A DNA stretch of 64,000 nt from Bacteroidota bacterium (GTDB taxonomy: Bacteria; Bacteroidota; Bacteroidia; B-17B0; Aurantibacillaceae), in the NCBI GenBank assembly GCA_013697245.1, contig JACCXH010000057.1:1-64000 (forward strand). The letters run 5' to 3'. The position numbers and the translations under genes were made by a program. The stretch's first letter is position 1; every line of letters starts with the position of its first letter. Under the pieces are notes generated by a model. The model saw only the letters and a program-made list of their open reading frames with translations, did no database searches and was not told the DNA's origin. Of the stretch, positions 1 through 64,000 are shown in pieces.

Positions 1-833
1 CATCTACTCCATGGAACAATTATAAGTATACCGTTTTTCGTAAAGACCCTTCTGCAACTACGTTTACGCCAATTGCAACCACTTCTTTAACTACTTATTC
101 CGACACCAGCAAAATAGTTAACAGTAATGCCACTCGTAATTATGTATATTGTTATAAGGTGCTTGGTGAAGGCCAATATTCAGACCCGACAGTTACCAAA
201 CCGCTATTAAATAATTCGCAGGAAAAATGCGCTAAAGCGATAGATCTTACCGCGCCGTGTACGCCAACTTTGACCATAAACGCTGATTGTCCTACCGGCA
301 TGGTGGGAGTTACTTGGACAAACATAAAGCCAATTTGCAGCGACGATGTGATAAAATACATTCTGTTGTATAAACCCACAATTGAAGCAGATTATAATGT
401 AGTTGCCATACTTAGCGGTCCCAGCTCAACTGTTTTTATTGTTGATGGGCTGCAGCTTATCTCCGGCTGTTATGCGATCCAGTCGGTTGACTCAAGCAAT
501 AATATAAGCGTGCGCAGCCCCGACTTTTGTATAGACAACTGTCCAATATTTGAACTACCAAACATTGTTACTTTAAATGGCGATGGTGTGAACGATTTTT
601 TTAAAGCAATACGTGTAAGGCAAATAAAAGAAATTGATCTTGTTATTTTTGACCGTTGGGGAAATTTAGTTTATAAGACTAAAGACCCGTATTTTAAATG
701 GGACGGCACAAGCATCATAAGCAACCAATTAGTTAGTGAAGGCACCTTCTTTTACATTTGCGATGTATTTGAGCCGCGATTAAAAGGCGTTGTTAAACGT
801 AGTCTTAAAGGTTATATGCAGGTTGTTAAGTAA
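1..833 (+). CDS. T9SS type B sorting-domain protein, C-terminal part
   Basis: The gene enters from outside the window in frame 3 and about 276 residues are visible, ending at a TAA at 831-833. The last ~92 residues form a type B sorting domain of the type IX secretion system (gliding motility-associated C-terminal family): LPNIVTLNGDGVNDFF, then IFDRWGNLVY, and a WDGT motif before the final strands. This domain targets cargo through the outer membrane in Bacteroidota. The upstream part is Cys-containing and looks like fibronectin III/adhesin-type beta repeats (SRPVCYKV-like strands are typical, here VYCYKV). The passenger function cannot be judged because the N-terminus is missing. It is followed 30 bp later by an rRNA methyltransferase gene, an unrelated neighbour. 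Confidence 0.88.
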   Translation, partial: STPWNNYKYTVFRKDPSATTFTPIATTSLTTYSDTSKIVNSNATRNYVYCYKVLGEGQYSDPTVTKPLLNNSQEKCAKAIDLTAPCTPTLTINADCPTGMVGVTWTNIKPICSDDVIKYILLYKPTIEADYNVVAILSGPSSTVFIVDGLQLISGCYAIQSVDSSNNISVRSPDFCIDNCPIFELPNIVTLNGDGVNDFFKAIRVRQIKEIDLVIFDRWGNLVYKTKDPYFKWDGTSIISNQLVSEGTFFYICDVFEPRLKGVVKRSLKGYMQVVK

Positions 834-863
834 TTCTGCTTAAATTTACCGTTCTTAAAAACC

Positions 864-2054
864 ATGAAACTCTATAAGAACCTTGTTAATTCTGTTGCCG
901 AAACGCTGCAGGAAATTTTTGTAAAGAACCGTTACGCCGATAGGGCAATAGAAAAGGTTTTTAAAGCAAACCCGCAATGGGGGAGCAGGGACAGGCGTTT
1001 TGTGGCAGAAGCTGTTTATGATATTGTAAGAAATTTTCGTTTATATTCAGAGCTGGCGCAATCGCAAAAGAATTTTTGGTTCATTACCGCGGTTTGGTTA
1101 GTAGTAAAAGAAATCGAATTTCCGGATTGGCAAGAATTTAAAGATCTTGATCGGGAGGCAATCGTAAAACATAAAGAATCTTTAAAGAATAATTTAGCGG
1201 TTTACGAATCTTATCCTGATTGGCTTTGGGAGCTTGGAATAAAAGAGCTTGGCGAAGAGATCTGGAAAAAAGAAGCGTTAATAATGAACCAACAGGCACA
1301 GGTTGTACTACGAGTTAATACATTAAAAACTTCCACCAAAAAACTGCTGGAAGAATTTGCGAAAACAAAGATTGTTCTGCAGGAAATTCCCGGAATAGAA
1401 AACGCCGTTCAATTAGTGAAAAGAGAAAACGTTTTTCAAAACAGTTTTTTTAAGCAAGGTTGGTTCGAGGTGCAAGATGCCGGTTCCCAAATAATAAGTA
1501 CTTTTTTAGATCCAAAACCAAACCAATTCGTTATTGATGCTTGTGCCGGTGCTGGCGGTAAAAGCCTTCACCTTGCTGCGTTGATGAACAATAAAGGCAA
1601 ATTAGTGAGCCTGGATGTAGAAGGATTTAAACTCGAAGAATTAAAAAAGCGTGCCAAGCGAGCAGGCGTTTTTAATGTAGAGACCCGGGTAATAGAAGAC
1701 TCTAAAACCATAAAACGTTTAGAGGGTAAAGCCGATAAATTATTGCTGGACGTGCCCTGCAGCGGCCTGGGAGTAATAAAAAGAAACCCCGATGCAAAAT
1801 GGAAATTAAGCGCTGAAGTAATTGAACGTACAAAAGCATTACAACAAAAGATCTTATTCGAATATTCGGACATGGTAAAAGTTGGCGGCGAACTTGTTTA
1901 TAGCACTTGTAGTATTTTACCAAGCGAGAATAAAGAACAGGTAAATACGTTTTTATTAAACAATGTTAATTTCGAATTTATAAAAGATAAATCAATATTA
2001 CCAAGCGAAGGATTTGATGGGTTTTACATGGCTTTACTAAAAAGAAAATCATAA
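864..2054 (+). CDS. RsmB-like 16S rRNA (cytosine-C5) methyltransferase
   Basis: This 396-residue protein belongs to the NOL1/NOP2/Sun family of SAM-dependent RNA m5C methyltransferases. The N-terminal ~140 residues resemble the NusB-like RNA-binding part of RsmB (RYADRAIEKVFKANPQWGSR). The catalytic half shows motif I DACAGAGGKS (225-234), motif IV DVPCSG (296-301, Cys299) and motif VI STCS (347-350). Cys349 of motif VI is the expected nucleophile, and Cys299 releases the product. The length is slightly short of E. coli RsmB (429). The exact target cytosine cannot be read from sequence; the RsmB/RsmF group on 16S rRNA is the family expectation. The ATG at 864 starts in frame with a typical N-terminal helix. 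Confidence 0.9.
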   Translation: MKLYKNLVNSVAETLQEIFVKNRYADRAIEKVFKANPQWGSRDRRFVAEAVYDIVRNFRLYSELAQSQKNFWFITAVWLVVKEIEFPDWQEFKDLDREAIVKHKESLKNNLAVYESYPDWLWELGIKELGEEIWKKEALIMNQQAQVVLRVNTLKTSTKKLLEEFAKTKIVLQEIPGIENAVQLVKRENVFQNSFFKQGWFEVQDAGSQIISTFLDPKPNQFVIDACAGAGGKSLHLAALMNNKGKLVSLDVEGFKLEELKKRAKRAGVFNVETRVIEDSKTIKRLEGKADKLLLDVPCSGLGVIKRNPDAKWKLSAEVIERTKALQQKILFEYSDMVKVGGELVYSTCSILPSENKEQVNTFLLNNVNFEFIKDKSILPSEGFDGFYMALLKRKS

Positions 2055-2117
2055 GACTGTTAGGTTAAAACAGAATGTTTTAACAAGTAAATTTATTATT
2101 ATCTTTGATTTGCAATT

Positions 2118-2531
2118 TTGATCCTAACAAATAAATATACAGTAATCGAATCGCACCGTTACCGAAGTTGCAATATTGAACTTTGGGACGACGGTATCAT
2201 TTTTATTAAACTCGATGATAATTCTGAAATAAACCTTAAAGACTCCATAGAGCATCACGCGTTTTTAAAAACAAAATTTGATGGGAAAAATAAAATTCGT
2301 GTTTTAACAGAGTCAGGACGTTACACAACGATAACAAAAGAGGCAAGAGAGTTTTCTACTCAGCCAGAAATAAATTTAATGACTCTTGCCAGCGCCGTTG
2401 TTATAAAATCATTGGCTCACCGCATCGTTATAAACTTTATTATAAGCTTTACACGAAAGCAAAATATTAAAATGCGGATATTCGATAATAAGGAGGAGGC
2501 CATAGAATGGTTGCTCTCTATAAAACAATAG
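2118..2531 (+). CDS. SpoIIAA/STAS-like small protein, TTG start
   Basis: The reading frame encodes 137 residues and opens at a TTG; a TGA at 2106-2108 in the same frame excludes any earlier ATG. A TATCTTTG element at 2100-2107 would give a transcript with only a few leader bases. The protein has alternating strands and helices and ends with IFDNKEEAIEWL, a pattern I associate with Bacteroidota SpoIIAA/STAS-SEC14-like proteins in which a strand is followed by an EEAIxWL helix. No enzymatic motif is visible. It lies 63 bp after the rRNA methyltransferase, and its stop is 8 bp before the rhodanese start, so co-transcription with the next three genes is likely. The family assignment is from memory and moderate. 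Confidence 0.6.
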   Translation: MILTNKYTVIESHRYRSCNIELWDDGIIFIKLDDNSEINLKDSIEHHAFLKTKFDGKNKIRVLTESGRYTTITKEAREFSTQPEINLMTLASAVVIKSLAHRIVINFIISFTRKQNIKMRIFDNKEEAIEWLLSIKQ

Positions 2532-2539
2532 ATACACAA

Positions 2540-2920
2540 ATGAAATTTTTTTTTACAGTACTAGCGCTTGTTTTTTCGTTTTCAGGATTTTCGCAATTAA
2601 GAAAGAACGTAGACGCGGCAACGTTCAAAAAATTAATTGATGAAAAAAAATATGTATTGATCGATCTGCGAACACCGGATGAAATTAAAAGCAAAGGAAA
2701 AATTAAAGGTGCTACGGAGATTGACTTTTTAGATAAAAACGCCGAGACTAATATTCAAAAATTAGATAAGAATAAAAGATATTTAATTTATTGCGCCGGT
2801 GGCGGAAGAAGCAGCGACTGCGCTGATCTAATGCAAAAGCAAGGGTTTAAAGAAGTTGTTAATCTTGAGAAAGGCTTTGGCGACTGGAAAAATAAAGGCT
2901 TTGAAATAGAAACAAAATAA
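2540..2920 (+). CDS. Exported single-domain rhodanese
   Basis: I place the start at the ATG at 2540, because residues 1-19 (MKFFFTVLALVFSFSGFSQ) then form a clean signal peptide; an upstream ATG at 2507 would overlap the preceding gene and spoil it. The 126-residue protein is a single rhodanese domain: IDLRTPDEI (41-49) is the typical substrate-side motif and CAGGGR (85-90) is the six-residue active-site loop with catalytic Cys85. It is therefore a likely periplasmic sulfurtransferase or persulfide carrier. The alpha/beta-hydrolase gene begins 1 bp after its stop, indicating a tightly packed operon with cysQ. The physiological sulfur donor and acceptor are not deducible. Confidence 0.85.
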   Translation: MKFFFTVLALVFSFSGFSQLRKNVDAATFKKLIDEKKYVLIDLRTPDEIKSKGKIKGATEIDFLDKNAETNIQKLDKNKRYLIYCAGGGRSSDCADLMQKQGFKEVVNLEKGFGDWKNKGFEIETK

Positions 2921-2921
2921 A

Positions 2922-3569
2922 TTGGAAATAATTTATGCAATACCCGGTTTAGGAACTACAAAAGAATTATTCAGGAACATCTCAATTCCCAACTTTGAAA
3001 TAAAAGTACTAGACTGGCCGTTACCAAAACCAAATTATACTTTAAGAGACTATTCGCAACAGTTTTTGCAACAAATAAATACAACTAAGGCGGTTAATCT
3101 TATGGGAGTCTCGTTTGGAGGCATGTTGTGTTCTGAAATAGCTACACAACTAAAAACAAACAAAGTAATTTTGATTTCTACCTGCAAAGATAATTCAGAA
3201 TTCCCTTTTCTATTAAAGCTTTTAAAAGTTTTACCGATACACAAGCTTATTCCAGATAAACTTTTCCGTCTTCTTGCCGGAACAAAAAGACGATTTTTGG
3301 GTTTTGAAAAATCATTTGACAAAATATTTTTTGAAATGATAGGACAGATGCCTGAAAATTATTTTTATTGCTGCATTAATTACATCATAAAATGGGATAA
3401 AAAAGAAAACGGGTCAGAGTTCATTCGTATTCATGGAACTGCTGATAAGCTGTTAACCAATAATAAGAATGACAAATGGCATTTGATAAAGAACGGCTCG
3501 CACGCTATGGTTCTAACTAAATCTACAGAAATTAACCAGATATTAAATCACGAATTTAATGGACTATAA
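2922..3569 (+). CDS. Alpha/beta-hydrolase, TTG start
   Basis: This 215-residue cytoplasmic protein starts with TTG at 2922 (no in-frame ATG nearby; residues 2-10 EIIYAIPGL are the usual first strand). The alpha/beta-hydrolase fold is shown by the nucleophile elbow GVSFGG (62-67, Ser64), the late IHGTAD (170-175, Asp175) and a C-terminal SHAM (193-196, His194), giving a complete Ser-Asp-His triad. The cap region (about 95-160) is helical. The substrate is unknown; the family holds esterases and thioesterases. The gene's last 11 bases overlap the start of cysQ, so translation of the two is probably coupled. Confidence 0.78.
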   Translation: MEIIYAIPGLGTTKELFRNISIPNFEIKVLDWPLPKPNYTLRDYSQQFLQQINTTKAVNLMGVSFGGMLCSEIATQLKTNKVILISTCKDNSEFPFLLKLLKVLPIHKLIPDKLFRLLAGTKRRFLGFEKSFDKIFFEMIGQMPENYFYCCINYIIKWDKKENGSEFIRIHGTADKLLTNNKNDKWHLIKNGSHAMVLTKSTEINQILNHEFNGL

Positions 3570-4383
3570 CTCTCTTTTAAAACTAGCCATTACCGCTGCC
3601 CTTAAAGCAGGGCAGGAGATCCTAAAAATTTATGAAACTGATTTTTTTGTCGAAACAAAAAGTGATAATACTCCCGTAACCCTCGCCGATAAAGGCGCAA
3701 GCAACTCCATCATTAAAAACTTAACACAAACAAACATTCCTATAATCAGTGAAGAGGAAGATACTCTCGATTTTGAGATCCGCAAAAAATGGACGCGTGT
3801 TTGGCTTGTAGACCCTTTAGACGGTACAAAAGAATTTGTAAAACGTAATGGAGAATTTACTGTTAACATTGCTTTAATCGAAAACAAACAACCCGTAATT
3901 GGTGTTATTTATTTACCGGTACAAAAAGAACTTTATTTTGCCTGCATAAATTACGGCAGCTTTAAAATAACGCAAGCGGCAATACTTGAAGTCGCAAATA
4001 GCGGACAAGATAAAGCAATAGAAAACTTGTTTACGTCAGCAGTTAAATTACCAACACAAAAACTTCCAAAAAAATATACGATAGTAGCAAGCCGCTCACA
4101 TCTTAGCCGGGAGCTCAATCAACACATTAATAAATTAGAGAATATTTATGGTGAAGTAGATGTTACTAATGTTGGAAGTAGCATTAAACAGTGTTGGGTG
4201 GCCGAAGGAAAGGCCCATGAATACTTGCGTTTAGGAACCACTATGGAGTGGGATACCGCTGCGGGACAATGTATTTTAGAACAAGCCGGCGGGCAGATAA
4301 TAGATCTCGAAACGCAAAAGCCCATGCGGTATAATAAAGAGGACATGAGAAATAATTTTTTCATCGCCAAACACAAGGCTTGA
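3559..4383 (+). CDS. cysQ: 3'(2'),5'-bisphosphate nucleotidase
   Basis: The 274-residue protein is an inositol-monophosphatase-superfamily phosphatase of the CysQ type. It removes the 3'-phosphate of PAP (and PAPS), recycling the by-product of sulfate activation and of 4'-phosphopantetheine transfer. Metal-site motifs are SEEED (64-68), WLVDPLDGTKEF (82-93) and EWDTAAG (230-236); all expected Mg-binding acidic residues are present. TKEF after the DG motif is characteristic of CysQ rather than SuhB. The start overlaps the hydrolase stop by 11 bp. No cys genes are adjacent, so its role here is probably general PAP removal. Confidence 0.92.
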   Translation: MDYNSLLKLAITAALKAGQEILKIYETDFFVETKSDNTPVTLADKGASNSIIKNLTQTNIPIISEEEDTLDFEIRKKWTRVWLVDPLDGTKEFVKRNGEFTVNIALIENKQPVIGVIYLPVQKELYFACINYGSFKITQAAILEVANSGQDKAIENLFTSAVKLPTQKLPKKYTIVASRSHLSRELNQHINKLENIYGEVDVTNVGSSIKQCWVAEGKAHEYLRLGTTMEWDTAAGQCILEQAGGQIIDLETQKPMRYNKEDMRNNFFIAKHKA

Positions 4384-4456
4384 TCTTTATTGAAGAACCA
4401 AACGAAAGCGCTGAATAAAAACCTTTTTGGTAATCACTTTACGGCAGTATAAATAA

Positions 4457-4556
4457 AAAGCCCCTCCGTTATGTTACGAAAGGGCTTTGTGTTTTGTGGT
4501 GATCCCGCTTGGTCCCGATAGCTATCGGGAGAACCAAGGACTGCAGGTTTAGAAAA
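4457..4556 (-). pseudogene. Degenerate duplicate of tRNA-Arg 3' half and terminator
   Basis: Bases 4457-4512 match 4634-4689 with one difference; this covers the tRNA 3' end, CCA and downstream hairpin. The similarity resumes at 4531-4556 up to the anticodon loop and then stops. Between the two parts, in what was the T-loop, an 18-bp palindrome (4513-4530) replaces four tRNA bases. The copy has no 5' half and cannot make a tRNA. Confidence 0.85.
4513..4530. repeat. 18-bp palindromic element, copy 1
   Basis: TCCCGATAGCTATCGGGA is a perfect inverted repeat lying inside the tRNA-Arg remnant. An identical copy is at 4774-4791 and a one-mismatch copy at 34958-34975. Confidence 0.85.
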
Positions 4557-4633
4557 ACAGGACAGTAGAAACCTAACGAAAATTAAAAAAAAGTTTGACT
4601 ACAATTATATTATAAATGAAACACTATAAAGTG

Positions 4634-4665
4634 AAAGCCCCTCCGTTATGTTACGAAAGGGCTTT
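4634..4665 (-). terminator. Terminator hairpin after tRNA-Arg
   Basis: AAAGCCC at 4634-4640 pairs with GGGCTTT at 4659-4665, 9 bases beyond the CCA end of the tRNA on the minus strand. The U-rich side lies on the minus strand. A duplicate copy is found at 4457-4488. Confidence 0.65.
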
Positions 4666-4673
4666 GTGCTTTG

Positions 4674-4750
4674 TGGTGATCCCGCTTGGAATCGAACCAA
4701 GGACCGCAGGTTTAGAAAACCTGTGCTCTATCCAGCTGAGCTACGGGACC
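4674..4750 (-). tRNA. tRNA-Arg (anticodon TCT)
   Basis: Read on the minus strand, the 77 bases fold into a full cloverleaf. The acceptor stem is GGTCCCG/CGGGATC (one G-U pair), followed by TA, a GCTC/GAGC D-stem, an anticodon stem CAGGT/ACCTG with loop TTTCTAA, and a T-stem CTTGG/CCAAG with TTCGATT. The anticodon TCT decodes AGA. The discriminator is A and CCA is encoded (4674-4676). Confidence 0.97.
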
Positions 4751-4773
4751 AATCAAAATTTCAATCCCAAATT

Positions 4774-4791
4774 TCCCGATAGCTATCGGGA
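4774..4791. repeat. 18-bp palindromic element, copy 2
   Basis: This is a perfect second copy of TCCCGATAGCTATCGGGA, 23 bp upstream of the tRNA-Arg 5' end. See the copy inside the tRNA remnant. Confidence 0.85.
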
Positions 4792-4912
4792 GAGCTAAAG
4801 AGCCAAATCCTCTTAAATTGTTGAATACGGCTACTTTTTCGAGAATGCAAATGTAAAAAAAAAAATTATTTAAACAATTATAATTATTTTAGTGGACTAG
4901 CGTTTAATCTAT

Positions 4913-6865
4913 CTGCAACTATCTGTAATCATAGTTAACTACAACGTAAAGCACTTTTTAGAACAGTGCCTTTTTTCGGTATTTAAGGCATTAAAAAACA
5001 TTAATGCCGAAGTTATCGTGGTAGACAATAACTCTGTAGATGGCTCTATTGCGCTTATTAAAGACAAATTCCCACAGGTTACGCTAATCGCAAACAAAAA
5101 TAATACCGGCTTTTCGGTTGCCAATAACCAAGGCATAAGAATTACCAAAGGCAAATTCGTTCTTTTGCTAAACCCCGATACAGTGGTGCAGGAAGATACT
5201 TTCGAGAAAACCCTTGCTTTTATGGAGTCTCACCCTGATGCTGGTGGACTTGGCATCAAAATGCTGGACGGGAAGGGCAATTTCTTGCCGGAAAGCAAAC
5301 GCGGACTTCCAACTCCGGCTGTTGCATTCTATAAAATATTTGGCCTAGCAAAATTATTTCCAGGTTCTAAAAAATTTGGTCAGTACCACCTAACGTTCTT
5401 AGATAAAAACAAAACGCATCAAGTAGATATTTTAAGCGGTGCCTTTATGTTAATGCGCAAAGAAGCTTTAGATAAAGTTGGCTTGCTTGACGAAACTTTT
5501 TTTATGTATGGCGAAGATATTGACCTTTCTTACCGCATAACACAAGGCGGGTATAAAAATTATTATTTTGCGGAGAGCAGTATTATTCATTACAAAGGCG
5601 AAAGCACTAAAAAAAGCAGCGTGAATTATGTTATAGTATTTTACAAAGCCATGGCTATTTTTGCGCAAAAACATTTTAGTCAAAATCACGCCCGTACCTT
5701 TGGTTTTTTAATTTACTTTGCCATTTATTTGCGGGCCGCGGCTGCTATTACAGCCAGGTTTATAAAACAATGGTTTTTTCCGGCAATTGATTTTATCTTG
5801 ATCTTATTGGGATTATATCTGTGTAAAAACATTTACGAAACACACTTTAAGCTCACGCCCAATTTTTACTCACAGGAAACTTTAAATTTTTTCTTTCCAA
5901 TTTACACGCTCGTCTGGATGTTCTTTGTTTACCTCAGCGGTGGTTATGATGTACCCATGCGCCTTACAAAAGTTGTAAGAGGTGTTTTGGCGGGCACGGC
6001 ATTTATCTTGATCGTATATTCACTTTTACCGGAATACTATCGTTTTTCGCGCGCGTTAATTTTAATAGGTTCTGCTTACACCTTAGCAATTTATTTGTTA
6101 ATGCGTTTAATTTATCATGGGTTAAAAATTAAAAAGTTTAAGATCGGTGGATACAAAACAAACGCCCGCATTGCTATTATTGGCAGCGAGTTAGAGTTTA
6201 ACCGCGTAAACGACATTCTTAAAAAAACAAACATCAAATCAGAGTTCATTGGATTTATTAGTAACGAGAATAATGGTATAAAGAACGAAGCGTATATTGG
6301 CCACTTTCACCAGATCAATGAGGCCATAGATGTACACGAATTAAATGAAATTATTTTTTGCGCACGCGATATTTCATCACAGGAAATTATTGATAAAATG
6401 ATAACGCTGGTTACAAAAGGTGTTGAATTTAAAATTGCACCACCAGAAAGCCTTTCTATTATTGGTAGTAACAGTATTGATACAGCAGGCGATCTTTATG
6501 TGATAGACGTTAATAATGTGGGAAGACCAGAGAACCGGCGTAAAAAGAGATTATTGGATCTAATTGTGAGCGCAAACGCGTTGTTGTTCTTCTGGATCTT
6601 TATCTGGTTTCAAAAGAATAAACTTAATTTTATTGCTAATGCTTTTTATGTGTTAATTGGTGTTTATTCTTGGGTGGGTTATGGTAAAAGTCCTAGAAAA
6701 GATCTTCCATCCATTCGCCCATCTATCTTAACGCCTTCAGATATTATAAGTGGTAACATCTCTGAAGAGCGGATTAATAAATCGTTTTTAAATTATTCTA
6801 AAGATTACAAAATAGAGAACGACCTTAAAATTATTTTCTCGAGATTGAAAGACCTTGGACGATAA
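4913..6865 (+). CDS. GT2 glycosyltransferase fused to degenerate sugar transferase
   Basis: Residues 1-~230 are a family 2 glycosyltransferase of the rhamnosyltransferase type: SVIIVNYNV, VVDNNSVDGS, NTGFSVANNQG, LLLNPDT (DxD region) and EDIDLSYR. The recognisable homology begins at 4922, upstream of the first GTG (5018). The only start that gives the normal family N-terminus (MQLSVIIVNYN) is a CTG at 4913, just after an in-frame TAG at 4898. Then follow about four membrane segments, a Rossmann-like domain (ARIAIIGS) and a tail with RRKKRLLDLIVS and SWVGYGK. These resemble the pieces of a polyprenyl-phosphate sugar transferase (WbaP/WcaJ type), but its catalytic centre appears absent. It probably acts at the inner membrane in surface polysaccharide synthesis. 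The gene stands alone, with no polysaccharide cluster around it. Confidence 0.82.
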   Translation: MQLSVIIVNYNVKHFLEQCLFSVFKALKNINAEVIVVDNNSVDGSIALIKDKFPQVTLIANKNNTGFSVANNQGIRITKGKFVLLLNPDTVVQEDTFEKTLAFMESHPDAGGLGIKMLDGKGNFLPESKRGLPTPAVAFYKIFGLAKLFPGSKKFGQYHLTFLDKNKTHQVDILSGAFMLMRKEALDKVGLLDETFFMYGEDIDLSYRITQGGYKNYYFAESSIIHYKGESTKKSSVNYVIVFYKAMAIFAQKHFSQNHARTFGFLIYFAIYLRAAAAITARFIKQWFFPAIDFILILLGLYLCKNIYETHFKLTPNFYSQETLNFFFPIYTLVWMFFVYLSGGYDVPMRLTKVVRGVLAGTAFILIVYSLLPEYYRFSRALILIGSAYTLAIYLLMRLIYHGLKIKKFKIGGYKTNARIAIIGSELEFNRVNDILKKTNIKSEFIGFISNENNGIKNEAYIGHFHQINEAIDVHELNEIIFCARDISSQEIIDKMITLVTKGVEFKIAPPESLSIIGSNSIDTAGDLYVIDVNNVGRPENRRKKRLLDLIVSANALLFFWIFIWFQKNKLNFIANAFYVLIGVYSWVGYGKSPRKDLPSIRPSILTPSDIISGNISEERINKSFLNYSKDYKIENDLKIIFSRLKDLGR

Positions 6866-6961
6866 AGAGAATAGGGTTATCGTTGAACAAATGTTAAACT
6901 TTGTTTAACGCATTTGCGTAAATAGAAAAATAGAACCAACTTTAATTAAAACATAATATTC

Positions 6962-7408
6962 ATGAAAAAATTAATTTTACTTCTTGCTTCTTTATTTGTT
7001 TTTTTTGGAACAAAGGCCCAACAGCAAAATCCCATTACCTGGCAAGTTAGCTATAAGTCAACTTCTGCCACCGAAGGCGAAATAATTGTTACGCCAAGAG
7101 TGGAAAAAGGCTGGCATAGTTATTCTCAAAAAGTTACAGCCGATGGACCGGTTCCTACATCATTTAAATTTAGCGAATCAAAACAATACACTTTAGTTGG
7201 TAAAATGGAAGAGAGTAATGTTAACGAAGAGTTTGATAAGGCTTTTGATGCAAAAATATTTGTAGTAACGGATAAGTCGGTATTCAAACAAAAAGTAAAG
7301 TTCACTAAGTCAGGCTTTAATTTAGCCTTTAAAATAGAATTTATGTGCTGTAACGATCAAATGTGCCTGCCTCCGAAGATCGTCGACCTAACAGTTAAGG
7401 TGCAATAA
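6962..7408 (+). CDS. Free-standing DsbD N-terminal domain protein
   Basis: This is a 148-residue exported protein with a signal peptide at 1-19. The rest matches the N-terminal periplasmic immunoglobulin-like domain of DsbD, including WHSYSQKV and DGPVPTSFKF, which recur as WHLYSQIE and DGPLPTLFDF in the full DsbD encoded 50 bp downstream. Cys129, Cys130 and Cys135 lie near the C-terminus where DsbD has its redox pair. I infer a periplasmic thiol carrier or a paralogue that shares partners with DsbD. The two genes probably form one operon. It is not a broken DsbD, since it ends cleanly after the domain. Confidence 0.82.
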   Translation: MKKLILLLASLFVFFGTKAQQQNPITWQVSYKSTSATEGEIIVTPRVEKGWHSYSQKVTADGPVPTSFKFSESKQYTLVGKMEESNVNEEFDKAFDAKIFVVTDKSVFKQKVKFTKSGFNLAFKIEFMCCNDQMCLPPKIVDLTVKVQ

Positions 7409-7457
7409 AAAAATAATAGTATTTTTACTGCTTAAAACGTTTTAACAGCATTACCAC

Positions 7458-9512
7458 ATGAAGAAAATTTTTCTGCTTTTTTTAATTATTGCTTTTAAGC
7501 TTTCTACTGTTGCGCAAAAGCAATATGTTACATGGACTTTCTCACAAAAGAAGATTGCCGCAGATGAATTTGAGTTGACCTTTAAAGCAGCTATTGAACC
7601 TACCTGGCACTTGTATTCGCAGATTGAAACACCAGACGGCCCTTTACCAACACTGTTTGACTTTACAAAATCAAAAGATTATAAATTAATTGGAAAAACA
7701 ACAGAACCTAAGCCACATGAGGAAGCAGAGCCGGTGTGGGACGGAAAGATCGTACGTTCTTTTTCGGGATCAGCTGTTTTTAAACAAAAAATAAAAGCAC
7801 TAACCAACAAGCCATTTTCTGTAAAAGGATTTATTGATGGCATGGCTTGTAATGAAAGTCAGTGCCAAAAATTTTCTCCATCCCCGGATTTTAATTTTAA
7901 AATTGAAGGTGCCGAAGTTGCCGCCGCAGAAACAACAAGCACCGTAACGGAAACTGCCACAACAGAAACCTCTCAGCAAGTAGCCGCAGTTGAAAATACT
8001 GTTGCTGCTGTAAAGAGTAATACAAATGAGGCAAAAATTTCCGCACCACCAGAAAAAAAATCTGAACGTACGTATTTAGGATTATTTATTGCCGGCTTCC
8101 TTGGTGGATTAGCCGCACTGCTCACGCCCTGTGTGTTTCCGATGATACCCATGACTGTTAGTTTTTTTACGAAACAAAGTAAAACAAAGGCGGCGGGTAT
8201 TCGAAACGCATTTATTTATGCTCTTTCTATTATTGCTATTTATATTGCGCTTGGCTTAGGCGTTACATTAATTTTTGGCGCAGATGCTATGAATAACCTA
8301 GCAACAAACGTCTGGTTTAACTTAGCCTTCTTTGTTCTATTAGTTGTTTTTGCTATTTCTTTTTTAGGTGCTTTCGAAATTACTTTGCCATCGGGTTTTG
8401 TAAATAAGATGGACGCCAAATCAGATAAGGGCGGCCTGATCGGGATCTTTTTTATGGCCTTTACTTTAGGCTTGGTTTCATTCTCCTGCACCGGACCAAT
8501 TATAGGAACCCTGCTTGTACAAGCAGCGTCAACAGGTGCTTTGGCGGGACCGTTCTTTGGTATGTTTGGTTTTTCATTAGCATTGGCTTTACCTTTTGGC
8601 TTATTTGCCGCATTTCCGGGCTGGTTAAATTCATTACCAAAATCAGGCGGCTGGTTAAACTCTGTAAAAGTTGTGTTAGGTTTTTTAGAACTAGCATTAG
8701 CAATGAAATTTTTATCGAACGCTGATCTTGTTGTACAAGCTGGAATTTTAACCAGGGAATTATTTTTAGTGATTTGGATTGTGATCTTCGCTTTATTAGG
8801 TGGATACTTAATGGGTTGGTTCAAATTGTCTCACGATAGTGAAATGAAATATGTTTCAGTGCCGCGTTTAATGATGGCCATTTTAGTTTTCTCTTTTACG
8901 GTTTATTTAATTCCGGGCTTATGGGGCGCACCATTAAAACTGATCAGCGGTTTTCCTCCTCCGGATTTTTATAGCGAATCACCCGAAGGCTTTGGTGGAA
9001 GAAAAGCAGAAGCCAATTCAAACAATACCGCACATGAAGATTTACCGGAACATGCGCATCGCGGACCAAATGGTATTCCTGCTTTTGATGATTATTTTGT
9101 AGCATTGGCCCACGCAAAAAAAGTAAATAAACCAATCTTAATTGATTTTACCGGATGGGCCTGTGTTAATTGCCGAAAAATGGAAGGCCAGGTTTGGAGC
9201 GACTCTGATGTGAAAAGAAAATTAAGCGAAGATTTTGTTTTAGTCTCTCTTTACGTTGATGATAAAAAGAAACTTCCCGCTGAGTTACAGGTTGAAGTAG
9301 CGTGGAATGGATCAAAACGTACACTATCCTCGGTTGGAGATAGGTGGAGCTATTTACAGAACACAAAATACATGTCGAGCACACAGCCGCAATACTGGAT
9401 AATTGATGGTGATGAAAACCATTATAGCGATTCTACAAGCTATGATCCTGATATTGCAAAATACATTCTGTGGTTGGATAGAGGTTTGGAAAAGTTTAAT
9501 GCAAAGAAATAA
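7458..9512 (+). CDS. dsbD: Thiol:disulfide interchange protein DsbD
   Basis: This 684-residue inner-membrane protein moves electrons from cytoplasmic thioredoxin to periplasmic thiol proteins. The domains are: signal peptide (1-19); N-terminal periplasmic domain (20-150, with Cys131 and Cys136); a low-complexity Thr/Ala/Val/Glu linker (152-200); a membrane domain of the CcdA type from about 205 to 500, with TPCVFPMIP (223-231) and a second conserved cysteine in SFSCTGPIIG; and a C-terminal thioredoxin domain with WACVNC (Cys569/Cys572). All three redox pairs are therefore present. The gene ends 2 bp from a convergent gene, with no terminator between. Confidence 0.93.
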   Translation: MKKIFLLFLIIAFKLSTVAQKQYVTWTFSQKKIAADEFELTFKAAIEPTWHLYSQIETPDGPLPTLFDFTKSKDYKLIGKTTEPKPHEEAEPVWDGKIVRSFSGSAVFKQKIKALTNKPFSVKGFIDGMACNESQCQKFSPSPDFNFKIEGAEVAAAETTSTVTETATTETSQQVAAVENTVAAVKSNTNEAKISAPPEKKSERTYLGLFIAGFLGGLAALLTPCVFPMIPMTVSFFTKQSKTKAAGIRNAFIYALSIIAIYIALGLGVTLIFGADAMNNLATNVWFNLAFFVLLVVFAISFLGAFEITLPSGFVNKMDAKSDKGGLIGIFFMAFTLGLVSFSCTGPIIGTLLVQAASTGALAGPFFGMFGFSLALALPFGLFAAFPGWLNSLPKSGGWLNSVKVVLGFLELALAMKFLSNADLVVQAGILTRELFLVIWIVIFALLGGYLMGWFKLSHDSEMKYVSVPRLMMAILVFSFTVYLIPGLWGAPLKLISGFPPPDFYSESPEGFGGRKAEANSNNTAHEDLPEHAHRGPNGIPAFDDYFVALAHAKKVNKPILIDFTGWACVNCRKMEGQVWSDSDVKRKLSEDFVLVSLYVDDKKKLPAELQVEVAWNGSKRTLSSVGDRWSYLQNTKYMSSTQPQYWIIDGDENHYSDSTSYDPDIAKYILWLDRGLEKFNAKK

Positions 9513-9514
9513 TT

Positions 9515-10057
9515 TTATTTTCCCAACAATTTCGATAGAACGTATTTTCCATCAATTACCAATTGCTTAAAATTTTTTCCGTTGCGGATAATTAATTGGT
9601 TGGTATTGTATTTTGTAATAGCGTAATCGTACTCAATAGCTTCTTTACCTTTTTTCTCAAGTGCAATAAGATACTTAAGATCTTTATCACTTAAAACAAA
9701 CGACCTTTCTTTTTTAAATTCCCAATAAGCCTTTTCTCTTATCTTTAATCCTGAAAATTTTCTGTTTGGAAAAACGGTCAACGAGGAGGCATAATAATTT
9801 ACCGTATAACTATCCGCGTTTTTTTTAACCACAAATTTTTCTGTGATCGTATATTTTTGCGGATTACCTGTTAATGTTTGTCCTGATGCTGTAGAAAGTT
9901 GTTGTACAGCCTCTTCTACGTGGCACTGGTAATAAGTAAGGGAGTCGCCAACTTTTATAGTTTTTAAAATACTGTTATTTGGAATAACAACAGAATCATT
10001 TTGTGCTAATACACTAAAAGCAAAAGACAAGAATATGATCAATAAAAAATTTCTCAT
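9515..10057 (-). CDS. Exported protein of unknown function
   Basis: The 180-residue protein has a signal peptide ([19 protein letters not shown]) and no cysteine at the cleavage site, so it is probably periplasmic. It is strand-rich, contains one Cys (in YYQCHVEE), and ends with a basic segment. I do not recognise the family. Its start overlaps the stop of purT by 4 bp (ATGA), meaning translational coupling to purT, although nothing in it suggests a purine role. It is convergent with dsbD. Confidence 0.75.
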
Positions 10058-11223
10058 TGATGAACGACCTCAATTTGTTTCGAAAGCTGAATGGCTTTTT
10101 CTTTTGTTTTAGTTACATCCGAATTTAAATTATCGTTGCATAATACAACCGCCATTCGCCTGTAAGGACGAGTGGTTGGTTTATTAAACACTTTAACATC
10201 GGTATTTTTATTTTCAAGAACTTTTTCTATTCCTTTAAACGCAGGCTTGCCGCCTTCTTTAGTAGCAAGCACCACAGCCGAGGCACCGTTCTTTATCAAC
10301 TCAATATTTGGAATTGGCAAACCTAAAATAGCACGTGCGTGCAATTCAAATTCGTTATAGTTTTGTGTGTTGGCTAAGGTCACCATTCCTGTGTCGTGCG
10401 GACGGGGAGAAAGCTCAGAAAAGTAAACACCGTTTTGCGTCAAGAAAAACTCAATACCCCAAATGCCGTAACCCGTTAATGCTTTGGTAACTTTTTCAGC
10501 CATTTGTTGCGCTTCTTTCAAGTCTTTATCACTTATAGCACAGGGCTGCCAGCTTTCCTGGTAATCGCCGCGCTCTTGCCTGTGGCCAATTGGCGGGCAA
10601 AACAAAGTAATGCCGTTCTTTTGTGTTACCGTTAATAAGGTTATCTCCGAATCAAACTTAACAAACTCTTCAATAATAGCTTCTTTATAATCGCCACGAG
10701 AACCATCCATGGCATAATTCCAGGCCTTCTCAACATCAGCTTCTGTTTTAATAACGCTTTGCCCTTTGCCGCTACTGCTCATTAATGGTTTTACCACACA
10801 AGGTATCCCAATCTTTGAAACTGCAACTTTAAAATCTTCTAAATGGGTCGCATATAAATAATTGGCGGTCTTTAAACCCAGCTCTTTTGCCGCCAGATCG
10901 CGAATGGCTTTACGGTTCATAGTAAAATTAGCAGCCTTTGCGCTTGGCACAACTGTTATGCCTTGTTTTTCGTAATCATAAAAACGCTCGGTTCTTATGG
11001 CTTCAATTTCGGGTACAATAAGATCGGGTTTATGTTTCGCAACAATTTTATCTAAGGCATCGCCATCTAACATATTGATCACCTCAAACTCATGCGCCAC
11101 TTGCATGGCAGGGGCGTTTGCATAACTATCAACCGCAATTACGTGTTGCCCTAAACGTTGTAGCGCAACAACAACTTCTTTACCCAATTCGCCGCTGCCA
11201 AGAAGCATTACTTTTTTTTGCAT
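10054..11223 (-). CDS. purT: Formate-dependent GAR formyltransferase
   Basis: PurT makes formylglycinamide ribonucleotide from GAR, formate and ATP, the folate-independent version of the third purine step. The 389-residue protein has the ATP-grasp architecture: N-terminal GSGELGKEV (9-17) nucleotide-fold loop, PEIEAIRTE, the ATP-grasp core [15 protein letters not shown], and the metal/ATP region with [10 protein letters not shown] and [15 protein letters not shown], the last being highly typical of PurT/PurK. Length matches E. coli PurT (392). The gene sits between two unknown exported proteins rather than with other pur genes. Confidence 0.94.
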
Positions 11224-11245
11224 TCTGAAACTTGTTTAATAATTT

Positions 11246-11896
11246 TTATTTTTTAAATCCTACGTTAATCGTTTCGGGGTACGAGTTATGGAAAATGCCA
11301 TAAAACCCATAACCAATAACTAAACCAATGGTGCCGCCAATTATCGATTTTATTCTTCGTCGCTGCCTTGCTACACGTTCGTAGCCTAAAATATAAGCGT
11401 CGCTTTCAACATAAACTGGATTACTAATGGTATTATGCCGTATCCTGATTTTTGGTAAGCCTGTTAAAGCCATAAAACCATAAGGCGCAACAGGCCCCCA
11501 GAATGTACCGCTCATGCCGCCAACAAGGCCGGCAATACCGGCGCTAATTAAACAGCCGCGCGCTTTAAAACCTTTGCGCGCATCGTTCTCGCCTTTCATG
11601 TAAAGCCACATTTCATCGCGTGTAAACCAATTACTTAAAAGCGAATCCTGTTTGTAATAATAACGTTTATCGCCATTAGCAAAGCGCACCATAAAAAGTT
11701 GATCCCACTCGTAATGAATTTTTTTATTTGTTTTTTTAGGGTTGATGATTGTAACCGCTCCTAAAAGTGTATCAATAACTTTTTCGCCAACAACCTGCCC
11801 GTTCATTAAATAAATCGTGTCTTGTACTTTAGCTTGAGAAAAAGCAGACTGGAACAAGAAATAAAAAACAAGAAACAGAAATCCCTTCTTAAGCAT
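11246..11896 (-). CDS. Exported or membrane protein of unknown function
   Basis: The 216-residue protein begins with a signal peptide (cleavage near residue 20, FSQA). About 100 residues follow that look like the small Bacteroidota exported domains starting DTIYLMNGQVV. The C-terminal half has two glycine-rich hydrophobic stretches (around 113-140 and 188-205), so it may be membrane anchored. No known motif is seen. A TATCTTTG promoter -7 element is on the minus strand at 11901-11908, directly upstream. It lies 22 bp upstream of purT and may be co-transcribed with it. Confidence 0.7.
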   Translation of the reverse strand: MLKKGFLFLVFYFLFQSAFSQAKVQDTIYLMNGQVVGEKVIDTLLGAVTIINPKKTNKKIHYEWDQLFMVRFANGDKRYYYKQDSLLSNWFTRDEMWLYMKGENDARKGFKARGCLISAGIAGLVGGMSGTFWGPVAPYGFMALTGLPKIRIRHNTISNPVYVESDAYILGYERVARQRRRIKSIIGGTIGLVIGYGFYGIFHNSYPETINVGFKK

Positions 11897-11960
11897 ATTT
11901 CAAAGATAAATTATTAATTAGAAATTAAGATTGTTTTGATTAAGAAGAGTTACAAAATGT

Positions 11961-13088
11961 TTAATAATTAACAACTTGCTCTTCTATATTGGCAGGAATT
12001 TCCCTAAACTCATATTGCTGATTGCGCAGCTGCGGCTCAAAGCCGGCCTCGCGAATAGCATCTTGTATGGTTTTATAAGTAAAACGATGCGGCGCTCCGG
12101 CAGCGCTCACCACATTTTCTTCTATCATAATACTTCCAAAATCGTTTGCGCCGGCCTGCAAACATATTTGTGCCGTTGCTTTGCCAACCGTTAACCAACT
12201 GGCCTGTATATTAATAATATTTGGAAGCATGATACGGCTCAAAGCTATCATGCGGATATATTCGTCAGGCGTAACGGTGTTTTTTACACCTTTTACACGT
12301 TTTAATAAAGTGCCGTCATCCATAAATGGCCATGGAATAAAAGCTAAAAAGCCTTTTGATGCTGCTGGCTTTTGCGCTTGTACTTCGCGGATCCAAACCA
12401 AATGTTCAAACCTTTCGTAAATGGTTTCCACGTGGCCAAACATCATGGTTGCACTGGTTGTAATATTTAATTGGTGGCAGGCCTTCATCACCTCTAACCA
12501 TTCGCGCCCGGTACACTTACCTTTACTAATTAAGCGGCGCACACGGTCGTTCAAAATCTCGGCGCCGGCGCCGGGTAAACTGTCTAAACCCGCTTCTACC
12601 AAGGCTTTTAGCACTTCGGTATGCGTACTTTTTTCGAGTTTGGTAATATGTGCAATTTCCGGCGGACCAAGAGAGTGCAATTTTATTTGAGGAAAATGTT
12701 TTTTTATTTCTTTAAAAAGTTCAACATAGAAAGAAAGGCCAAGATCAGGATGGTGACCACCCTGTAGTAAAAGCTGGTCGCCGCCATAACGAATGGTTTC
12801 TTCTATTTTTTTCTTGTAAGTAGCAATATCTGTAATGTAAGATTCTTTGTGGCCGGGGATCCTGTAAAAATTACAGAACTTACAGTTGGCAATACAGACA
12901 TTGGTGGTATTTAAATTCCTGTCTATTTGCCAAGTAACTTTATTTGAATTTTTTTTCTGGATCTTTTTAAGTTCGTTGGCAACAAACATTAATTCGGCTG
13001 TTGGGGCGTTCTCGTATAAGAATACACCTTCTTCAATACTTAAAAACTCAAATTTTAATGCGCGTGATAAAAGCTCGGTTACGTTCAT
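11961..13088 (-). CDS. mqnC: Cyclic dehypoxanthinylfutalosine synthase
   Basis: MqnC is a radical SAM enzyme of the futalosine route to menaquinone, converting dehypoxanthine futalosine to its cyclic form. The 375-residue protein has the cluster motif CIANCKFC (Cys65, Cys69, Cys72) after DRNLNTTNV, and SLPGAGAEIL, close to the family's SxPGGGAEIL. Early residues NAPTAELMFVAN are also typical of MqnC. Length fits. No other mqn gene is in the window, so the pathway is scattered. The upstream YjbR-like gene ends 25 bp before its start. Confidence 0.92.
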   Translation of the reverse strand: MNVTELLSRALKFEFLSIEEGVFLYENAPTAELMFVANELKKIQKKNSNKVTWQIDRNLNTTNVCIANCKFCNFYRIPGHKESYITDIATYKKKIEETIRYGGDQLLLQGGHHPDLGLSFYVELFKEIKKHFPQIKLHSLGPPEIAHITKLEKSTHTEVLKALVEAGLDSLPGAGAEILNDRVRRLISKGKCTGREWLEVMKACHQLNITTSATMMFGHVETIYERFEHLVWIREVQAQKPAASKGFLAFIPWPFMDDGTLLKRVKGVKNTVTPDEYIRMIALSRIMLPNIINIQASWLTVGKATAQICLQAGANDFGSIMIEENVVSAAGAPHRFTYKTIQDAIREAGFEPQLRNQQYEFREIPANIEEQVVNY

Positions 13089-13113
13089 TTTTGTGGCTAT
13101 AAAGGTACAAAAA

Positions 13114-13470
13114 TTACGGCTTCAAAAATGCTTCTCTTTGCTTTTTAGGCAAAGATGATATAATGAGATCGTAAGAGTCATCGATCCAGGCTAACACTTG
13201 TTTTTTTGAGGCTCTTCCATCGCAAATAATGGTGTTCCAATGTTGCTTGTTCATGTGATAACCCGGCTGAACAAAATCGTATTTTTCGCGAAGATCGAGG
13301 GCCTTTTGCGGATCACACTTTGCGTTAAATTGTATTGGGCTGGAATTAAGGCTTGTGAGCAAAAACATTTTGCCCGCAACTTTAAAAACCAAAGTTTCGT
13401 TATCAAACGGAAACCCCTCTGTAACCCCCTTTTTTAAAAGAGAATATTCTCTTATTTCCTCAATGCTCAT
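13114..13470 (-). CDS. MmcQ/YjbR-family protein
   Basis: This small cytoplasmic protein (118 residues from the Met at 13470) matches the MmcQ/YjbR double-wing fold: IEEIREYSL at the start, FPFDNETLVFKVAGKMF, a central SPIQFNAKCDP, and the characteristic GYHMNKQHWNTI. The family has a CyaY-like, putatively DNA-binding fold, but no established function. An upstream Met (13479) would add three residues; I prefer 13470 because relatives begin at that point. It precedes mqnC on the same strand. Confidence 0.82.
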   Translation of the reverse strand: MSIEEIREYSLLKKGVTEGFPFDNETLVFKVAGKMFLLTSLNSSPIQFNAKCDPQKALDLREKYDFVQPGYHMNKQHWNTIICDGRASKKQVLAWIDDSYDLIISSLPKKQREAFLKP

Positions 13471-13609
13471 GCTTAACAATTTGTTAATATACTTGCCAAA
13501 TATGCTAAAAATTATGCCAGATGTAAAACAACCCCTTTTTTATTGGGAAAACATGAGAATATTTGTCCTCAAATGCCGTTAAACCATAAAAATAGTTACT
13601 AATAGATTT

Positions 13610-13637
13610 TTTGTTCGGAACTATTTTATTAAGTTTG
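13610..13637 (+). promoter_or_regulatory. Putative promoter of the exbB cluster
   Basis: TTTG at 13610-13613 and TAAGTTTG at 13630-13637 match the Bacteroidota -33 and -7 elements, with 16 bp between them (usual 17-23). The exbB ATG lies 49 bp further on. Confidence 0.5.
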
Positions 13638-13686
13638 GCATTCATTTTAAATAAGAAAATTAACTAAATAATAAATAACAACAACT

Positions 13687-14490
13687 ATGAGCACAAAAAA
13701 AACATCGGGAGGATTCCCATTAGTGGTATCGTTTTTAGCAATTGTAATCTGTATTTGCATTGGCTGGTTTATTTACAAAACAATTTTAGGTTCAGCAGCG
13801 AACTTTGAAGGCGGAGATTCTGAAAAAGGACATCCACACAACATCTTAGGAACCATGTACAAAGGCGGATTTATTGTACCGATCTTAATTGGCTTTTTAT
13901 TAACGGTAATTACTTTCGCTATTGAGCGTTTCATTACTATTATGAAGGCTAGCGGAACCGGCGCTACTGATAAATTTGTTGCAAAAATTAAATCATTGAT
14001 CGCTAATCACGATTTTGCAGGTGCCGTTGCAGAATGCGACCGTCAAAAAGGTTCATTAGCAAACGTTGTGCATGAGGGCATTAAAAAATACGAATTCGTT
14101 CAAAACGATTCGCAGATGGACAAAGAAGCAAAAGTACACGCTATCCAAAAATCATTAGAGGAAGCTACTTCACTAGAATTACCAATGTTATCAAAAAACA
14201 TGGTGGTTATCTCAACTATGGCTTCTATCGGTACATTAGCTGGTCTTATTGGAACGGTTGTGGGTATGATTCGTGCGTTTGCGGCCTTATCGGCTGCCGG
14301 CGCTCCAGATACCTCTGCGCTTGCAACAGGTATCTCTGAGGCCCTTGTAAACACATTGGTTGGTATCTTAACTTCGGCTTGCGCGATCATTTTCTATAAC
14401 TATTTCAGTAATAGAATTGACCAGATCACTTATGCTATGGACGAGGCAGGGTTCTCAATTATTCAGGAGTTTCAGGCTTCCGGAAAATAA
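13687..14490 (+). CDS. exbB: MotA/TolQ/ExbB proton channel protein
   Basis: This is the ExbB-type subunit of the inner-membrane proton channel that powers TonB. The 267-residue protein has a membrane segment at about 12-32, a second at about 58-80, a cytoplasmic loop (~85-165), and the conserved third/fourth membrane region with MASIGTLAGLIGTVVGMIRAF and GISEALVNTLVGIL, typical of the family. It is the first gene of an ExbB-ExbD-ExbD-TonB cluster. The extra N-terminal membrane segment is common in Bacteroidota members. The substrate of the associated TonB receptors is not indicated here. Confidence 0.92.
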   Translation: MSTKKTSGGFPLVVSFLAIVICICIGWFIYKTILGSAANFEGGDSEKGHPHNILGTMYKGGFIVPILIGFLLTVITFAIERFITIMKASGTGATDKFVAKIKSLIANHDFAGAVAECDRQKGSLANVVHEGIKKYEFVQNDSQMDKEAKVHAIQKSLEEATSLELPMLSKNMVVISTMASIGTLAGLIGTVVGMIRAFAALSAAGAPDTSALATGISEALVNTLVGILTSACAIIFYNYFSNRIDQITYAMDEAGFSIIQEFQASGK

Positions 14491-14585
14491 CGGTTCGACT
14501 GAGCTCACCACAAGTTTTTGATAATTTCTTCAAAAATATTTATGGAATTAAAATAATTATTCATCTTAATTAAAAACAACAAACA

Positions 14586-15272
14586 ATGTCAAAGAAACCA
14601 TCAAAAGGAGGAGCCCCGGCGTTAGATATGACGCCCATGGTGGATCTAGCTTTTCTACTGGTAACATTTTTTATGTTGACGGCGTCATTTCGTATGGCAG
14701 AGCCGGTTGTGGTTGACCCGCCTTCTTCAATAGGCATGGTAGATCTACCGGATAACCATATTATGGTTACCATCGATAATGATGGACGTGCTTTTTTTGG
14801 GATCAGCAACTCAACTGCTAAAATGAACGCTTTGCGTCAAATGGCAGTAAAATATAAAGTACCCTTTACTGAAGAACAAATTATTAAGTTTAGTGGTTTA
14901 CCCAGTTTTGGAGTTGATATAAAAGATCTTCCTGCTTACATAGATGCAAAAGACGAAGCTAGAACGAACTTTAAAGGCCAAAGAGGCGTACCATTAGATA
15001 CCATTACACCAAACAACCAGTTAAAAGATTGGATAAGTATTGGTGGAACAGAAGCGGTTAAAATGTACGAAGAAGCAAAAATAAAAGCAGCCGAGGCCGG
15101 TGGTGAATTTAAAGCCGAAAAGCCACGTTATGCTATAAAATGCGACGCTAAAACAAAGTACATTTTTGTAAAGGACGTTATTAAAACATTTACCGATCTT
15201 AAATTATATCAATTTAACCTTATTACCTCTTTAGAAGGAGGGGGCACAGTAATTGATCCGGCAAAAAAATAA
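14586..15272 (+). CDS. exbD: ExbD/TolR biopolymer transport protein, first copy
   Basis: This 228-residue protein has the ExbD signature MTPMVDLAFLLVTFFML (residues 16-32), in which the Asp is the proton-carrying residue. A periplasmic domain follows and ends in the conserved fold YIFVKDVIKTFTDLKLYQFNLIT. ExbD is usually about 140 residues; the excess sits between the membrane helix and the C-terminal fold (about 75-165), and contains a Pro- and Asp-rich stretch. It forms the channel with ExbB and probably with the second ExbD downstream. Confidence 0.9.
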   Translation: MSKKPSKGGAPALDMTPMVDLAFLLVTFFMLTASFRMAEPVVVDPPSSIGMVDLPDNHIMVTIDNDGRAFFGISNSTAKMNALRQMAVKYKVPFTEEQIIKFSGLPSFGVDIKDLPAYIDAKDEARTNFKGQRGVPLDTITPNNQLKDWISIGGTEAVKMYEEAKIKAAEAGGEFKAEKPRYAIKCDAKTKYIFVKDVIKTFTDLKLYQFNLITSLEGGGTVIDPAKK

Positions 15273-15331
15273 TTATTAATGTTTAGCAATTAGTTCTTCA
15301 AAAAACTAAAAGCTTTAAAAAACTTAAAAAA

Positions 15332-15964
15332 ATGGCAGAAATACAAGAAGGCGGCGGAGGCCACAAAGGCGGTAAGAAAAGAGCCAAGAAGCAAAGCACG
15401 CGCATTGACATGACACCCATGGTGGATCTAGCGTTTTTGTTATTAACGTTCTTCGTTTTAACTGCAACCTTTAGCAAACCAAAATCAATGGAGTTAACTT
15501 TTCCCGCACCACCACCGCCTGATCAAAAGATCGAGGAGGTTAAAAAAGGGATCACTTTTTTATTATCTAAAGACGATCGTATCTTTTATTACGAAGGACA
15601 ATTCAGAGCTGTAGATGATGAAAAAGGAGCTAAAACAACACTGGCTGAACTAAATTTTTCTCAAGGAAGCTTGCATAAATTCTTGTTAGATAAAAATAAA
15701 GAAATGCAAGACCAAATAAAAGCACTCGATGTAAAACATAAAAATAAACAGTTGGAAGACACCACGTTTAAACGCATGGTAAAAGAGGTAAAAGCAAATA
15801 AAGAATCTTATACATACCTTATCAAAACAGACGATAAAGCAACCTACAAGAACGTAATTGACGTAATTGATGAACTAAACGTAAACGTAGTTGGTAAATA
15901 TGTAATGGTAGATATTTTAAAACCGGAAATGGATCTGGTAACCGAAAAAGTTGGAACAAATTAA
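15332..15964 (+). CDS. exbD: ExbD/TolR biopolymer transport protein, second copy
   Basis: This second ExbD has 210 residues, with a Gly/Lys-rich N-terminus and the signature DMTPMVDLAFLLLTFFVL (residues 26-43, including the conserved Asp). The periplasmic part again is enlarged, with a Lys-rich helical insert (about 110-150), and ends in the standard ExbD fold (YKNVIDVIDELNVNVVGKY). Sequence divergence from the first copy outside the membrane helix suggests a heteromeric ExbD pair rather than redundancy. It lies 59 bp after the first copy and 15 bp before tonB. Confidence 0.9.
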   Translation: MAEIQEGGGGHKGGKKRAKKQSTRIDMTPMVDLAFLLLTFFVLTATFSKPKSMELTFPAPPPPDQKIEEVKKGITFLLSKDDRIFYYEGQFRAVDDEKGAKTTLAELNFSQGSLHKFLLDKNKEMQDQIKALDVKHKNKQLEDTTFKRMVKEVKANKESYTYLIKTDDKATYKNVIDVIDELNVNVVGKYVMVDILKPEMDLVTEKVGTN

Positions 15965-15979
15965 GAATAGGAGGTAAAC

Positions 15980-16774
15980 ATGTTACAAAACTGGAATGAC
16001 GTAACGTTAGATTCGAGAAATGATATAGTCTTTGAAGGAAGAAACCAAGACTATGGCGCATTTGAGCTTCGAAGAAACTATAACAAACGCATCACATTTA
16101 TTATTGGTGGTATGCTTGTGTTTTCTTTGGCTTTAATGGGCTTAAAGAAATTTATGGATAGGCCAAAGGATGAAGAGATTGTTGAAAAGATACAAAATGT
16201 TCAGATCGATCTTACGCCACCGCCGCCAATCGAAGAAGTGCCACCACCGCCACCACCGCCACCACCGCCACCAATGGTAGAGATGGTTAAATTTACACCA
16301 CCGGTAATTAAAGATGACGCTGTTGAAGAAGAGCCTCAAAAATTACAGGAAGATGTAAAGGATGTGAATGTTAGTACCAAAGATCAGGAAGGCGATAAAG
16401 ACATTGTTGCTCCGCCAACTGAAATTAAAGGACCAACAGAGGCCGCTGCTCCCGAGATCTTTACGATCGTGGAAGAACAAGCGGAATTCCCGGGTGGAAT
16501 TGCCGAACTTGGAAAGTACATTCAAAAAAACCTACAATACCCTTCTATGGCTCGCGAAGCCGGTATTAGCGGAAAATGTTTCCTTAAGTTTGTTGTGAAC
16601 GAGAATGGAGATATCAGTAATGTTGAGGTTCTAAAAGGAGTTTCAGGTTGTTCAGACTGCGATAAAGAAGCTGTACGTGTTGTAAAATCAATGCCAAAGT
16701 GGAAAGCTGCAAAAATGACCGGTCGTTCAGTAAAATGTTACTTTAACTTACCAATTAGCTTTAAAATTCAATAA
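15980..16774 (+). CDS. tonB: TonB energy transducer
   Basis: The 264-residue protein has a short cytoplasmic N-terminus containing GRNQDYGAFELRRNY (typical for Bacteroidota TonB), one membrane helix at about 36-54, and a periplasmic Pro-rich spacer (about 76-98 with a run of eleven prolines). A long acidic/Lys linker follows, then a C-terminal TonB domain (about 165-264) including FPGGIAELGKYI, LQYPSMAREAGISGK and the final KCYFNLPISFKI. Two cysteines in the C-terminal domain (GCSDCDKEA) could form a disulfide. It transmits proton-motive energy from ExbB/ExbD to outer-membrane receptors. A terminator follows. Confidence 0.93.
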   Translation: MLQNWNDVTLDSRNDIVFEGRNQDYGAFELRRNYNKRITFIIGGMLVFSLALMGLKKFMDRPKDEEIVEKIQNVQIDLTPPPPIEEVPPPPPPPPPPPMVEMVKFTPPVIKDDAVEEEPQKLQEDVKDVNVSTKDQEGDKDIVAPPTEIKGPTEAAAPEIFTIVEEQAEFPGGIAELGKYIQKNLQYPSMAREAGISGKCFLKFVVNENGDISNVEVLKGVSGCSDCDKEAVRVVKSMPKWKAAKMTGRSVKCYFNLPISFKIQ

Positions 16775-16792
16775 ATAAAATTCAATATTTAA

Positions 16793-16826
16793 AAAGCCAT
16801 AACACCTAGTGCGTTGTGGCTTTTTT
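16793..16826 (+). terminator. Terminator after tonB
   Basis: AAAGCCATAAC (16793-16803) pairs with GTTGTGGCTTT (16813-16823) and is followed by a T-run, a classical Rho-independent structure. Downstream cluster genes may need read-through or their own promoter. Confidence 0.8.
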
Positions 16827-16893
16827 ACTTTAAAAAAGGTCTTTGTAAAGCCCTTCTCTTTGTGAAGGATTTAGGATGAGGCCGACTACCAAT

Positions 16894-17112
16894 ATGAAAC
16901 CAATTTTAAATTCTGTTACCGTTTGGTCCGGCGCATTTATGATCATTTTAGTATTAGCCGGCGCATTTGCGTTTACGTTCACAGACCTTATGACAGAAAA
17001 ATTATATGGCGGCAAACGCACAGGATTTATTGTTATGCTTTTTGCGTATGCCTTGTACAGAGGTTTTAGATTGTATCAAACTTTAAAATATAAAAGCAAA
17101 GATGAAGAATAG
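16894..17112 (+). CDS. Small two-helix membrane protein of tonB cluster
   Basis: This protein has 72 residues from the ATG at 16894 (an upstream ATG at 16876 would add six). It has two hydrophobic helices (about 9-31 and 44-60) joined by a loop containing LYGGKRTGF, and a charged C-terminus. I cannot name a family. Its stop overlaps the start of the PstS-like gene by 11 bp, so the two are probably coupled. Position between tonB and the lipoprotein suggests a small inner-membrane partner. Confidence 0.72.
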   Translation: MKPILNSVTVWSGAFMIILVLAGAFAFTFTDLMTEKLYGGKRTGFIVMLFAYALYRGFRLYQTLKYKSKDEE

Positions 17113-18049
17113 AAAAAATCTTTTCATAGGATTGTCTTGTGTCTTATGTCTTGCACCCTGTATCCTTTTTTTCGGTTGCAGCGATTATTTTAAGAACGAC
17201 TATACCGATAATTCGCCAACATCCGGAAAATTAAAAGTGTATTACGATGAAGGGTTACAACTGCATTTAAGCAACCAGGTGTATACTTTTGAAGCGCATT
17301 ACCCAAGCGCTCATTTAGAACTATTTTGCACCAACGAGGCGCATGCCGTGGAAGCTTTATATAACGATAGTTGCGAGGTCATTGTTATTTCAAGGGACTT
17401 GAACGAAAAAGAAAAAAAAGCATTTGCTTCAAAAAGTTATACGGTAAATCCAACCGCTGTGGCAAAAAGTGGTATTGCTTTAATAACAAATATAAATACG
17501 CCTTTAAAACAATTGTCGTACGAACAAATTGTTGATCTTTTAAGCAAACCCTTTGTGTGCCTTGATTCGCTGAGTAATCAAACAAAAATAAATGTAATGT
17601 TCGATAAAAATAACTCAAGCGCTATGTGTTATTTAAGAGATTCTCTTTTAAAAGGAAAAGCCTTTTCCGAAAACTGCAGTGTGATCAATTCATCATTAGA
17701 AACCATCAACTACGTAGCTAAAAATAAAAACACAATTGCTTTTATTGATTTTGCCTGGTTAAGCGATGTGGACGATTCTATCACAAAAGCCAATACCAAA
17801 AAAATAAAATTTATTCCAATCAGTAAAAAGAATAGTGCTCTATTTGAATACCCAAACCAAAGCAGTTTTAAAACCGAAAGTTATCCCTTTACACGCACAA
17901 TTTATGTTATTAAAAAAACAGGCGAGTTTACCCTGGCAAAAGGCTTCGAAACCTTTGTGGCCGGACCAAAAGGGCAAACTGCCTTTTTAAAACAAGGCTT
18001 GCTGCCAACAAAACAGCAGGAAAGAAGTATTGAGGTGAAACTGAAATAA
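17102..18049 (+). CDS. PstS-like substrate-binding lipoprotein
   Basis: The 315-residue protein has a lipoprotein signal ending in LFFGC (Cys at about 25). The mature part has the pattern of periplasmic phosphate-binding (PstS-type) proteins: LKVYYDEGL early, SCEVIVISRDLNEKE (the PBP first-lobe site), VAKSGIALITNINTPLKQLS and IVDLLSK, all typical of the PBP-like 2 fold. No ABC transporter genes are near; instead it is coupled to the small membrane protein and followed by a TPR protein. I infer a role tied to the ExbBD/TonB machine rather than classic phosphate import, but this is unproven. Confidence 0.78.
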   Translation: MKNRKNLFIGLSCVLCLAPCILFFGCSDYFKNDYTDNSPTSGKLKVYYDEGLQLHLSNQVYTFEAHYPSAHLELFCTNEAHAVEALYNDSCEVIVISRDLNEKEKKAFASKSYTVNPTAVAKSGIALITNINTPLKQLSYEQIVDLLSKPFVCLDSLSNQTKINVMFDKNNSSAMCYLRDSLLKGKAFSENCSVINSSLETINYVAKNKNTIAFIDFAWLSDVDDSITKANTKKIKFIPISKKNSALFEYPNQSSFKTESYPFTRTIYVIKKTGEFTLAKGFETFVAGPKGQTAFLKQGLLPTKQQERSIEVKLK

Positions 18050-18162
18050 ACGTGTGGTGCTTAAGCCCAAAAAATGCTAAAATCTACCCTACTTAATTAA
18101 TTGGTACTTAACTTGCAATATAAATTATTGTGTTATTTTTACAAAGATTTTATAATTAAACA

Positions 18163-19860
18163 ATGAAAAAAACGATCATATTTAGCGCTATTGCCCTAAC
18201 GGGTTTTTTAAATGCGCAAACCTTGCAAGAAGCAGTTGCTAAAACAGAGAACGAACGTTTTGAAGCCGCAGCAAAAGATTTTCGCGCTTTAATAGCTAAA
18301 GATCCTACAAAAGGCGAGAACTATTTTTATTATGGCGAGAACTTTTTTGAGAATGGTCAGGTAGACAGCGCCAATATTTTTTATTCAAAAGGGGCTGAGG
18401 TAAATGCTACTTACCCTTTAAACTACGTTGGTGTAGGAAAGGTATTATTAACCAAAGGCAATGCTACCGAGGCAAAAGCGCTTTTTTACAAAGCCGCTGC
18501 ATTAGGTGCAAATAAAAACGCCGAGCTTTTTCGCAAAATTGCTGAGGCTTGGTTAGCAACCGATACTAAAAATGCCGACGAAGCATTGTTACAAATAAAC
18601 GCAGCCATTAAATTAGAGCCAAAAAATCCCGAGAATTATATCATCCTTGGCGATGCGCAATTGGAAAAAAACCCAACCGATGGTAGCGGCCCAATTAAAA
18701 GCTACAAGCAAGCCACCACTTTAAATCCCAAGAATGTAAAAGGTATTTTGCGCGAGGGAAAATTATACCAACGCGGCCGTAACTACCAATTGGCCATTGA
18801 AAAATACAAAGAAGCAATTGGTATTGACCCAACATTTGCACCGGCCTACAGAGAGCTTGCTGAGGTTTATTCACTTTACCAACAACACACAAAAGCCATT
18901 GAGAACTGGAAAAAATATTTAGAATTAAATAACAGCGATGAAGCGCGTTACCGTTTTATGAGCGCGTTATTTTCTAACAAACAATTTCTGGATGCAATTA
19001 CAGAATATGAAGGCTTAAAAAAATCCGGTTTTAATAATTTATATTTAGAACGTTTAGCGGGTTATAGCTATTTTGAGAATGGCACAAAAGACACTTCTTC
19101 ATACAGAAAAGGATTAAACGCCATCAATAAATTTTTTGAAATGGCCGGCCCAAATTTTAAATATTTATATAACGATTATAAATACAAAGGCTTACTGTTA
19201 GCACGTACCGGTAAAGATTCATTAGGTGTAATTGAAATGGAAAAAGCAATTGCAATAGACCCTGCAGCAAGCTCTGAAATATTTTCAGACATTGCTACAA
19301 TTTACATGAAGTCAAAAAAATACGACAAGGTTGTAAAAGCCTACGAACGTAAAATGAATGGCGACTTTAAGAATTTAACCAATAACGATTTCTTTAGTTT
19401 AGGCAAAGCATATTATTTCTCAGGAGGAAATATACAAAGAGATGCTGCATTAATAAAAGATGCTAAAGCAAAAGAGAAAAAAGAAATGGAAGCAAAACCT
19501 TTTTTTATTAGTGCCGATTCTTCTTTTTCAAAGTTAACACAACTAAGCCCGACATGGCCTGTCGGTTATTTTTGGAGGGGTAGGGCTAATGTTCAACAAG
19601 ATCCAACAAACGAAAAAGGCTTGGCTAAACCACATTTTGAAAAAGCACTTTCCTTACTTAAGCCCGAAGAAAAAAATACGCCAACATACAAGAACAATGT
19701 AATTGAAGCATTAGAATATCTTGCGGGCTACTATACGTCTGTTGCAAAGGATAAAACAAAAGCAGATGAGTATTGGAAACAAGTTCAGGAAATAGACCCA
19801 GCAAATCCGAAAGCAAAAATTTATTTTAACCCACCAAAACAAGCGCCAAAAAAGCCTTAA
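18163..19860 (+). CDS. Exported TPR repeat protein
   Basis: The 565-residue protein has a signal peptide (cleavage after FLNAQ, about residue 19) and is built almost wholly of tetratricopeptide repeats, e.g. NYIILGDAQLEKNPTDGSG, AIEKYKEAIGIDPTFAPAY and AIENWKKYLELNN. It ends with a Pro/Lys tail (APKKP). TPR proteins of this size in the periplasm normally hold complexes together. It lies 113 bp after the PstS-like lipoprotein and likely belongs to the same cluster. Confidence 0.88.
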   Translation: MKKTIIFSAIALTGFLNAQTLQEAVAKTENERFEAAAKDFRALIAKDPTKGENYFYYGENFFENGQVDSANIFYSKGAEVNATYPLNYVGVGKVLLTKGNATEAKALFYKAAALGANKNAELFRKIAEAWLATDTKNADEALLQINAAIKLEPKNPENYIILGDAQLEKNPTDGSGPIKSYKQATTLNPKNVKGILREGKLYQRGRNYQLAIEKYKEAIGIDPTFAPAYRELAEVYSLYQQHTKAIENWKKYLELNNSDEARYRFMSALFSNKQFLDAITEYEGLKKSGFNNLYLERLAGYSYFENGTKDTSSYRKGLNAINKFFEMAGPNFKYLYNDYKYKGLLLARTGKDSLGVIEMEKAIAIDPAASSEIFSDIATIYMKSKKYDKVVKAYERKMNGDFKNLTNNDFFSLGKAYYFSGGNIQRDAALIKDAKAKEKKEMEAKPFFISADSSFSKLTQLSPTWPVGYFWRGRANVQQDPTNEKGLAKPHFEKALSLLKPEEKNTPTYKNNVIEALEYLAGYYTSVAKDKTKADEYWKQVQEIDPANPKAKIYFNPPKQAPKKP

Positions 19861-19888
19861 ACAAAAACGGTTAGATTAGTGAAATCTT

Positions 19889-19918
19889 AAACCCCATCGT
19901 ATTTTATACGATGGGGTT
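19889..19918 (+). terminator. Hairpin after TPR gene
   Basis: AAACCCCATCGTAT pairs perfectly with ATACGATGGGGTTT across a 2-base loop, 28 bp after the TPR stop. The following T-tract is interrupted (TTTGAATTT), so it is a strong hairpin and moderate terminator. Confidence 0.7.
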
Positions 19919-19953
19919 TGAATTTATTACCCTTATGAATTAATAGATAAAAT

Positions 19954-19982
19954 AATTTGTGAAATTAGTGTAATTCGTGGCT
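19954..19982 (+). repeat. Dispersed repeat family B, copy 1
   Basis: AATTTGTGAAATTAGTGTAA followed by TTCGTGGCT aligns with the copies at 35002-35032 and 41421-41452 (shared pattern AATYTGTG...GNAATTCGNGGCT, in the same orientation). Confidence 0.5.
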
Positions 19983-20080
19983 CCCTTCAACCCTCCAATA
20001 TTAATGGTTTAATTGTTTACGTAAACCTGTTAAAATAAGCAAAACATCCTAAATTAAAGTACTCATTTTGACTATTTTAC

Positions 20081-20088
20081 TATCTTTG
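20081..20088 (+). promoter_or_regulatory. Putative -7 promoter element of uppS
   Basis: TATCTTTG is a perfect TAnnTTTG match 16 bp before the uppS ATG. No TTTG at the proper -33 distance was found. Confidence 0.45.
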
Positions 20089-20104
20089 TCTGCCTAGTTA
20101 ACCC

Positions 20105-20851
20105 ATGGATTTAAAGCAATCGATCAATAAAAACAATATTCCGCAGCACGTGGCCATTATTATGGATGGTAATGGCCGTTGGGCCAAACAACAGGGTGAG
20201 GACCGTATTTTTGGTCACCACGAGGGCGTTAACTCAGTACGCGAGATAGTTGAAGCTTGTGGCGAAGTAGGCGTAAAGTTTTTAACCCTTTATGCTTTTA
20301 GCACCGAAAACTGGAACCGCCCAAAAGAGGAAGTAGACGCTTTAATGGAATTGTTAGTGGCCACCATTAGCATGGAAACACCCAACCTCAACAAAAAAGG
20401 TGTAAAACTTCAGGCCATTGGCGATATAACAAGCCTGCCTTTATCCTGTCAACAAGAATTACAAGAATCAATAGATATAACTTCCAAGAACGATACGGTA
20501 ACTTTAATTTTAGCGTTAAGCTACTCCAGTAAATGGGAGATAACCCATTCGGTGAAAGAGATCGCAAAACAAGTGGAACAAGGAAAATTAAAAGCCTCAG
20601 AAATTACTTCAAAACACATTGAAAAACATTTAAACACCTACATTTTTCCCGATCCGGAATTAATGATCCGCACCAGCGGCGAACACCGCATCAGCAATTT
20701 TTTATTATGGCAGTTGGCATATGCTGAATTTTATTTTACAGATACTTTATGGCCCGACTTTAGAAAGGACGATTTTTTTAAAGCCATTTTATCTTATCAG
20801 AACCGTGAGCGCCGTTTCGGAAAAACAAGCGATCAAATCTCAAAAAATTAA
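20105..20851 (+). CDS. uppS: Undecaprenyl diphosphate synthase
   Basis: This is a 248-residue cis-prenyltransferase that extends farnesyl diphosphate with isopentenyl units to undecaprenyl diphosphate, the lipid carrier for peptidoglycan and O-antigen. The signature HVAIIMDGNGRWAKQ (15-29) contains the catalytic Asp; GHHEGVNSVREIV and LYAFSTENWNRP follow, and the C-terminal IRTSGEHRISNFLLWQ with YAEFYFTDTLWPDF is complete. It is the first gene of an envelope cluster; bamA begins 1 bp after its stop. Confidence 0.96.
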   Translation: MDLKQSINKNNIPQHVAIIMDGNGRWAKQQGEDRIFGHHEGVNSVREIVEACGEVGVKFLTLYAFSTENWNRPKEEVDALMELLVATISMETPNLNKKGVKLQAIGDITSLPLSCQQELQESIDITSKNDTVTLILALSYSSKWEITHSVKEIAKQVEQGKLKASEITSKHIEKHLNTYIFPDPELMIRTSGEHRISNFLLWQLAYAEFYFTDTLWPDFRKDDFFKAILSYQNRERRFGKTSDQISKN

Positions 20852-20852
20852 A

Positions 20853-23435
20853 ATGGAAAAACGGATAACAAAACTGATTTTTCTATTAATAATATGCCTA
20901 AAAGGTTTTTCTCAAGAAGACTCTTTGTTTTTGGATGCATTAAAAAATCCCAAAAAATATACTATTGGCGGTGTTATAATTGAAGGAGCCGACAACACCG
21001 ATAAAAATGTGGTTAGCCTTTTATCCGGCCTTGTTAAAGGCGATGAAATTACCGTGCCCGGAGATAAGATCAGCGAAGCTATAAAAGCGCTTTGGAAACA
21101 AAATATTTTTGAAGACGTTCAAATTATCCAGGATAAAATTATTGGTACCGATATTTTCCTAACAATAAAAGTGACTGAGCGCCCCCGCCTATCAAAGTTT
21201 TCATTTAAAGGCGACGTTAAAAAAAGCGATGCCGATGATATCCGAAATAAGATCCGCCTATTGCAGGGCCGAGTGGTTACCGATTACATGATTGGCACCA
21301 TAAAAAATACGGTAAGGGATTTTTATTTAGACAAGGGGTATTATTTTAATAAAGTAGATATTATCCAGGTAAGAGATACAACAAAAAAAACACCCTTCAC
21401 CATTGTAACGATTAAAGTAACAAAAGGAAAAAAAGTGCGCATACAAGAGGTTAATATAAACGGCAATACTGTTTTTAAAGATTGGCAGCTACGCCGTAAG
21501 CTGGAGGACAGTAAGCGCCGCCGCTGGTATAATCCCTTTAACTCCGGCAAATATTTAGAGGATAATTTAAAAAAAGATCTTCCTGCCATTGCAGCAAAAT
21601 ATAATGCAAAAGGCTATCGTGATGCGCGTGTGATAAAAGACTCGGTTTATTTTGTTGCGCCAAACCGTGTCGCCATTGATATTTTGGTTGACGAAGGACA
21701 TAAATATTATTTTGGTAATTTTAAATGGTTTGGTAACAGCAAATACCGCAGCGGCCAGTTAGATACGATCTTAAATATTCCTTCCGGCAGCGTTTACGAT
21801 CAAAGTAAATTAGATCAAAAACTATTCATGAACCCAAGCGGTTATGATATCACCAGTCTTTATATGGATGATGGTTATTTGTTCTTCAACGTCAATCCGC
21901 AGGAAAGTAATGTTCACAATGATACCATTGATTTTGATATTTTAATGTACGAAGGTAGACAAGCAACCATAAATAAAGTTACTGTTAAAGGAAACGATAA
22001 AACTAACGATCATGTAATTTACCGCGAGATAAGAACCAAGCCCGGTCAGCTTTTCAGACGTTCTGATATTATTCGTACTGTTCGCGAACTTTCCCAGTTG
22101 GGGTATTTTGATCCTGAAAAACTGGTTCCAACACCAAGCCCAAACCCGGCAGACGGAACTGTTGATATTGAATATGCGGTTGAAGAAAAACCAAGCGACC
22201 AGATAGAACTGAGTGGTGGTTGGGGCGGAAGAAACTCGCTTAATAGCCAAAGCGGTCAGGGTGGTATTGGTATTATTGGTACCCTTGGTGTAACCTTTAA
22301 TAATTTCTCGGCAAAAAATCTTTTCAAGAAAAATTCGTGGCGCCCTTTGCCAAGTGGCGATGGACAGCGTTTAAGCGTGCGTGCGCAAACAAACGGCATC
22401 TATTATCAATCGTATAATTTTTCGTTTACCGAGCCTTGGCTAGGAGGTAAAAAACCAAACTCACTAACGGTTTCGGCTTTTCACTCTTTATTTAGCAACG
22501 GGCAAAAAAAATATATTGATAGCGAAGTAGGAAAGATCTTCAACCCAAAAAGACAAAGCATGAGCATTATTGGCGGCTCTGTTGGTTTAGGCAGGCGCTT
22601 AAAATGGCCCGATAATTATTTTAATATGTTTACCAATTTAAACTATAATTATTACGATCTTAAAAATTATGGAGCATTTATTTTTGCAAACGGTTACGCC
22701 AATGATCTTAATTTAAGTATCAATATTTCAAGAAACTCTGTCGATCAGCCAATTTATCCAAAAACAGGCTCTAACTTTGTGTTTCATGGTCAATATACTC
22801 CACCTTATTCATTGGTAAATAATAAAGATTATACAAATCTTACAGCCGCAGAGAGATATAAATATATAGAATATCAAAAATATAAGATCACCGCAGAATG
22901 GTTTACACAACTAACCAATAAAAAAGCCGCAGAGGGCAAAGAGGCACGTAATTTGGTGTTACGTACCAAAGTGGGTTACGGCTTTTTAGCACGTTATAAT
23001 AAATCTGTTGGCTACTCGCCGTTTGAACGTTTTTATTTGGGAGGCAGTGGTATTAGCGGTTTCCAAAACTTTGTGGCCAGAGAGATCATTGCTTTAAGGG
23101 GTTACCCCGATAACAGTTTATCATCCAGTTATGGCGATCCTATTTGTGCCCGTTATACAATGGAATTGCGTTACCCAATTAGCTTAAACCCGCAAGCTAC
23201 CATATTTGTTTTAGGTTTTGCAGAGGCGGGTAACTCATGGACAGATTACAAGAACTTTAATCCCTTTCAGGTAAAACGCAGCGCCGGCTTTGGTTTACGC
23301 GTGTTTTTACCAATGTTTGGATTGTTGGGAATAGATTATGGTTGGGGCTTTGATAATGTGCCGGGCCAACCCGGAATCGGTAATGGCAAAGGGCAGTTCC
23401 ACTTTACGATTGGCGGGGCTTTGGGCGAACTATAA
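20853..23435 (+). CDS. bamA: Outer membrane protein assembly factor BamA
   Basis: The 860-residue protein is the Omp85-family core of the beta-barrel assembly machine. I start it at ATG 20853, where a signal peptide follows (LIFLLIICLKGFSQ); the open frame extends upstream inside uppS but has no signal there. POTRA domains occupy about 35-430 (repeated GN..T/ GDVKKSDADDI / VNINGNTVFKDWQLRRKL / VTVKGNDKTNDHVIYREI). A 16-strand barrel follows, with the GxGISGFQ and ALRGYP motifs (VRGF/Y-like loop-6 region), ending FHFTIGGALGEL. It inserts outer-membrane proteins, and the downstream OmpH chaperones deliver them. Confidence 0.95.
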   Translation: MEKRITKLIFLLIICLKGFSQEDSLFLDALKNPKKYTIGGVIIEGADNTDKNVVSLLSGLVKGDEITVPGDKISEAIKALWKQNIFEDVQIIQDKIIGTDIFLTIKVTERPRLSKFSFKGDVKKSDADDIRNKIRLLQGRVVTDYMIGTIKNTVRDFYLDKGYYFNKVDIIQVRDTTKKTPFTIVTIKVTKGKKVRIQEVNINGNTVFKDWQLRRKLEDSKRRRWYNPFNSGKYLEDNLKKDLPAIAAKYNAKGYRDARVIKDSVYFVAPNRVAIDILVDEGHKYYFGNFKWFGNSKYRSGQLDTILNIPSGSVYDQSKLDQKLFMNPSGYDITSLYMDDGYLFFNVNPQESNVHNDTIDFDILMYEGRQATINKVTVKGNDKTNDHVIYREIRTKPGQLFRRSDIIRTVRELSQLGYFDPEKLVPTPSPNPADGTVDIEYAVEEKPSDQIELSGGWGGRNSLNSQSGQGGIGIIGTLGVTFNNFSAKNLFKKNSWRPLPSGDGQRLSVRAQTNGIYYQSYNFSFTEPWLGGKKPNSLTVSAFHSLFSNGQKKYIDSEVGKIFNPKRQSMSIIGGSVGLGRRLKWPDNYFNMFTNLNYNYYDLKNYGAFIFANGYANDLNLSINISRNSVDQPIYPKTGSNFVFHGQYTPPYSLVNNKDYTNLTAAERYKYIEYQKYKITAEWFTQLTNKKAAEGKEARNLVLRTKVGYGFLARYNKSVGYSPFERFYLGGSGISGFQNFVAREIIALRGYPDNSLSSSYGDPICARYTMELRYPISLNPQATIFVLGFAEAGNSWTDYKNFNPFQVKRSAGFGLRVFLPMFGLLGIDYGWGFDNVPGQPGIGNGKGQFHFTIGGALGEL

Positions 23436-23506
23436 CCCAAAAATTTGTTAATTGCACGATATTTTTTTGAATGGCACGTTTTATGATTAAATTTAAAAAC
23501 TTAAAT

Positions 23507-24037
23507 ATGAAAGCAAAAAATAAGATCATTTGTTTCCTGTTTGTCATCCTTTCGGGTTTTGCCTTTGCGCAAAGCGGCGCGGCAAAATTTGGTTATGTTG
23601 ATACGGATTATATTTTATCACAGATCCCCGAGTATAAAGCAGCGCAAAGCGAGTTAGATAAGACCAGCGTGCAGTGGCAAAAAGAAATTGAAGGAAAATA
23701 TTCTGAGATCGATAAATTATATAAAGCTTATCAAGCCGATGCTATTTTATTGACCGACGAGATGAAAAAGAAGCGAGAGAACGAGATCGTAAATAAAGAA
23801 AAAGAGGCAAAAGACCTTCAAAAATCACGTTTTGGTGTAGATGGAGAATTGTTTAAAAAACGTCAGGAATTGGTAAAACCTATACAGGATAAGGTTTACA
23901 ACGCTATTAAAGTAATTGCCGAAAAATCGGGCCTTGGTTTTATCTTAGATAAAAGTGGCCAGGTTTCTATTTTATATGCTAATAGCAAGTACGATAAAAG
24001 CGACGACATTTTAGTTTATCTCGGATACAAAAAGTAA
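23507..24037 (+). CDS. OmpH/Skp-family periplasmic chaperone, first copy
   Basis: The 176-residue exported protein starts, in my reading, at ATG 23507, which gives a good signal peptide (KIICFLFVILSGFAFAQ); the ATG at 23471 would add 12 residues in front. The mature part shows the OmpH pattern: AAKFGYVDTDYILSQIPEYKAA, a long charged coiled coil (about 55-125), then a compact end with SGLGFILDKSG. Skp-like trimers hold unfolded barrel proteins for BamA. A second copy follows 31 bp later. Confidence 0.88.
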   Translation: MKAKNKIICFLFVILSGFAFAQSGAAKFGYVDTDYILSQIPEYKAAQSELDKTSVQWQKEIEGKYSEIDKLYKAYQADAILLTDEMKKKRENEIVNKEKEAKDLQKSRFGVDGELFKKRQELVKPIQDKVYNAIKVIAEKSGLGFILDKSGQVSILYANSKYDKSDDILVYLGYKK

Positions 24038-24068
24038 TTTTAAAAAATAAATAAATCAAAAAACAAGT

Positions 24069-24665
24069 ATGAAATCTACAGTTAAAAAAGTAGCCTTAAT
24101 TATTGCAGCAAGCGGATTGTTTTCGGTTGCATCTGCACAAAAAATAGCGCACCTGAGTTTGGATTCTTTGATCAGCTTAATGCCCGAAACCAAAGTAGCG
24201 AAAGAAACAGCGCAAAATTATTTAAAAGGAATTGATGCCGAATCTATCAGCATGCAAACTGAGTTAGAAACCAAGTATAAAGATTACATGGACAAGCAGA
24301 CAACCATGAGCGATCTGGTTAAAAAAACCAAAGAAGATGAGCTGAATCAATTACAAAGACGTATTGAGGATTTTAAACAACAAGCACAGCAAGACTATCA
24401 GCGTAAAACCGCTGAGTTAACTGCACCCATCATGGATAAAGCCAAAAAAGGAATTGAAGCAGTTGCAAAAGAAGGAAGCTATAAATACGTTTTAGATACA
24501 AGCGGCGGAAGCGTTTTATACAGCGAAGCATCTGAAGATATTTTAAGTGCCGTAAAAAAGAAATTAGATTCAATGCCTGCGGCGGTTATTCCCGGCGCTA
24601 CTAATCCAACAGGTGGCATTAAAACACCTCCGGGTGGCGGAAAAACTGTTCCAAAAGGAAAATAA
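24069..24665 (+). CDS. OmpH/Skp-family periplasmic chaperone, second copy
   Basis: The 198-residue paralogue of the preceding gene has signal peptide 1-23 (cleavage after SVASA). It continues with KIAHLSLDSLISLMPETKVAK, a coiled coil (about 60-125, rich in Lys/Glu/Gln), and the conserved YKYVLDTSGGSVLY end. It carries an extra Pro/Gly tail (TNPTGGIKTPPGGG), which its neighbour lacks. Tandem ompH genes behind bamA are common in Bacteroidota. A strong terminator follows. Confidence 0.9.
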   Translation: MKSTVKKVALIIAASGLFSVASAQKIAHLSLDSLISLMPETKVAKETAQNYLKGIDAESISMQTELETKYKDYMDKQTTMSDLVKKTKEDELNQLQRRIEDFKQQAQQDYQRKTAELTAPIMDKAKKGIEAVAKEGSYKYVLDTSGGSVLYSEASEDILSAVKKKLDSMPAAVIPGATNPTGGIKTPPGGGKTVPKGK

Positions 24666-24686
24666 AAATAGATCAATAATCCCAAA

Positions 24687-24716
24687 CCCTCTGTGCTAAA
24701 ACGCAGAGGGTTTTTT
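24687..24716 (+). terminator. Terminator of the uppS-bamA-ompH cluster
   Basis: CCCTCTG (24687-24693) pairs with CAGAGGG (24704-24710), followed by TTTTTT. It is a clear Rho-independent terminator. Confidence 0.88.
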
Positions 24717-24930
24717 ATTTATAAAAACCTAACTTTAAAGCATAAAATTTACTTAGGCGTTTTGATAGAAATTTAAAAAACTCAAAAAAAGTTAGTAAAA
24801 TTGGTCGTATAAATTACTAAACTCGTCTAATTTATGCCAATTTCAACTGCAATTGTTAATAACTACAAGGCGTGCCAAGATTAATTAAACATACGAATTA
24901 CTTAACTTCAAATAACAAAAAAATTATAAA

Positions 24931-25812
24931 ATGAGATTCACATTATTTTTCGCATTAAGTTTTGGGTATATAAGTACTCAATTTGCGCAATCGTATGAAG
25001 TGATTCCCAATACTAAAGATACTATTAACTTTATTGACGAGCTTGGAAAGAAACAGGGTAAATGGATTTTATTCGGAAAACACAAACCAAATACCTGTTT
25101 TGCGCCTAGTCAAAAAGCAGAAGAAGGGGCTTACAACGAAAACCGTAAAACCGGTATCTGGATGGAGTATTTTTGTAATGGAAACACCAAGAACAAAGTA
25201 ACATTTATTAATGGTCGCCCGGATGGCTATGCTGTAATTTTTCATGAGAATGGAAAAGTAGAAGAAGAAGGACAATGGAAAAATAACCGCTGGGTTGGCG
25301 CTTTTAAGCAATATTACGACAATGGTCAGGTGCAACACGAATTTAAATTTAATGAAGGTGGTAAACGCGAAGGCGTTCAAACCTATAAATATGAGAATGG
25401 GCAAGTAGCGGTTCAGGGAAATTTTGTGAACGGCAAAGAAACCGGCACTATTAAAGAATTTCACGAGAACGGACAATTAAAAGCTGAGAAAAAATTCGAT
25501 AATGGAAATGTAGATGTGGCTTCAATTAAAACGTATGAGTCAACCGAAAAAATAGTTAAGAAAGTAGAAGTGCCCGACAATGCTCCAAAAATTGCTATTA
25601 AGGATGAAAAACCTGCAACCACAGGCCCAATGGTATTAAATGGCAAACAAACATTGTATAATAAAAGCAAACAAATTACAAAAGACGGCATTTTTAAAGA
25701 CAACCGTTTTATGGAAGGCAAAGCTTATATCTATAACGATAATGGCATCTTAACCCAAATAGCCGTTTATAAAAACGGTATTTATGTTGGTGATACACCA
25801 ATAGAAAACTAA
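24931..25812 (+). CDS. Exported MORN-like (YwqK-type) repeat protein
   Basis: The 293-residue protein has a signal peptide (cleavage after TQFAQ) and repeated motifs of the form W..YY.NGQ....F..GK..G, e.g. GIWMEYFCNGN, GAFKQYYDNGQVQHE, TYKYENGQVAVQGNFVNGK and EFHENGQLKAEKKFDNG. These are MORN-variant repeats, often named YwqK antitoxin-like, though no toxin is present and the export signal argues against an antitoxin role. The function is probably structural or envelope-associated. A terminator follows it. Confidence 0.82.
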   Translation: MRFTLFFALSFGYISTQFAQSYEVIPNTKDTINFIDELGKKQGKWILFGKHKPNTCFAPSQKAEEGAYNENRKTGIWMEYFCNGNTKNKVTFINGRPDGYAVIFHENGKVEEEGQWKNNRWVGAFKQYYDNGQVQHEFKFNEGGKREGVQTYKYENGQVAVQGNFVNGKETGTIKEFHENGQLKAEKKFDNGNVDVASIKTYESTEKIVKKVEVPDNAPKIAIKDEKPATTGPMVLNGKQTLYNKSKQITKDGIFKDNRFMEGKAYIYNDNGILTQIAVYKNGIYVGDTPIEN

Positions 25813-25834
25813 TTAATTATATTTAATATAATTT

Positions 25835-25864
25835 AAGGCGGAAATATTTTTTCCGCCTTTTTTT
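25835..25864 (+). terminator. Terminator after MORN-like gene
   Basis: AAGGCGGAA pairs with TTCCGCCTT around a short AT loop, followed by a T-run. It separates this gene from cysS, whose ATG is 20 bp on. Confidence 0.85.
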
Positions 25865-25884
25865 ATTCCGTAATTTAGTCTTCT

Positions 25885-27348
25885 ATGCAACCCCTGTTTC
25901 TATACAATACACTTACACGTAAAAAAGAAGAATTTAAACCCATTAAACCGCCTTTGGTTGGTTTGTATGTTTGTGGTCCTACGGTTTATAGCGATGTGCA
26001 TTTAGGCAACTGCCGCACCTTTATTTCATTCGATATGATATACCGTTACCTGGTGCACATTGGGTACAAAGTACGCTATGTTCGCAATATTACTGATGCC
26101 GGGCATTTAGAAGGAGACCGTGACGAAGGCGACGATAAATTCGCGAAAAAAGCAAAGCTCGAGCAGGTAGAACCAATGGAGATCGTACAAAAATACACGG
26201 TTGGTTTTCACGATGTCATGCAGGCCTTTAATAATTTACCGCCAAGTATAGAGCCTACCGCAACCGGACATATCTGCGAACAGGTAGAAATGATCAAAGA
26301 AATTATTGCCAAAGGTTTTGCATACGTGGTGGATGGTACCGTTTATTTTGACGTAGAAAAATACAATAAAGATTTTTCTTATGGCCAGTTAACCAATAGA
26401 AAATTAGAAGAATTGTTAGAAGGTACCCGCGAGCTTAGTGGACAAGACGAAAAGCGCGGTCGTTTGGATTTTGCGCTTTGGATAAACGCAAAACCCGAAA
26501 CATTAATGCGCTGGCCATCGCCATGGGGCTGGGGGTTTCCGGGCTGGCATATAGAATGCTCGGCCATGAGCAGTAAATATTTAGGCGATGTGTTTGATAT
26601 ACACGGCGGCGGCATGGATCTGCAGGCCACACACCACACCAATGAAATTGCGCAATCACAAGCCTGCAACCATAAAGCACCTGTAAATTATTGGATGCAC
26701 ACCAACATGCTAACCGTTAATGGTGTGCGCATGTCTAAATCTGCCGGCAACGGTTTTTTACCGGGCGAATTATTTACCGGCAATCACCCTTTGTTGGAGA
26801 AAGGCTACAGCCCAATGGCCGTGCGCTTTTTTATGATGCAAACACATTACCACAGCACACTCGATTTTTCTAACGAAGCCTTACAAGCCAGCGAAAAAGG
26901 CTTTGAGCGTTTAATGGAAAGTCACATTACCTTACAGAACTTAAAAGCAGCAACCACATCATCGGAAGATATAAAAGCATTGCAACAAAAATGTTACGAT
27001 GCCATGAACGATGATTTTAATACGCCCATTTTAATTGCACATTTATTTGATGCTTCAAGAATCATAAATTCAGCTAACGACAATAAATTAAGTGTCACGC
27101 AAAATGATATTGATACGCTAAAAGCCATCTATCAAAACTTTGTGTTTGATGTCATGGGATTAAAAAAAGAAGAGGAAAATTCAAAAACAACCGCTGTGTT
27201 GGATAAGGTAATACACATGGTGTTAGATATTCGCAACAAAGCAAAGGTAGAAAAGAATTTTCCGTTGAGTGATGAGATCCGCAATAAATTAACAGATGCC
27301 GGCGTTCAAATAAAAGATACAAAAGAAGGTTCTTCCTGGAAAATATAA
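25885..27348 (+). CDS. cysS: Cysteinyl-tRNA synthetase
   Basis: This is a 487-residue class I tRNA synthetase that charges tRNA-Cys. It shows CGPTVYSDVHLGNCRTF with the HIGH-like HLGN, the Zn-binding cysteine/histidine set (CGPT; GWHIECSAMS; the HHTNEIAQ region) and VNGVRMSKSAGN with the KMSKS-type loop. WHIECSAMS with downstream DIHGGGMDLQ is diagnostic for CysRS. Length is normal. The downstream glutamine cyclotransferase begins immediately after the stop. Confidence 0.96.
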   Translation: MQPLFLYNTLTRKKEEFKPIKPPLVGLYVCGPTVYSDVHLGNCRTFISFDMIYRYLVHIGYKVRYVRNITDAGHLEGDRDEGDDKFAKKAKLEQVEPMEIVQKYTVGFHDVMQAFNNLPPSIEPTATGHICEQVEMIKEIIAKGFAYVVDGTVYFDVEKYNKDFSYGQLTNRKLEELLEGTRELSGQDEKRGRLDFALWINAKPETLMRWPSPWGWGFPGWHIECSAMSSKYLGDVFDIHGGGMDLQATHHTNEIAQSQACNHKAPVNYWMHTNMLTVNGVRMSKSAGNGFLPGELFTGNHPLLEKGYSPMAVRFFMMQTHYHSTLDFSNEALQASEKGFERLMESHITLQNLKAATTSSEDIKALQQKCYDAMNDDFNTPILIAHLFDASRIINSANDNKLSVTQNDIDTLKAIYQNFVFDVMGLKKEEENSKTTAVLDKVIHMVLDIRNKAKVEKNFPLSDEIRNKLTDAGVQIKDTKEGSSWKI

Positions 27349-28191
27349 ATGACGATGATGTATTTTAAAAAAATAATTTCTGTTCTTGTTTTAGCACTTG
27401 CAATTGTTTCTTGCGAACCGGATAAAATAAAAGAAGATCCAAAAAAGATCATTGTTGAACCGGAAAAACCAGCCATTCCTGTTTTAGAATATTCTGTTGT
27501 AGCTACTTTTCCACACGATCAAACAGCCTTTACTCAAGGCTTTTTAATTCACGACGATAAATTATTTGAAAGCACAGGCTCGCCCGATAACATGCCACAA
27601 TTAAAATCAGTAATTGGTATTGTAGATTGGAAAACAGGAAAATTAAATGTGAAAACAGAACTTGATAAAAAAAGTTATCCTTTTGGTGAAGGAATCGTTA
27701 TCTTAAAAGGAAAAATTTATCAGATCACCTATAAAGAACAAACCGGTTTTATTTATGATGAAAAAACATTCAAAAAAATTGGTCAGTTTAATTATGCAAA
27801 TAAAGAGGGCTGGGGATTAACAACAGACGGCACAAATATCATCATGAGCGATGGCACAAATAACCTTACATTTTGTGATCTGGATATGAAACCCGTTAAA
27901 GTAATAAGTGTAAATGAAAATGGTTATGCGGTAGATGCGTTGAACGAATTGGAATACATTAAGGGTTTTGTTTATGCCAACATCTACACAACCGGTTATG
28001 TTGTTAAGATCGATCCTAAAACCGGAAACGTTGTTGCAAAAATTAACTTTACACCGATGGAATATAATATGCATAACCTTCATCCTAATACCTTAGAAAT
28101 GAATGGCATTGCTTTCGACTCTATTGCCGATAAGATCTATGTTACCGGCAAACTGTGGACGAACATTTACCAGGTTAATTTTCCACATTAA
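27349..28191 (+). CDS. Glutaminyl-peptide cyclotransferase lipoprotein
   Basis: The 280-residue lipoprotein has signal and lipobox AIVSC (Cys at about 22). The mature part is a beta-propeller of the plant/bacterial glutamine cyclotransferase family: FPHDQTAFTQGFLIHDDKLFESTG is its hallmark, followed by PFGEGIVILKGKIYQITYKE, GWGLTTDG and LNELEYIKGFVYANIY. These enzymes form N-terminal pyroglutamate on exported proteins. The start abuts the cysS stop; ATGs at 27349, 27355 and 27358 are all possible. In T9SS bacteria many exported proteins have N-terminal Gln, which gives this enzyme abundant substrates. Confidence 0.9.
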   Translation: MTMMYFKKIISVLVLALAIVSCEPDKIKEDPKKIIVEPEKPAIPVLEYSVVATFPHDQTAFTQGFLIHDDKLFESTGSPDNMPQLKSVIGIVDWKTGKLNVKTELDKKSYPFGEGIVILKGKIYQITYKEQTGFIYDEKTFKKIGQFNYANKEGWGLTTDGTNIIMSDGTNNLTFCDLDMKPVKVISVNENGYAVDALNELEYIKGFVYANIYTTGYVVKIDPKTGNVVAKINFTPMEYNMHNLHPNTLEMNGIAFDSIADKIYVTGKLWTNIYQVNFPH

Positions 28192-28265
28192 TTTATAAAC
28201 ACAGTTCCAACAACCCTTTTTTTAGAGGTAAAATTTAAGTTTCTTTAGATTCTTAAAATTAATTC

Positions 28266-28808
28266 ATGAAGACGGCATTACTGGCTTTATTAATCAGCTT
28301 AACATCATTTTGCGCAAACGCCCAGATAGGCTTTGTTAAAGGATATATCATTAACGAAAAAGGCGATACCGTAAAAGGAGAACTAAAAATAAATCCAAAA
28401 AAAGAACAAGATAATTATTCTAAAGTTTTTTTTAAGGACGATAGCGGAACGCAAAAAAATTACAAGCCAAATAAAGTAAAGGCCTACGGTTTTGGTAACC
28501 AACATTACATTGCAATGGATTATGAGGGAGAACTAAAATTTTACAAGGCGCTTGCCCGTGGCGAAGTTTCACTTTATAAAATGATGTTTGAAGTCACAAA
28601 TATGAACGCCACCAGTTACGATGGCGAATATTATATTAGCAGAACAGACGACAAAAAAATGACACCTGTTAAAGAAGGGAAATTTAAAAAACAATTACAG
28701 GAAATGATGAGCGGAGCCGCGGGATACGCCAACGATTATGATGGCGATAAAAAACTCAACGAAGAAAAAGCAGTTGAGGTAATTAATAAATATAATAACA
28801 GGAAGTAG
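28266..28808 (+). CDS. Exported protein of unknown function
   Basis: The 180-residue protein has a signal peptide (cleavage after FCANA). The start of the mature part, GFVKGYIINEKGDTVKGEL, is a pattern seen in many uncharacterised Bacteroidota exported proteins. The rest alternates strands and ends in a charged region (NDYDGDKKLNEEKA). No catalytic motif is visible. It stands between the cyclotransferase and polA with its own spacer of 75 bp. Confidence 0.72.
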   Translation: MKTALLALLISLTSFCANAQIGFVKGYIINEKGDTVKGELKINPKKEQDNYSKVFFKDDSGTQKNYKPNKVKAYGFGNQHYIAMDYEGELKFYKALARGEVSLYKMMFEVTNMNATSYDGEYYISRTDDKKMTPVKEGKFKKQLQEMMSGAAGYANDYDGDKKLNEEKAVEVINKYNNRK

Positions 28809-28873
28809 AAAGATAATTTTTTTGAATGCTTTAAGAAAACCATCAACGATCTATTTCCTACAAAAATTAAAAC

Positions 28874-31702
28874 ATGATCACAAAAGATACAGAGAAAAAA
28901 TTATTTTTATTAGATGCCTACGCACTTATTTATCGCGCATTTTTTGCTTTTAGCAACAGCCCAAGAATTAATTCAAAAGGATTTAATACTTCTGCCATTT
29001 TTGGATTTACAAATACCTTACTAGAAATTTTAAATAAAGAAAAACCAACACACATTGCGGTCGTGTTTGATATGGAAGGCCCTACTCAACGTCATATCGA
29101 ATTTGAAACCTATAAAGCTAATCGTGAAGAAATGCCTGAGGATCTTCAAAAATCTATTCCTTTAATTATGGATCTTCTTAAAGGTTTTAATATTGAGACC
29201 ATGGGCATAAGTGGTTTTGAAGCAGATGACCTTATTGGCACATTGGCTATTAAAGCTGAGAAAGCAGGCTTCACTACTTATATGATGACACCGGATAAAG
29301 ATTACGGTCAGCTGGTTGACGCAAATACATTTATTTATAAACCCGCCAGTTTTGGTAACGGCCCATCTATTTTAGGTCCTGAAGAAATTTGTAAGAAATG
29401 GGAAATACAAAATGTTTTGCAATTAATAGACATTTTAGGCCTGATGGGCGATAAGGTGGATAACATTCCCGGCATTCCCGGCGTTGGCGAAAAGACCGCC
29501 ATACAACTGATAAAAGATTACGGCAGCATAGAGAACCTTTTAGAGAATACTGATAAATTAAAAGGTAAACTAAAAGAAAAAGTTGAGAATAACCGTGACA
29601 TGGCTATCCAATCAAAACGTTTAGCAACTATTATTTTAGATTGCCCTGTTGAATTGGACGAAGAAAAACTCACCGTTAAACCGGTGAATAAAGAGATATT
29701 ATCAGAGCTTTTTAAAGAACTTGAATTTAGGGCTATTGCCAAAAAAGTGTTGGGCGAAGATATTGGTGGCACTGAAAAATTACCAATTGAAAAACCAAAA
29801 GCAGAAAAAAAACAAGATCTGTTTAGCAGCGATGATCTTTTCTCTGCGCAAAACGAAACGGTTGAAACAGCAGAACAGGTTACCAATTTTAAAACCATAA
29901 ATGATGTTGAGCACAATTATGAATTGGTCGACTCTATGGAAAAAATAAATGCCCTGGTTGCTGTTTTAGAAAAAGAAGCTGAGTTTTGTTTCGATAGCGA
30001 GACAACAGGCTTAGATACCATCAATGCAGAATTAGTAGGTCTTTCTTTTGCTGTTAAGTCGCACCACGCCTGGTACGTTCCAATCGCGGAAAATAAAGAA
30101 GAAGCATTAAAACAATTACAACCTTTTCGTAAAATCTTTGAGAACACTTCAAAGATTTTAATTGGACAAAACATAAAATACGATTATCAAATTTTATTGA
30201 ACTACGCTATCGAAATAAAAAATAAATTATTTGATACCATGGTGGCGCATTTTTTAATTATGCCGGATATGCGTCATGGTATGGATATATTAGCGCAAAC
30301 CTATTTAAATTATTCTCCTGTAAGCATCACCACGTTAATTGGTAAAAAAGGCAAGGAACAAATTAGCATGCGCGATGTTGAGGTTAATGTTATTAAGGAT
30401 TATGCGGCAGAAGATGCCGATGTAACCATTCAATTAAAAAAACATTTTGCACCACTTCTTAAAGAAAATGAAGTAGAGAAGCTATTTAACGAGGTAGAAG
30501 TGCCATTGATAACTGTATTGGCAAATATAGAGCGCGAAGGAATTAATTTGGATGTGCCTGTGCTAAGAGAATTCTCGGCGCAACTACAAATTGATATTGC
30601 GCAGGTTGAAAAAGAGATCCAGGAATTGGCAGGCACTAAATTTAATGTCTCATCACCAAAACAAGTTGGCGAAATTTTATTTGAGTATTTAAAAATTGTA
30701 GATAAGGCCAAAAAAACAAAGACAGGTCAGTATGCTACCGGCGAAGAAGTTTTGAGTAAACTGGAAGGCACACATCCGATTGTTTCAAAAATATTAGACT
30801 ACCGCGAACTCGTAAAATTAAAATCTACTTATGTAGATACACTTCCGGAATTAGTGAATAAAAAAACAAACCGCATCCACACTTCCTTTAATCAGGTGGT
30901 GGCTGTTACAGGTCGCTTAAGTAGCGATAATCCTAACTTGCAAAACATTCCTATCAGAACAGAGCGTGGCAGACAAATTCGTAAAGCGTTTATTCCCCGC
31001 GATAAATATCATATTTTATTAAGCGCCGATTATTCTCAAATAGAATTACGCATTGTAGCAAGTATTAGCGGCGATGTAAATATGTGCGAAGCTTTTCGTT
31101 TGGGAAAAGACATCCATACTGCCACTGCATCAAAAGTTTTTAATGTTGCCGAAAGTGAAGTAACCAAAGAAATGCGTTACAAAGCAAAGAGCGTAAACTT
31201 TGGTATCATTTACGGACAAGGCGCTTTTGGCTTGGCAGAAAACCTGGGCATTAGCCGCGGCGAAGCAAAAGAGATCATTGATAATTATAAAAAAGAGTTT
31301 TCTGCTATTGATAAGTACATGAGCGACACGATAAACTTTGCTCGTGAGAACGGCTATGTAAAAACATTGTTAGGGCGTAAACGCTGGTTGCGCGATATTA
31401 CTTCTAACAACGCAACGGTTCGCAGTTTTGCAGAACGTAATGCCATTAATGCCCCCATACAAGGTAGCGCGGCGGATATGATAAAAGTGGCCATGATAAA
31501 TATTTATAATGATTTACAAAAACAAAACTTTAAAACAAAAATGTTATTGCAGGTGCATGATGAATTAGTGTTTGATGTTTACAAACCCGAATTGGAAATT
31601 GTAAAACCAATTATTGAAAAACATATGCGCGAAGCTTTGCCGTTAAACGTTCCGGTTGAGGTTGGCATGGGTGTTGGCGAGAATTGGCTGGCCGCTCATT
31701 AA
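28874..31702 (+). CDS. polA: DNA polymerase I
   Basis: This 942-residue enzyme does Okazaki-fragment processing and repair synthesis. It has all three parts. The 5'-3' exonuclease (1-~300) shows LLDAYALIYRAFFAF, DKVDNIPGIPGVGEKTA. The proofreading 3'-5' exonuclease (~350-530) has FDSETTGLDT and AEDADVTIQL, so its catalytic acids seem intact. The polymerase has motif A LSADYSQIELR, motif B RYKAKSVNFGIIYGQG and motif C LQVHDELVFDV. A non-conserved acidic linker lies near 315-340. It is a monocistronic core gene. Confidence 0.97.
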   Translation: MITKDTEKKLFLLDAYALIYRAFFAFSNSPRINSKGFNTSAIFGFTNTLLEILNKEKPTHIAVVFDMEGPTQRHIEFETYKANREEMPEDLQKSIPLIMDLLKGFNIETMGISGFEADDLIGTLAIKAEKAGFTTYMMTPDKDYGQLVDANTFIYKPASFGNGPSILGPEEICKKWEIQNVLQLIDILGLMGDKVDNIPGIPGVGEKTAIQLIKDYGSIENLLENTDKLKGKLKEKVENNRDMAIQSKRLATIILDCPVELDEEKLTVKPVNKEILSELFKELEFRAIAKKVLGEDIGGTEKLPIEKPKAEKKQDLFSSDDLFSAQNETVETAEQVTNFKTINDVEHNYELVDSMEKINALVAVLEKEAEFCFDSETTGLDTINAELVGLSFAVKSHHAWYVPIAENKEEALKQLQPFRKIFENTSKILIGQNIKYDYQILLNYAIEIKNKLFDTMVAHFLIMPDMRHGMDILAQTYLNYSPVSITTLIGKKGKEQISMRDVEVNVIKDYAAEDADVTIQLKKHFAPLLKENEVEKLFNEVEVPLITVLANIEREGINLDVPVLREFSAQLQIDIAQVEKEIQELAGTKFNVSSPKQVGEILFEYLKIVDKAKKTKTGQYATGEEVLSKLEGTHPIVSKILDYRELVKLKSTYVDTLPELVNKKTNRIHTSFNQVVAVTGRLSSDNPNLQNIPIRTERGRQIRKAFIPRDKYHILLSADYSQIELRIVASISGDVNMCEAFRLGKDIHTATASKVFNVAESEVTKEMRYKAKSVNFGIIYGQGAFGLAENLGISRGEAKEIIDNYKKEFSAIDKYMSDTINFARENGYVKTLLGRKRWLRDITSNNATVRSFAERNAINAPIQGSAADMIKVAMINIYNDLQKQNFKTKMLLQVHDELVFDVYKPELEIVKPIIEKHMREALPLNVPVEVGMGVGENWLAAH

Positions 31703-31754
31703 CTGTTTATTTTGGCATTAGACAATATTTTTACCACGCCGGCGTTGCTAGTAT

Positions 31755-32651
31755 ATGAAAAAGCTACAACTCCAGGTTTTGATCCTTGCAAGTGTACTTG
31801 GATTAAACGCACAAATTAAAACGGATAGTTTAAAAAGATTCCGTTTATCAGGCATCATTGTCGAAATGCATGGCATATCAAACCGCGAAACATCAAATAA
31901 CAATCAGGCCGACTTCCAAAAGCATGTACAGAATAATGAGTTACTGGATAAAGACCTAACAGCTTACTCAACTTATAGCGGATACAATCTAAATTTTGAA
32001 GGTATGTTCTCTGCGCGCGCCTTTTTCGAATGTCAAAAAGCTAAACGACATAACCCTGAAGTATTTATTGGTTTGCGCTATGGTAATGCTGTTTTAGCAG
32101 GCGCTTCGTATTTTAAATTAGAAACAAAAACAGTAGCAACTTATATCAATCCTGTAAATAAAGATTCGTTGCAAGAAGTTGACCTGTATAATACTTCTTA
32201 TCGTTACCAGATCAATTCAAAAAGTCTTTTTATTCCCTTGGGTATAAATATTGCAACTAATAAAACCAACCGATTATGGTTTTCTGCCGGGGTAGAAATT
32301 AGTCCGGGAATAACGTTTAACAATACATTTAGTGCTTATTATCTATTGACTAAAAACAAAGCAATTTACGAGCCTAATACATCAACTCCCTTTAGTGCGA
32401 ATGCGCAGGGTGCCACCGAGATCCTTGATTCAAAATATTCTAACACGCAACTTAAAGGAGTTGGATTTGAAGGTTACCTGGCTTTACCTTTAAGCGCAAA
32501 CCTGCGTGTTTCTAAAAAAATAAAATTCTTAAAACAGTTAAATTTAAATGGTGCACTTGCACCCGGCTTCTTTGTTTCAAAAAATAAATTCGCTAGTACA
32601 CAAACAAACTTCATTGCTAATGCTTCACTCGGTATAAGGTATAACTGGTAG
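31755..32651 (+). CDS. Putative outer-membrane beta-barrel protein
   Basis: The 298-residue protein has a short signal peptide (cleavage after LGLNAQ). Alternating amphipathic strands follow, for example VFIGLRYGNAVLAGASYF, LFIPLGINIATN, LWFSAGVEISPGITF and a final strand NASLGIRYNW ending in an aromatic residue, as expected for outer-membrane barrels. I do not recognise a specific family or function. Confidence 0.7.
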   Translation: MKKLQLQVLILASVLGLNAQIKTDSLKRFRLSGIIVEMHGISNRETSNNNQADFQKHVQNNELLDKDLTAYSTYSGYNLNFEGMFSARAFFECQKAKRHNPEVFIGLRYGNAVLAGASYFKLETKTVATYINPVNKDSLQEVDLYNTSYRYQINSKSLFIPLGINIATNKTNRLWFSAGVEISPGITFNNTFSAYYLLTKNKAIYEPNTSTPFSANAQGATEILDSKYSNTQLKGVGFEGYLALPLSANLRVSKKIKFLKQLNLNGALAPGFFVSKNKFASTQTNFIANASLGIRYNW

Positions 32652-32729
32652 CGCCTAAATCAATTTAAACTTATTGTCGCCCAGCTCTTAGGGATACATT
32701 GTTATATTTATAGATCTAAAAAATATAAC

Positions 32730-34946
32730 ATGAATAAAAATTTACTATTAGCTATTTGTTTTTTATTTTTTCTTGTAATACACGCTCAAACACCAACGCC
32801 AAAAGATTGTTCTGTAGAGCTTTGGGCAAATGTGCAGGTTAGCCCACCAACTGTTACATTAAATTGGCTTCCAAATGTTGGCACAACCAATTATGCTATT
32901 TATAGAAAACCGAAAAATAGTTCTACATGGACAACTCTTTCTATTACCAATCCAAGCACCACTACACAATATATTGATAATACCGTTTCTGTAGGCGTGC
33001 ATTATGAATACCGTGTTACAAGAACTGCTGTTACGGGTACATTAACCTATCCAGGTTATGGATATATCAATTCAGGTATTCAGATTCCGGAAGTAGAAGG
33101 AAGAGGAAAATTAATTTTATTGATTGCAAATACATTCAGTACCTCTTTAGCAACCGAAATAAATCGCTTGGTTGATGACCTTGAAGGAGATGGTTGGGAG
33201 GTATTAAAAAGTTACATTAATCCAACAGCTTCCGTAACTACGGTTAAGGCACAAATAGTAAACACGTACAATTTAGATCCGGTTAATACCAAAGCGTTAT
33301 TTTTATTTGGACATATTCCGGTACCTTATAGCGGCGATTTTGGACCAGACGGACACCCAGATCATCAGGGCGCCTGGCCGGCAGATGTTTATTATGGAGA
33401 TGTTAACGGTTCGTGGACTGACGTATCTGTAACCTCTACAACTGTTTCGCCGGCACGCACACAAAATATACCGGGCGATGGAAAGTTCGATCAATGGCAA
33501 ATACCAAGCACGGTTGAGTTACAAGTAGGCCGTGTTGATCTGTATGGCATGACCTCTTTTACAGCTACCGAAACACAATTATTACAAAACTATTTAAATA
33601 AAGATCACGATTATCGTAAGAAAATTTTTTCACCAATTAAGCGCGCTGTAATTGACGATAACTTTGGTTATTTTTCGCCGGGAGAATCATTTGCCTCAAG
33701 TGGCTTTAAGAATTTTGGACCCTTAGTTACACCAACCAACGTAGCACAAACAGATTATTTTACAACTATGACCGGTAACAGCTATCAATGGTCGTATGGT
33801 TGCGGCGGCGGAACATTTAATAGCGCCGGTGGAATTGGCGCTACATCTAATTTTGCAAGTTCTAATTTACAAGGTGTTTTTACCATGTTATTTGGTAGTT
33901 ATTTTGGAGATTGGGATGTGAACGATAATTTTTTACGCGCACCTTTGTGCCAGGGTCAAACATTAACAAATGCCTGGGCAGGCCGTCCTAACTGGATGTT
34001 CCACCACATGGCTATGGGCGAGAATATTGGTTACAGTACGCAGCTAACACAAAATAATACAACTACTTATTTCCCTTCGCCGTATCCAATTAATTATGGT
34101 TTATATAATGTAGTAAGTATTGCTTTAATGGGTGATCCGACTTTACGTAATGATATTGTTTCACCGGTTTCAAATGTGGTAGCTACAAAAGTTGGTAACA
34201 ACTGTAACATCTCATGGTCTGCCTCTACAGAAACTGCAATTGTTGGGTACAATATTTATATGAAAAATGCTACAAACACCAGCTACACAAAAATTAATCC
34301 ATCGCCGGTAACCGGAACAACGTATACGGATAATTGTTTGGTTTACCCGGGCATTTATAAATACATGGTGCGTACTTTAAAATTAGAGAATACACCAAGC
34401 GGCACGTATTATAATATGAGCGAAGGAATTGCCGATACGGCTAACAACACCAGCAACTTTCTTTCTATTGCAGCATTTACAAATGCTGTGATAGGTAACT
34501 CGGTTACGGTAACAAATACATCTACCAATGCTACAACCTATTCATGGAACTTTGGCAACTCTGTAACCAGCACATCTATCAATCCCGGTCCGGTAACTTA
34601 TACTGCAAATGGCCAATACACCATTACACTGGTTGCTTCAAACGTTTGTCATAGTTCTACAACCACAGCGGTAGTTAATATTTTAAGTGTTGGTTTAAAT
34701 GAAAATAGTTTAGATAATTTGGTTTTAGTTTGGCCAAACCCATCGAGCGGAAAAATTAAAATAGACAATACATTGAATGAAATCATGGAAGTAAGCATTT
34801 ATAGTTTAGAAGGAAGATTGGTTTATTATAAGAACAATGTTGCTAAGAACGAAGAGCTGAACATTGCAAAAATAAATAAGGGACTTTATGAAATTAAAAT
34901 TAAAGCAGGAGAAAAAACCGCGAATAGAAAATTAATCATTGAGTAG
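32730..34946 (+). CDS. T9SS type A cargo protein with gingipain-like core
   Basis: The 738-residue exported protein contains: signal peptide (1-19); a fibronectin III-like domain (~25-115); a central domain (~130-475); a second FnIII-like domain (~480-560); a PKD-like domain (~575-655, TYSWNFGN); and a type A T9SS sorting domain (last ~80 residues, VWPNPSSGKIKI ... LNIAKINKGLYEIKI). The central domain reads like the caspase/gingipain (C25) fold: LFLFGHIPVP, ADVYYGDVNG, VGRVDLYG and a closing MGDPTLR. The places where C25 has its catalytic His and Cys read WSYGCGGG and MLFGSYFGDW, so activity is doubtful. The protein is probably at the cell surface. Confidence 0.78.
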   Translation: MNKNLLLAICFLFFLVIHAQTPTPKDCSVELWANVQVSPPTVTLNWLPNVGTTNYAIYRKPKNSSTWTTLSITNPSTTTQYIDNTVSVGVHYEYRVTRTAVTGTLTYPGYGYINSGIQIPEVEGRGKLILLIANTFSTSLATEINRLVDDLEGDGWEVLKSYINPTASVTTVKAQIVNTYNLDPVNTKALFLFGHIPVPYSGDFGPDGHPDHQGAWPADVYYGDVNGSWTDVSVTSTTVSPARTQNIPGDGKFDQWQIPSTVELQVGRVDLYGMTSFTATETQLLQNYLNKDHDYRKKIFSPIKRAVIDDNFGYFSPGESFASSGFKNFGPLVTPTNVAQTDYFTTMTGNSYQWSYGCGGGTFNSAGGIGATSNFASSNLQGVFTMLFGSYFGDWDVNDNFLRAPLCQGQTLTNAWAGRPNWMFHHMAMGENIGYSTQLTQNNTTTYFPSPYPINYGLYNVVSIALMGDPTLRNDIVSPVSNVVATKVGNNCNISWSASTETAIVGYNIYMKNATNTSYTKINPSPVTGTTYTDNCLVYPGIYKYMVRTLKLENTPSGTYYNMSEGIADTANNTSNFLSIAAFTNAVIGNSVTVTNTSTNATTYSWNFGNSVTSTSINPGPVTYTANGQYTITLVASNVCHSSTTTAVVNILSVGLNENSLDNLVLVWPNPSSGKIKIDNTLNEIMEVSIYSLEGRLVYYKNNVAKNEELNIAKINKGLYEIKIKAGEKTANRKLIIE

Positions 34947-34957
34947 GTTCTTGCCAT

Positions 34958-34975
34958 TCCCAATAGCTATCGGGA
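34958..34975. repeat. 18-bp palindromic element, copy 3 (one mismatch)
   Basis: TCCCAATAGCTATCGGGA differs at one base from the two perfect copies near the tRNA-Arg. It lies 11 bp after the stop of the T9SS cargo gene. Confidence 0.7.
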
Positions 34976-35001
34976 TCGATGATTTCACAAATTTAAATAA
35001 A

Positions 35002-35032
35002 AGAATCTGTGTTATTTTCGAAATCTGCGGCT
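35002..35032 (+). repeat. Dispersed repeat family B, copy 2
   Basis: AGAATCTGTGTTATTTTCGA followed by AATCTGCGGCT closely matches the right arm at 41421-41452. Confidence 0.6.
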
Positions 35033-35042
35033 TATTTTGAAA

Positions 35043-36533
35043 TCAAATTTCTTTACGCATTCTTCCAACAGGTATTTCTAACTGTTCTCGGTATTTGGCA
35101 ACCGTTCTGCGGGCAATATTATAACCTTTTTCTTTTAAGATATTGCAAAGTTCGTCATCGGTATGCGGATGCTTTTTATCCTCCGCGCCAATACAATCCT
35201 GCAATATTTTTTTGATCTCGCGGCTGCTTACTTCTTCACCACTGTCAGTGCTCATACTTTCACTAAAAAAAGTTTTTAATAAAAAAGTACCATAAGGCGT
35301 TTGCACATATTTGCTATTTGCCACCCGCGAAACCGTAGAAAGATCTAAATTAACCTTACCTGCAATATCCTTTAGGATCATTGGTTTTAATTTGCTCTCA
35401 TCGCCGCTTACAAAATAATCGTGCTGGTAATCTAAAATAGCATGCATACATAATGCCAGTGTTGCGTGACGCTGTTGTAAAGCTTCAATAAACCATTCGG
35501 CGCTTTCAATTTTACTTTTAATAAAACCGGTGGCCTCTTTGGCAGACTTATCTTTATTTTTAGAATACTCACGCAGCATTTCGTAATAATCGCGGCTAAT
35601 TTTAAGATCCGGTAAATTCCGGCCGTTAATACTCAGCTCAGGAATCCCGTCATTAACTGCAATAAGAAAATCAGGAATAACAGCAGTAAAATTATTTTCT
35701 TTGCTTTCGCTATTACCAGGCCTTGGATTTAAATGCTTAATAACATCAATAATATCTTTTAACTCTTCGTTCTCGATATGTAAACGTTTTAAGATCTTAT
35801 CGTAATGTTTTTTTGAAAACTCTTCCATTTGATATTTAATCACATCCATGGCCTGCGAGATCTCTTTTGTTTTTTCGGTTTTTCTTTCCAGCTGCAGCAT
35901 TAAACACTCCTGTAAATTTCTGGCGCCAACACCCGGCGGGTCAAAACCTTGGATCTGTTTTAAAACTTTTTCCAGTTCAGGAATTGTTGTGGTAATGTTG
36001 TAATTAAAAGCAAGATCATCAACAATCAATTCTAATTCTCTTCGTAAATAGCCATCCTCATCCAAACAACCAATTAAATAAACACCAATTGTATACTCAA
36101 TGTCGCTGGTGTCTTTTAACCCAAGTTGTTGTTCCAGTTGTTCCTGAAAACCTATACCTTCTACCACCACAAACTCTCGCGTTTCATCATCGGCGCCTTT
36201 GTTAGAGATCTCGTATTTATAGGAATCCAACTCTTCGGCATCCATATAATCTTCCATCACGACATCGTTCTCAATTACTTTACTTTCATCTTCTTTCGCC
36301 TCTCCCTGTTCATCAAACTCCACGTCCTCACCTAATTCAGGCTCTTCGTTGCTATATAACTCTTCTTCTGTAGATGTATCAAGATCTTCTTCCAAGGCCG
36401 GATTAGCCTCTAACTCTTCTTTAATACGTTCTTCAAGGGCAAGCGTTGGCAACTGCAACAATTTCATTAACAGAATTTGTTGTGGCAATAATTTTTGTGA
36501 GAGCCTAAGCTGTTGCGAATGCTTGAGTGCCAT
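35043..36533 (-). CDS. rpoN: RNA polymerase sigma-54 factor
   Basis: The 496-residue protein has region I with the Gln-rich activator-interaction helix (LRLSQKLLPQQILLMKLLQL, residues 6-25), a very acidic region II (~45-95), the core-binding region (~115-300), and the DNA-binding region with KDIAGKVNLDLSTVSRVANS. The RpoN box is ARRTVAKYREQL near the C-terminus. No enhancer-binding activator gene is in the window. It follows tyrS by 2 bp on the same strand, so the two are probably co-transcribed. Confidence 0.96.
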   Translation of the reverse strand: MALKHSQQLRLSQKLLPQQILLMKLLQLPTLALEERIKEELEANPALEEDLDTSTEEELYSNEEPELGEDVEFDEQGEAKEDESKVIENDVVMEDYMDAEELDSYKYEISNKGADDETREFVVVEGIGFQEQLEQQLGLKDTSDIEYTIGVYLIGCLDEDGYLRRELELIVDDLAFNYNITTTIPELEKVLKQIQGFDPPGVGARNLQECLMLQLERKTEKTKEISQAMDVIKYQMEEFSKKHYDKILKRLHIENEELKDIIDVIKHLNPRPGNSESKENNFTAVIPDFLIAVNDGIPELSINGRNLPDLKISRDYYEMLREYSKNKDKSAKEATGFIKSKIESAEWFIEALQQRHATLALCMHAILDYQHDYFVSGDESKLKPMILKDIAGKVNLDLSTVSRVANSKYVQTPYGTFLLKTFFSESMSTDSGEEVSSREIKKILQDCIGAEDKKHPHTDDELCNILKEKGYNIARRTVAKYREQLEIPVGRMRKEI

Positions 36534-36535
36534 AA

Positions 36536-37816
36536 TTAATTAACGATACAGAGAAAATAATTTTTTTTGCCTTTTTGTATTAAAATGTATTTGTTGTTTA
36601 TTAAAAAAGAAGAATTAATTGTCAGTTCATGCGTTTCAACTTTTGCTTTGTTAATGCTTACACCGCCGCCCTGTATGAGTTTTCGCGCTTCGCTTTTACT
36701 GGGCAGCACTTGTGTTTTTTCTGCCAGAAAATCTAAGACATTAAAAGAATTTTCGAGTTCACTTTTTATGAGATTAAATTGCGGCACACCATCAAACACA
36801 TCTAAAAAGGTTTCCTCATCCAGGTTCGACAGGTCTTTCAATTCTCCGTTAAATAATACAGTGCTGGTTGCAACCGCCGCGTTATAGTCAGCTTCACTGT
36901 GTACGATCGTTGTTAACTCTTTTGCTAGCGCTTTCTGCAACACCCGTTTGCCCGGATCTTTCTCGTGTTCAGAAATTAAATTTTCAATTTCTTCTTTCGA
37001 TAAAAAAGTAAAGATCTTAATAAAATTTTTCGCATCTACATCGCTTGTGTTAATCCAATATTGAAAAAAACGATAAGGCGAGGTTTTTGTTTTATCCAAC
37101 CAAATATTTCCGCTTTCTGTTTTCCCAAACTTTGTGCCGTCTGCTTTTTTAATTAATTGCGTGGTTATGCCATAGGCTTCGCCGCTTGCTTTTCTACGCA
37201 CCAGCTCAGTGCCACTAGTAATATTTCCCCACTGGTCAGAGCCGCCCATTTGAAGCTTGCAGTTCTTGTGTTTGTATAAATAATAAAAATCGTAGGCTTG
37301 TAATAACTGGTAGCTAAACTCGGTAAAGCTCATCCCGTTCTCTAAACGGTTCTTTACAGAGTCTTTTGCCATCATATAACTAACGGTTAGGTGCTTGCCA
37401 ATATCGCGAATAAAGTTTATGAAAGAATAATCTTTCATCCACTCGTAATTGTTCACCAACTCTGCGCCGTTTGCGCTGCCGTTAAAATCTAAGAATTTTT
37501 GTAACTGGTTTTTTATGCCATTCACGTTTTTGTTTAATGCGTCCTCATCTAATAAATTTCGCTCGGCCGATTTGCCGCTTGGATCGCCTATCATGCCGGT
37601 TGCACCCCCCACAAGGGCAATAGGTTTATGCCCCGCTTTTTGTAAACGTAACAATGTAAAGATCTGCGTTAAGCTGCCAATGTGCAATGAGTCGGCTGTT
37701 GGATCAAAACCGATATAACCTGTTACAACTTCTTTTTTAAATAATTCTTCAGTGCCGGGCATTATATCTTGTAATAGCCCGCGCCAGCGTAATTCTTCTA
37801 TAAAATCGGTCTTCAT
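36536..37816 (-). CDS. tyrS: Tyrosyl-tRNA synthetase
   Basis: This 426-residue class I enzyme charges tRNA-Tyr. HIGH-type signature: [13 protein letters not shown]; then [17 protein letters not shown] (tyrosine/ATP site), [20 protein letters not shown] and the KMSKS-like [11 protein letters not shown]-terminal S4 RNA-binding domain (about 360-426) is included. Length matches bacterial TyrS. It is the upstream gene of the tyrS-rpoN pair. Confidence 0.96.
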
Positions 37817-37939
37817 TAAATCCTTTATTCTTTTTAAACATTAAGTGTGGTGTAAGGTAAAATTACAAATATTATATCAAGGATTTAGAGTTTGGCACGA
37901 TGTTATTTTTGCTGATTTATAGTTATATTTAGTGCTACT

Positions 37940-38242
37940 ATGTTTCTATATAACGTTACCGTAAATATTGCCGATGAGGTGCATAACGAATGGCTAAAAT
38001 GGATGAAAGAGGTCCACATTCCGGATGTAATAAAGACGGGCTGTTTTATTGACAGCCAAATACTAAAAGTATTATATGTGGAGGACGAAGGCCATACGTT
38101 TTCTATCCAATATAAATTCCTGGAAATGTCAGATATTGAAAAGTATCAAAAAGAATTCGCTCCCGCATTACAGGCCGAACACACAAAGAAATTTGAAGGT
38201 AAATATGCGGCGTTTAGAACCTTGTTGCAAATAATGGATTAA
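37940..38242 (+). CDS. DUF4286 family small protein
   Basis: The 100-residue cytoplasmic protein begins FLYNVTVNIADEVHNEWLKWM, includes TGCFIDSQILKVL and ends KFEGKYAAFRTLLQIMD. This matches the Bacteroidota DUF4286 family, a ferredoxin-like dimeric alpha/beta fold with no known function. It has its own upstream spacer of 123 bp and is convergent with an unknown gene. Confidence 0.8.
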   Translation: MFLYNVTVNIADEVHNEWLKWMKEVHIPDVIKTGCFIDSQILKVLYVEDEGHTFSIQYKFLEMSDIEKYQKEFAPALQAEHTKKFEGKYAAFRTLLQIMD

Positions 38243-38248
38243 GCTTGA

Positions 38249-38335
38249 ACCACAGAGGCACTGAGAACACAGAGATCTTACTAATGAATTTTTTATGCTA
38301 GTTAAATAAAATCTGTGCCTCCGTTTCTCTGTGGT
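38249..38335. repeat. Imperfect inverted repeat of ACAGAGG type
   Basis: The left arm ACCACAGAGGCACTGAGAAC (continuing to 38276) and the right arm (38311-38335, ending TTTCTCTGTGGT) are imperfect inverted copies around a 34-bp AT-rich centre. It lies between convergent genes. Confidence 0.6.
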
Positions 38336-38360
38336 AAAAAACACGAGGTACAAAAAACAA

Positions 38361-38386
38361 AAAAGTCGGTAACCAACCGACTTTTT
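38361..38386. terminator. Bidirectional terminator
   Basis: AAAAGTCGGT and ACCGACTTTT form a symmetric hairpin with A/T tracts on both sides, lying between the convergent DUF4286 gene and the gene at 38462. Confidence 0.85.
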
Positions 38387-38461
38387 CAACCAAAGTAACT
38401 AAATTGTTTAACCCTTAATTATGACAATTGTGCTACTTACTCTCTTAAACAAGAAACAACG

Positions 38462-38899
38462 CTAATTCATTTTAAATGGTGGAATTTTTCCTTCCGCCAT
38501 TAATTGTAAGCTTTTCTTTTTATGCGCTTCAAAATTACCAAATGCTAACGCATCCAACATTTCAACACGACTCATTTCAGGATTGCCGAATTGTTTACGA
38601 ATTTCTTCAGAACAACGGTCAACATATTTTTCGAATTTGTTTGGAGCCCAAACATATTCTTTTTTTACAGCATCTTTATTAAATGCAAATTCTTTAGGTA
38701 AACCACCTTCAATTTTGGACTTAATATCCAAACCCTCGTAAGTTTTTGGTAATTGACGGTTATCAAACATAAATGGTTTGCTTACCATAATTACATGTTT
38801 TTTACGTTTCGGGTCTATCATAGACAAACCTTCAATACGCAAACCTTTTTTCTTCAAGGTTCCGTATTTGCTTTCAAAGTGTTTTAGTATCTCAAACAT
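38462..38899 (-). CDS. Small protein of unknown function
   Basis: The 145-residue soluble basic protein has no signal peptide. Notable stretches are RIEGLSMIDPKRKKHVIMVSKPFMFDNRQLP, which suggests an alpha/beta unit, and a helical end (SRVEMLDALAFGNFEAHKKKSLQLMAEGKIPPFKM). I do not recognise the family. A TAACTTTG promoter -7 element lies on the minus strand at 38918-38925, 19 bp before the start. It is transcribed alone and ends at a shared terminator. Confidence 0.75.
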   Translation of the reverse strand: MFEILKHFESKYGTLKKKGLRIEGLSMIDPKRKKHVIMVSKPFMFDNRQLPKTYEGLDIKSKIEGGLPKEFAFNKDAVKKEYVWAPNKFEKYVDRCSEEIRKQFGNPEMSRVEMLDALAFGNFEAHKKKSLQLMAEGKIPPFKMN

Positions 38900-39162
38900 G
38901 ATTATGATATTAGACTACAAAGTTAACTATATAATTGTTAATAACTTTATTTATTAGACGAAAATAATTTATTAAATCGCGTTTGAAGTTTATACCTTGT
39001 GTTTTAACGGTTAAAAAGCTGTTAGCCACATTTTAATAACTATATAAAACCCTGATTTAAAACAACTTGCTAATTTTGTATTATTAACAAGACTTGGCGG
39101 CAGACTTAAGCCAAAAACCCAAAAAAACCGACGAATTTTTTTGACTTCAAAAAAGAGGATGG

Positions 39163-40236
39163 TCAGTCTTTTTTATAAACCATTACATTAAAAACGTAAG
39201 GGTTAATGCGTTTTATTTGTTCGGTACGCTTCAGCCCCTTAAGCGTTTGCTTTTTAGGTTGATTTAAAAGGGCAGTTTTAATACTATCCACCGTTAAAGT
39301 GGCAATAGACTTAAAGATCTCATTAGATTTTATAGCAAAACCGGTAGCGTCTGCACCCGTGATCTTGCCCCTTATAACGCCAATCACATTTCCCTGGTCG
39401 TTCAATAACGGCCCGCCGCTATTACCGGGGTTTACCGGGATAGAGATCTGGTACATGGTAGTATCATTATAATAACCACTTAACGAGCTCAAAGAACCTT
39501 CGCCGTATACAACATCTTTTCTTGGATAACCCAATGTATATACCTTTTCGCCAATATCGGTAGGCTTTTCGCTAAAAGTAAAAGGCACATCCCAGGCTTT
39601 TACCACTTTTGAGTCAATAATTTTTAAAATAGCAATATCTAATTTAGGATCAATTAAAACCACTTCGGTCAATGTTCTTTCTAAAGAACCATTTTGAACA
39701 AATACGCTATCAGCACCATTTACCATGTGTGAACTGGTAATAATATAACCTTTGTTGTTTAATGCAAAAGCACTACCCTCAAGGTTTGCAGGCGCAGGCA
39801 ACGGTTTTTGACTACCTTCTTTAATACCCTCTACAATTGCATCGCTTGACGCTTTTAATGTTAATCCTAATTCGGTGATCTCGTTACTGGTTTGTTTAAC
39901 ACCGGGGCTAACGGCCGCGATGGTACTTAGCACCACAATGGCTGCGGTGCTGGCTGCTACCAGAACAGTTTTGCCGTAACGTTTTACAAAACCTTCTTCT
40001 TTATTGATAGAAATGATCTTAGCATCATTTCCAAAGGCCTGCGTATGTATAGCTTTTAATTTATTTTTAAAAGCATTTCTTTTTTCGCTTTTGTTTAAAG
40101 CGGCAATAAGATCCTTATGTTGTTCAAAGGCAGTTGCAAATTCACTATCTGAATTTAATCTTGCTTCAAATTCCTTGGCATCACCGGCATTCAGCTTTCC
40201 ATCTAAATAATCATCAAATAAATCTATTGGTCTCAT
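39163..40236 (-). CDS. Anti-sigma-like membrane protein with HtrA-type protease
   Basis: The 357-residue protein has three parts. Residues 1-~70 resemble the cytoplasmic part of membrane anti-sigma factors (LFDDYLDGKLNAGDAKEFEA, then a repeat of acidic helices). A membrane helix lies at about 90-110. The periplasmic part (~130-310) is a trypsin/HtrA-type serine protease with an apparently complete triad: His170 in ITSSHMV, Asp200 in DPKLDIAIL and Ser273 in PGNSGGP. There is no PDZ domain. Its ATG overlaps the stop of the ECF sigma gene (ATGA), the usual sigma/anti-sigma arrangement. I infer a sensor that binds the sigma factor inside and proteolyses or senses outside. Confidence 0.85.
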   Translation of the reverse strand: MRPIDLFDDYLDGKLNAGDAKEFEARLNSDSEFATAFEQHKDLIAALNKSEKRNAFKNKLKAIHTQAFGNDAKIISINKEEGFVKRYGKTVLVAASTAAIVVLSTIAAVSPGVKQTSNEITELGLTLKASSDAIVEGIKEGSQKPLPAPANLEGSAFALNNKGYIITSSHMVNGADSVFVQNGSLERTLTEVVLIDPKLDIAILKIIDSKVVKAWDVPFTFSEKPTDIGEKVYTLGYPRKDVVYGEGSLSSLSGYYNDTTMYQISIPVNPGNSGGPLLNDQGNVIGVIRGKITGADATGFAIKSNEIFKSIATLTVDSIKTALLNQPKKQTLKGLKRTEQIKRINPYVFNVMVYKKD

Positions 40237-40823
40237 TTTCTTTCTATTTGTTCAACTGGTAATAATTCAAAAAAACTTTTCTTTAATCGTTGTAAACATT
40301 TGTACTTCTGATTTTTTGCATTGTCGGCATTGGTGTAGCCAAATTTTTCGGCTATCTCATCCATGCTTAACTTTTGCACGTAAAAATCTTTTATCAATGT
40401 GGCGCAAGGTTCTCCAAGCTCTACAAGGCTTTGATTCATTTTTTCAAGCTCTGCTTCTTTGGTCTCATACACGGTCATATCTTCCGTCACATCTACCACT
40501 TCATTTTCATCATCGTCTTTAAACAAAAACGTTTTGCTGTTCTTTTTCAACTGCTTTAGCCAAAGGCGTTTTGCAATGGAATAAATATAAGTTTGCAGCT
40601 GACAATTAAGCGTAAAGCCCGGCTTTTGTACGTTTTCATATAAAACAATAATTGTTTCCTGGTAAATATCTTGTGCCGCTTCTTGTGTGCCGCTATTGTT
40701 TACAATAAATTTAAGAACGAGGTTGTAGTACTTTTTGTACAAAACGTTTAATACTTCATTATTTCCGGTGCGTAAACCATCAATAAATTGATCTTCGGTG
40801 AACTGCACTTTGGTTTTGGACAT
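40233..40823 (-). CDS. ECF-type RNA polymerase sigma factor
   Basis: This sigma-70 family factor has 196 residues from the ATG at 40823; an upstream ATG at 40859 would add 12 residues but sits at the promoter. Region 2 (~10-75) has LYKKYYNLVLKF, AAQDIYQETIIVLYENV; an acidic linker with DDDENEVVDVTEDMTVYE follows. Region 4 (~120-180) has CATLIKDFYVQKLSMDEIAEKFGYTNADNAKNQKYKCLQRLKK, the helix-turn-helix. The coupled downstream gene is its likely regulator. A TACCTTTG -7 element is at 40857-40864 (minus). Confidence 0.92.
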   Translation of the reverse strand: MSKTKVQFTEDQFIDGLRTGNNEVLNVLYKKYYNLVLKFIVNNSGTQEAAQDIYQETIIVLYENVQKPGFTLNCQLQTYIYSIAKRLWLKQLKKNSKTFLFKDDDENEVVDVTEDMTVYETKEAELEKMNQSLVELGEPCATLIKDFYVQKLSMDEIAEKFGYTNADNAKNQKYKCLQRLKKSFFELLPVEQIERK

Positions 40824-40856
40824 AAACGCCTTGTTTAGGTTAATACTAAAATTATA

Positions 40857-40864
40857 CAAAGGTA
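40857..40864 (-). promoter_or_regulatory. Putative -7 promoter element of the ECF sigma gene
   Basis: On the minus strand this reads TACCTTTG, a TAnnTTTG match 33 bp before the sigma ATG. It overlaps one of two AAGGTAACC copies (40859-40867 and 40907-40915). Confidence 0.45.
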
Positions 40865-41051
40865 ACCTTTACCGAAATAAGATTTATGAATTATGATTTA
40901 AAAAATAAGGTAACCACACTAAATTTAAAATTTATTATACTGATTTTCAACTGATTATAAAATTATTTCTAAAACCTACGATTTAATTGGGTTACTATTT
41001 TTAAAAAAAGGGATAAATAGGAAATTAACCAACAACTTAAAAAAATCTAAA

Positions 41052-41270
41052 ATGAAAAAAGTATTCTCAATCGTAATGGTAGCTGTATTTGCTACTGCTT
41101 TCGTTGCTTGTGGTCCTTCTGCAGAAGAAAAAGCTAAAATGGAAGAAAGAGCTAAACAAGTAGCTGATTCAATCGCTGCTGCTATTAGCGAATCAATGAA
41201 CCAAGTTCCTACTGAAACTGCTCCTGCTGATACTGCTGCTGCAACTACAGAAACTGCACCTGCAAAATAA
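41052..41270 (+). CDS. Small lipoprotein, paralogue 1
   Basis: The 72-residue protein has a lipoprotein signal with lipobox FVAC (Cys20), followed by GPSAEEKAKMEERAKQVADSIA, an amphipathic helix, and a Thr/Ala/Pro/Glu-rich tail. Codon choice is markedly uniform (GCT for Ala, GAA, AAA, ACT), unlike its paralogue 242 bp downstream, which suggests high expression. A terminator follows. Function is unknown; the format resembles short helical outer-membrane lipoproteins. Confidence 0.85.
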   Translation: MKKVFSIVMVAVFATAFVACGPSAEEKAKMEERAKQVADSIAAAISESMNQVPTETAPADTAAATTETAPAK

Positions 41271-41295
41271 TTTGTGTTTAGTTAGTTAGCTGATT

Positions 41296-41326
41296 GGCCT
41301 CAAAGCATTGCTTTGGGGCCTTTCTG
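41296..41326 (+). terminator. Terminator after first small lipoprotein
   Basis: GGCCTCAAAG (41296-41305) pairs with CTTTGGGGCC (41311-41320, one mismatch) and is followed by TTTCTGTTTT. Confidence 0.75.
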
Positions 41327-41344
41327 TTTTAAACAGTTTTGTTT

Positions 41345-41452
41345 AGCCGCAGATTTCACTAATTCTGCGGATTAATTACTTAAATAAAGCGAAAGCGAAT
41401 AAAGAATAACATTAAAAATAAGAAATCTGTGTTATCCGCGAAATCGGCGGCT
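41345..41452. repeat. Inverted-repeat element of family B
   Basis: The left arm (41345-41374, starting AGCCGCAGATTTCACTAATT) and the right arm (41421-41452, ending GAAATCGGCGGCT) are imperfect inverted copies. The right arm is nearly identical to 35002-35032 and related to 19954-19982. It lies in the 241-bp spacer between the two small lipoprotein genes. Confidence 0.65.
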
Positions 41453-41455
41453 TTA

Positions 41456-41491
41456 TTTGCGATACTTCCGTGCTATTATTTCCTATCTTTG
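41456..41491 (+). promoter_or_regulatory. Putative promoter of second small lipoprotein
   Basis: TTTG at 41456-41459 and TATCTTTG at 41484-41491 fit the Bacteroidota promoter, with a 24-bp gap (one longer than usual). The ATG is 20 bp further. Confidence 0.5.
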
Positions 41492-41511
41492 CAAATCAAA
41501 TTATATTACCT

Positions 41512-41721
41512 ATGAAAAAAGTATTTTTATTTTTTAGTGTGATCTTTACAATTGCATTTACTGCTTGTGGCCCTGCTGCCGAAAGTCGCGACTCTATGAT
41601 GACGCGCGCTAAACAAGTTCAGGATTCAATTGCAAACTCTATTAAAACAGCTATTCAGGAAGTTGAAGCAACACCAAATGCGGTTGTAGTAAAAGATACT
41701 ACAAAAGTACAACCCAAATAA
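41512..41721 (+). CDS. Small lipoprotein, paralogue 2
   Basis: This lipoprotein has 69 residues from the ATG at 41512 (the longer open frame from 41470 would bury the signal peptide). Lipobox FTAC (Cys19), then GPAAESRDSMMTRAKQVQDSIA, clearly the same family as the lipoprotein at 41052: both share CGP.AE..., RAKQV.DSIA and a Val/Thr/Lys tail. It has its own promoter and ordinary codon use. Function is unknown. Confidence 0.82.
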   Translation: MKKVFLFFSVIFTIAFTACGPAAESRDSMMTRAKQVQDSIANSIKTAIQEVEATPNAVVVKDTTKVQPK

Positions 41722-41795
41722 ATAGTATTGCTTATTTGTAATACAACAAAAAAGATGTTATTGTTTTCAAGGGAAAACTCCCTTAAATTTTAATT

Positions 41796-42875
41796 ATGGA
41801 AATTACAGTTCAAAAAGTTTTAGACGCTTTAAAATATGTAGACGACCCGGATCTTAAAAAAGATTTGGTAACTCTAAACATGATAAAAGATGTAGTTGTA
41901 GATGGAAAAAACATTGCGTTTACCGTTGTACTTACTACACCCGCTTGCCCTATGAAAGACATGATCCATAATGCCTGCATGAACGCGGTTTTACATTATG
42001 TGGATAAAGAAGCCAAAGTAAAAATAAACATGACGGCAACGGTTACTTCTAAAAAAGAAAAGGACGAAACAACGTTACGTGATGTAAAAAATATTATTGC
42101 TGTTGCCAGCGGTAAAGGTGGTGTTGGTAAAAGCACTGTTGCCGCTAATTTAGCACTAGGCCTGGCGCGTCAGGGTGCAAAAGTAGGTTTGGTAGATGCA
42201 GATATTTATGGGCCATCGCAACATATTATGTTTGGTGTTGAGCGCGATGCGCCTGGTCCCGCAGAATTTAACGGCCAAAAGAAAATGGCACCGGTAGAAA
42301 GTTATGGTGTAAAAATAAATTCGGTTGGTTTTTTAGCAGGCCCCGGACAAGTTGTTGCTTTACGCGGCCCAATGGCCAGTAAAGCGCTCTCTCAATTATT
42401 TTACGATACCGTTTGGGGCGAATTAGATTATTTGATCGTTGATCTTCCTCCGGGCACAGGCGATATTCAAATTAGTTTATGCAGCCAGGTTCCTTTAACA
42501 GGGGCCGTGATTGTTTGTACGCCACAGCCTGTGGCTATTTCGGATGCGCGCAAAGGAATTGCTCTTTTTCAATTACCCGCTTTAAATGTGCCTATTTTAG
42601 GATTGATTGAGAATATGGCATGGTTTACACCGGCCGAATTGCCTGAAAATAAATATTATATTTTTGGAAAAGACGGTGTAAAAGATCTTGCAGAAGAATT
42701 GCACATGCCTTTATTAGCACAAATACCTTTGATACAAAGTGTGCGCGAAGCTGCTGATGCCGGACGTCCGGCTGTTATGCAGGATAATACAGCCCAGGCA
42801 ATCAATTTTATTGAGCTCGCGCAAAACGTGGCACAACAAGTTGCAATTCGTAATGCAAGTTTAGTAGAGGCATAA
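41796..42875 (+). CDS. Mrp/ApbC family iron-sulfur carrier ATPase
   Basis: The 359-residue protein has an N-terminal MIP18/DUF59 domain (1-~85, TTPACPMKDMI with Cys51) and a ParA-type P-loop ATPase domain: ASGKGGVGKSTVAANLALGL (105-124), VDADIYGPSQH and DLPPGTGDIQ. Mrp proteins deliver Fe-S clusters to target proteins. The usual C-terminal CPxC cluster-binding pair is not present: the corresponding stretch reads ENMAWFTPAELPENKYYIFG. The remaining family motifs are complete. Confidence 0.92.
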   Translation: MEITVQKVLDALKYVDDPDLKKDLVTLNMIKDVVVDGKNIAFTVVLTTPACPMKDMIHNACMNAVLHYVDKEAKVKINMTATVTSKKEKDETTLRDVKNIIAVASGKGGVGKSTVAANLALGLARQGAKVGLVDADIYGPSQHIMFGVERDAPGPAEFNGQKKMAPVESYGVKINSVGFLAGPGQVVALRGPMASKALSQLFYDTVWGELDYLIVDLPPGTGDIQISLCSQVPLTGAVIVCTPQPVAISDARKGIALFQLPALNVPILGLIENMAWFTPAELPENKYYIFGKDGVKDLAEELHMPLLAQIPLIQSVREAADAGRPAVMQDNTAQAINFIELAQNVAQQVAIRNASLVEA

Positions 42876-42927
42876 ATTTTAAAAGATAATACCCAACCTT
42901 TTTTCTGAACAAACTGTATAGTGTAGT

Positions 42928-43875
42928 ATGAGAAAAACTATTCTAACAATAATAATAGTGTCTGTTGCGGCATTGTATTCATGCAAAAAAGATAAAAAAA
43001 ACGATCCGGAAGTAACACTAAATCCGGTAGCAGCAACAGCTGTTGACAATTATTCCTCTCTTGATGATTTTTACGCAAAGAATAAAGTGTCTAAGCAAAC
43101 ATACACCATTAATACTTCAACCGGCGGAAGTTTTGTTACACCTAACGCAACCACAGTAAACATTCCAGCAAACGCATTTAATGCAACGGGGAATGTTACA
43201 ATTGAGTTTAAAGATATTTATAAGAAAAGCGACATGCTTCTTTCTAACATGACAACCCAAATGTTTTTAGGCGCGCCGTTAAAATCGGCAGGCGAGTTTT
43301 TTATAAAAGCAGTAAATGCTAATAACGTAGCCGTTGCAATTACGCCTAGTGCCGGCATAAATGTTATGCAGCCTTTTTTACAACCACCGGATACTAGCAT
43401 GTTAGCCTTTATAGCCGGATTGGATACCTCCGGTGGTAATGATATGAGCTGGTATAACTCGCCCGGATATACTTTACTAACTAATGCTACCAATTATGTA
43501 TTTAGTTTATACACATTTAATTCACCTGTAGATTCAGGTACCTGGTGCAATAGCGATAATGCAAGCTTTTTTGGTGCATATCCGCAAACAACTTTAACTC
43601 TTCACGCTAACCAAACAGGTTATAACCCCGATGTGTTCTTGGTTTTTAAAAACATAAACAGCACTGTACATGTTTACAAAGGAACAACAGATAACTTTCC
43701 ATATTACTATGCGCCCGTAGGCCTTGAGTGCACGGTTGTTGCAATAGGTGTAAACAATGGTAAATTATACTCTTCATTTACGCCAATTACAATTGGCGCG
43801 AATCAAACATTTAATTTTAATTTATCAGAAACAACAACGGAGAGTTTTAAGACTTCGCTGAAAGCGCTCGATTAA
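42928..43875 (+). CDS. Lipoprotein of unknown function
   Basis: The 315-residue lipoprotein has lipobox ALYSC (Cys19) and a Lys-rich segment (KKDKKND) directly after it. The mature part begins with a domain containing GGSFVTPNATTVNIPANAF and VTIEFKDIYKKSDML, which resembles the ZU5/GGxVxxPxGAF type of beta domain, and continues with a beta-rich region (LTLHANQTGYNPDVFLVF). No catalytic motif is visible. It is probably anchored in the outer membrane. A hairpin terminator follows. Confidence 0.78.
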   Translation: MRKTILTIIIVSVAALYSCKKDKKNDPEVTLNPVAATAVDNYSSLDDFYAKNKVSKQTYTINTSTGGSFVTPNATTVNIPANAFNATGNVTIEFKDIYKKSDMLLSNMTTQMFLGAPLKSAGEFFIKAVNANNVAVAITPSAGINVMQPFLQPPDTSMLAFIAGLDTSGGNDMSWYNSPGYTLLTNATNYVFSLYTFNSPVDSGTWCNSDNASFFGAYPQTTLTLHANQTGYNPDVFLVFKNINSTVHVYKGTTDNFPYYYAPVGLECTVVAIGVNNGKLYSSFTPITIGANQTFNFNLSETTTESFKTSLKALD

Positions 43876-43894
43876 ATTTTATAAAATAAATTAA

Positions 43895-43926
43895 ACCCTT
43901 CAGAAATATTTCTGTTGGGTTTTTTA
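43895..43926 (+). terminator. Terminator between convergent genes
   Basis: ACCC and CAGAAA on the left pair with TTTCTG and GGGT on the right with a small internal bulge, followed by a T-run. The end overlaps the stop codon of the convergent gene. Confidence 0.75.
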
Positions 43927-44883
43927 TTTAACCAGGTCGTGCTTTTTTAAATTCACCAACATGTTTTCTACCAGTTTCGGAAGATCGTAATGTTCCTTCC
44001 AACCCCAGTCTTTACGGGCTTCGGCATCGTTAATGCTTTTTGGCCAGCTATCAGCAATTGCTTGTCTAAAATCGGGCTTATATGTAATTGTAAAATCAGG
44101 AATATGTTTTTTTATTTCGGCAGCAATATCTTTGGGACTAAAACTAATGCCAGATAAATTATAAGCGCCGCGGATTTTTATATTTTCTGCAGGCGCATGC
44201 ATGATCTCTATCGTTGCACGAATCGCATCTTCCATATGCATCATAGGTAATGCGGTGTTCTCAGTTAAGAAGCTTTCGTAGCTCCCTTTTTTTAATGCTT
44301 CATGAAAAATGTGTACGGCGTAATCTGTGGTTCCCCCGCCGGGAGCGCTTTTCCAGCCAATTAAACCCGGGTAGCGAATGCTTCTTGTATCAACACCATG
44401 CTTTTCAAAATACCATTGGCACCAACGCTCACCGGCCTGTTTGCTGATACCATAAATAGTGGAAGGCTCCATAACCGTGTACTGTGGGGTGTTTACCGTT
44501 GGCGTGGTTGGACCAAAAACAGCTATAGAACTAGGCCAGTAAATTTGTTTAATGTGTTTTTCTTTTCCAAGATCCAATACATGAAATAAACTTTCCATGT
44601 TCAGTTTCCATGCAAACATGGGGTTCTTCTCGCCGGTAGCAGAAAGCATGGCGGCTAGATGGTAAATATGTGTAATGCCGTGTTTTTTTACGATCTCAAA
44701 TAGCGCTTTGCCATCAAGGGCATCTAATACTTCAAAAGGATTTTCGATGGCAACCGCCGGCACTTTAAGGTCTGACGGAACAACATTTTTATGCCCGTAA
44801 ATTTTAGACAGTTCGGCCGTTAATTCAATGCCAATTTGCCCACCGGCACCTATAATTAAAACTTTTTCGCTCTTGGTCACCAT
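43924..44883 (-). CDS. SDR-type L-threonine 3-dehydrogenase
   Basis: The 319-residue NAD-dependent protein belongs to the extended SDR (GalE-like) class. It has GAGGQIG at 12-18, HLAAMLSATGEKNP, the catalytic YGISK (Tyr-x3-Lys), and SIRYPGLIGWKSAPGGGTTDYAVHIF, which is characteristic of the Flavobacterium-type L-threonine dehydrogenase. The product is 2-amino-3-ketobutyrate, normally cleaved by a KBL ligase that is not in the window. A UDP-sugar epimerase is the main alternative, but the PGGGTTDY motif favours TDH. Confidence 0.85.
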   Translation of the reverse strand: MVTKSEKVLIIGAGGQIGIELTAELSKIYGHKNVVPSDLKVPAVAIENPFEVLDALDGKALFEIVKKHGITHIYHLAAMLSATGEKNPMFAWKLNMESLFHVLDLGKEKHIKQIYWPSSIAVFGPTTPTVNTPQYTVMEPSTIYGISKQAGERWCQWYFEKHGVDTRSIRYPGLIGWKSAPGGGTTDYAVHIFHEALKKGSYESFLTENTALPMMHMEDAIRATIEIMHAPAENIKIRGAYNLSGISFSPKDIAAEIKKHIPDFTITYKPDFRQAIADSWPKSINDAEARKDWGWKEHYDLPKLVENMLVNLKKHDLVK

Positions 44884-44926
44884 GATTTAGATCAGTTAAA
44901 TGTTAGCAAACAATTTTGTATCTTTA

Positions 44927-44960
44927 CAAACGTAATTATAATTTTTGAAACTGCCTACAA
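44927..44960 (-). promoter_or_regulatory. Putative promoter of the threonine dehydrogenase gene
   Basis: On the minus strand ATTG (44957-44960) and TACGTTTG (44927-44934) are separated by 22 bp, fitting the Bacteroidota consensus. The ATG is 43 bp downstream. Confidence 0.5.
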
Positions 44961-45033
44961 TGTACGCTGTACAAAGTATAAAGCCAAAAATAAGTTACAA
45001 ATGATAATATAAACTGCACTTATTTTTATCGTT

Positions 45034-46104
45034 ATGGCCTTATTGGTAAACCGTGAAAACAAAGACGTTTTAAAACAACGTTTAAAAGAAGAGGATCTTG
45101 AACGTAAAACAATTTCGTTTTACCGTTATGTTGCAATTCCTAACCCACAAGAATTAAGAGACGAGTTATTTAAAACCTGGAGCAGTTGGAAGTGTTTTGG
45201 CCGGATCTATATTGCCCAAGAAGGTATTAATGCTCAAATGAGTGTGCCTTCTGCTTTTTGGGATCAGTTTGTAAACTGTGTACACAACATTCCTTACTTT
45301 AAAAACGTAGAATTTAAACATGCTGTAGACGGTAACGGCAAATCGTTTTACAAACTGGTAATTAAAGTAAAAGAAAAAATAGTTTCGGATGGTATAAAAG
45401 ATCCGGATTTTGATCCTTCAAAAACAGGACAATATTTAGATGCGGTTTCATTTAACAATGCTTTAAAAGATCCAAACACAATTGTTGTGGATATGCGCAA
45501 CCATTACGAGAGTGAGGTTGGCAGGTTTGAAGGCGCGTTTTGCCCTGACGCCGATACGTTTAGAGAAGAATTGCCTTTGGTAATTGATCATTTGCAGGGA
45601 CAAGAAGATAAAAAAATATTAATGTACTGCACCGGCGGTATCCGTTGCGAAAAGGCAAGCGCCTATTTTAAACACAAGGGCTTTAAAGATGTTAATCACT
45701 TAAAAGGTGGTATTATTCAATATGCAAAAGAGATAAAAGAAAAAGGTCTTGAAAGTAAATTTAAAGGCATAAATTTTGTGTTTGATGAAAGGATAGGAGA
45801 ACGCATTACAGATGATGTGTTGAGTGAATGTCACCAATGCGGCACGCCCTGCGATACCCATGTAAACTGTAAGAACGACGACTGCCATTTGTTATTTATT
45901 CAATGCGAAGCTTGCGCCGAAAAAATGAAAGGCTGTTGCACGGCGGAGTGCGTGGATATAATTGCCCTGCCAATAGAAGAGCAGCGAAAGCTGCGAAAGG
46001 GAAGGGTAAAGAATGGGCCTGAGTGCTTAGCGGTATATAAAAGCCGTTTAAGGCCAAACCTTAAAGAGATTATAAAAAATAATTTATCTTTAAAGAATAT
46101 TTAA
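45034..46104 (+). CDS. trhO: tRNA uridine(34) hydroxylase TrhO
   Basis: TrhO (formerly YceA) performs oxygen-dependent hydroxylation of wobble uridine 34. The 356-residue protein has an N-terminal ferredoxin-like domain (~25-115, GRIYIAQEGINAQMS), a central rhodanese domain (~130-235) with active-site loop CTGGIR (199-204), and a C-terminal Cys-rich region (about 270-315) with CHQCGTPC, CKNDDCHLLFIQCEAC and CCTAEC that probably binds metal. All are standard for the family. The stop is 9 bp before the next lipoprotein gene. Confidence 0.94.
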   Translation: MALLVNRENKDVLKQRLKEEDLERKTISFYRYVAIPNPQELRDELFKTWSSWKCFGRIYIAQEGINAQMSVPSAFWDQFVNCVHNIPYFKNVEFKHAVDGNGKSFYKLVIKVKEKIVSDGIKDPDFDPSKTGQYLDAVSFNNALKDPNTIVVDMRNHYESEVGRFEGAFCPDADTFREELPLVIDHLQGQEDKKILMYCTGGIRCEKASAYFKHKGFKDVNHLKGGIIQYAKEIKEKGLESKFKGINFVFDERIGERITDDVLSECHQCGTPCDTHVNCKNDDCHLLFIQCEACAEKMKGCCTAECVDIIALPIEEQRKLRKGRVKNGPECLAVYKSRLRPNLKEIIKNNLSLKNI

Positions 46105-46113
46105 ATAAAAAGC

Positions 46114-46641
46114 ATGAAAAAAATAATTGGTAGTTTAATAATAGTCATGTTAGTGGTACTAAACTTGTCGTGCAAAAAAAGCAAAATAACCGAGTTTGAT
46201 ATTGATTATACTACAACACTTAGCATTCCTTCTACCAGTATAACGGTAAATGTGCCTGCCGATTATAACAGCCCCGAGATTCCAACAGATTCAAAAGATA
46301 AATTCACTTCCGAAAAAACGCTACAGAGTTTAGTGGACGAAATTAAAATGACCAAATTTGATATTTCTGTTGCTAACGGAAATTTAAACTTTTTAAAATC
46401 CTTAACCATTTATCTAAAAACAAGCGGTCTTGGCGATATTTTAATCGCCTCTAAAACCACTATTCCACAAGAGGTTTCATCGCTTGCAATGGATCTGCAG
46501 GATGTAAACATTAAAGAATATATTTTTAAAGATAAGATACAATTCAGGGTTACTGTTACCATTCAATCTGGCTTAGCGGCCACACAACAATTAAAAATGG
46601 ATCAACGCGTTCATGTAAAAGCCAAAACAAGCACCAAGTAA
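46114..46641 (+). CDS. Lipoprotein of unknown function
   Basis: The 175-residue lipoprotein has lipobox LNLSC (Cys20) followed by KKSK. The mature part shows beta-strand-rich regions: ITEFDIDYTTTLSIPST, SEKTLQSLVDEIKMTKF and FRVTVTIQSGL. No family is recognised. It lies between trhO and hmgA with spacers of 9 and 15 bp, so it may be co-transcribed with both. Confidence 0.75.
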   Translation: MKKIIGSLIIVMLVVLNLSCKKSKITEFDIDYTTTLSIPSTSITVNVPADYNSPEIPTDSKDKFTSEKTLQSLVDEIKMTKFDISVANGNLNFLKSLTIYLKTSGLGDILIASKTTIPQEVSSLAMDLQDVNIKEYIFKDKIQFRVTVTIQSGLAATQQLKMDQRVHVKAKTSTK

Positions 46642-46656
46642 TTTAAAAATAAAAAA

Positions 46657-47814
46657 ATGCCGATTTACCATAAACTAGGAAAAATTCCACCAAAACGCCA
46701 CACTATTTTTAAGAGTGAAAAAGGAGAATATTATTACGAACAGCTTTTTGGAACCGAAGGGTTTATTGGAATGGACTCCTTACTTTACCATACTCACAGG
46801 CCAACGCAGGTAAAAGAGATCTTAAAAAGTTATTCGGTTGAACCAAAAATTGCGATAGGCAAGAACATAAAAGCTTTATTGCTTAAGGGTTTTGAAATTA
46901 AACCAACTGCCGATTTTTTAGAAAGCAGAAAAACCTTACTGATCAATAGCGATTGTGCCATTGGTTTGGCTGCACCAACAAAAAGTCAGACAGAATATTT
47001 TTATAAGAATGCCGACGCAGATGAATTATTATTTATTCATAAAGGTAAAGGCACTTTAAAAACGTTTATGGGTAATATTCCATTTGAGTATGGCGATTAT
47101 TTAATTATTCCCCGCGGAATGATCTACCAAATGCATTTTGAGACTACTGACAATCGTTTATTGTTTTGCGAAAGCAAATCGCCTTACTATACACCAAAAC
47201 GTTATAAGAACTCGCAGGGACAATTATTAGAGCACTCGCCTTTTTGTGAACGCGATTATAAATTACCAACCGAATTAGAAACGCATGATGAAAAAGGCGA
47301 CTTTATTATCAAAATAAAAAAAGAAGGCATGATGCATGAATTTGTATATGCAACACACCCTTTTGATATTGTTGGTTGGGATGGTTATAATTTCCCCTGG
47401 GGATTTTCTATTCATAATTTTGAACCTATCACGGGCCGCTTGCACCAACCGCCACCGGTGCACCAAACATTTGAAACCGCGAGTTTTGTTGTGTGTAGTT
47501 TCTGCCCGCGTTTATATGATTATCATCCGCTTTCAATTCCTGCACCATATAACCATAGTAATATTGATAGTGATGAGGTGTTGTATTATGTGGATGGTGA
47601 TTTTATGAGCCGTAATAATATTGAACAAGGTCATATTACTTTACATCCAAAAGGTATTCCGCATGGGCCGGCACCGGGAGCCATGGAGCGCAGCATTGGC
47701 CATAAAGACACGAAGGAATTAGCAGTGATGATAGATACTTTCCGTCCGTTAATGGTGACAGAAGATGCAATGGGAATTGATGATGGAAAATATTATAAGA
47801 GTTGGGTGGAGTAA
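46657..47814 (+). CDS. hmgA: Homogentisate 1,2-dioxygenase
   Basis: This 385-residue cupin-fold Fe(II) enzyme opens the aromatic ring of homogentisate to maleylacetoacetate in tyrosine degradation. Characteristic segments are KIPPKRHTIF at the start, LLYHTHRPTQV, IPRGMIYQMHF, and the metal-site region PYNHSNIDSDEVLYYVDG with ITLHPKGIPHGP at the C-terminus. Length fits the Bacteroidota form, shorter than the human enzyme (445). Its stop directly abuts the stop of the convergent trpS. No maleylacetoacetate isomerase or fumarylacetoacetase is in the window. Confidence 0.93.
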   Translation: MPIYHKLGKIPPKRHTIFKSEKGEYYYEQLFGTEGFIGMDSLLYHTHRPTQVKEILKSYSVEPKIAIGKNIKALLLKGFEIKPTADFLESRKTLLINSDCAIGLAAPTKSQTEYFYKNADADELLFIHKGKGTLKTFMGNIPFEYGDYLIIPRGMIYQMHFETTDNRLLFCESKSPYYTPKRYKNSQGQLLEHSPFCERDYKLPTELETHDEKGDFIIKIKKEGMMHEFVYATHPFDIVGWDGYNFPWGFSIHNFEPITGRLHQPPPVHQTFETASFVVCSFCPRLYDYHPLSIPAPYNHSNIDSDEVLYYVDGDFMSRNNIEQGHITLHPKGIPHGPAPGAMERSIGHKDTKELAVMIDTFRPLMVTEDAMGIDDGKYYKSWVE

Positions 47815-48789
47815 CTAATTATACCCAACAACTTCTCTTACCTGTTTTAGTTTTTCGTTTGCAAGTTTATTTGCTTTTGCTTCTCCAATTGATAATTCTT
47901 TTTCAAGAATATCTGTATTGGCCATTAAACGATCGTAAGTTAAACGCTCTTCCTTAAATTTATCAAGGATTAATTCAAACAAAACTGTTTTTGCATGACC
48001 ATAGCCAAAATTGCCTTTAATATAATTTTGTCTTAATTCTTCTGTTTGTTTTTCGTTTCCTAACAAGCGAAATAATTTAAAAACGTTATCGGTATCCGGA
48101 TCTTTTGGCTCTTCCAAACCCTTGCTATCCGTAACAATGCTCATGACCACTTTTTTTAATTCTTTTTCAGGTAAAAAAATATTGATAAAATTATGATACG
48201 ATTTACTCATTTTTTGTCCGTCAATGCCGGGCACTATCATTACACGGTCATCGGTGAGCGCTTCGGGAACAACAAAAATTTCTTTCCCTATTTTATGATT
48301 AAAGGCTCTGGCAATATCGGCAGTAATTTCTAAATGCTGCACCTGATCTCTACCAACAGGCACTTTGTGTGCATCGTACAATAAAATATCGGCAGCCATT
48401 AACACAGGATAAATAAATAATCCGGCATTCACATCGCTTAAACGATCGCTTTTATCTTTAAACGAATGCGCATTGGCTAGCATTGGATAAGGCGTAAAGC
48501 AATTTAAATACCAGGTTAGTTCTGTAACCTGTGGCACACGGCTTTGGCGGTAAAAAATAGTTTTACCTGTATCTAAACCAAACGCTAACCAGGTTGCCGC
48601 AACAGCATTGGTGCTTTGTTTAATAAAGGCTGCGTCTTTAACACTTGTTAGCGTATGCATATCGGCAATAAACAACAAGCTTTCGCTATCCGGTTTTTTA
48701 CTTAATTCAATAGCGGGTAAAATAGCGCCAAGTATATTGCCTAAATGCGGTACGTTTGTGCTTTGTATGCCGGTTAAAATGCGTGTCAT
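47815..48789 (-). CDS. trpS: Tryptophanyl-tRNA synthetase
   Basis: This 324-residue class I enzyme charges tRNA-Trp. It has GIQSTNVPHLGN (HIGH-like), NCFTPYPMLANAHSFKDK, YPVLMAADILLYDAHKVPVGRDQVQH and IDGQKMSKSYHN (the KMSKS loop). Length matches bacterial TrpS (~330). The convergent hmgA ends on the adjacent base. A TACATTTG -7 element is at 48803-48810 on the minus strand. Confidence 0.96.
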   Translation of the reverse strand: MTRILTGIQSTNVPHLGNILGAILPAIELSKKPDSESLLFIADMHTLTSVKDAAFIKQSTNAVAATWLAFGLDTGKTIFYRQSRVPQVTELTWYLNCFTPYPMLANAHSFKDKSDRLSDVNAGLFIYPVLMAADILLYDAHKVPVGRDQVQHLEITADIARAFNHKIGKEIFVVPEALTDDRVMIVPGIDGQKMSKSYHNFINIFLPEKELKKVVMSIVTDSKGLEEPKDPDTDNVFKLFRLLGNEKQTEELRQNYIKGNFGYGHAKTVLFELILDKFKEERLTYDRLMANTDILEKELSIGEAKANKLANEKLKQVREVVGYN

Positions 48790-48837
48790 AATATTTATAT
48801 TGCAAATGTAATATTTTTAATGAAGAGAAATTTAATT

Positions 48838-50958
48838 TTAAGAAAGGCGTATAGAAATGAGGGTTACATCGTCTGTTTGCTCTACCTTGCCTTTCCAAGA
48901 TTCAAAAGCGGTTTTAAAAGCGACCTCTTGCTCGTTCAAAGAAAGTCCGCAGTTTTGCAGCAGAATCTCCTGCAATTGTTTTGACATGAATTTTTTGCCT
49001 TTTGGTCCGCCAAACTGATCGGGAACACCATCGGTAAATAAATATAATTGTGTTGAACTATCTATTTTAATTTCGTGTAATGCATAATTTACTTCTTCAG
49101 TATCATAAATGCCGCCAATAGAATATTTATCAGCTTTATAAATTTTCAGCTCTTTATTTTTTATAAGATACAAAGGCCTTCCGGCTCCCGCATATAAAAC
49201 AACTTTGCTTTTAAGATCAATGCGTATCAACGCAATATCCATTCCGTCTTTAGAATCGCGTTGCTGCATATTTTCATTCAACGTTTTTACAACATGAAAA
49301 TGCAATTCTTTTAGAATAGCTGCCGGCGACTCTAATTTCGAATTAAGTACTATCTGGTTTAATAAACTGTTACCAAGCATAGACATCATAGCGCCAGGAA
49401 CACCATGCCCGGTACAGTCTGCCACCGCATAATAAATATAATTATTGTTTTGTGCCAACCAATAAAAATCGCCACTTACAATGTCTTTAGGTTGAAAATA
49501 AATGAATGATTCCGAGAATACTGTTTTTAAAAGTTTGTTAGATGGCAACACAGAACCTTGTATGCGTTTGGCATAATTAATACTATCGGTTATTTCTTTA
49601 TTCTTATGCTGTAGCTCTTCTTTTTTCTCTTCAATTTCATTTTTTTGAGCGGCGATAGCGTCGTTTTTTTCCTGCAATAAATTATTATCTTTCTTCTTTT
49701 CAGAAAAACGGTAAATAAAAAACACACTTAATAATAAAAGCAAAACAGCTACAATTGCTGTAAATATTTTAATGTAGCGATCTTTTTCTATCGTATGTTC
49801 TTTAAGTTGTTTGTCTTGTGTAAGTAATTGAATTTCCTGTTGTTTTTTTTTGGTTTCGTATTTTGTTGACAATTCGTTGATAGCCCTTGCGTTTTCCTCT
49901 TTGGAAATTTTTTCCATAATGTCTACCAATTTTTTGTAATAGAGATTTGCTCTCTGATAGTCTCCAAGATCTTCATAGGCAGAGGATAAATTAGAGGCAG
50001 ATTCTTTTATTTGCACAAAGATCTTTAGCTTTTCTGATATATCCAGGCTTTTTTCAAGATACGGCAGCGCCATTTTTATACGGCCGGTTTGCATGTATAC
50101 TTTACCCATATATAAATTAGAAAGTTGAATGGCATAATCTTTGCCAAGGGCCAGATCAATGGTATAGGCCTTGGTAATAATAAGTTCAGCTTCTTTATAT
50201 TTTTTAAGGTTCATTAAAGTAGAGCCAAGATTAATATAACTTTCTGCAAGAAGACTAGAATCGCCTAATTGCTCAATCACCTCAACAGAACGTTTTTGAT
50301 AAAATAAAGCGGAATCGTATTGCTTCAAATTAGAAAAACCGAGCCCAAGGTTATCTAAGGTGGAAACATAGATACTTTTGTTTGAAACGGGATTAATAAA
50401 CGCTAAGGATTTCTTATAGAAGCGCACAGCACTCTTGTAATCCTGGCGGTAAAAGTTTAGAGAGCCAAGGTGTTCGAATCCGTTATGTAAACGCAAAGAA
50501 TCTTTTTCTTTTTCAGCATACTCAATGCATTTAAAAAAACAGCCGGCAGCAGTTTCATAATTGCCCATGCGCATATATGTAAGTCCCTCAAAATCGCTGA
50601 TGTTGGCATATTGACCCGTGATTTTATTTTTGATTGCAAATTTCCTCGCACTATCAATGTACGCTAGCGATGTGTCGTATAGGCCATGTGTGCGGTAAGT
50701 TCTTGCAAGTGTAAGAAAAAGCCTTACCGTTGGTTTTGTGAAATTTTTTGATCTTGAAATTTGTATTGCATATCTTGAAATAGCGGTTGAAATAGCCAAT
50801 TCAGTATCCCTGTATTTAATAGCCATCGAATCTAGCAGCATTACTTGTTGTTTTGGATCTTTATTTGCAATGCTGTTGTAAACGCTTTTTGGTATAAGCT
50901 GGCACCATAATCGCGAAGCGATTATAACTAAAAAACATATAAAAACAAGTCGTTTCAT
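48838..50958 (-). CDS. TPR sensor with SpoIIE-type serine phosphatase
   Basis: The 706-residue membrane protein has a signal peptide (1-20) and a periplasmic TPR array of about seven repeats (~30-350; e.g. LENLGSLNFYRQDYKSAVRFYKKS, LGLGFSNLKQYDSALFYQKRS). A coiled linker and a membrane helix follow (~402-425, IVAVLLLLLSVFFIYRF), then a cytoplasmic coiled coil (~430-465) and a C-terminal PP2C-type SpoIIE phosphatase (~475-700). Metal-binding aspartates lie in GDFYWLAQ, AVADCTGHGVPGAMMS and FTDGVPDQ. It would dephosphorylate a regulatory protein (often an anti-anti-sigma) in response to a periplasmic signal; no partner is adjacent. Confidence 0.92.
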   Translation of the reverse strand: MKRLVFICFLVIIASRLWCQLIPKSVYNSIANKDPKQQVMLLDSMAIKYRDTELAISTAISRYAIQISRSKNFTKPTVRLFLTLARTYRTHGLYDTSLAYIDSARKFAIKNKITGQYANISDFEGLTYMRMGNYETAAGCFFKCIEYAEKEKDSLRLHNGFEHLGSLNFYRQDYKSAVRFYKKSLAFINPVSNKSIYVSTLDNLGLGFSNLKQYDSALFYQKRSVEVIEQLGDSSLLAESYINLGSTLMNLKKYKEAELIITKAYTIDLALGKDYAIQLSNLYMGKVYMQTGRIKMALPYLEKSLDISEKLKIFVQIKESASNLSSAYEDLGDYQRANLYYKKLVDIMEKISKEENARAINELSTKYETKKKQQEIQLLTQDKQLKEHTIEKDRYIKIFTAIVAVLLLLLSVFFIYRFSEKKKDNNLLQEKNDAIAAQKNEIEEKKEELQHKNKEITDSINYAKRIQGSVLPSNKLLKTVFSESFIYFQPKDIVSGDFYWLAQNNNYIYYAVADCTGHGVPGAMMSMLGNSLLNQIVLNSKLESPAAILKELHFHVVKTLNENMQQRDSKDGMDIALIRIDLKSKVVLYAGAGRPLYLIKNKELKIYKADKYSIGGIYDTEEVNYALHEIKIDSSTQLYLFTDGVPDQFGGPKGKKFMSKQLQEILLQNCGLSLNEQEVAFKTAFESWKGKVEQTDDVTLISIRLS

Positions 50959-50964
50959 TGTAAT

Positions 50965-50997
50965 ACAAACTTAACAAATTAAGTAAAGTACTATGCA
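50965..50997 (-). promoter_or_regulatory. Putative promoter of TPR-phosphatase gene
   Basis: On the minus strand TTG (50995-50997) and TAAGTTTG (50965-50972) are 22 bp apart, in the Bacteroidota pattern; the ATG follows 7 bp later. Confidence 0.5.
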
Positions 50998-51024
50998 ATT
51001 GGACTTATTTAATTGTCTAAAAAA

Positions 51025-52284
51025 TTATTGTTTAATAAGCTTTTGGGTATAAAACCTGTTTCCTTGTGAGACTTGTATAAAATAAATACCTTCAGTTAAT
51101 TGAGAAATATCCAACACATTTTTATCTTTCGTTTCAAAAACGGTAGTTCCAAAAAGATCAGATATTTTTATTTCTATGCCAGAATAATTGTCGGTAATAA
51201 TATTGATGTTATTGTTTGCAGGATTAGGATAAACGCTAAAGTTATTTGAAAAACCAGTATTTCTTATACCTAAAGAAAGGTTTGAGCAACTCGGCGTTAA
51301 ACTATCCGTGGCTGCGTAATTAGAACAAGAATTATAAAACAAACTTTTAAAAAAACACGAAGCACGGCTCACGCGCATAAGTGTTCCTGCGCCACCCTGA
51401 TATACGCCGTGGCCACCGGAAAGATAAACGGTTAGATCGCCGCAAATACCGGCTGCGGTTAACTTTGTATGTAGTGCATGAGATCCATAAATATAATGGC
51501 TAGTTGTAATGCAGGTAACATCAATAGCCGAATCTACAGGAACAACGCCGTCATTTCCGCCATGAAAAGAAACTGTTGGGACACCTTCATTTACATCAAA
51601 AAAATCAGAAGAAGCTCCGCCCCAGTTATTAAAGATCCCTTTAACTCGGAATGTGTTTGTTAACGAATTGCCGGAAGTATTGATGTTACCAAGAGATGAA
51701 ACGATAGATGGATAAACCTGTTGAAGTTCTGCCGGTGAATTGTAAACCATTGCATTTGCCGTACCTGCCCCTGCGCTATAACCACCAGCAAATAACCAGG
51801 TGGTGTCAATTTTATAAGTGCCCGCATTGGCAACCATGTAGCGCATAGCCGCTTTAGCGTCTTGCGTGGCCCTGTAAACAGCCTTCTCCTGTGAAAGTGT
51901 ATCAGCACATGGAATAACCGTCTCTTTACCTAAACGATAGTCAATAGCAACGGCAACAAAGCCGCGTTGTGCAAATTCCTTACAATAATTATCCATTTGC
52001 CCTCTGTTTCCTGAAACAAAAGCACCCCCAAAGATCATTAGGATCATTGGGCGTTTTGAAAGCGTTTCAACAAAATTTTTAGGATAAAAGACATTTAACT
52101 TAAGATTTTGGTTAACACCTTGCCAATTTAAGGCTGTGGCATATATTACTGAATCTTCCTGAATATCGGCAGCATTAAAAAAAGGTGTTTGGGTAAAACG
52201 GTTGTCTCCAACACAATACTGAGCAAGAGATGTAAAATGTAAAACAAGTAATAAAAGTAAAACAGCAGATAATTTTTTTTGCAT
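51025..52284 (-). CDS. T9SS-exported alpha/beta-hydrolase (esterase)
   Basis: The 419-residue protein has a signal peptide (1-21) and an alpha/beta-hydrolase domain of the carboxylesterase type (~40-310): LMIFGGAFVSGNRGQMD (oxyanion loop), FAGGYSAGAGTANAM with the Ser nucleophile in GYSAG, and FHGGNDGVVP for the acidic residue. His in SGGHGVYQGG is the likely third residue. The last ~75 residues are a T9SS type A sorting domain (VYPNPANNNINI ... ISQLTEGIYFIQV, TQKLIKQ). It is therefore exported to the surface, with the substrate unknown. Confidence 0.9.
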   Translation of the reverse strand: MQKKLSAVLLLLLVLHFTSLAQYCVGDNRFTQTPFFNAADIQEDSVIYATALNWQGVNQNLKLNVFYPKNFVETLSKRPMILMIFGGAFVSGNRGQMDNYCKEFAQRGFVAVAIDYRLGKETVIPCADTLSQEKAVYRATQDAKAAMRYMVANAGTYKIDTTWLFAGGYSAGAGTANAMVYNSPAELQQVYPSIVSSLGNINTSGNSLTNTFRVKGIFNNWGGASSDFFDVNEGVPTVSFHGGNDGVVPVDSAIDVTCITTSHYIYGSHALHTKLTAAGICGDLTVYLSGGHGVYQGGAGTLMRVSRASCFFKSLFYNSCSNYAATDSLTPSCSNLSLGIRNTGFSNNFSVYPNPANNNINIITDNYSGIEIKISDLFGTTVFETKDKNVLDISQLTEGIYFIQVSQGNRFYTQKLIKQ

Positions 52285-52322
52285 AAGGGGTTTATTCTTT
52301 GACCTTTAAAAAAGAGAAAAGT

Positions 52323-53903
52323 TTAATCGACCAAATAAATTTTATCGGCACATCTTTCACCATCCATTGCCGCGCTTACAATACCTCCGGCATAACCGGC
52401 GCCCTCGCCGCAAGGAAAAAGATTTTTTAATTGCGGATGACTTAATAGATCTTTATCACGGGGAATACGAACAGGCGTTGAGGTTCTTGATTCCACGCCA
52501 ACAACAACCGCCTCATTGGTCAAATAGCCTCGCATTTTACCGCCAAATGCCTTTAAACCTTCTTTTAAAGCAGGGCCAATTAATTTTCCTAAAACCTGTT
52601 GCAGTTCCACACTTTTTAAACCGGGCTGGTAACTGCAATCTGGAAGGCCGGCACTAAATTTTCCGTTCACAAAATCCTGTAAACGCTGCGCGGGAGCGGT
52701 TTGTGTTTTACCACCAAAGTTCCAGGCCTTCTTTTCTAATTGTTTTTGAAATTCTAAACCGGCTAAAGGACCAAAATTTTTGTAGGTTTCAAAGTCTGAT
52801 AATTCCAAACCAACTACAATGCCGCTATTGGCATAAGGGTTATTTCGTTTACTTGGGCTCCAGCCATTTGTAACCACTTCTTCTTGTGCAGTAGCGCAGG
52901 GAGCTATGATACCCCCCGGACACATACAGAAAGAATAAACGCCTCGACCTTTAACCTGGTGAACCAAATTGTAACTTGCCGCCGGCAAAAATTCACGTTT
53001 GGTGATAACCTCTTCCAAATTGCCGCAATGGTATTGTATCTTATCAATTAACGGTTGAGGATGTTCCACCCTAATGCCCAAGGCAAAAGGTTTGGCTTCA
53101 ATTAAAATTTGTTTAGAATTTAAAAGTTCGTAAATGTCTCGCGCAGAATGGCCTGTGGCCAATATTAATTTTTTAACGGGAAATTCCTGCTCACCTTTTT
53201 CGTTTAAAACAGTAATTGAACAAATAGTTTCCTTCTCTATTTTAAGATCGGTTAATTTGGAATTAAAATGTATTTCGCCACCAAAATTTAAAATGGTGCC
53301 CCGTATTTGTTCAATAAGTTGTGGTAATTTATTGGTGCCAATATGCGGATGCGCATCTACTAAAATTTCCCTGCTGGCGCCATGCGATACAAATGTTCTT
53401 AAGATCTTATCAATATCACCTCGTTTGCTTGATCTTGTGTAAAGCTTGCCATCACTATAAGTGCCGGCACCACCTTCGCCAAAGCAATAATTGCTTTCGG
53501 GGTTTACGATATGTTCTTTATTAATGGCTGCAAGATCTCTTCTTCTATCTTTTATGTTTTTTCCGCGTTCAAAAATGATGGGTTTAATGCCAAGTTCTAA
53601 ACAACGTAAGGCGGCAAATAAACCAGCGGGGCCACTGCCAATAATGTGGCAGGTTTTTTTGGAAGATGTTACGTCAAGATAACTAAGCTCAATTTTTTCT
53701 TCATTGAATTCCTCATTCACAACGGCTAAAACCGTTAGATTAATTTCAATGCTTCGTGAACGAGCGTCAATACTCCGTTTCAACACTTTTATAAATAATC
53801 CGGATGTGTCTTTAAGCTGAAGTTGTTGTTTTACTTCTTCTTTTAAAAGTTGCTCGTTAACTGCAATTTGCGGACTAACCTTAAGTTGTAATTTTGTTTG
53901 CAT
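52323..53903 (-). CDS. FAD-dependent oxidoreductase, COG2509 type
   Basis: The 526-residue protein, from the Met at 53903 (an ATG at 53930 would add nine residues), has an N-terminal ~85-residue domain (LQLKVSPQIAVNEQLL) and a dinucleotide-binding motif IIGSGPAGLFAALRCLELG. It also shows the strongly conserved NYCFGEGGAGTYSDGKLYTRSS, SGIVVGLEL and a C-terminal FPCGEGAGYAGGIVSAAMDG. This matches the uncharacterised FAD-dependent dehydrogenase family COG2509, whose substrate is not established. The gene follows porT by 38 bp. Confidence 0.88.
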   Translation of the reverse strand: MQTKLQLKVSPQIAVNEQLLKEEVKQQLQLKDTSGLFIKVLKRSIDARSRSIEINLTVLAVVNEEFNEEKIELSYLDVTSSKKTCHIIGSGPAGLFAALRCLELGIKPIIFERGKNIKDRRRDLAAINKEHIVNPESNYCFGEGGAGTYSDGKLYTRSSKRGDIDKILRTFVSHGASREILVDAHPHIGTNKLPQLIEQIRGTILNFGGEIHFNSKLTDLKIEKETICSITVLNEKGEQEFPVKKLILATGHSARDIYELLNSKQILIEAKPFALGIRVEHPQPLIDKIQYHCGNLEEVITKREFLPAASYNLVHQVKGRGVYSFCMCPGGIIAPCATAQEEVVTNGWSPSKRNNPYANSGIVVGLELSDFETYKNFGPLAGLEFQKQLEKKAWNFGGKTQTAPAQRLQDFVNGKFSAGLPDCSYQPGLKSVELQQVLGKLIGPALKEGLKAFGGKMRGYLTNEAVVVGVESRTSTPVRIPRDKDLLSHPQLKNLFPCGEGAGYAGGIVSAAMDGERCADKIYLVD

Positions 53904-53941
53904 AATGAGTGGAAGGATTTTATCCTTCAATTTTTAAATGT

Positions 53942-54700
53942 CTAACCTTCAAATGTGATAGTAAAAACCACCATGCGCGACCGTACTTTGTCTAAACTAT
54001 TTGTAAAAATACTATTCTCGGGCCGCAATAAATTTTTTGTGCCAATTAAAAGTTTTAATTCCAGGCCGAGTTTAAAATACTCCAAATAAAAATCTGTTCC
54101 GGCGCCGGCGCTATAAAAAATATCGTCGCGTTTTAATTTTACATTATCATCTAATTGGTTTGGTCCGCCGCTGGAAACACCAGCGGATTTTTTTCGTGAT
54201 GCAAGGTCTAACGAATAGCCGCCACCGCCAATAACATAAGCACTAAAATTACCTAAACGCTTGGATTGAATTTTTGTTTCTAATGGAAACAACAGAAAAG
54301 CCGACTCTACTAGTTTTTGAAATATTTTTGTACTATCACGTGCCACGTTTGATAAATGATATTCTATTTTCCGCGACGCAAAACTAATACTTGGCGTAAA
54401 ACGAATTCTTACGTATTCGTGCAAACGCGCATCGCAAACAATGCCAATAGCAAAACCGGGTGCGGGTTGCGAGTAAATTGTTTTTATCCTGTAACGAGTA
54501 GAGCCAATAACCGTATCAGGAAATTCTGAATTAGGTTTTGGATTTATTCTAAAATCGGTTGAGTTGCCGGCAATGGTAAAACCAAAATGTAATCTTTGCT
54601 TATAAAACTTGGGCAAATGAACGCCGTAACCATCATTTTCCTGCGAAAAAGAGTTAAAAGAAATAAAAAAAGTAATGATTATGACGATGAGTCTTTTCAA
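53942..54700 (-). CDS. porT: T9SS outer-membrane protein PorT
   Basis: PorT is an outer-membrane barrel required for secretion by the type IX system. The 252-residue protein has a signal peptide (1-20), a start LPKFYKQRLHFGFTIAGNST that matches PorT's KQR-H-G segment, CDARLHEYVRIRFTPS, FPLETKIQSKRLGNFSAYVIGG and TDFYLEYFKLGLELKLLIG, in that order. This agreement in order and spacing is why I name it. Its presence with T9SS-tagged cargo in the same window is coherent. It lies upstream of the COG2509 oxidoreductase. Confidence 0.85.
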   Translation of the reverse strand: MKRLIVIIITFFISFNSFSQENDGYGVHLPKFYKQRLHFGFTIAGNSTDFRINPKPNSEFPDTVIGSTRYRIKTIYSQPAPGFAIGIVCDARLHEYVRIRFTPSISFASRKIEYHLSNVARDSTKIFQKLVESAFLLFPLETKIQSKRLGNFSAYVIGGGGYSLDLASRKKSAGVSSGGPNQLDDNVKLKRDDIFYSAGAGTDFYLEYFKLGLELKLLIGTKNLLRPENSIFTNSLDKVRSRMVVFTITFEG

Positions 54701-54787
54701 AAATATATAACGTTTTTTAAAACATAAAATTGTGTAAAGTTATTGATTTAGTTGGGTTTTATAGCGCTGAAAACGAATAAAAAATCC

Positions 54788-54795
54788 TAAATTTG
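54788..54795 (+). promoter_or_regulatory. Putative -7 element of panD
   Basis: TAAATTTG matches TAnnTTTG and ends 7 bp before the panD ATG, implying a near-leaderless transcript. No suitable -33 TTTG is seen. Confidence 0.35.
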
Positions 54796-54802
54796 ACCCG
54801 TT

Positions 54803-55153
54803 ATGGAAATTCAGGTTATTAAATCCAAATTGCATTGTGTAACTGTTACACAAGCAGAACTGGATTATATTGGCAGCATTACAATTGATGAGGATCTGAT
54901 GGACGCTGCAAATTTTATTGAGAACGAGCAAGTACATGTTCTAAACAAAAACAACGGCGAAAGAATAATTACTTATGTCATAAAAGGCGAACGCGGTAGC
55001 GGTGTAATATGTTTGAATGGCCCTGCGGCATTAAAAGTAAAACTGGGCGATATTGTTATTGTAATATCTTACGCAAACATGGATTTTGAAAAAGCAAAAA
55101 CGTTTCAGCCATGGGTTATTTTCCCCGATACTAAAACCAATAAATTAAAATAA
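54803..55153 (+). CDS. panD: Aspartate 1-decarboxylase
   Basis: PanD makes beta-alanine for pantothenate/CoA. The 116-residue proenzyme keeps E. coli numbering: Lys9 in SKLHCV, and Gly24-Ser25 in YIGSITIDE, the self-cleavage point that generates the pyruvoyl group. [25 protein letters not shown] is the conserved C-terminal core. The flippase-like gene begins 1 bp after its stop. Confidence 0.95.
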
Positions 55154-55154
55154 G

Positions 55155-56192
55155 GTGGCCACAAAAAAAAGCGCTAAATCCATAATACAATTTATTGTTT
55201 TACTTGGTATAGGTGTTTTGTTTATATGGTTATCTGTAAGGCAAATTACGCCAGAGCAGAGAAGTGAAATTTTTGATGCATTCCGTCAAGCCGATTATTT
55301 TTGGGTTGTTATTTCCTTGGTAATATCGCTACTTAGCCATTTTTTACGCGCCTACCGTTGGAATTACTTATTAAAACCAACAGGTCACAGGGTAAACTTA
55401 CTAAATGCAAATTGTTATGTTTTAATTGGCTATTTGACCAATTATGGTATTCCTCGCATGGGCGAGATCTCGCGCTGTACGGTAGCTGCAAAATATGATG
55501 ATGTACCCTTTGAAGTAGCGTTTGGAACGGTAATAACTGAAAGGATAATTGATTTTATTTTATTTTTATTAATATTTGCTTTTACATTTTTTGTTCAGTT
55601 TACTGAATTAGCCGGCCTGGCAAATGAATATATTTTTGATCCGGCATTGCACTGGTTAAATGGAATTATGCAAAGCCCTACAAAAATAATTATACTCTCT
55701 GCGATTGTAGGAGTATTGTTGCTTGCTTTTTTTCTTCTCAGAAAAAAATTCTCTTCACTTTTAAAAGGCAAACTTGGCGGCATTATAAAAGGCATGGGAC
55801 AAGGACTGGGCTCTATTGCAAAAATGGATAAACCATTTCAATTTATTGCATTAAGCCTTTTGATCTGGGCTTGTTATTTTTATTCGTTGTATGTATGTTT
55901 CTTTGCTTTAAAGGGCACTTCGCATTTAGGGCAATCAGAATGCCTTACCTTGTTATTATTTGGCACCTTTGGGGTGATCTTTGCACCAGGTGGGCTGGGA
56001 GCCTATCCAGCCATTGTGGGAGGCATTTTGGTTGCTACCTATCATGTGGATATTGTGTCTTCGTTTGCATTGCCGTGGCTTTTATGGACCAGCCAATTTA
56101 TTTTGATCTTATTTTTTGGATTAATAAGCTTCGCGGTTTTACCACTTTATAACAAAAATAAAAATGTCGTTTCACCAACAGCTGAAAAGTAA
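55155..56192 (+). CDS. YbhN/UPF0104-like flippase-domain membrane protein
   Basis: The 345-residue inner-membrane protein starts with GTG at 55155, immediately after panD. About eight hydrophobic segments are visible (from IIQFIVLLGIGVLFIWL to FILILFFGLISFAVLPL). The motif LSHFLRAYRWNYLL and GYLTNYGIPRMGEISRC are typical of the lysylphosphatidylglycerol-synthetase transmembrane/UPF0104 family, called flippase-like. The substrate is unknown. Its end overlaps the start of rfaE2 by 29 bp. Confidence 0.87.
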   Translation: MATKKSAKSIIQFIVLLGIGVLFIWLSVRQITPEQRSEIFDAFRQADYFWVVISLVISLLSHFLRAYRWNYLLKPTGHRVNLLNANCYVLIGYLTNYGIPRMGEISRCTVAAKYDDVPFEVAFGTVITERIIDFILFLLIFAFTFFVQFTELAGLANEYIFDPALHWLNGIMQSPTKIIILSAIVGVLLLAFFLLRKKFSSLLKGKLGGIIKGMGQGLGSIAKMDKPFQFIALSLLIWACYFYSLYVCFFALKGTSHLGQSECLTLLLFGTFGVIFAPGGLGAYPAIVGGILVATYHVDIVSSFALPWLLWTSQFILILFFGLISFAVLPLYNKNKNVVSPTAEK

Positions 56193-56655
56193 AATAGTAA
56201 CAAAAGAAACTGCTTTACAAACAATTGACCTGTTGAAGAAAGCAGGTAAAAAAATTGTTTTTACAAATGGTTGTTTTGATATACTGCACCCGGGACATGT
56301 TGATTATTTAAGCCAGGCGCGCGACCTCGGCGATGTTTTAGTTTTAGGATTAAATACCGATAATTCTGTAAAGCGCCTGAACAAAGCACCAAACAGACCG
56401 ATTAACAAAGAACAAGAACGGGCAATGGTGTTGGCAGCAATAGGATGCGTTGATTTTATTGTTGTATTCGATGAAGAAACCCCTTATGAACTAATAAAAA
56501 TTTTGCAACCAGATATTTTAGTTAAGGGAGATGATTGGCCAGTTGAAAAAATTGTTGGTTATGATATTGTAACCGCTAATGGTGGCAAAGTAATGACCAT
56601 TCCCTTTTTGGAAGGTTTTTCTACAACCAATCTTATTAAACGGATCGTTTCCTAA
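56164..56655 (+). CDS. rfaE2: D-glycero-beta-D-manno-heptose 1-phosphate adenylyltransferase
   Basis: The 163-residue cytidylyltransferase-like protein has FTNGCFDILHPGHVDYL (33-49, with HPGH at 42-45) and PNRPINKEQERAMVLAA, and ends with IPFLEGFSTTNLIKRI. It adenylates heptose-1-phosphate in ADP-heptose synthesis for lipopolysaccharide. Only the C-terminal HldE domain is present; the kinase domain (HldE1) is elsewhere. The start overlaps the flippase-like gene, consistent with an operon panD-flippase-rfaE2 for envelope and cofactor needs. Confidence 0.92.
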   Translation: MSFHQQLKSKIVTKETALQTIDLLKKAGKKIVFTNGCFDILHPGHVDYLSQARDLGDVLVLGLNTDNSVKRLNKAPNRPINKEQERAMVLAAIGCVDFIVVFDEETPYELIKILQPDILVKGDDWPVEKIVGYDIVTANGGKVMTIPFLEGFSTTNLIKRIVS

Positions 56656-56666
56656 CGATAAGGATT

Positions 56667-56833
56667 AATATGTCGTCCCTACAGGACTTTAATCCCTCCT
56701 TGTCTTTTTTTTCTATGATATTCTTTTCCCATGGGACAAACAAAATGTTATATAAAATAAAAAGTCCCATTAGGGACTTGATATTATAGAGCAATCATAA
56801 CCAGACTTCATAGTCCCGTAGGGACGAAATATT
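56667..56833. repeat. GTCCCTA-type inverted-repeat element
   Basis: The left arm AATATGTCGTCCCTACAGGA (to 56688) and right arm AGTCCCGTAGGGACGAAATA (56812-56833) are imperfect inverted copies. Inside, AAGTCCCATTAGGGACTT (56762-56779) is a third, self-complementary copy. It fills almost the whole spacer between convergent rfaE2 and the unknown gene. Confidence 0.7.
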
Positions 56834-56842
56834 GATTTGGGT

Positions 56843-57415
56843 TTAATTCTGCTTAAGCGGAATATATGTTTTCCCATTCTCAATAACAATGTGATTAGAG
56901 TTAGAGAGAACATCGATAGCATCTAAAAACAATTTCTTAAGCAACTGTCGGTCTTGTTCCCAAAAATGATCCATTACAGCTTTTAGTGAATCTTCAATCT
57001 TTTCTATTTTGCAAGAAGCAATTCTACCTAAATAAAAAATAACGATTTCTGATTTTAATTTTAATTGCCCATCATCTGTATGAAGTTCTTCTTCAGCTAT
57101 TTTTGTTTTAAGCAGAACTTCTTTGTGCGGCTTTAATGTTTCAACAATTTTATGATTGGCTTGAACGCTAGATTCTATACGCTTTACAGCCCATCCTTGT
57201 CCATTCAGTAATTCGCCGCAAGTAAATTTTAATTGATGCGTTCTTTCAATGTATTTTACTAACGTGCTCGGGCTTGCCTTACGATTCCAGTCTTTTTTCT
57301 CAATTAAAACGGCTTCGCCTACGTTAAGGTTAACAATTGAATTAAAAATGGGCGAGCTTCTCCCTTTCCCTTTTAGTGCAAGGCGGTTAAACTCTTCTTC
57401 TTTAAGAATTCTCAT
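56843..57415 (-). CDS. Protein of unknown function
   Basis: The 190-residue cytoplasmic protein has no signal. It shows an N-terminal basic segment (LALKGKGRSSPIF), then VNLNVGEAVLIEKKDWNRKASPSTLVKYIE, which could be a small nucleic-acid-binding or winged fold, and a helical C-terminal half with Lys/Glu-rich stretches. I cannot name a family. It is isolated, flanked by the GTCCCTA element on one side and a 405-bp gene-free stretch on the other, so it may be an accessory gene. Confidence 0.72.
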   Translation of the reverse strand: MRILKEEEFNRLALKGKGRSSPIFNSIVNLNVGEAVLIEKKDWNRKASPSTLVKYIERTHQLKFTCGELLNGQGWAVKRIESSVQANHKIVETLKPHKEVLLKTKIAEEELHTDDGQLKLKSEIVIFYLGRIASCKIEKIEDSLKAVMDHFWEQDRQLLKKLFLDAIDVLSNSNHIVIENGKTYIPLKQN

Positions 57416-57821
57416 AATTTAAGTACAAAAATGTTGTATATAATGGTCTTAAACGCTGTTTCAATGAAAAAGGTTACAAAAAGCACCTGTTTATGAAGCT
57501 AATGAATGTTGTATAAATGTTGTTTAAAAGAGATATAAATAATGCATAAAGTAAAAAACTGACACTGTAATCAACTATAAATCAATAAATTAACAATTTT
57601 AGAGTAATGTTTATAAACTCATTTTAACTTCTTAATTTATTAACAAAAAACACGGTTATAAACAATTTTCAGCTGTTTTGAGGCTGTTTTAAAATGGAAA
57701 CCGGCGTTGTTAGAGCAAAAAAAGATAAGGCTTTAAAAGGCATTTAATTAAGCCGAAAACTCCTGAAAAATAAAAAAGTCCTCTGTTTAGGAGGACTTTT
57801 ACGTATAAAAATTAATAAATT
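57416..57821. other. Gene-free spacer before infB terminator
   Basis: This 406-bp AT-rich stretch has no open frame of interest on either strand. It contains the infB terminator at 57774-57800. No perfect TAnnTTTG promoter for the gene at 57415 was found by eye. Confidence 0.6.
57774..57800 (-). terminator. Terminator of the rimP-nusA-infB operon
   Basis: AAAAGTCCTC (57774-57783) and GAGGACTTTT (57791-57800) form a perfect hairpin 21 bp after the infB stop on the minus strand, ending in a T-run. Confidence 0.9.
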
Positions 57822-60605
57822 TTAAAGTTTTGCTTTTATTTCGATCATATCGTAGCCTTCAATAATGTCGCCCACTTTAATATCATCAAAACCATCAATG
57901 TTCAAACCACATTCATAGCCTGTTGTAACTTCTTTCACATCATCTTTAAAGCGTTTTAAAGAACCAAGCGAACCTGTGTGAACAACAATGCCATCACGGA
58001 TCACACGTACTTTTGTATGACGGGTAACTTTTCCATCCAACACATAACAACCTGCAATTGTACCAACACGTGTAATATTAAACACATCGCGTATCTCAAT
58101 ATTACAAACGATCTTCTCTTCAAACTCAGGCGCTAACATACCTTCCATTGCTGCCTTGATCTCGTTGATTGCATCGTAAATAATAGAATATAAACGAATG
58201 TCAATTTCTTCAACCTCGGCTAATTTTCTGGCACTTGTGCTTGGCCTTACCTGGAAACCAATGATGATGGCATTAGAAGCAGATGCTAATAACACATCGC
58301 TCTCACTAATAGCACCAACTGATTTATGAATGATATTTACGGCTACTTTTTCGGTAGATAATTTTAATAGTGAATCGGATAAAGCTTCAATAGAACCATC
58401 CACATCACCTTTAACGATCACATTTAATTCTTTAAAATCACCAATTGCCAAACGACGACCGATCTCATCTAATGTAATATGTTTGTGAGTACGAATTCCC
58501 TGCTCACGCTGTAACTGCAAACGTTTGTTGGCGATCTCACGCGCTTCGCGTTCATCGCTCATGACGTTGAATTTATCACCTGCTGTTGGCGCACCACTTA
58601 AACCTAGTACTTTAACAGGATGTGATGGGCCCGCATGATCCACTTTTTGCCCGCGCTCATTGAACATGGCACGCACACGTCCGCTATAGGAACCAGCTAA
58701 CATTACATCGCCCACTTTTAAGGTTCCGTTCTGCACTAAAATTGTTGCAACATAACCACGGCCTTCTTCCATACTGGCTTCAATAACACTACCTGCAGCA
58801 TTTTTATTTGGATTTGCTTTCAGATCCATCATATCTGCTTCAAGAATTACTTTTTCCAGAAGGAGATCAATGTTTTTTCCCATTTTAGCAGATACTTCCT
58901 GGCACTGGTATTTACCACCCCATTCTTCTACTAAAATATTCATTACCGATAAAGCTTCGCGTATTTTATCCGGATTTGCACCCGGCTTATCAATTTTATT
59001 TATGGCAAAAATCATTGACACACCCGCAGCTTGCGCATGGTTAATGGCTTCTTTTGTTTGAGGCATGATACTATCATCGGCCGCAATTACAATAATGGCA
59101 ATATCGGTTAATTTAGCTCCACGTGCACGCATAGCGGTAAAGGCTTCGTGACCGGGAGTATCTAAGAACGTCATGCTTTTACCATTTGCCATTTTCACAT
59201 TATAGGCACCAATATGTTGCGTAATTCCACCGGCTTCGCCTGCAACAACATTGGCTTTACGAATAAAGTCAAGTAAAGATGTTTTACCATGATCTACGTG
59301 CCCCATTACAGTAACAACCGGAGCGCGGGGAATAAGGTCTTCCGGAGCATCTTTTTCGTCCTCTTTAATAGTTTCAATATCTTCGGCACTGGCAAATTCT
59401 ATTTTATAACCAAATTCTTCAGCAACGATCGAAATTGTTTCTGCATCCAAACGTTGGTTAATAGAAACAAATAAACCAAGAGACATACATGTAGAAATAA
59501 TTTTTGTTACCTGCACATCCATCATTTGCGCCAATTGATTAGCACTTACGAACTCGGCAACCTTTAAAATCTTTCTGTCTGCTTCATCAATAACCGCTTT
59601 TTCGGCCATTTTTTCACGCACATCATCACGTTTCTCACGACGGTATTTTGATGTTTTTGATTTTGTTCCTTTTGCACTTAAGCGTGCTAATGTTTCTTTA
59701 ATTTGTGCCTGAATCTCCTCTTCAGTAAGTTCATGACGAGGCTTACCGGGGGTATTTACAGGTTTTTTTGCGCGCGGATCGCCATATTTTTCTTTGGCTT
59801 TTTCGCGAGCAATAGCAGATTGCTCTTTACCAACCTTTTTAATTTCCTCTTGCGAAAGACCGCCTTTACGAATACGTTTACGCTTTTTCTTATCAGCGTT
59901 AGGGTCGTTAATTTGTTTTTTTGGTGTTTCTTTTATAACCGGTAACTCAATGCTTCTTAATATTTTTGGCCCTTCAAGTTTTTCATATTTTGTTTCTAAG
60001 AACTCTTCCTTTTGTTCTTCTTTAATAGCCGGTTCTGCATTGGGCACTTGCACACTTTCGGCAACAACAAGTTCTTCTTTTGGGTCTTTTTTGTCTTTTA
60101 CCTCTTTTTTATCGCCTTCTTTTTTTGTTTTCTTTTCAGGCTTGGTCTTAAGGTTCATTGAGTCAAGATCGAGCTTGCCTAAAACTTTGGGGCCATCTGT
60201 TACTTCTTTTTTTACAACTTCAACATCTTTTTCTTTTGGAATTTCTTTTGCAGTTTCAGTTTTTTCGGATAAAACTGTTTTTGACTTGGGAGTAAGATCC
60301 TTTATCATGAATTCGTCCGCCTCTTCTTCTTCTTTTTGACGCTTTCCTTTAATATCAGATAATATGATGGTTTCACGCTTAACCTTTGTAATGTTTTGCG
60401 CAACGTTCTCCGCCTCTTCTCTGGCTGACTTATCGCTTGAAAATTCTTTAAGTAACAGTGTGTATTCCCCATCGCCAATTTTAGCGTTAGGATTACTATC
60501 TACTTTGTGGCCCTTAGAGGCAAGAAACTCTACTATCTTTCCTAAAGACAGATTAAATTCTTTGGCCACTTTACTTAATCGAAGTGTTTTAGCTCCTTCT
60601 GACAT
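57822..60605 (-). CDS. infB: Translation initiation factor IF-2
   Basis: This 927-residue GTPase places initiator tRNA on the 30S subunit. The N-terminal ~420 residues are a long charged region of Lys/Glu/Asp repeats (IF2_N segment at the start, LRLSKVAKEFNLSLGKIVEFL). The G domain starts near 430: GHVDHGKTSLLD, DTPGHEAFT, NKIDKPG, with domains II-IV and the C-terminal initiator-tRNA-binding domain intact, ending GDIIEGYDMIEIKAKL. It lies 99 bp after nusA. Confidence 0.97.
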   Translation of the reverse strand: MSEGAKTLRLSKVAKEFNLSLGKIVEFLASKGHKVDSNPNAKIGDGEYTLLLKEFSSDKSAREEAENVAQNITKVKRETIILSDIKGKRQKEEEEADEFMIKDLTPKSKTVLSEKTETAKEIPKEKDVEVVKKEVTDGPKVLGKLDLDSMNLKTKPEKKTKKEGDKKEVKDKKDPKEELVVAESVQVPNAEPAIKEEQKEEFLETKYEKLEGPKILRSIELPVIKETPKKQINDPNADKKKRKRIRKGGLSQEEIKKVGKEQSAIAREKAKEKYGDPRAKKPVNTPGKPRHELTEEEIQAQIKETLARLSAKGTKSKTSKYRREKRDDVREKMAEKAVIDEADRKILKVAEFVSANQLAQMMDVQVTKIISTCMSLGLFVSINQRLDAETISIVAEEFGYKIEFASAEDIETIKEDEKDAPEDLIPRAPVVTVMGHVDHGKTSLLDFIRKANVVAGEAGGITQHIGAYNVKMANGKSMTFLDTPGHEAFTAMRARGAKLTDIAIIVIAADDSIMPQTKEAINHAQAAGVSMIFAINKIDKPGANPDKIREALSVMNILVEEWGGKYQCQEVSAKMGKNIDLLLEKVILEADMMDLKANPNKNAAGSVIEASMEEGRGYVATILVQNGTLKVGDVMLAGSYSGRVRAMFNERGQKVDHAGPSHPVKVLGLSGAPTAGDKFNVMSDEREAREIANKRLQLQREQGIRTHKHITLDEIGRRLAIGDFKELNVIVKGDVDGSIEALSDSLLKLSTEKVAVNIIHKSVGAISESDVLLASASNAIIIGFQVRPSTSARKLAEVEEIDIRLYSIIYDAINEIKAAMEGMLAPEFEEKIVCNIEIRDVFNITRVGTIAGCYVLDGKVTRHTKVRVIRDGIVVHTGSLGSLKRFKDDVKEVTTGYECGLNIDGFDDIKVGDIIEGYDMIEIKAKL

Positions 60606-60704
60606 ATTTTATTTTATTCTTTTTTAATCATGAAGCGAAAGTTTTTCTTTCTGTTTCATCGTTATTTATTTTTCTTTCTGCGATAACCTAAGTACACGCA
60701 GGTA

Positions 60705-61964
60705 TTAATCTTCAAACTCAGAAGCCAATACATCGCGCAAGCTTTGAATTTTTTCTTCTGCAATTCCGGTACGACGTACTAACTCTTCTGTACTTAATTC
60801 TAAAACAGCTTTAGCGGTATCGCAACCAATAGTTTTTAATTGCTCAATAATATCTGCTTCAATTTCATCTGAGAATTCTTCTAAGTCAACGTCTTCTGTT
60901 TCAACATCAATATCAGTATCACGGAAAACATCAATTTCGTAACCAGTTAATTTACCTGCAAGCTTAATATTAAAACCACCTTTACCAATAGCTAAGCTAA
61001 TTTGATCGGGCTTTAAGAATACCTCGGCACGTTTTGTTTCTTCATCAATTTTAATAGAAGTAATTTTTGCAGGACTTAATGTACGTTGAATTAATAATTG
61101 AGCATTGTTTGTAAAATTGATCACGTCAATATTCTCATTTTTTAATTCGCGAACAATACCGTGGATACGAGAACCTTTCATACCAACGCAGGCACCAACA
61201 GGGTCGATCCTGTCGTCATAAGATTCTACAGCAACTTTAGCACGCTCACCCGGCTCGCGCACAATTTTTTTAATCGTAATTAAACCGTCAAAGATCTCAG
61301 GCACTTCGTTCTCAAATAAACGCTCTAAAAACACAGGCGATGTTCTTGAAACAACAATAGAAGGCGTTCCGTTCTTAAGATCAACCCTAGAAACCACCGC
61401 TTTAACGGTATCTCCTTTTTTGAAGAAATCAGAAGGGATTTGCTCTGTTTTTGGCAATAAAAGTTCGTTACCTTCATCATCCATTAACATAATTTCTTTT
61501 TTCCAAACCTGATAAACTTCGGCAGTAATAATATCGCCAACTTTTTCTTTGTATTTATTATAGATCTCGCTTTTTTCTAATTCAAGAATTTTTTGAACCA
61601 GGTTTTGACGTACTGATAACACAGCACGACGACCAAAGTCTTCTAATTTTACTTTTTCTGAAAGGTCTTCGCCAATTTCAAAATCGGGTTCAATTTTTTG
61701 AGCAGCAGAAAAACTGATGTGTTTATTTTCGTCGTAATCAAAAGAATCTTCAGCAAATTCATCATCAACGATCTTACGGTTCTTATATATCTCTACGTCG
61801 CCTTTATCAGGGTTAACGATGATGTCAAAATTTTTATCGCTTCCGTATTTCTTAATTAACATACTTCTAAAAACATCTTCAATAATGCTCATTAATGTAG
61901 CGCGATCGATGTTCTTATTATCTTTAAATTCTGAAAACGATTCAATTAGGTTAACGGCTTCCAT
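60705..61964 (-). CDS. nusA: Transcription termination/antitermination factor NusA
   Basis: The 419-residue protein modulates RNA polymerase pausing, termination and antitermination. It has the N-terminal polymerase-binding domain (~1-130), S1 domain (~135-205, GDIITAEVYQVWKKEIMLMDDEG), two KH domains (~235-350; DPVGACVGMKGSRIHGIVREL, PDQISLAIGKGGFNIKLAGKLTG), and one acidic C-terminal helix-hairpin repeat ending LASEFED. It lacks the second E. coli-type acidic repeat, as expected outside Gammaproteobacteria. It sits 12 bp after rimP. Confidence 0.96.
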   Translation of the reverse strand: MEAVNLIESFSEFKDNKNIDRATLMSIIEDVFRSMLIKKYGSDKNFDIIVNPDKGDVEIYKNRKIVDDEFAEDSFDYDENKHISFSAAQKIEPDFEIGEDLSEKVKLEDFGRRAVLSVRQNLVQKILELEKSEIYNKYKEKVGDIITAEVYQVWKKEIMLMDDEGNELLLPKTEQIPSDFFKKGDTVKAVVSRVDLKNGTPSIVVSRTSPVFLERLFENEVPEIFDGLITIKKIVREPGERAKVAVESYDDRIDPVGACVGMKGSRIHGIVRELKNENIDVINFTNNAQLLIQRTLSPAKITSIKIDEETKRAEVFLKPDQISLAIGKGGFNIKLAGKLTGYEIDVFRDTDIDVETEDVDLEEFSDEIEADIIEQLKTIGCDTAKAVLELSTEELVRRTGIAEEKIQSLRDVLASEFED

Positions 61965-61976
61965 GGCTTTTCTTTT

Positions 61977-62441
61977 TTAAAATTTGAGTTTAACTTTTGA
62001 TTCTTTTATTTGACTATATTTTATTATTTGTTTTTTAATAACTGTAATTTTTCCTTTTCCTACCGGCTTATTTTCTCTCACACTATTCTCTAAAACTATT
62101 TCGTCGCCATTAAATTCAACTAAACTTCCTTCTGTTTTTGTTCCGTCTTCTAATTTTATCTCAAATTCACGTCCAATATGTTTTTTGTATTGTCGCGCCA
62201 TGATCAATGGTGTTGTGGCACCGTGAGAGCTAACATCCAAAGCAAAATCAAGTCCTTTTTCGTCTAAACTTTTTTCGATGTGCCTGCTTAAGCCAACACA
62301 ATCTTTAATAGTTACTCCATCATCACCATCTAAAAAAACATTTATCTGGTTGTCTGAACCAATTCTTACTCCTGTTGCAAAAATAGGTCCGTTGCCCAAA
62401 TGCTCTGCTATCAGCGCTAAAATATGTTCTTTTGTTATCAA
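61977..62441 (-). CDS. rimP: Ribosome maturation factor RimP
   Basis: RimP is needed for 30S subunit maturation. I choose the TTG at 62441 (MITKEHILALIAEHLGNGPI), because this gives 154 residues, the normal length for Bacteroidota RimP, and an N-terminal helix of the expected type. An ATG at 62516 would add 25 residues encoded by a region containing a perfect hairpin. Motifs: INVFLDGDDGVTIKDCVGLSRHIE and DVSSHGATTPL (the SSPG-like site), then the C-terminal SH3-like domain. It is the first gene of the rimP-nusA-infB operon. Confidence 0.87.
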   Translation of the reverse strand: MITKEHILALIAEHLGNGPIFATGVRIGSDNQINVFLDGDDGVTIKDCVGLSRHIEKSLDEKGLDFALDVSSHGATTPLIMARQYKKHIGREFEIKLEDGTKTEGSLVEFNGDEIVLENSVRENKPVGKGKITVIKKQIIKYSQIKESKVKLKF

Positions 62442-62450
62442 TTTTTTAAC

Positions 62451-62477
62451 AATAAAAGAGGGGACTGCTGTCCCCTC
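62451..62477 (-). promoter_or_regulatory. Terminator-like hairpin in the rimP leader
   Basis: On the minus strand GAGGGGAC (62477-62470) and GTCCCCTC (62465-62458) form a perfect 8-bp stem around AGCA, followed at once by TTTTATT, 16 bp upstream of the TTG start. It resembles an intrinsic terminator placed as an attenuator. No upstream gene on this strand needs a terminator. Confidence 0.65.
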
Positions 62478-62624
62478 TATTTCCTTAGTTATTTTTTCGG
62501 ATACAAGTATAAGCATAAATTAATTAATAAAAAAACAAAAAAACAGTTAAATAGGCACAGGTTTTGCCAACCAATAGGTAGCGCCAAGCGTTTATATAAT
62601 TAGAAACATCTAAAATTGATCTAT

Positions 62625-62939
62625 ATGAAAACAACTAAATTTAAAGCATTCTTGATCCTGGTGGGGTCGGTGCTTATTAACATCCAAAGTATGAGTGCCG
62701 GTACTATTGATAACGTAAAGAAATTTGCCGGCGAACAGGTATCTAACTTTAATATGCAGGGTTTATTGGTAATTGGAGGTATAGTAGGCGCAGGCCTTCT
62801 TATTTACATCGTTTCAAACCATGTAATTAAAGATAAGAATGAGGAAAGTCTAAGCCATTTGGGGCAAAACAGCCACATTAGCCGACATAATCATCACAGA
62901 CACCATCACGCACGCCACATTGTGAAAAAAACTTCATAA
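62625..62939 (+). CDS. Small membrane protein with His-rich tail
   Basis: This protein has 104 residues from the ATG at 62625 (a TTG at 62616 would add three). It has an N-terminal hydrophobic segment (~8-24, possibly a signal), a short soluble part, a second membrane helix (~46-65, LLVIGGIVGAGLLIYIV), and a C-terminal tail with the His-rich run HNHHRHHHARH and a KKTS end. The tail could bind Ni, Zn or Cu ions. No family is recognised. It lies divergently to rimP and 160 bp before acpP. Confidence 0.72.
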   Translation: MKTTKFKAFLILVGSVLINIQSMSAGTIDNVKKFAGEQVSNFNMQGLLVIGGIVGAGLLIYIVSNHVIKDKNEESLSHLGQNSHISRHNHHRHHHARHIVKKTS

Positions 62940-63041
62940 GGGCTAAAGGCTGTTTATTGCTAGTTTTCAATAAGTTAACGTATTTTTAACGTTAGAGCAG
63001 GATAAATTATCAAAAAAACAGCCTTATTTTTAAGTTTAAAT

Positions 63042-63071
63042 TTTGTTTTAGCTGCGATATAATTATTTTTG
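63042..63071 (+). promoter_or_regulatory. Promoter of acpP-fabF
   Basis: TTTG at 63042-63045 and TATTTTTG at 63064-63071, 18 bp apart, fit the Bacteroidota consensus well. The acpP ATG lies 25 bp after the -7 element. Confidence 0.65.
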
Positions 63072-63095
63072 TGCAAAATTTAAAAAGAAACTATA

Positions 63096-63335
63096 ATGTC
63101 AGACATTGCAAACAAAGTAAAATCGATCATCGTTGACAAATTAGGTGTTGACGAAAAAGAAGTAACACCAACAGCAAGCTTTACTAATGACTTAGGAGCT
63201 GACTCGTTAGATACAGTTGAATTGATTATGGAATTTGAAAAAGAATTCAACATCGCAATTCCTGATGAACAAGCTGAAAAGATTGGTACCGTTGGTGATG
63301 CAATTGCTTACATTGAAGCAAACGCAAAAAACTAA
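63096..63335 (+). CDS. acpP: Acyl carrier protein
   Basis: This is a 79-residue acidic carrier of fatty-acid synthesis. The phosphopantetheine-attachment motif GADSLDTVE has Ser37 in the standard position, and helices I-IV are all complete. fabF starts 9 bp after its stop, the usual acpP-fabF pairing. Confidence 0.98.
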
Positions 63336-63344
63336 TTATATTTT

Positions 63345-64000
63345 ATGCAATTAAAACGTGTAGTTGTTACTGGCCTTGGGGCCATAACGCCGCTTGGCAA
63401 TAATGTTAATGATTATTGGAATAACCTTATAAACGGGGTTAGTGGAGCGGCGCCCATTACACGTTTTGATGCATCAAAGTTTAAAACACGTTTTGCCTGC
63501 GAGGTAAAAGGATTCAATCCCGAAGATTATTTTGATAAAAAAGAAGCGCGCAAACTAGACGCCTATTCCTGGTATGGCATTGCCGCCAGCGAACAAGCAT
63601 TTAAAGACAGCGGTCTTGATGCCGAAGGTATTGATAAGAACGAGATAGGCGTTATTTGGGGAAGCGGAATTGGTGGTTTAGATACATTTCAAACTGAAAC
63701 TTTTGCTTTTGCAAAAGGCGATGGAACACCGCGTTTTAACCCATTCTTTATCCCTAAAATGATCGCTGACATTTGTAGTGGTCATATTTCTATTCGTTTT
63801 GGTTTACGTGGCCCTAACTTTACAACGGTTTCGGCCTGTGCATCATCTACCAACGCTTTAATAGACGCTTTCAATTATATCCGTTTAGGAAAAGCCAACG
63901 CCATTATTAGTGGTGGAAGCGAAGCTGCTATTAACGAAAGTGGTATTGGTGGGTTTAACGCTTGCCAGGCTATGAGCCAACGTAACGACGATCCTGCCGG
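63345..64000 (+). CDS. fabF: Beta-ketoacyl-ACP synthase II, N-terminal part
   Basis: The gene runs off the right edge; about 218 residues are visible. It begins MQLKRVVVTGLGAITPLGN, a KAS II start. GVIWGSGIGGL and the nucleophile loop VSACASSTNA (catalytic Cys) follow in normal spacing. The catalytic His residues lie beyond the window. It condenses malonyl-ACP with acyl-ACP in fatty-acid elongation and pairs with acpP immediately upstream. Confidence 0.96.
   Translation, partial: MQLKRVVVTGLGAITPLGNNVNDYWNNLINGVSGAAPITRFDASKFKTRFACEVKGFNPEDYFDKKEARKLDAYSWYGIAASEQAFKDSGLDAEGIDKNEIGVIWGSGIGGLDTFQTETFAFAKGDGTPRFNPFFIPKMIADICSGHISIRFGLRGPNFTTVSACASSTNALIDAFNYIRLGKANAIISGGSEAAINESGIGGFNACQAMSQRNDDPA

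Follow-up and report, generated by a model that had tools for sequence, protein, structure and literature searches.

A predicted anti-sigma factor with its own HtrA-type protease domain, encoded beside an ECF sigma factor gene in Bacteroidia

Introduction

How is an ECF sigma factor held and released when the gene that follows it encodes an anti-sigma-like domain, a membrane helix and a serine protease in one polypeptide? Such a gene pair lies in the window, i.e. the whole stretch of 64,000 nucleotides of Bacteroidota DNA that was analysed. Only 6% of the ECF sigma factors of Bacteroidota are located near a recognisable class I anti-sigma factor (PMC7406223), and their control is therefore largely open. 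The module described here, consisting of the sigma factor, the hybrid protein, a promoter and a short list of lipoprotein targets, represents one conserved answer. It appears to be a compact, testable design for sensing envelope stress, with the brake and an intact envelope protease joined in one protein. The parts are of known kinds; a fusion with an active HtrA-type protease, the promoter and the lipoprotein regulon were not found described in the literature searched, and the ECF group classifications may already list the pair.

Gene arrangement and distribution

The two genes of the module are located as follows.

40233..40823, minus strand: ECF sigma factor gene, 196 aa, ATG start at 40823, stop at 40233
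39163..40236, minus strand: hybrid gene (anti-sigma-like domain, membrane helix and HtrA-type serine protease), 357 aa

The genes overlap by ATGA, with the hybrid gene second. The sigma protein scores above the cut-off with both TIGR02937 (1.6e-18, 66.9 bits, cut-off 42.9) and Sigma70_r2 (1.7e-9, 37.7 bits, cut-off 24), and the combination of superfamily and region 2 matches with a short protein is that of an ECF sigma factor. The coordinates of the coding sequences and these two matches confirm the ECF sigma gene with an overlapping hybrid gene that had been reported in a preliminary description of this DNA. Of the span given there, the end of the hybrid gene at 39163 is retained, and the right edge at 40864 is moved: it sits near an alternative TTG start at 40859, which falls inside the predicted promoter (40840-40867), so that the ATG at 40823 is the likely start of the sigma gene. 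The genes rpoN (sigma-54) and tyrS adjoin each other at 35043-37816 of the window on the minus strand, and this pair stays close to the module in many genomes of the genus.

Of 87 genomes of the order, 80 contain a full-length ortholog of the hybrid, always as one copy; among the 62 genomes with good completeness the count is 61. Among 395 Bacteroidia genomes drawn evenly over the class, 59 (about one in seven), belonging to 10 families, contain a full-length match with an E value of 6e-78 or better. These matches are followed by a clear gap, below which proteins matching the protease part only start at 2e-52 and weaker. Outside the class, no full-length member turned up in 395 genomes drawn from the phylum, the single match there being to the protease part only, and the only match in a search of plasmids was a serine protease resembling that part. 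The reading of the module as a species-specific oddity was dropped given the ortholog counts in order and class. The sigma gene is located directly upstream of the hybrid gene in 42 of 42 close loci (the copy at L027 is short or broken) and in every distant locus but one, which is cut off by a contig edge; in this respect the hybrid gene adjoins its ECF sigma gene, as do the genes of class I anti-sigma factors (ASDI). A constant separate anti-sigma factor had been named as evidence against the fusion acting on its own; downstream of the hybrid gene, none was seen in 56 loci. The survey of other Bacteroidota genomes that had been proposed thus supports, through the occurrence in 10 families, the conserved triad and the adjacency, a single-polypeptide architecture that reaches far beyond the window.

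Features of the hybrid protein

The hybrid protein comprises the following parts.

40033..40236, minus strand: N-terminal class-I-like anti-sigma domain, residues 1-68, helical
39904..39972, minus strand: predicted membrane helix, about residues 89-111, from hydropathy and aligned transmembrane columns
39952..39960, minus strand: V-A-A motif, residues 93-95, with a predicted site-2 cut after Ala95
39289..39789, minus strand: trypsin/HtrA-type protease domain, residues 150-316, with the triad H170/D200/S273
39166..39240, minus strand: conserved C-terminal tail, residues 333-357, in place of a PDZ domain

Taken alone, the N-terminal part of the window's hybrid gives weak matches to anti-sigma models, below their curated cut-offs. 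Such sub-cut-off matches recur across 35 diverse hybrids: NF052375 matches 12 of them (best 1.2e-4), PRK13920 (putative anti-sigmaE) 7 (best 6.8e-4) and zf-HC2 10 (best 7.7e-4; the other 25 give no zf-HC2 match at E 1), and each non-anti-sigma family matches no more than 2 of the 35. The Hx3Cx2C zinc motif, which occurs in a subset of ASDI only, is absent, there being no Cys in residues 1-80. Class I anti-sigma factors are built as a three-helix bundle plus a fourth helix that contacts sigma-4 and sigma-2, and the predicted helices of the hybrid (residues 3-11, 17-29 and 31-68) fit this pattern in a model of low confidence (PMC7406223). AlphaFold2 gave a mean pLDDT of 56 and a pTM of 0.48 for the hybrid alone (17-row alignment) and of 58 and 0.33 for a sigma-hybrid fusion, obtained by reading through the in-frame stop of an ortholog; both models are of low confidence, and no claim on the complex, the linker or the tail is built on them. 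The distance correlation between the sigma factor and the N-terminal domain, with the protease controlled for, is 0.49, a value compatible with co-evolution and not decisive. A search of PDB sequences with the N-terminal profile returned only PPAR ligand-binding domains, a similarity between helical sequences that was attributed to chance. The recurring matches to anti-sigma models fit an inhibitor, as do the gene order, the type II topology and the V-A-A motif, and the N-terminal domain is very probably an anti-sigma factor. Hybrids of family f68 (L125, L126 and L131) lack the first ~37 residues and keep the later helix, the promoter, the sigma gene and the protease; going by PMC7406223, the helix that is kept would include the sigma-2-binding part.

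In the membrane helix, Ala94-Ala95 is invariant in 58 of 58 distant homologs and the remaining columns are variable. The preceding residue is Val in 34 and Ile in 16 of the 58, and the following residue is Ser in 44. RseA of Escherichia coli (MG1655 record) has V-A-A at residues 106-108 followed by Cys109, and RseP cleaves it between Ala108 and Cys109 (PMC10024687; PMC6963605). V-A-A followed by Ser in the hybrid matches this cut site, V-A-A followed by Cys, and occupies the site-2 position of the membrane helix as in RseA-type substrates of regulated intramembrane proteolysis (RIP). From its sequence, the hybrid is predicted to be cleaved after Ala95, and the source genome encodes a site-2 protease homolog. 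The V-A-A end exposed by an RseP cut serves as a signal for ClpXP.

The periplasmic part matches Trypsin_2 at residues 154-287 (2.1e-22, 80.8 bits, cut-off 27.6) and has the His/Asp/Ser triad of HtrA/S1C enzymes. H170, D200 and S273 are conserved without exception in the aligned homologs, 42 close and 58 distant ones, which amount to about 95 different proteins; no catalytically dead hybrid was seen among these. This invariance indicates that catalysis is selected for, and does not indicate which substrate is cleaved. No PDZ model matched in a domain model search of the protein. The intact triad and the missing PDZ domain of the preliminary description both hold. The nearest NCBIfam models are those of MarP, Do and HhoA-type enzymes, the best being MarP at 4.6e-26, but with 92 bits against a cut-off of 250. 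The DegS model gives 48 bits (cut-off 423), and DegS has a PDZ domain and is a separate polypeptide. In a structure comparison the match list was filled by the protease domain, with HtrA1, Deg9 and PDZ-deleted DegS among the PDB matches (Z up to 11.7). The juxtamembrane linker between helix and protease contains no conserved cleavage motif in the aligned homologs.

The C-terminal tail is shared with secreted paralogous proteases that have no anti-sigma part, and it therefore belongs to the protease, which it may regulate in place of a PDZ domain. Secreted S1C proteases with this tail and with neither PDZ domain nor anti-sigma part are located at L039:1483-3126(-), L068:4986-6053(-), L069:4359-5609(+) and L070:4992-6662(-), and one such protease has a MORN_2 match. 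They apparently form a separate Bacteroidia protease family, which may have been the source of the fusion. Besides the hybrid, the source genome encodes two other S1C proteases.

Promoter and predicted targets

Upstream of the sigma gene, the following features were recognised.

40840..40867, minus strand: GGTTAC-N15-GTATTAA, a predicted autoregulatory promoter 16 nt upstream of the ATG of the sigma gene
40990..41017, plus strand: GGTTAC-N15-GGATAAA, a promoter of this type in facing orientation, 34 nt upstream of the lipoprotein ATG
41052..41270, plus strand: small divergent lipoprotein, 72 aa, predicted sigma target
41512..41721, plus strand: second small lipoprotein, similar to the first, with an ATG at 41512 (open reading frame listed from GTG at 41470)

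The regions upstream of the sigma gene in orthologs have in common GGTTACCTTT-N11-GTATTAA. The pattern GGTTAC-N14..16-NNATWAA, derived in part from loci later counted with it, is present upstream of the sigma gene at 54 of the 56 distant loci, compared with 0.125% of shuffled regions; the remaining two loci have near matches. A facing copy is present in 35 of the 56. An additional GGTAACC (GGTTACC on the sigma strand) is located between the two promoters at 40909-40915 of the window and also in several orthologs; it is possibly a tandem promoter. Across 12 genomes a stricter pattern yielded 32 sites in 12 of 12 genomes, and a pattern with scrambled -35 yielded 6 sites in 4. A looser pattern was uninformative (38 matches against 49 in the reversed control), and the stricter ones were used. 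The genomes of family f1 are AT-rich, and there the strict pattern gives a raw count near that of its reversed control; the case for f1 thus rests on position and target type.

The 32 strict sites comprise 8 before the sigma gene, 2 inside genes, 1 unexamined and 21 others. Of these 21 intergenic sites, 19 precede lipoprotein genes, as called from N-termini (a few long ones were judged by eye); 11 of the 21 belong to the module itself, and 8 of the 10 elsewhere precede lipoprotein genes. In the same loci the base rate of lipobox-bearing ORFs is 1.7% among those of at least 100 aa, the rate for ORFs of 60-99 aa being inflated by the divergent lipoproteins themselves. The scan was made with exact patterns in 12 genomes, and the resulting target list is incomplete and not clear of chance matches. 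For the source genome, the sigma factor is predicted to act on its own operon and on the genes of the 72-aa lipoprotein at 41052, of a DUF4349 lipoprotein on C57 and of two further lipoproteins, one of 161 aa on C73 and one of 286 aa on C60. A small lipoprotein ORF (48-110 aa) reading away from the sigma gene is present in 43 of 55 loci and 9 of 10 families, one of the 43 (L113) looking spurious.

The small divergent lipoproteins are of low complexity and have a Lys within the last three residues in 29 of 43 cases, in 16 of them as the terminal residue, which recalls the C-terminal Lys of Lpp. The DUF4349 lipoprotein (PF14257) is preceded by a promoter of the sigma type in two genomes of the genus (noted at L167, G000:C57:114105-114132), and it has GPSAE after the Cys, as does the window's small lipoprotein.

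There is good reason to think that the sigma factor governs a lipoprotein regulon; the genes that it activates appear to be chiefly its own and those of a few small lipoproteins anchored in the membrane. The abundance of lipoproteins among the targets suggests a signal related to lipoproteins or the outer membrane, and with it a lipoprotein-centred stress response, a poorly known area of the envelope biology of Bacteroidota. With the promoter sequence defined, a reporter assay would be easy to set up. Three features absent from the preliminary description bear most on the working of the system: the promoter, the regulon of lipoproteins and the RseA-like V-A-A.

Proposed mechanism and alternatives

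The sequences themselves show the architecture and how well it is conserved, as well as the promoter and the predominance of lipoproteins among the targets; for the binding of the sigma factor, the sites and sequence of the cuts, self-cleavage and the signal, we infer the following. The module would be an autoregulated envelope-stress switch, in which a RIP-controlled anti-sigma factor with its own periplasmic protease governs lipoproteins. The cytoplasmic N-terminal domain of the hybrid would hold the ECF sigma factor at the inner membrane, and the periplasmic part would be an active HtrA-type protease without PDZ domain. In response to a signal from the envelope, which may have to do with lipoproteins, the protease would make the first cut in the juxtamembrane linker of the hybrid itself, most likely with one protomer cutting another. 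The stub left behind would then be cleaved in the membrane after V-A-A by an RseP-type site-2 protease, as is RseA, and degradation of the released V-A-A-ended fragment would free the sigma factor. The free sigma factor would transcribe its own operon and a few lipoprotein genes from GGTTAC-N15/16-GTATTAA promoters. This model is based on the sigma adjacency, the invariant triad, the anti-sigma matches, the Ala-Ala pair, the site-2 homolog, the promoter and the lipoprotein targets. Counted against it are the sub-cut-off level of the anti-sigma matches, the low-confidence models, the motif-less linker and the truncation in f68, and also that PDZ-deleted DegS is reported to be active without ligand, which raises the question of how the hybrid protease would be kept inactive. 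As a whole it is held with the scales about level. That the hybrid protease is the built-in first cutter is judged slightly short of an even chance. With no conserved motif in the linker, and since HtrA enzymes are not sequence-strict, self-cleavage is possible and unproven.

The main alternative accepts an active protease that leaves its own linker uncut. The protease would digest periplasmic substrates, e.g. misrouted lipoproteins, whose load alters the state of the anti-sigma domain, and any first cut would be made by another protease, such as the DegQ-like or secreted S1C enzymes of the genome. The invariant triad, the motif-less linker, the two other S1C proteases and the lipoprotein targets are all in keeping with this account; however, it needs an extra protease from outside the module, and the hybrid protease alone is always linked to the sigma gene. 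It is regarded as possible, at the lower end of the plausible. An extension of the switch model, in which the hybrid is its own site-1 protease, cutting between protomers, and the induced lipoproteins feed back as its ligands or substrates, is considered unlikely; if true, the circuit would measure the lipoprotein status of the envelope.

A protease with an unrelated housekeeping role, merely tethered by the fusion to an N-terminal domain that alone controls the sigma factor, would agree with the secreted paralogs that have protease and C-terminal tail and no anti-sigma part, but is very improbable in view of the joint occurrence of sigma gene and fused protein in 10 families, with no catalytically dead version seen. 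Finally, an N-terminal domain acting as a positive co-factor, by bringing the sigma factor to the membrane or stabilising it there, would suit the weak similarity to anti-sigma domains and the f68 members without the first ~37 residues, but it is given hardly any weight, as the gene order, the type II topology, the recurring anti-sigma matches and the RseA-like V-A-A favour an inhibitor.

Comparison with known systems

The proposed switch can be compared with several described systems. With the membrane-anchored serine proteases of the MarP family and the DegS type the hybrid shares its protease-domain matches, whereas its membrane anchor follows an anti-sigma domain. The Dma proteins of Bacteroides and Phocaeicola (PMC13088901, PMC9308784) likewise belong to a Bacteroidota ECF pair linked to envelope stress in which the anti-sigma factor has a large envelope domain; however, they end in an outer-membrane beta-barrel, and the hybrid ends in a protease and a short tail. 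The RsgI/SEAL anti-sigma factors of Firmicutes use their own periplasmic-side domain as first cutter, a role for which the hybrid's protease is a candidate, and in RsgI this first cut is followed by RseP and ClpXP (PMC12203970). RsgI relies on an autocleavage domain, whereas the candidate in the hybrid is a true serine protease and could act in trans; no SEAL/RsgI domain was matched in the hybrid, whose periplasmic part matches trypsin families. Another close parallel is the RpoE/RseA/DegS/RseP system (sigma-E) of E. coli, which has an ECF sigma factor, a single-pass type II anti-sigma factor, an HtrA-type protease domain and V-A-A in common with the module. No RseB-like gene was seen beside the module. 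Unlike in RseA/DegS, protease and anti-sigma factor form a single polypeptide in the hybrid, the protease lacks a PDZ domain, and the promoter and the lipoprotein-rich regulon differ. If the protease makes the first cut itself, the roles of RseA and DegS would be merged in one protein.
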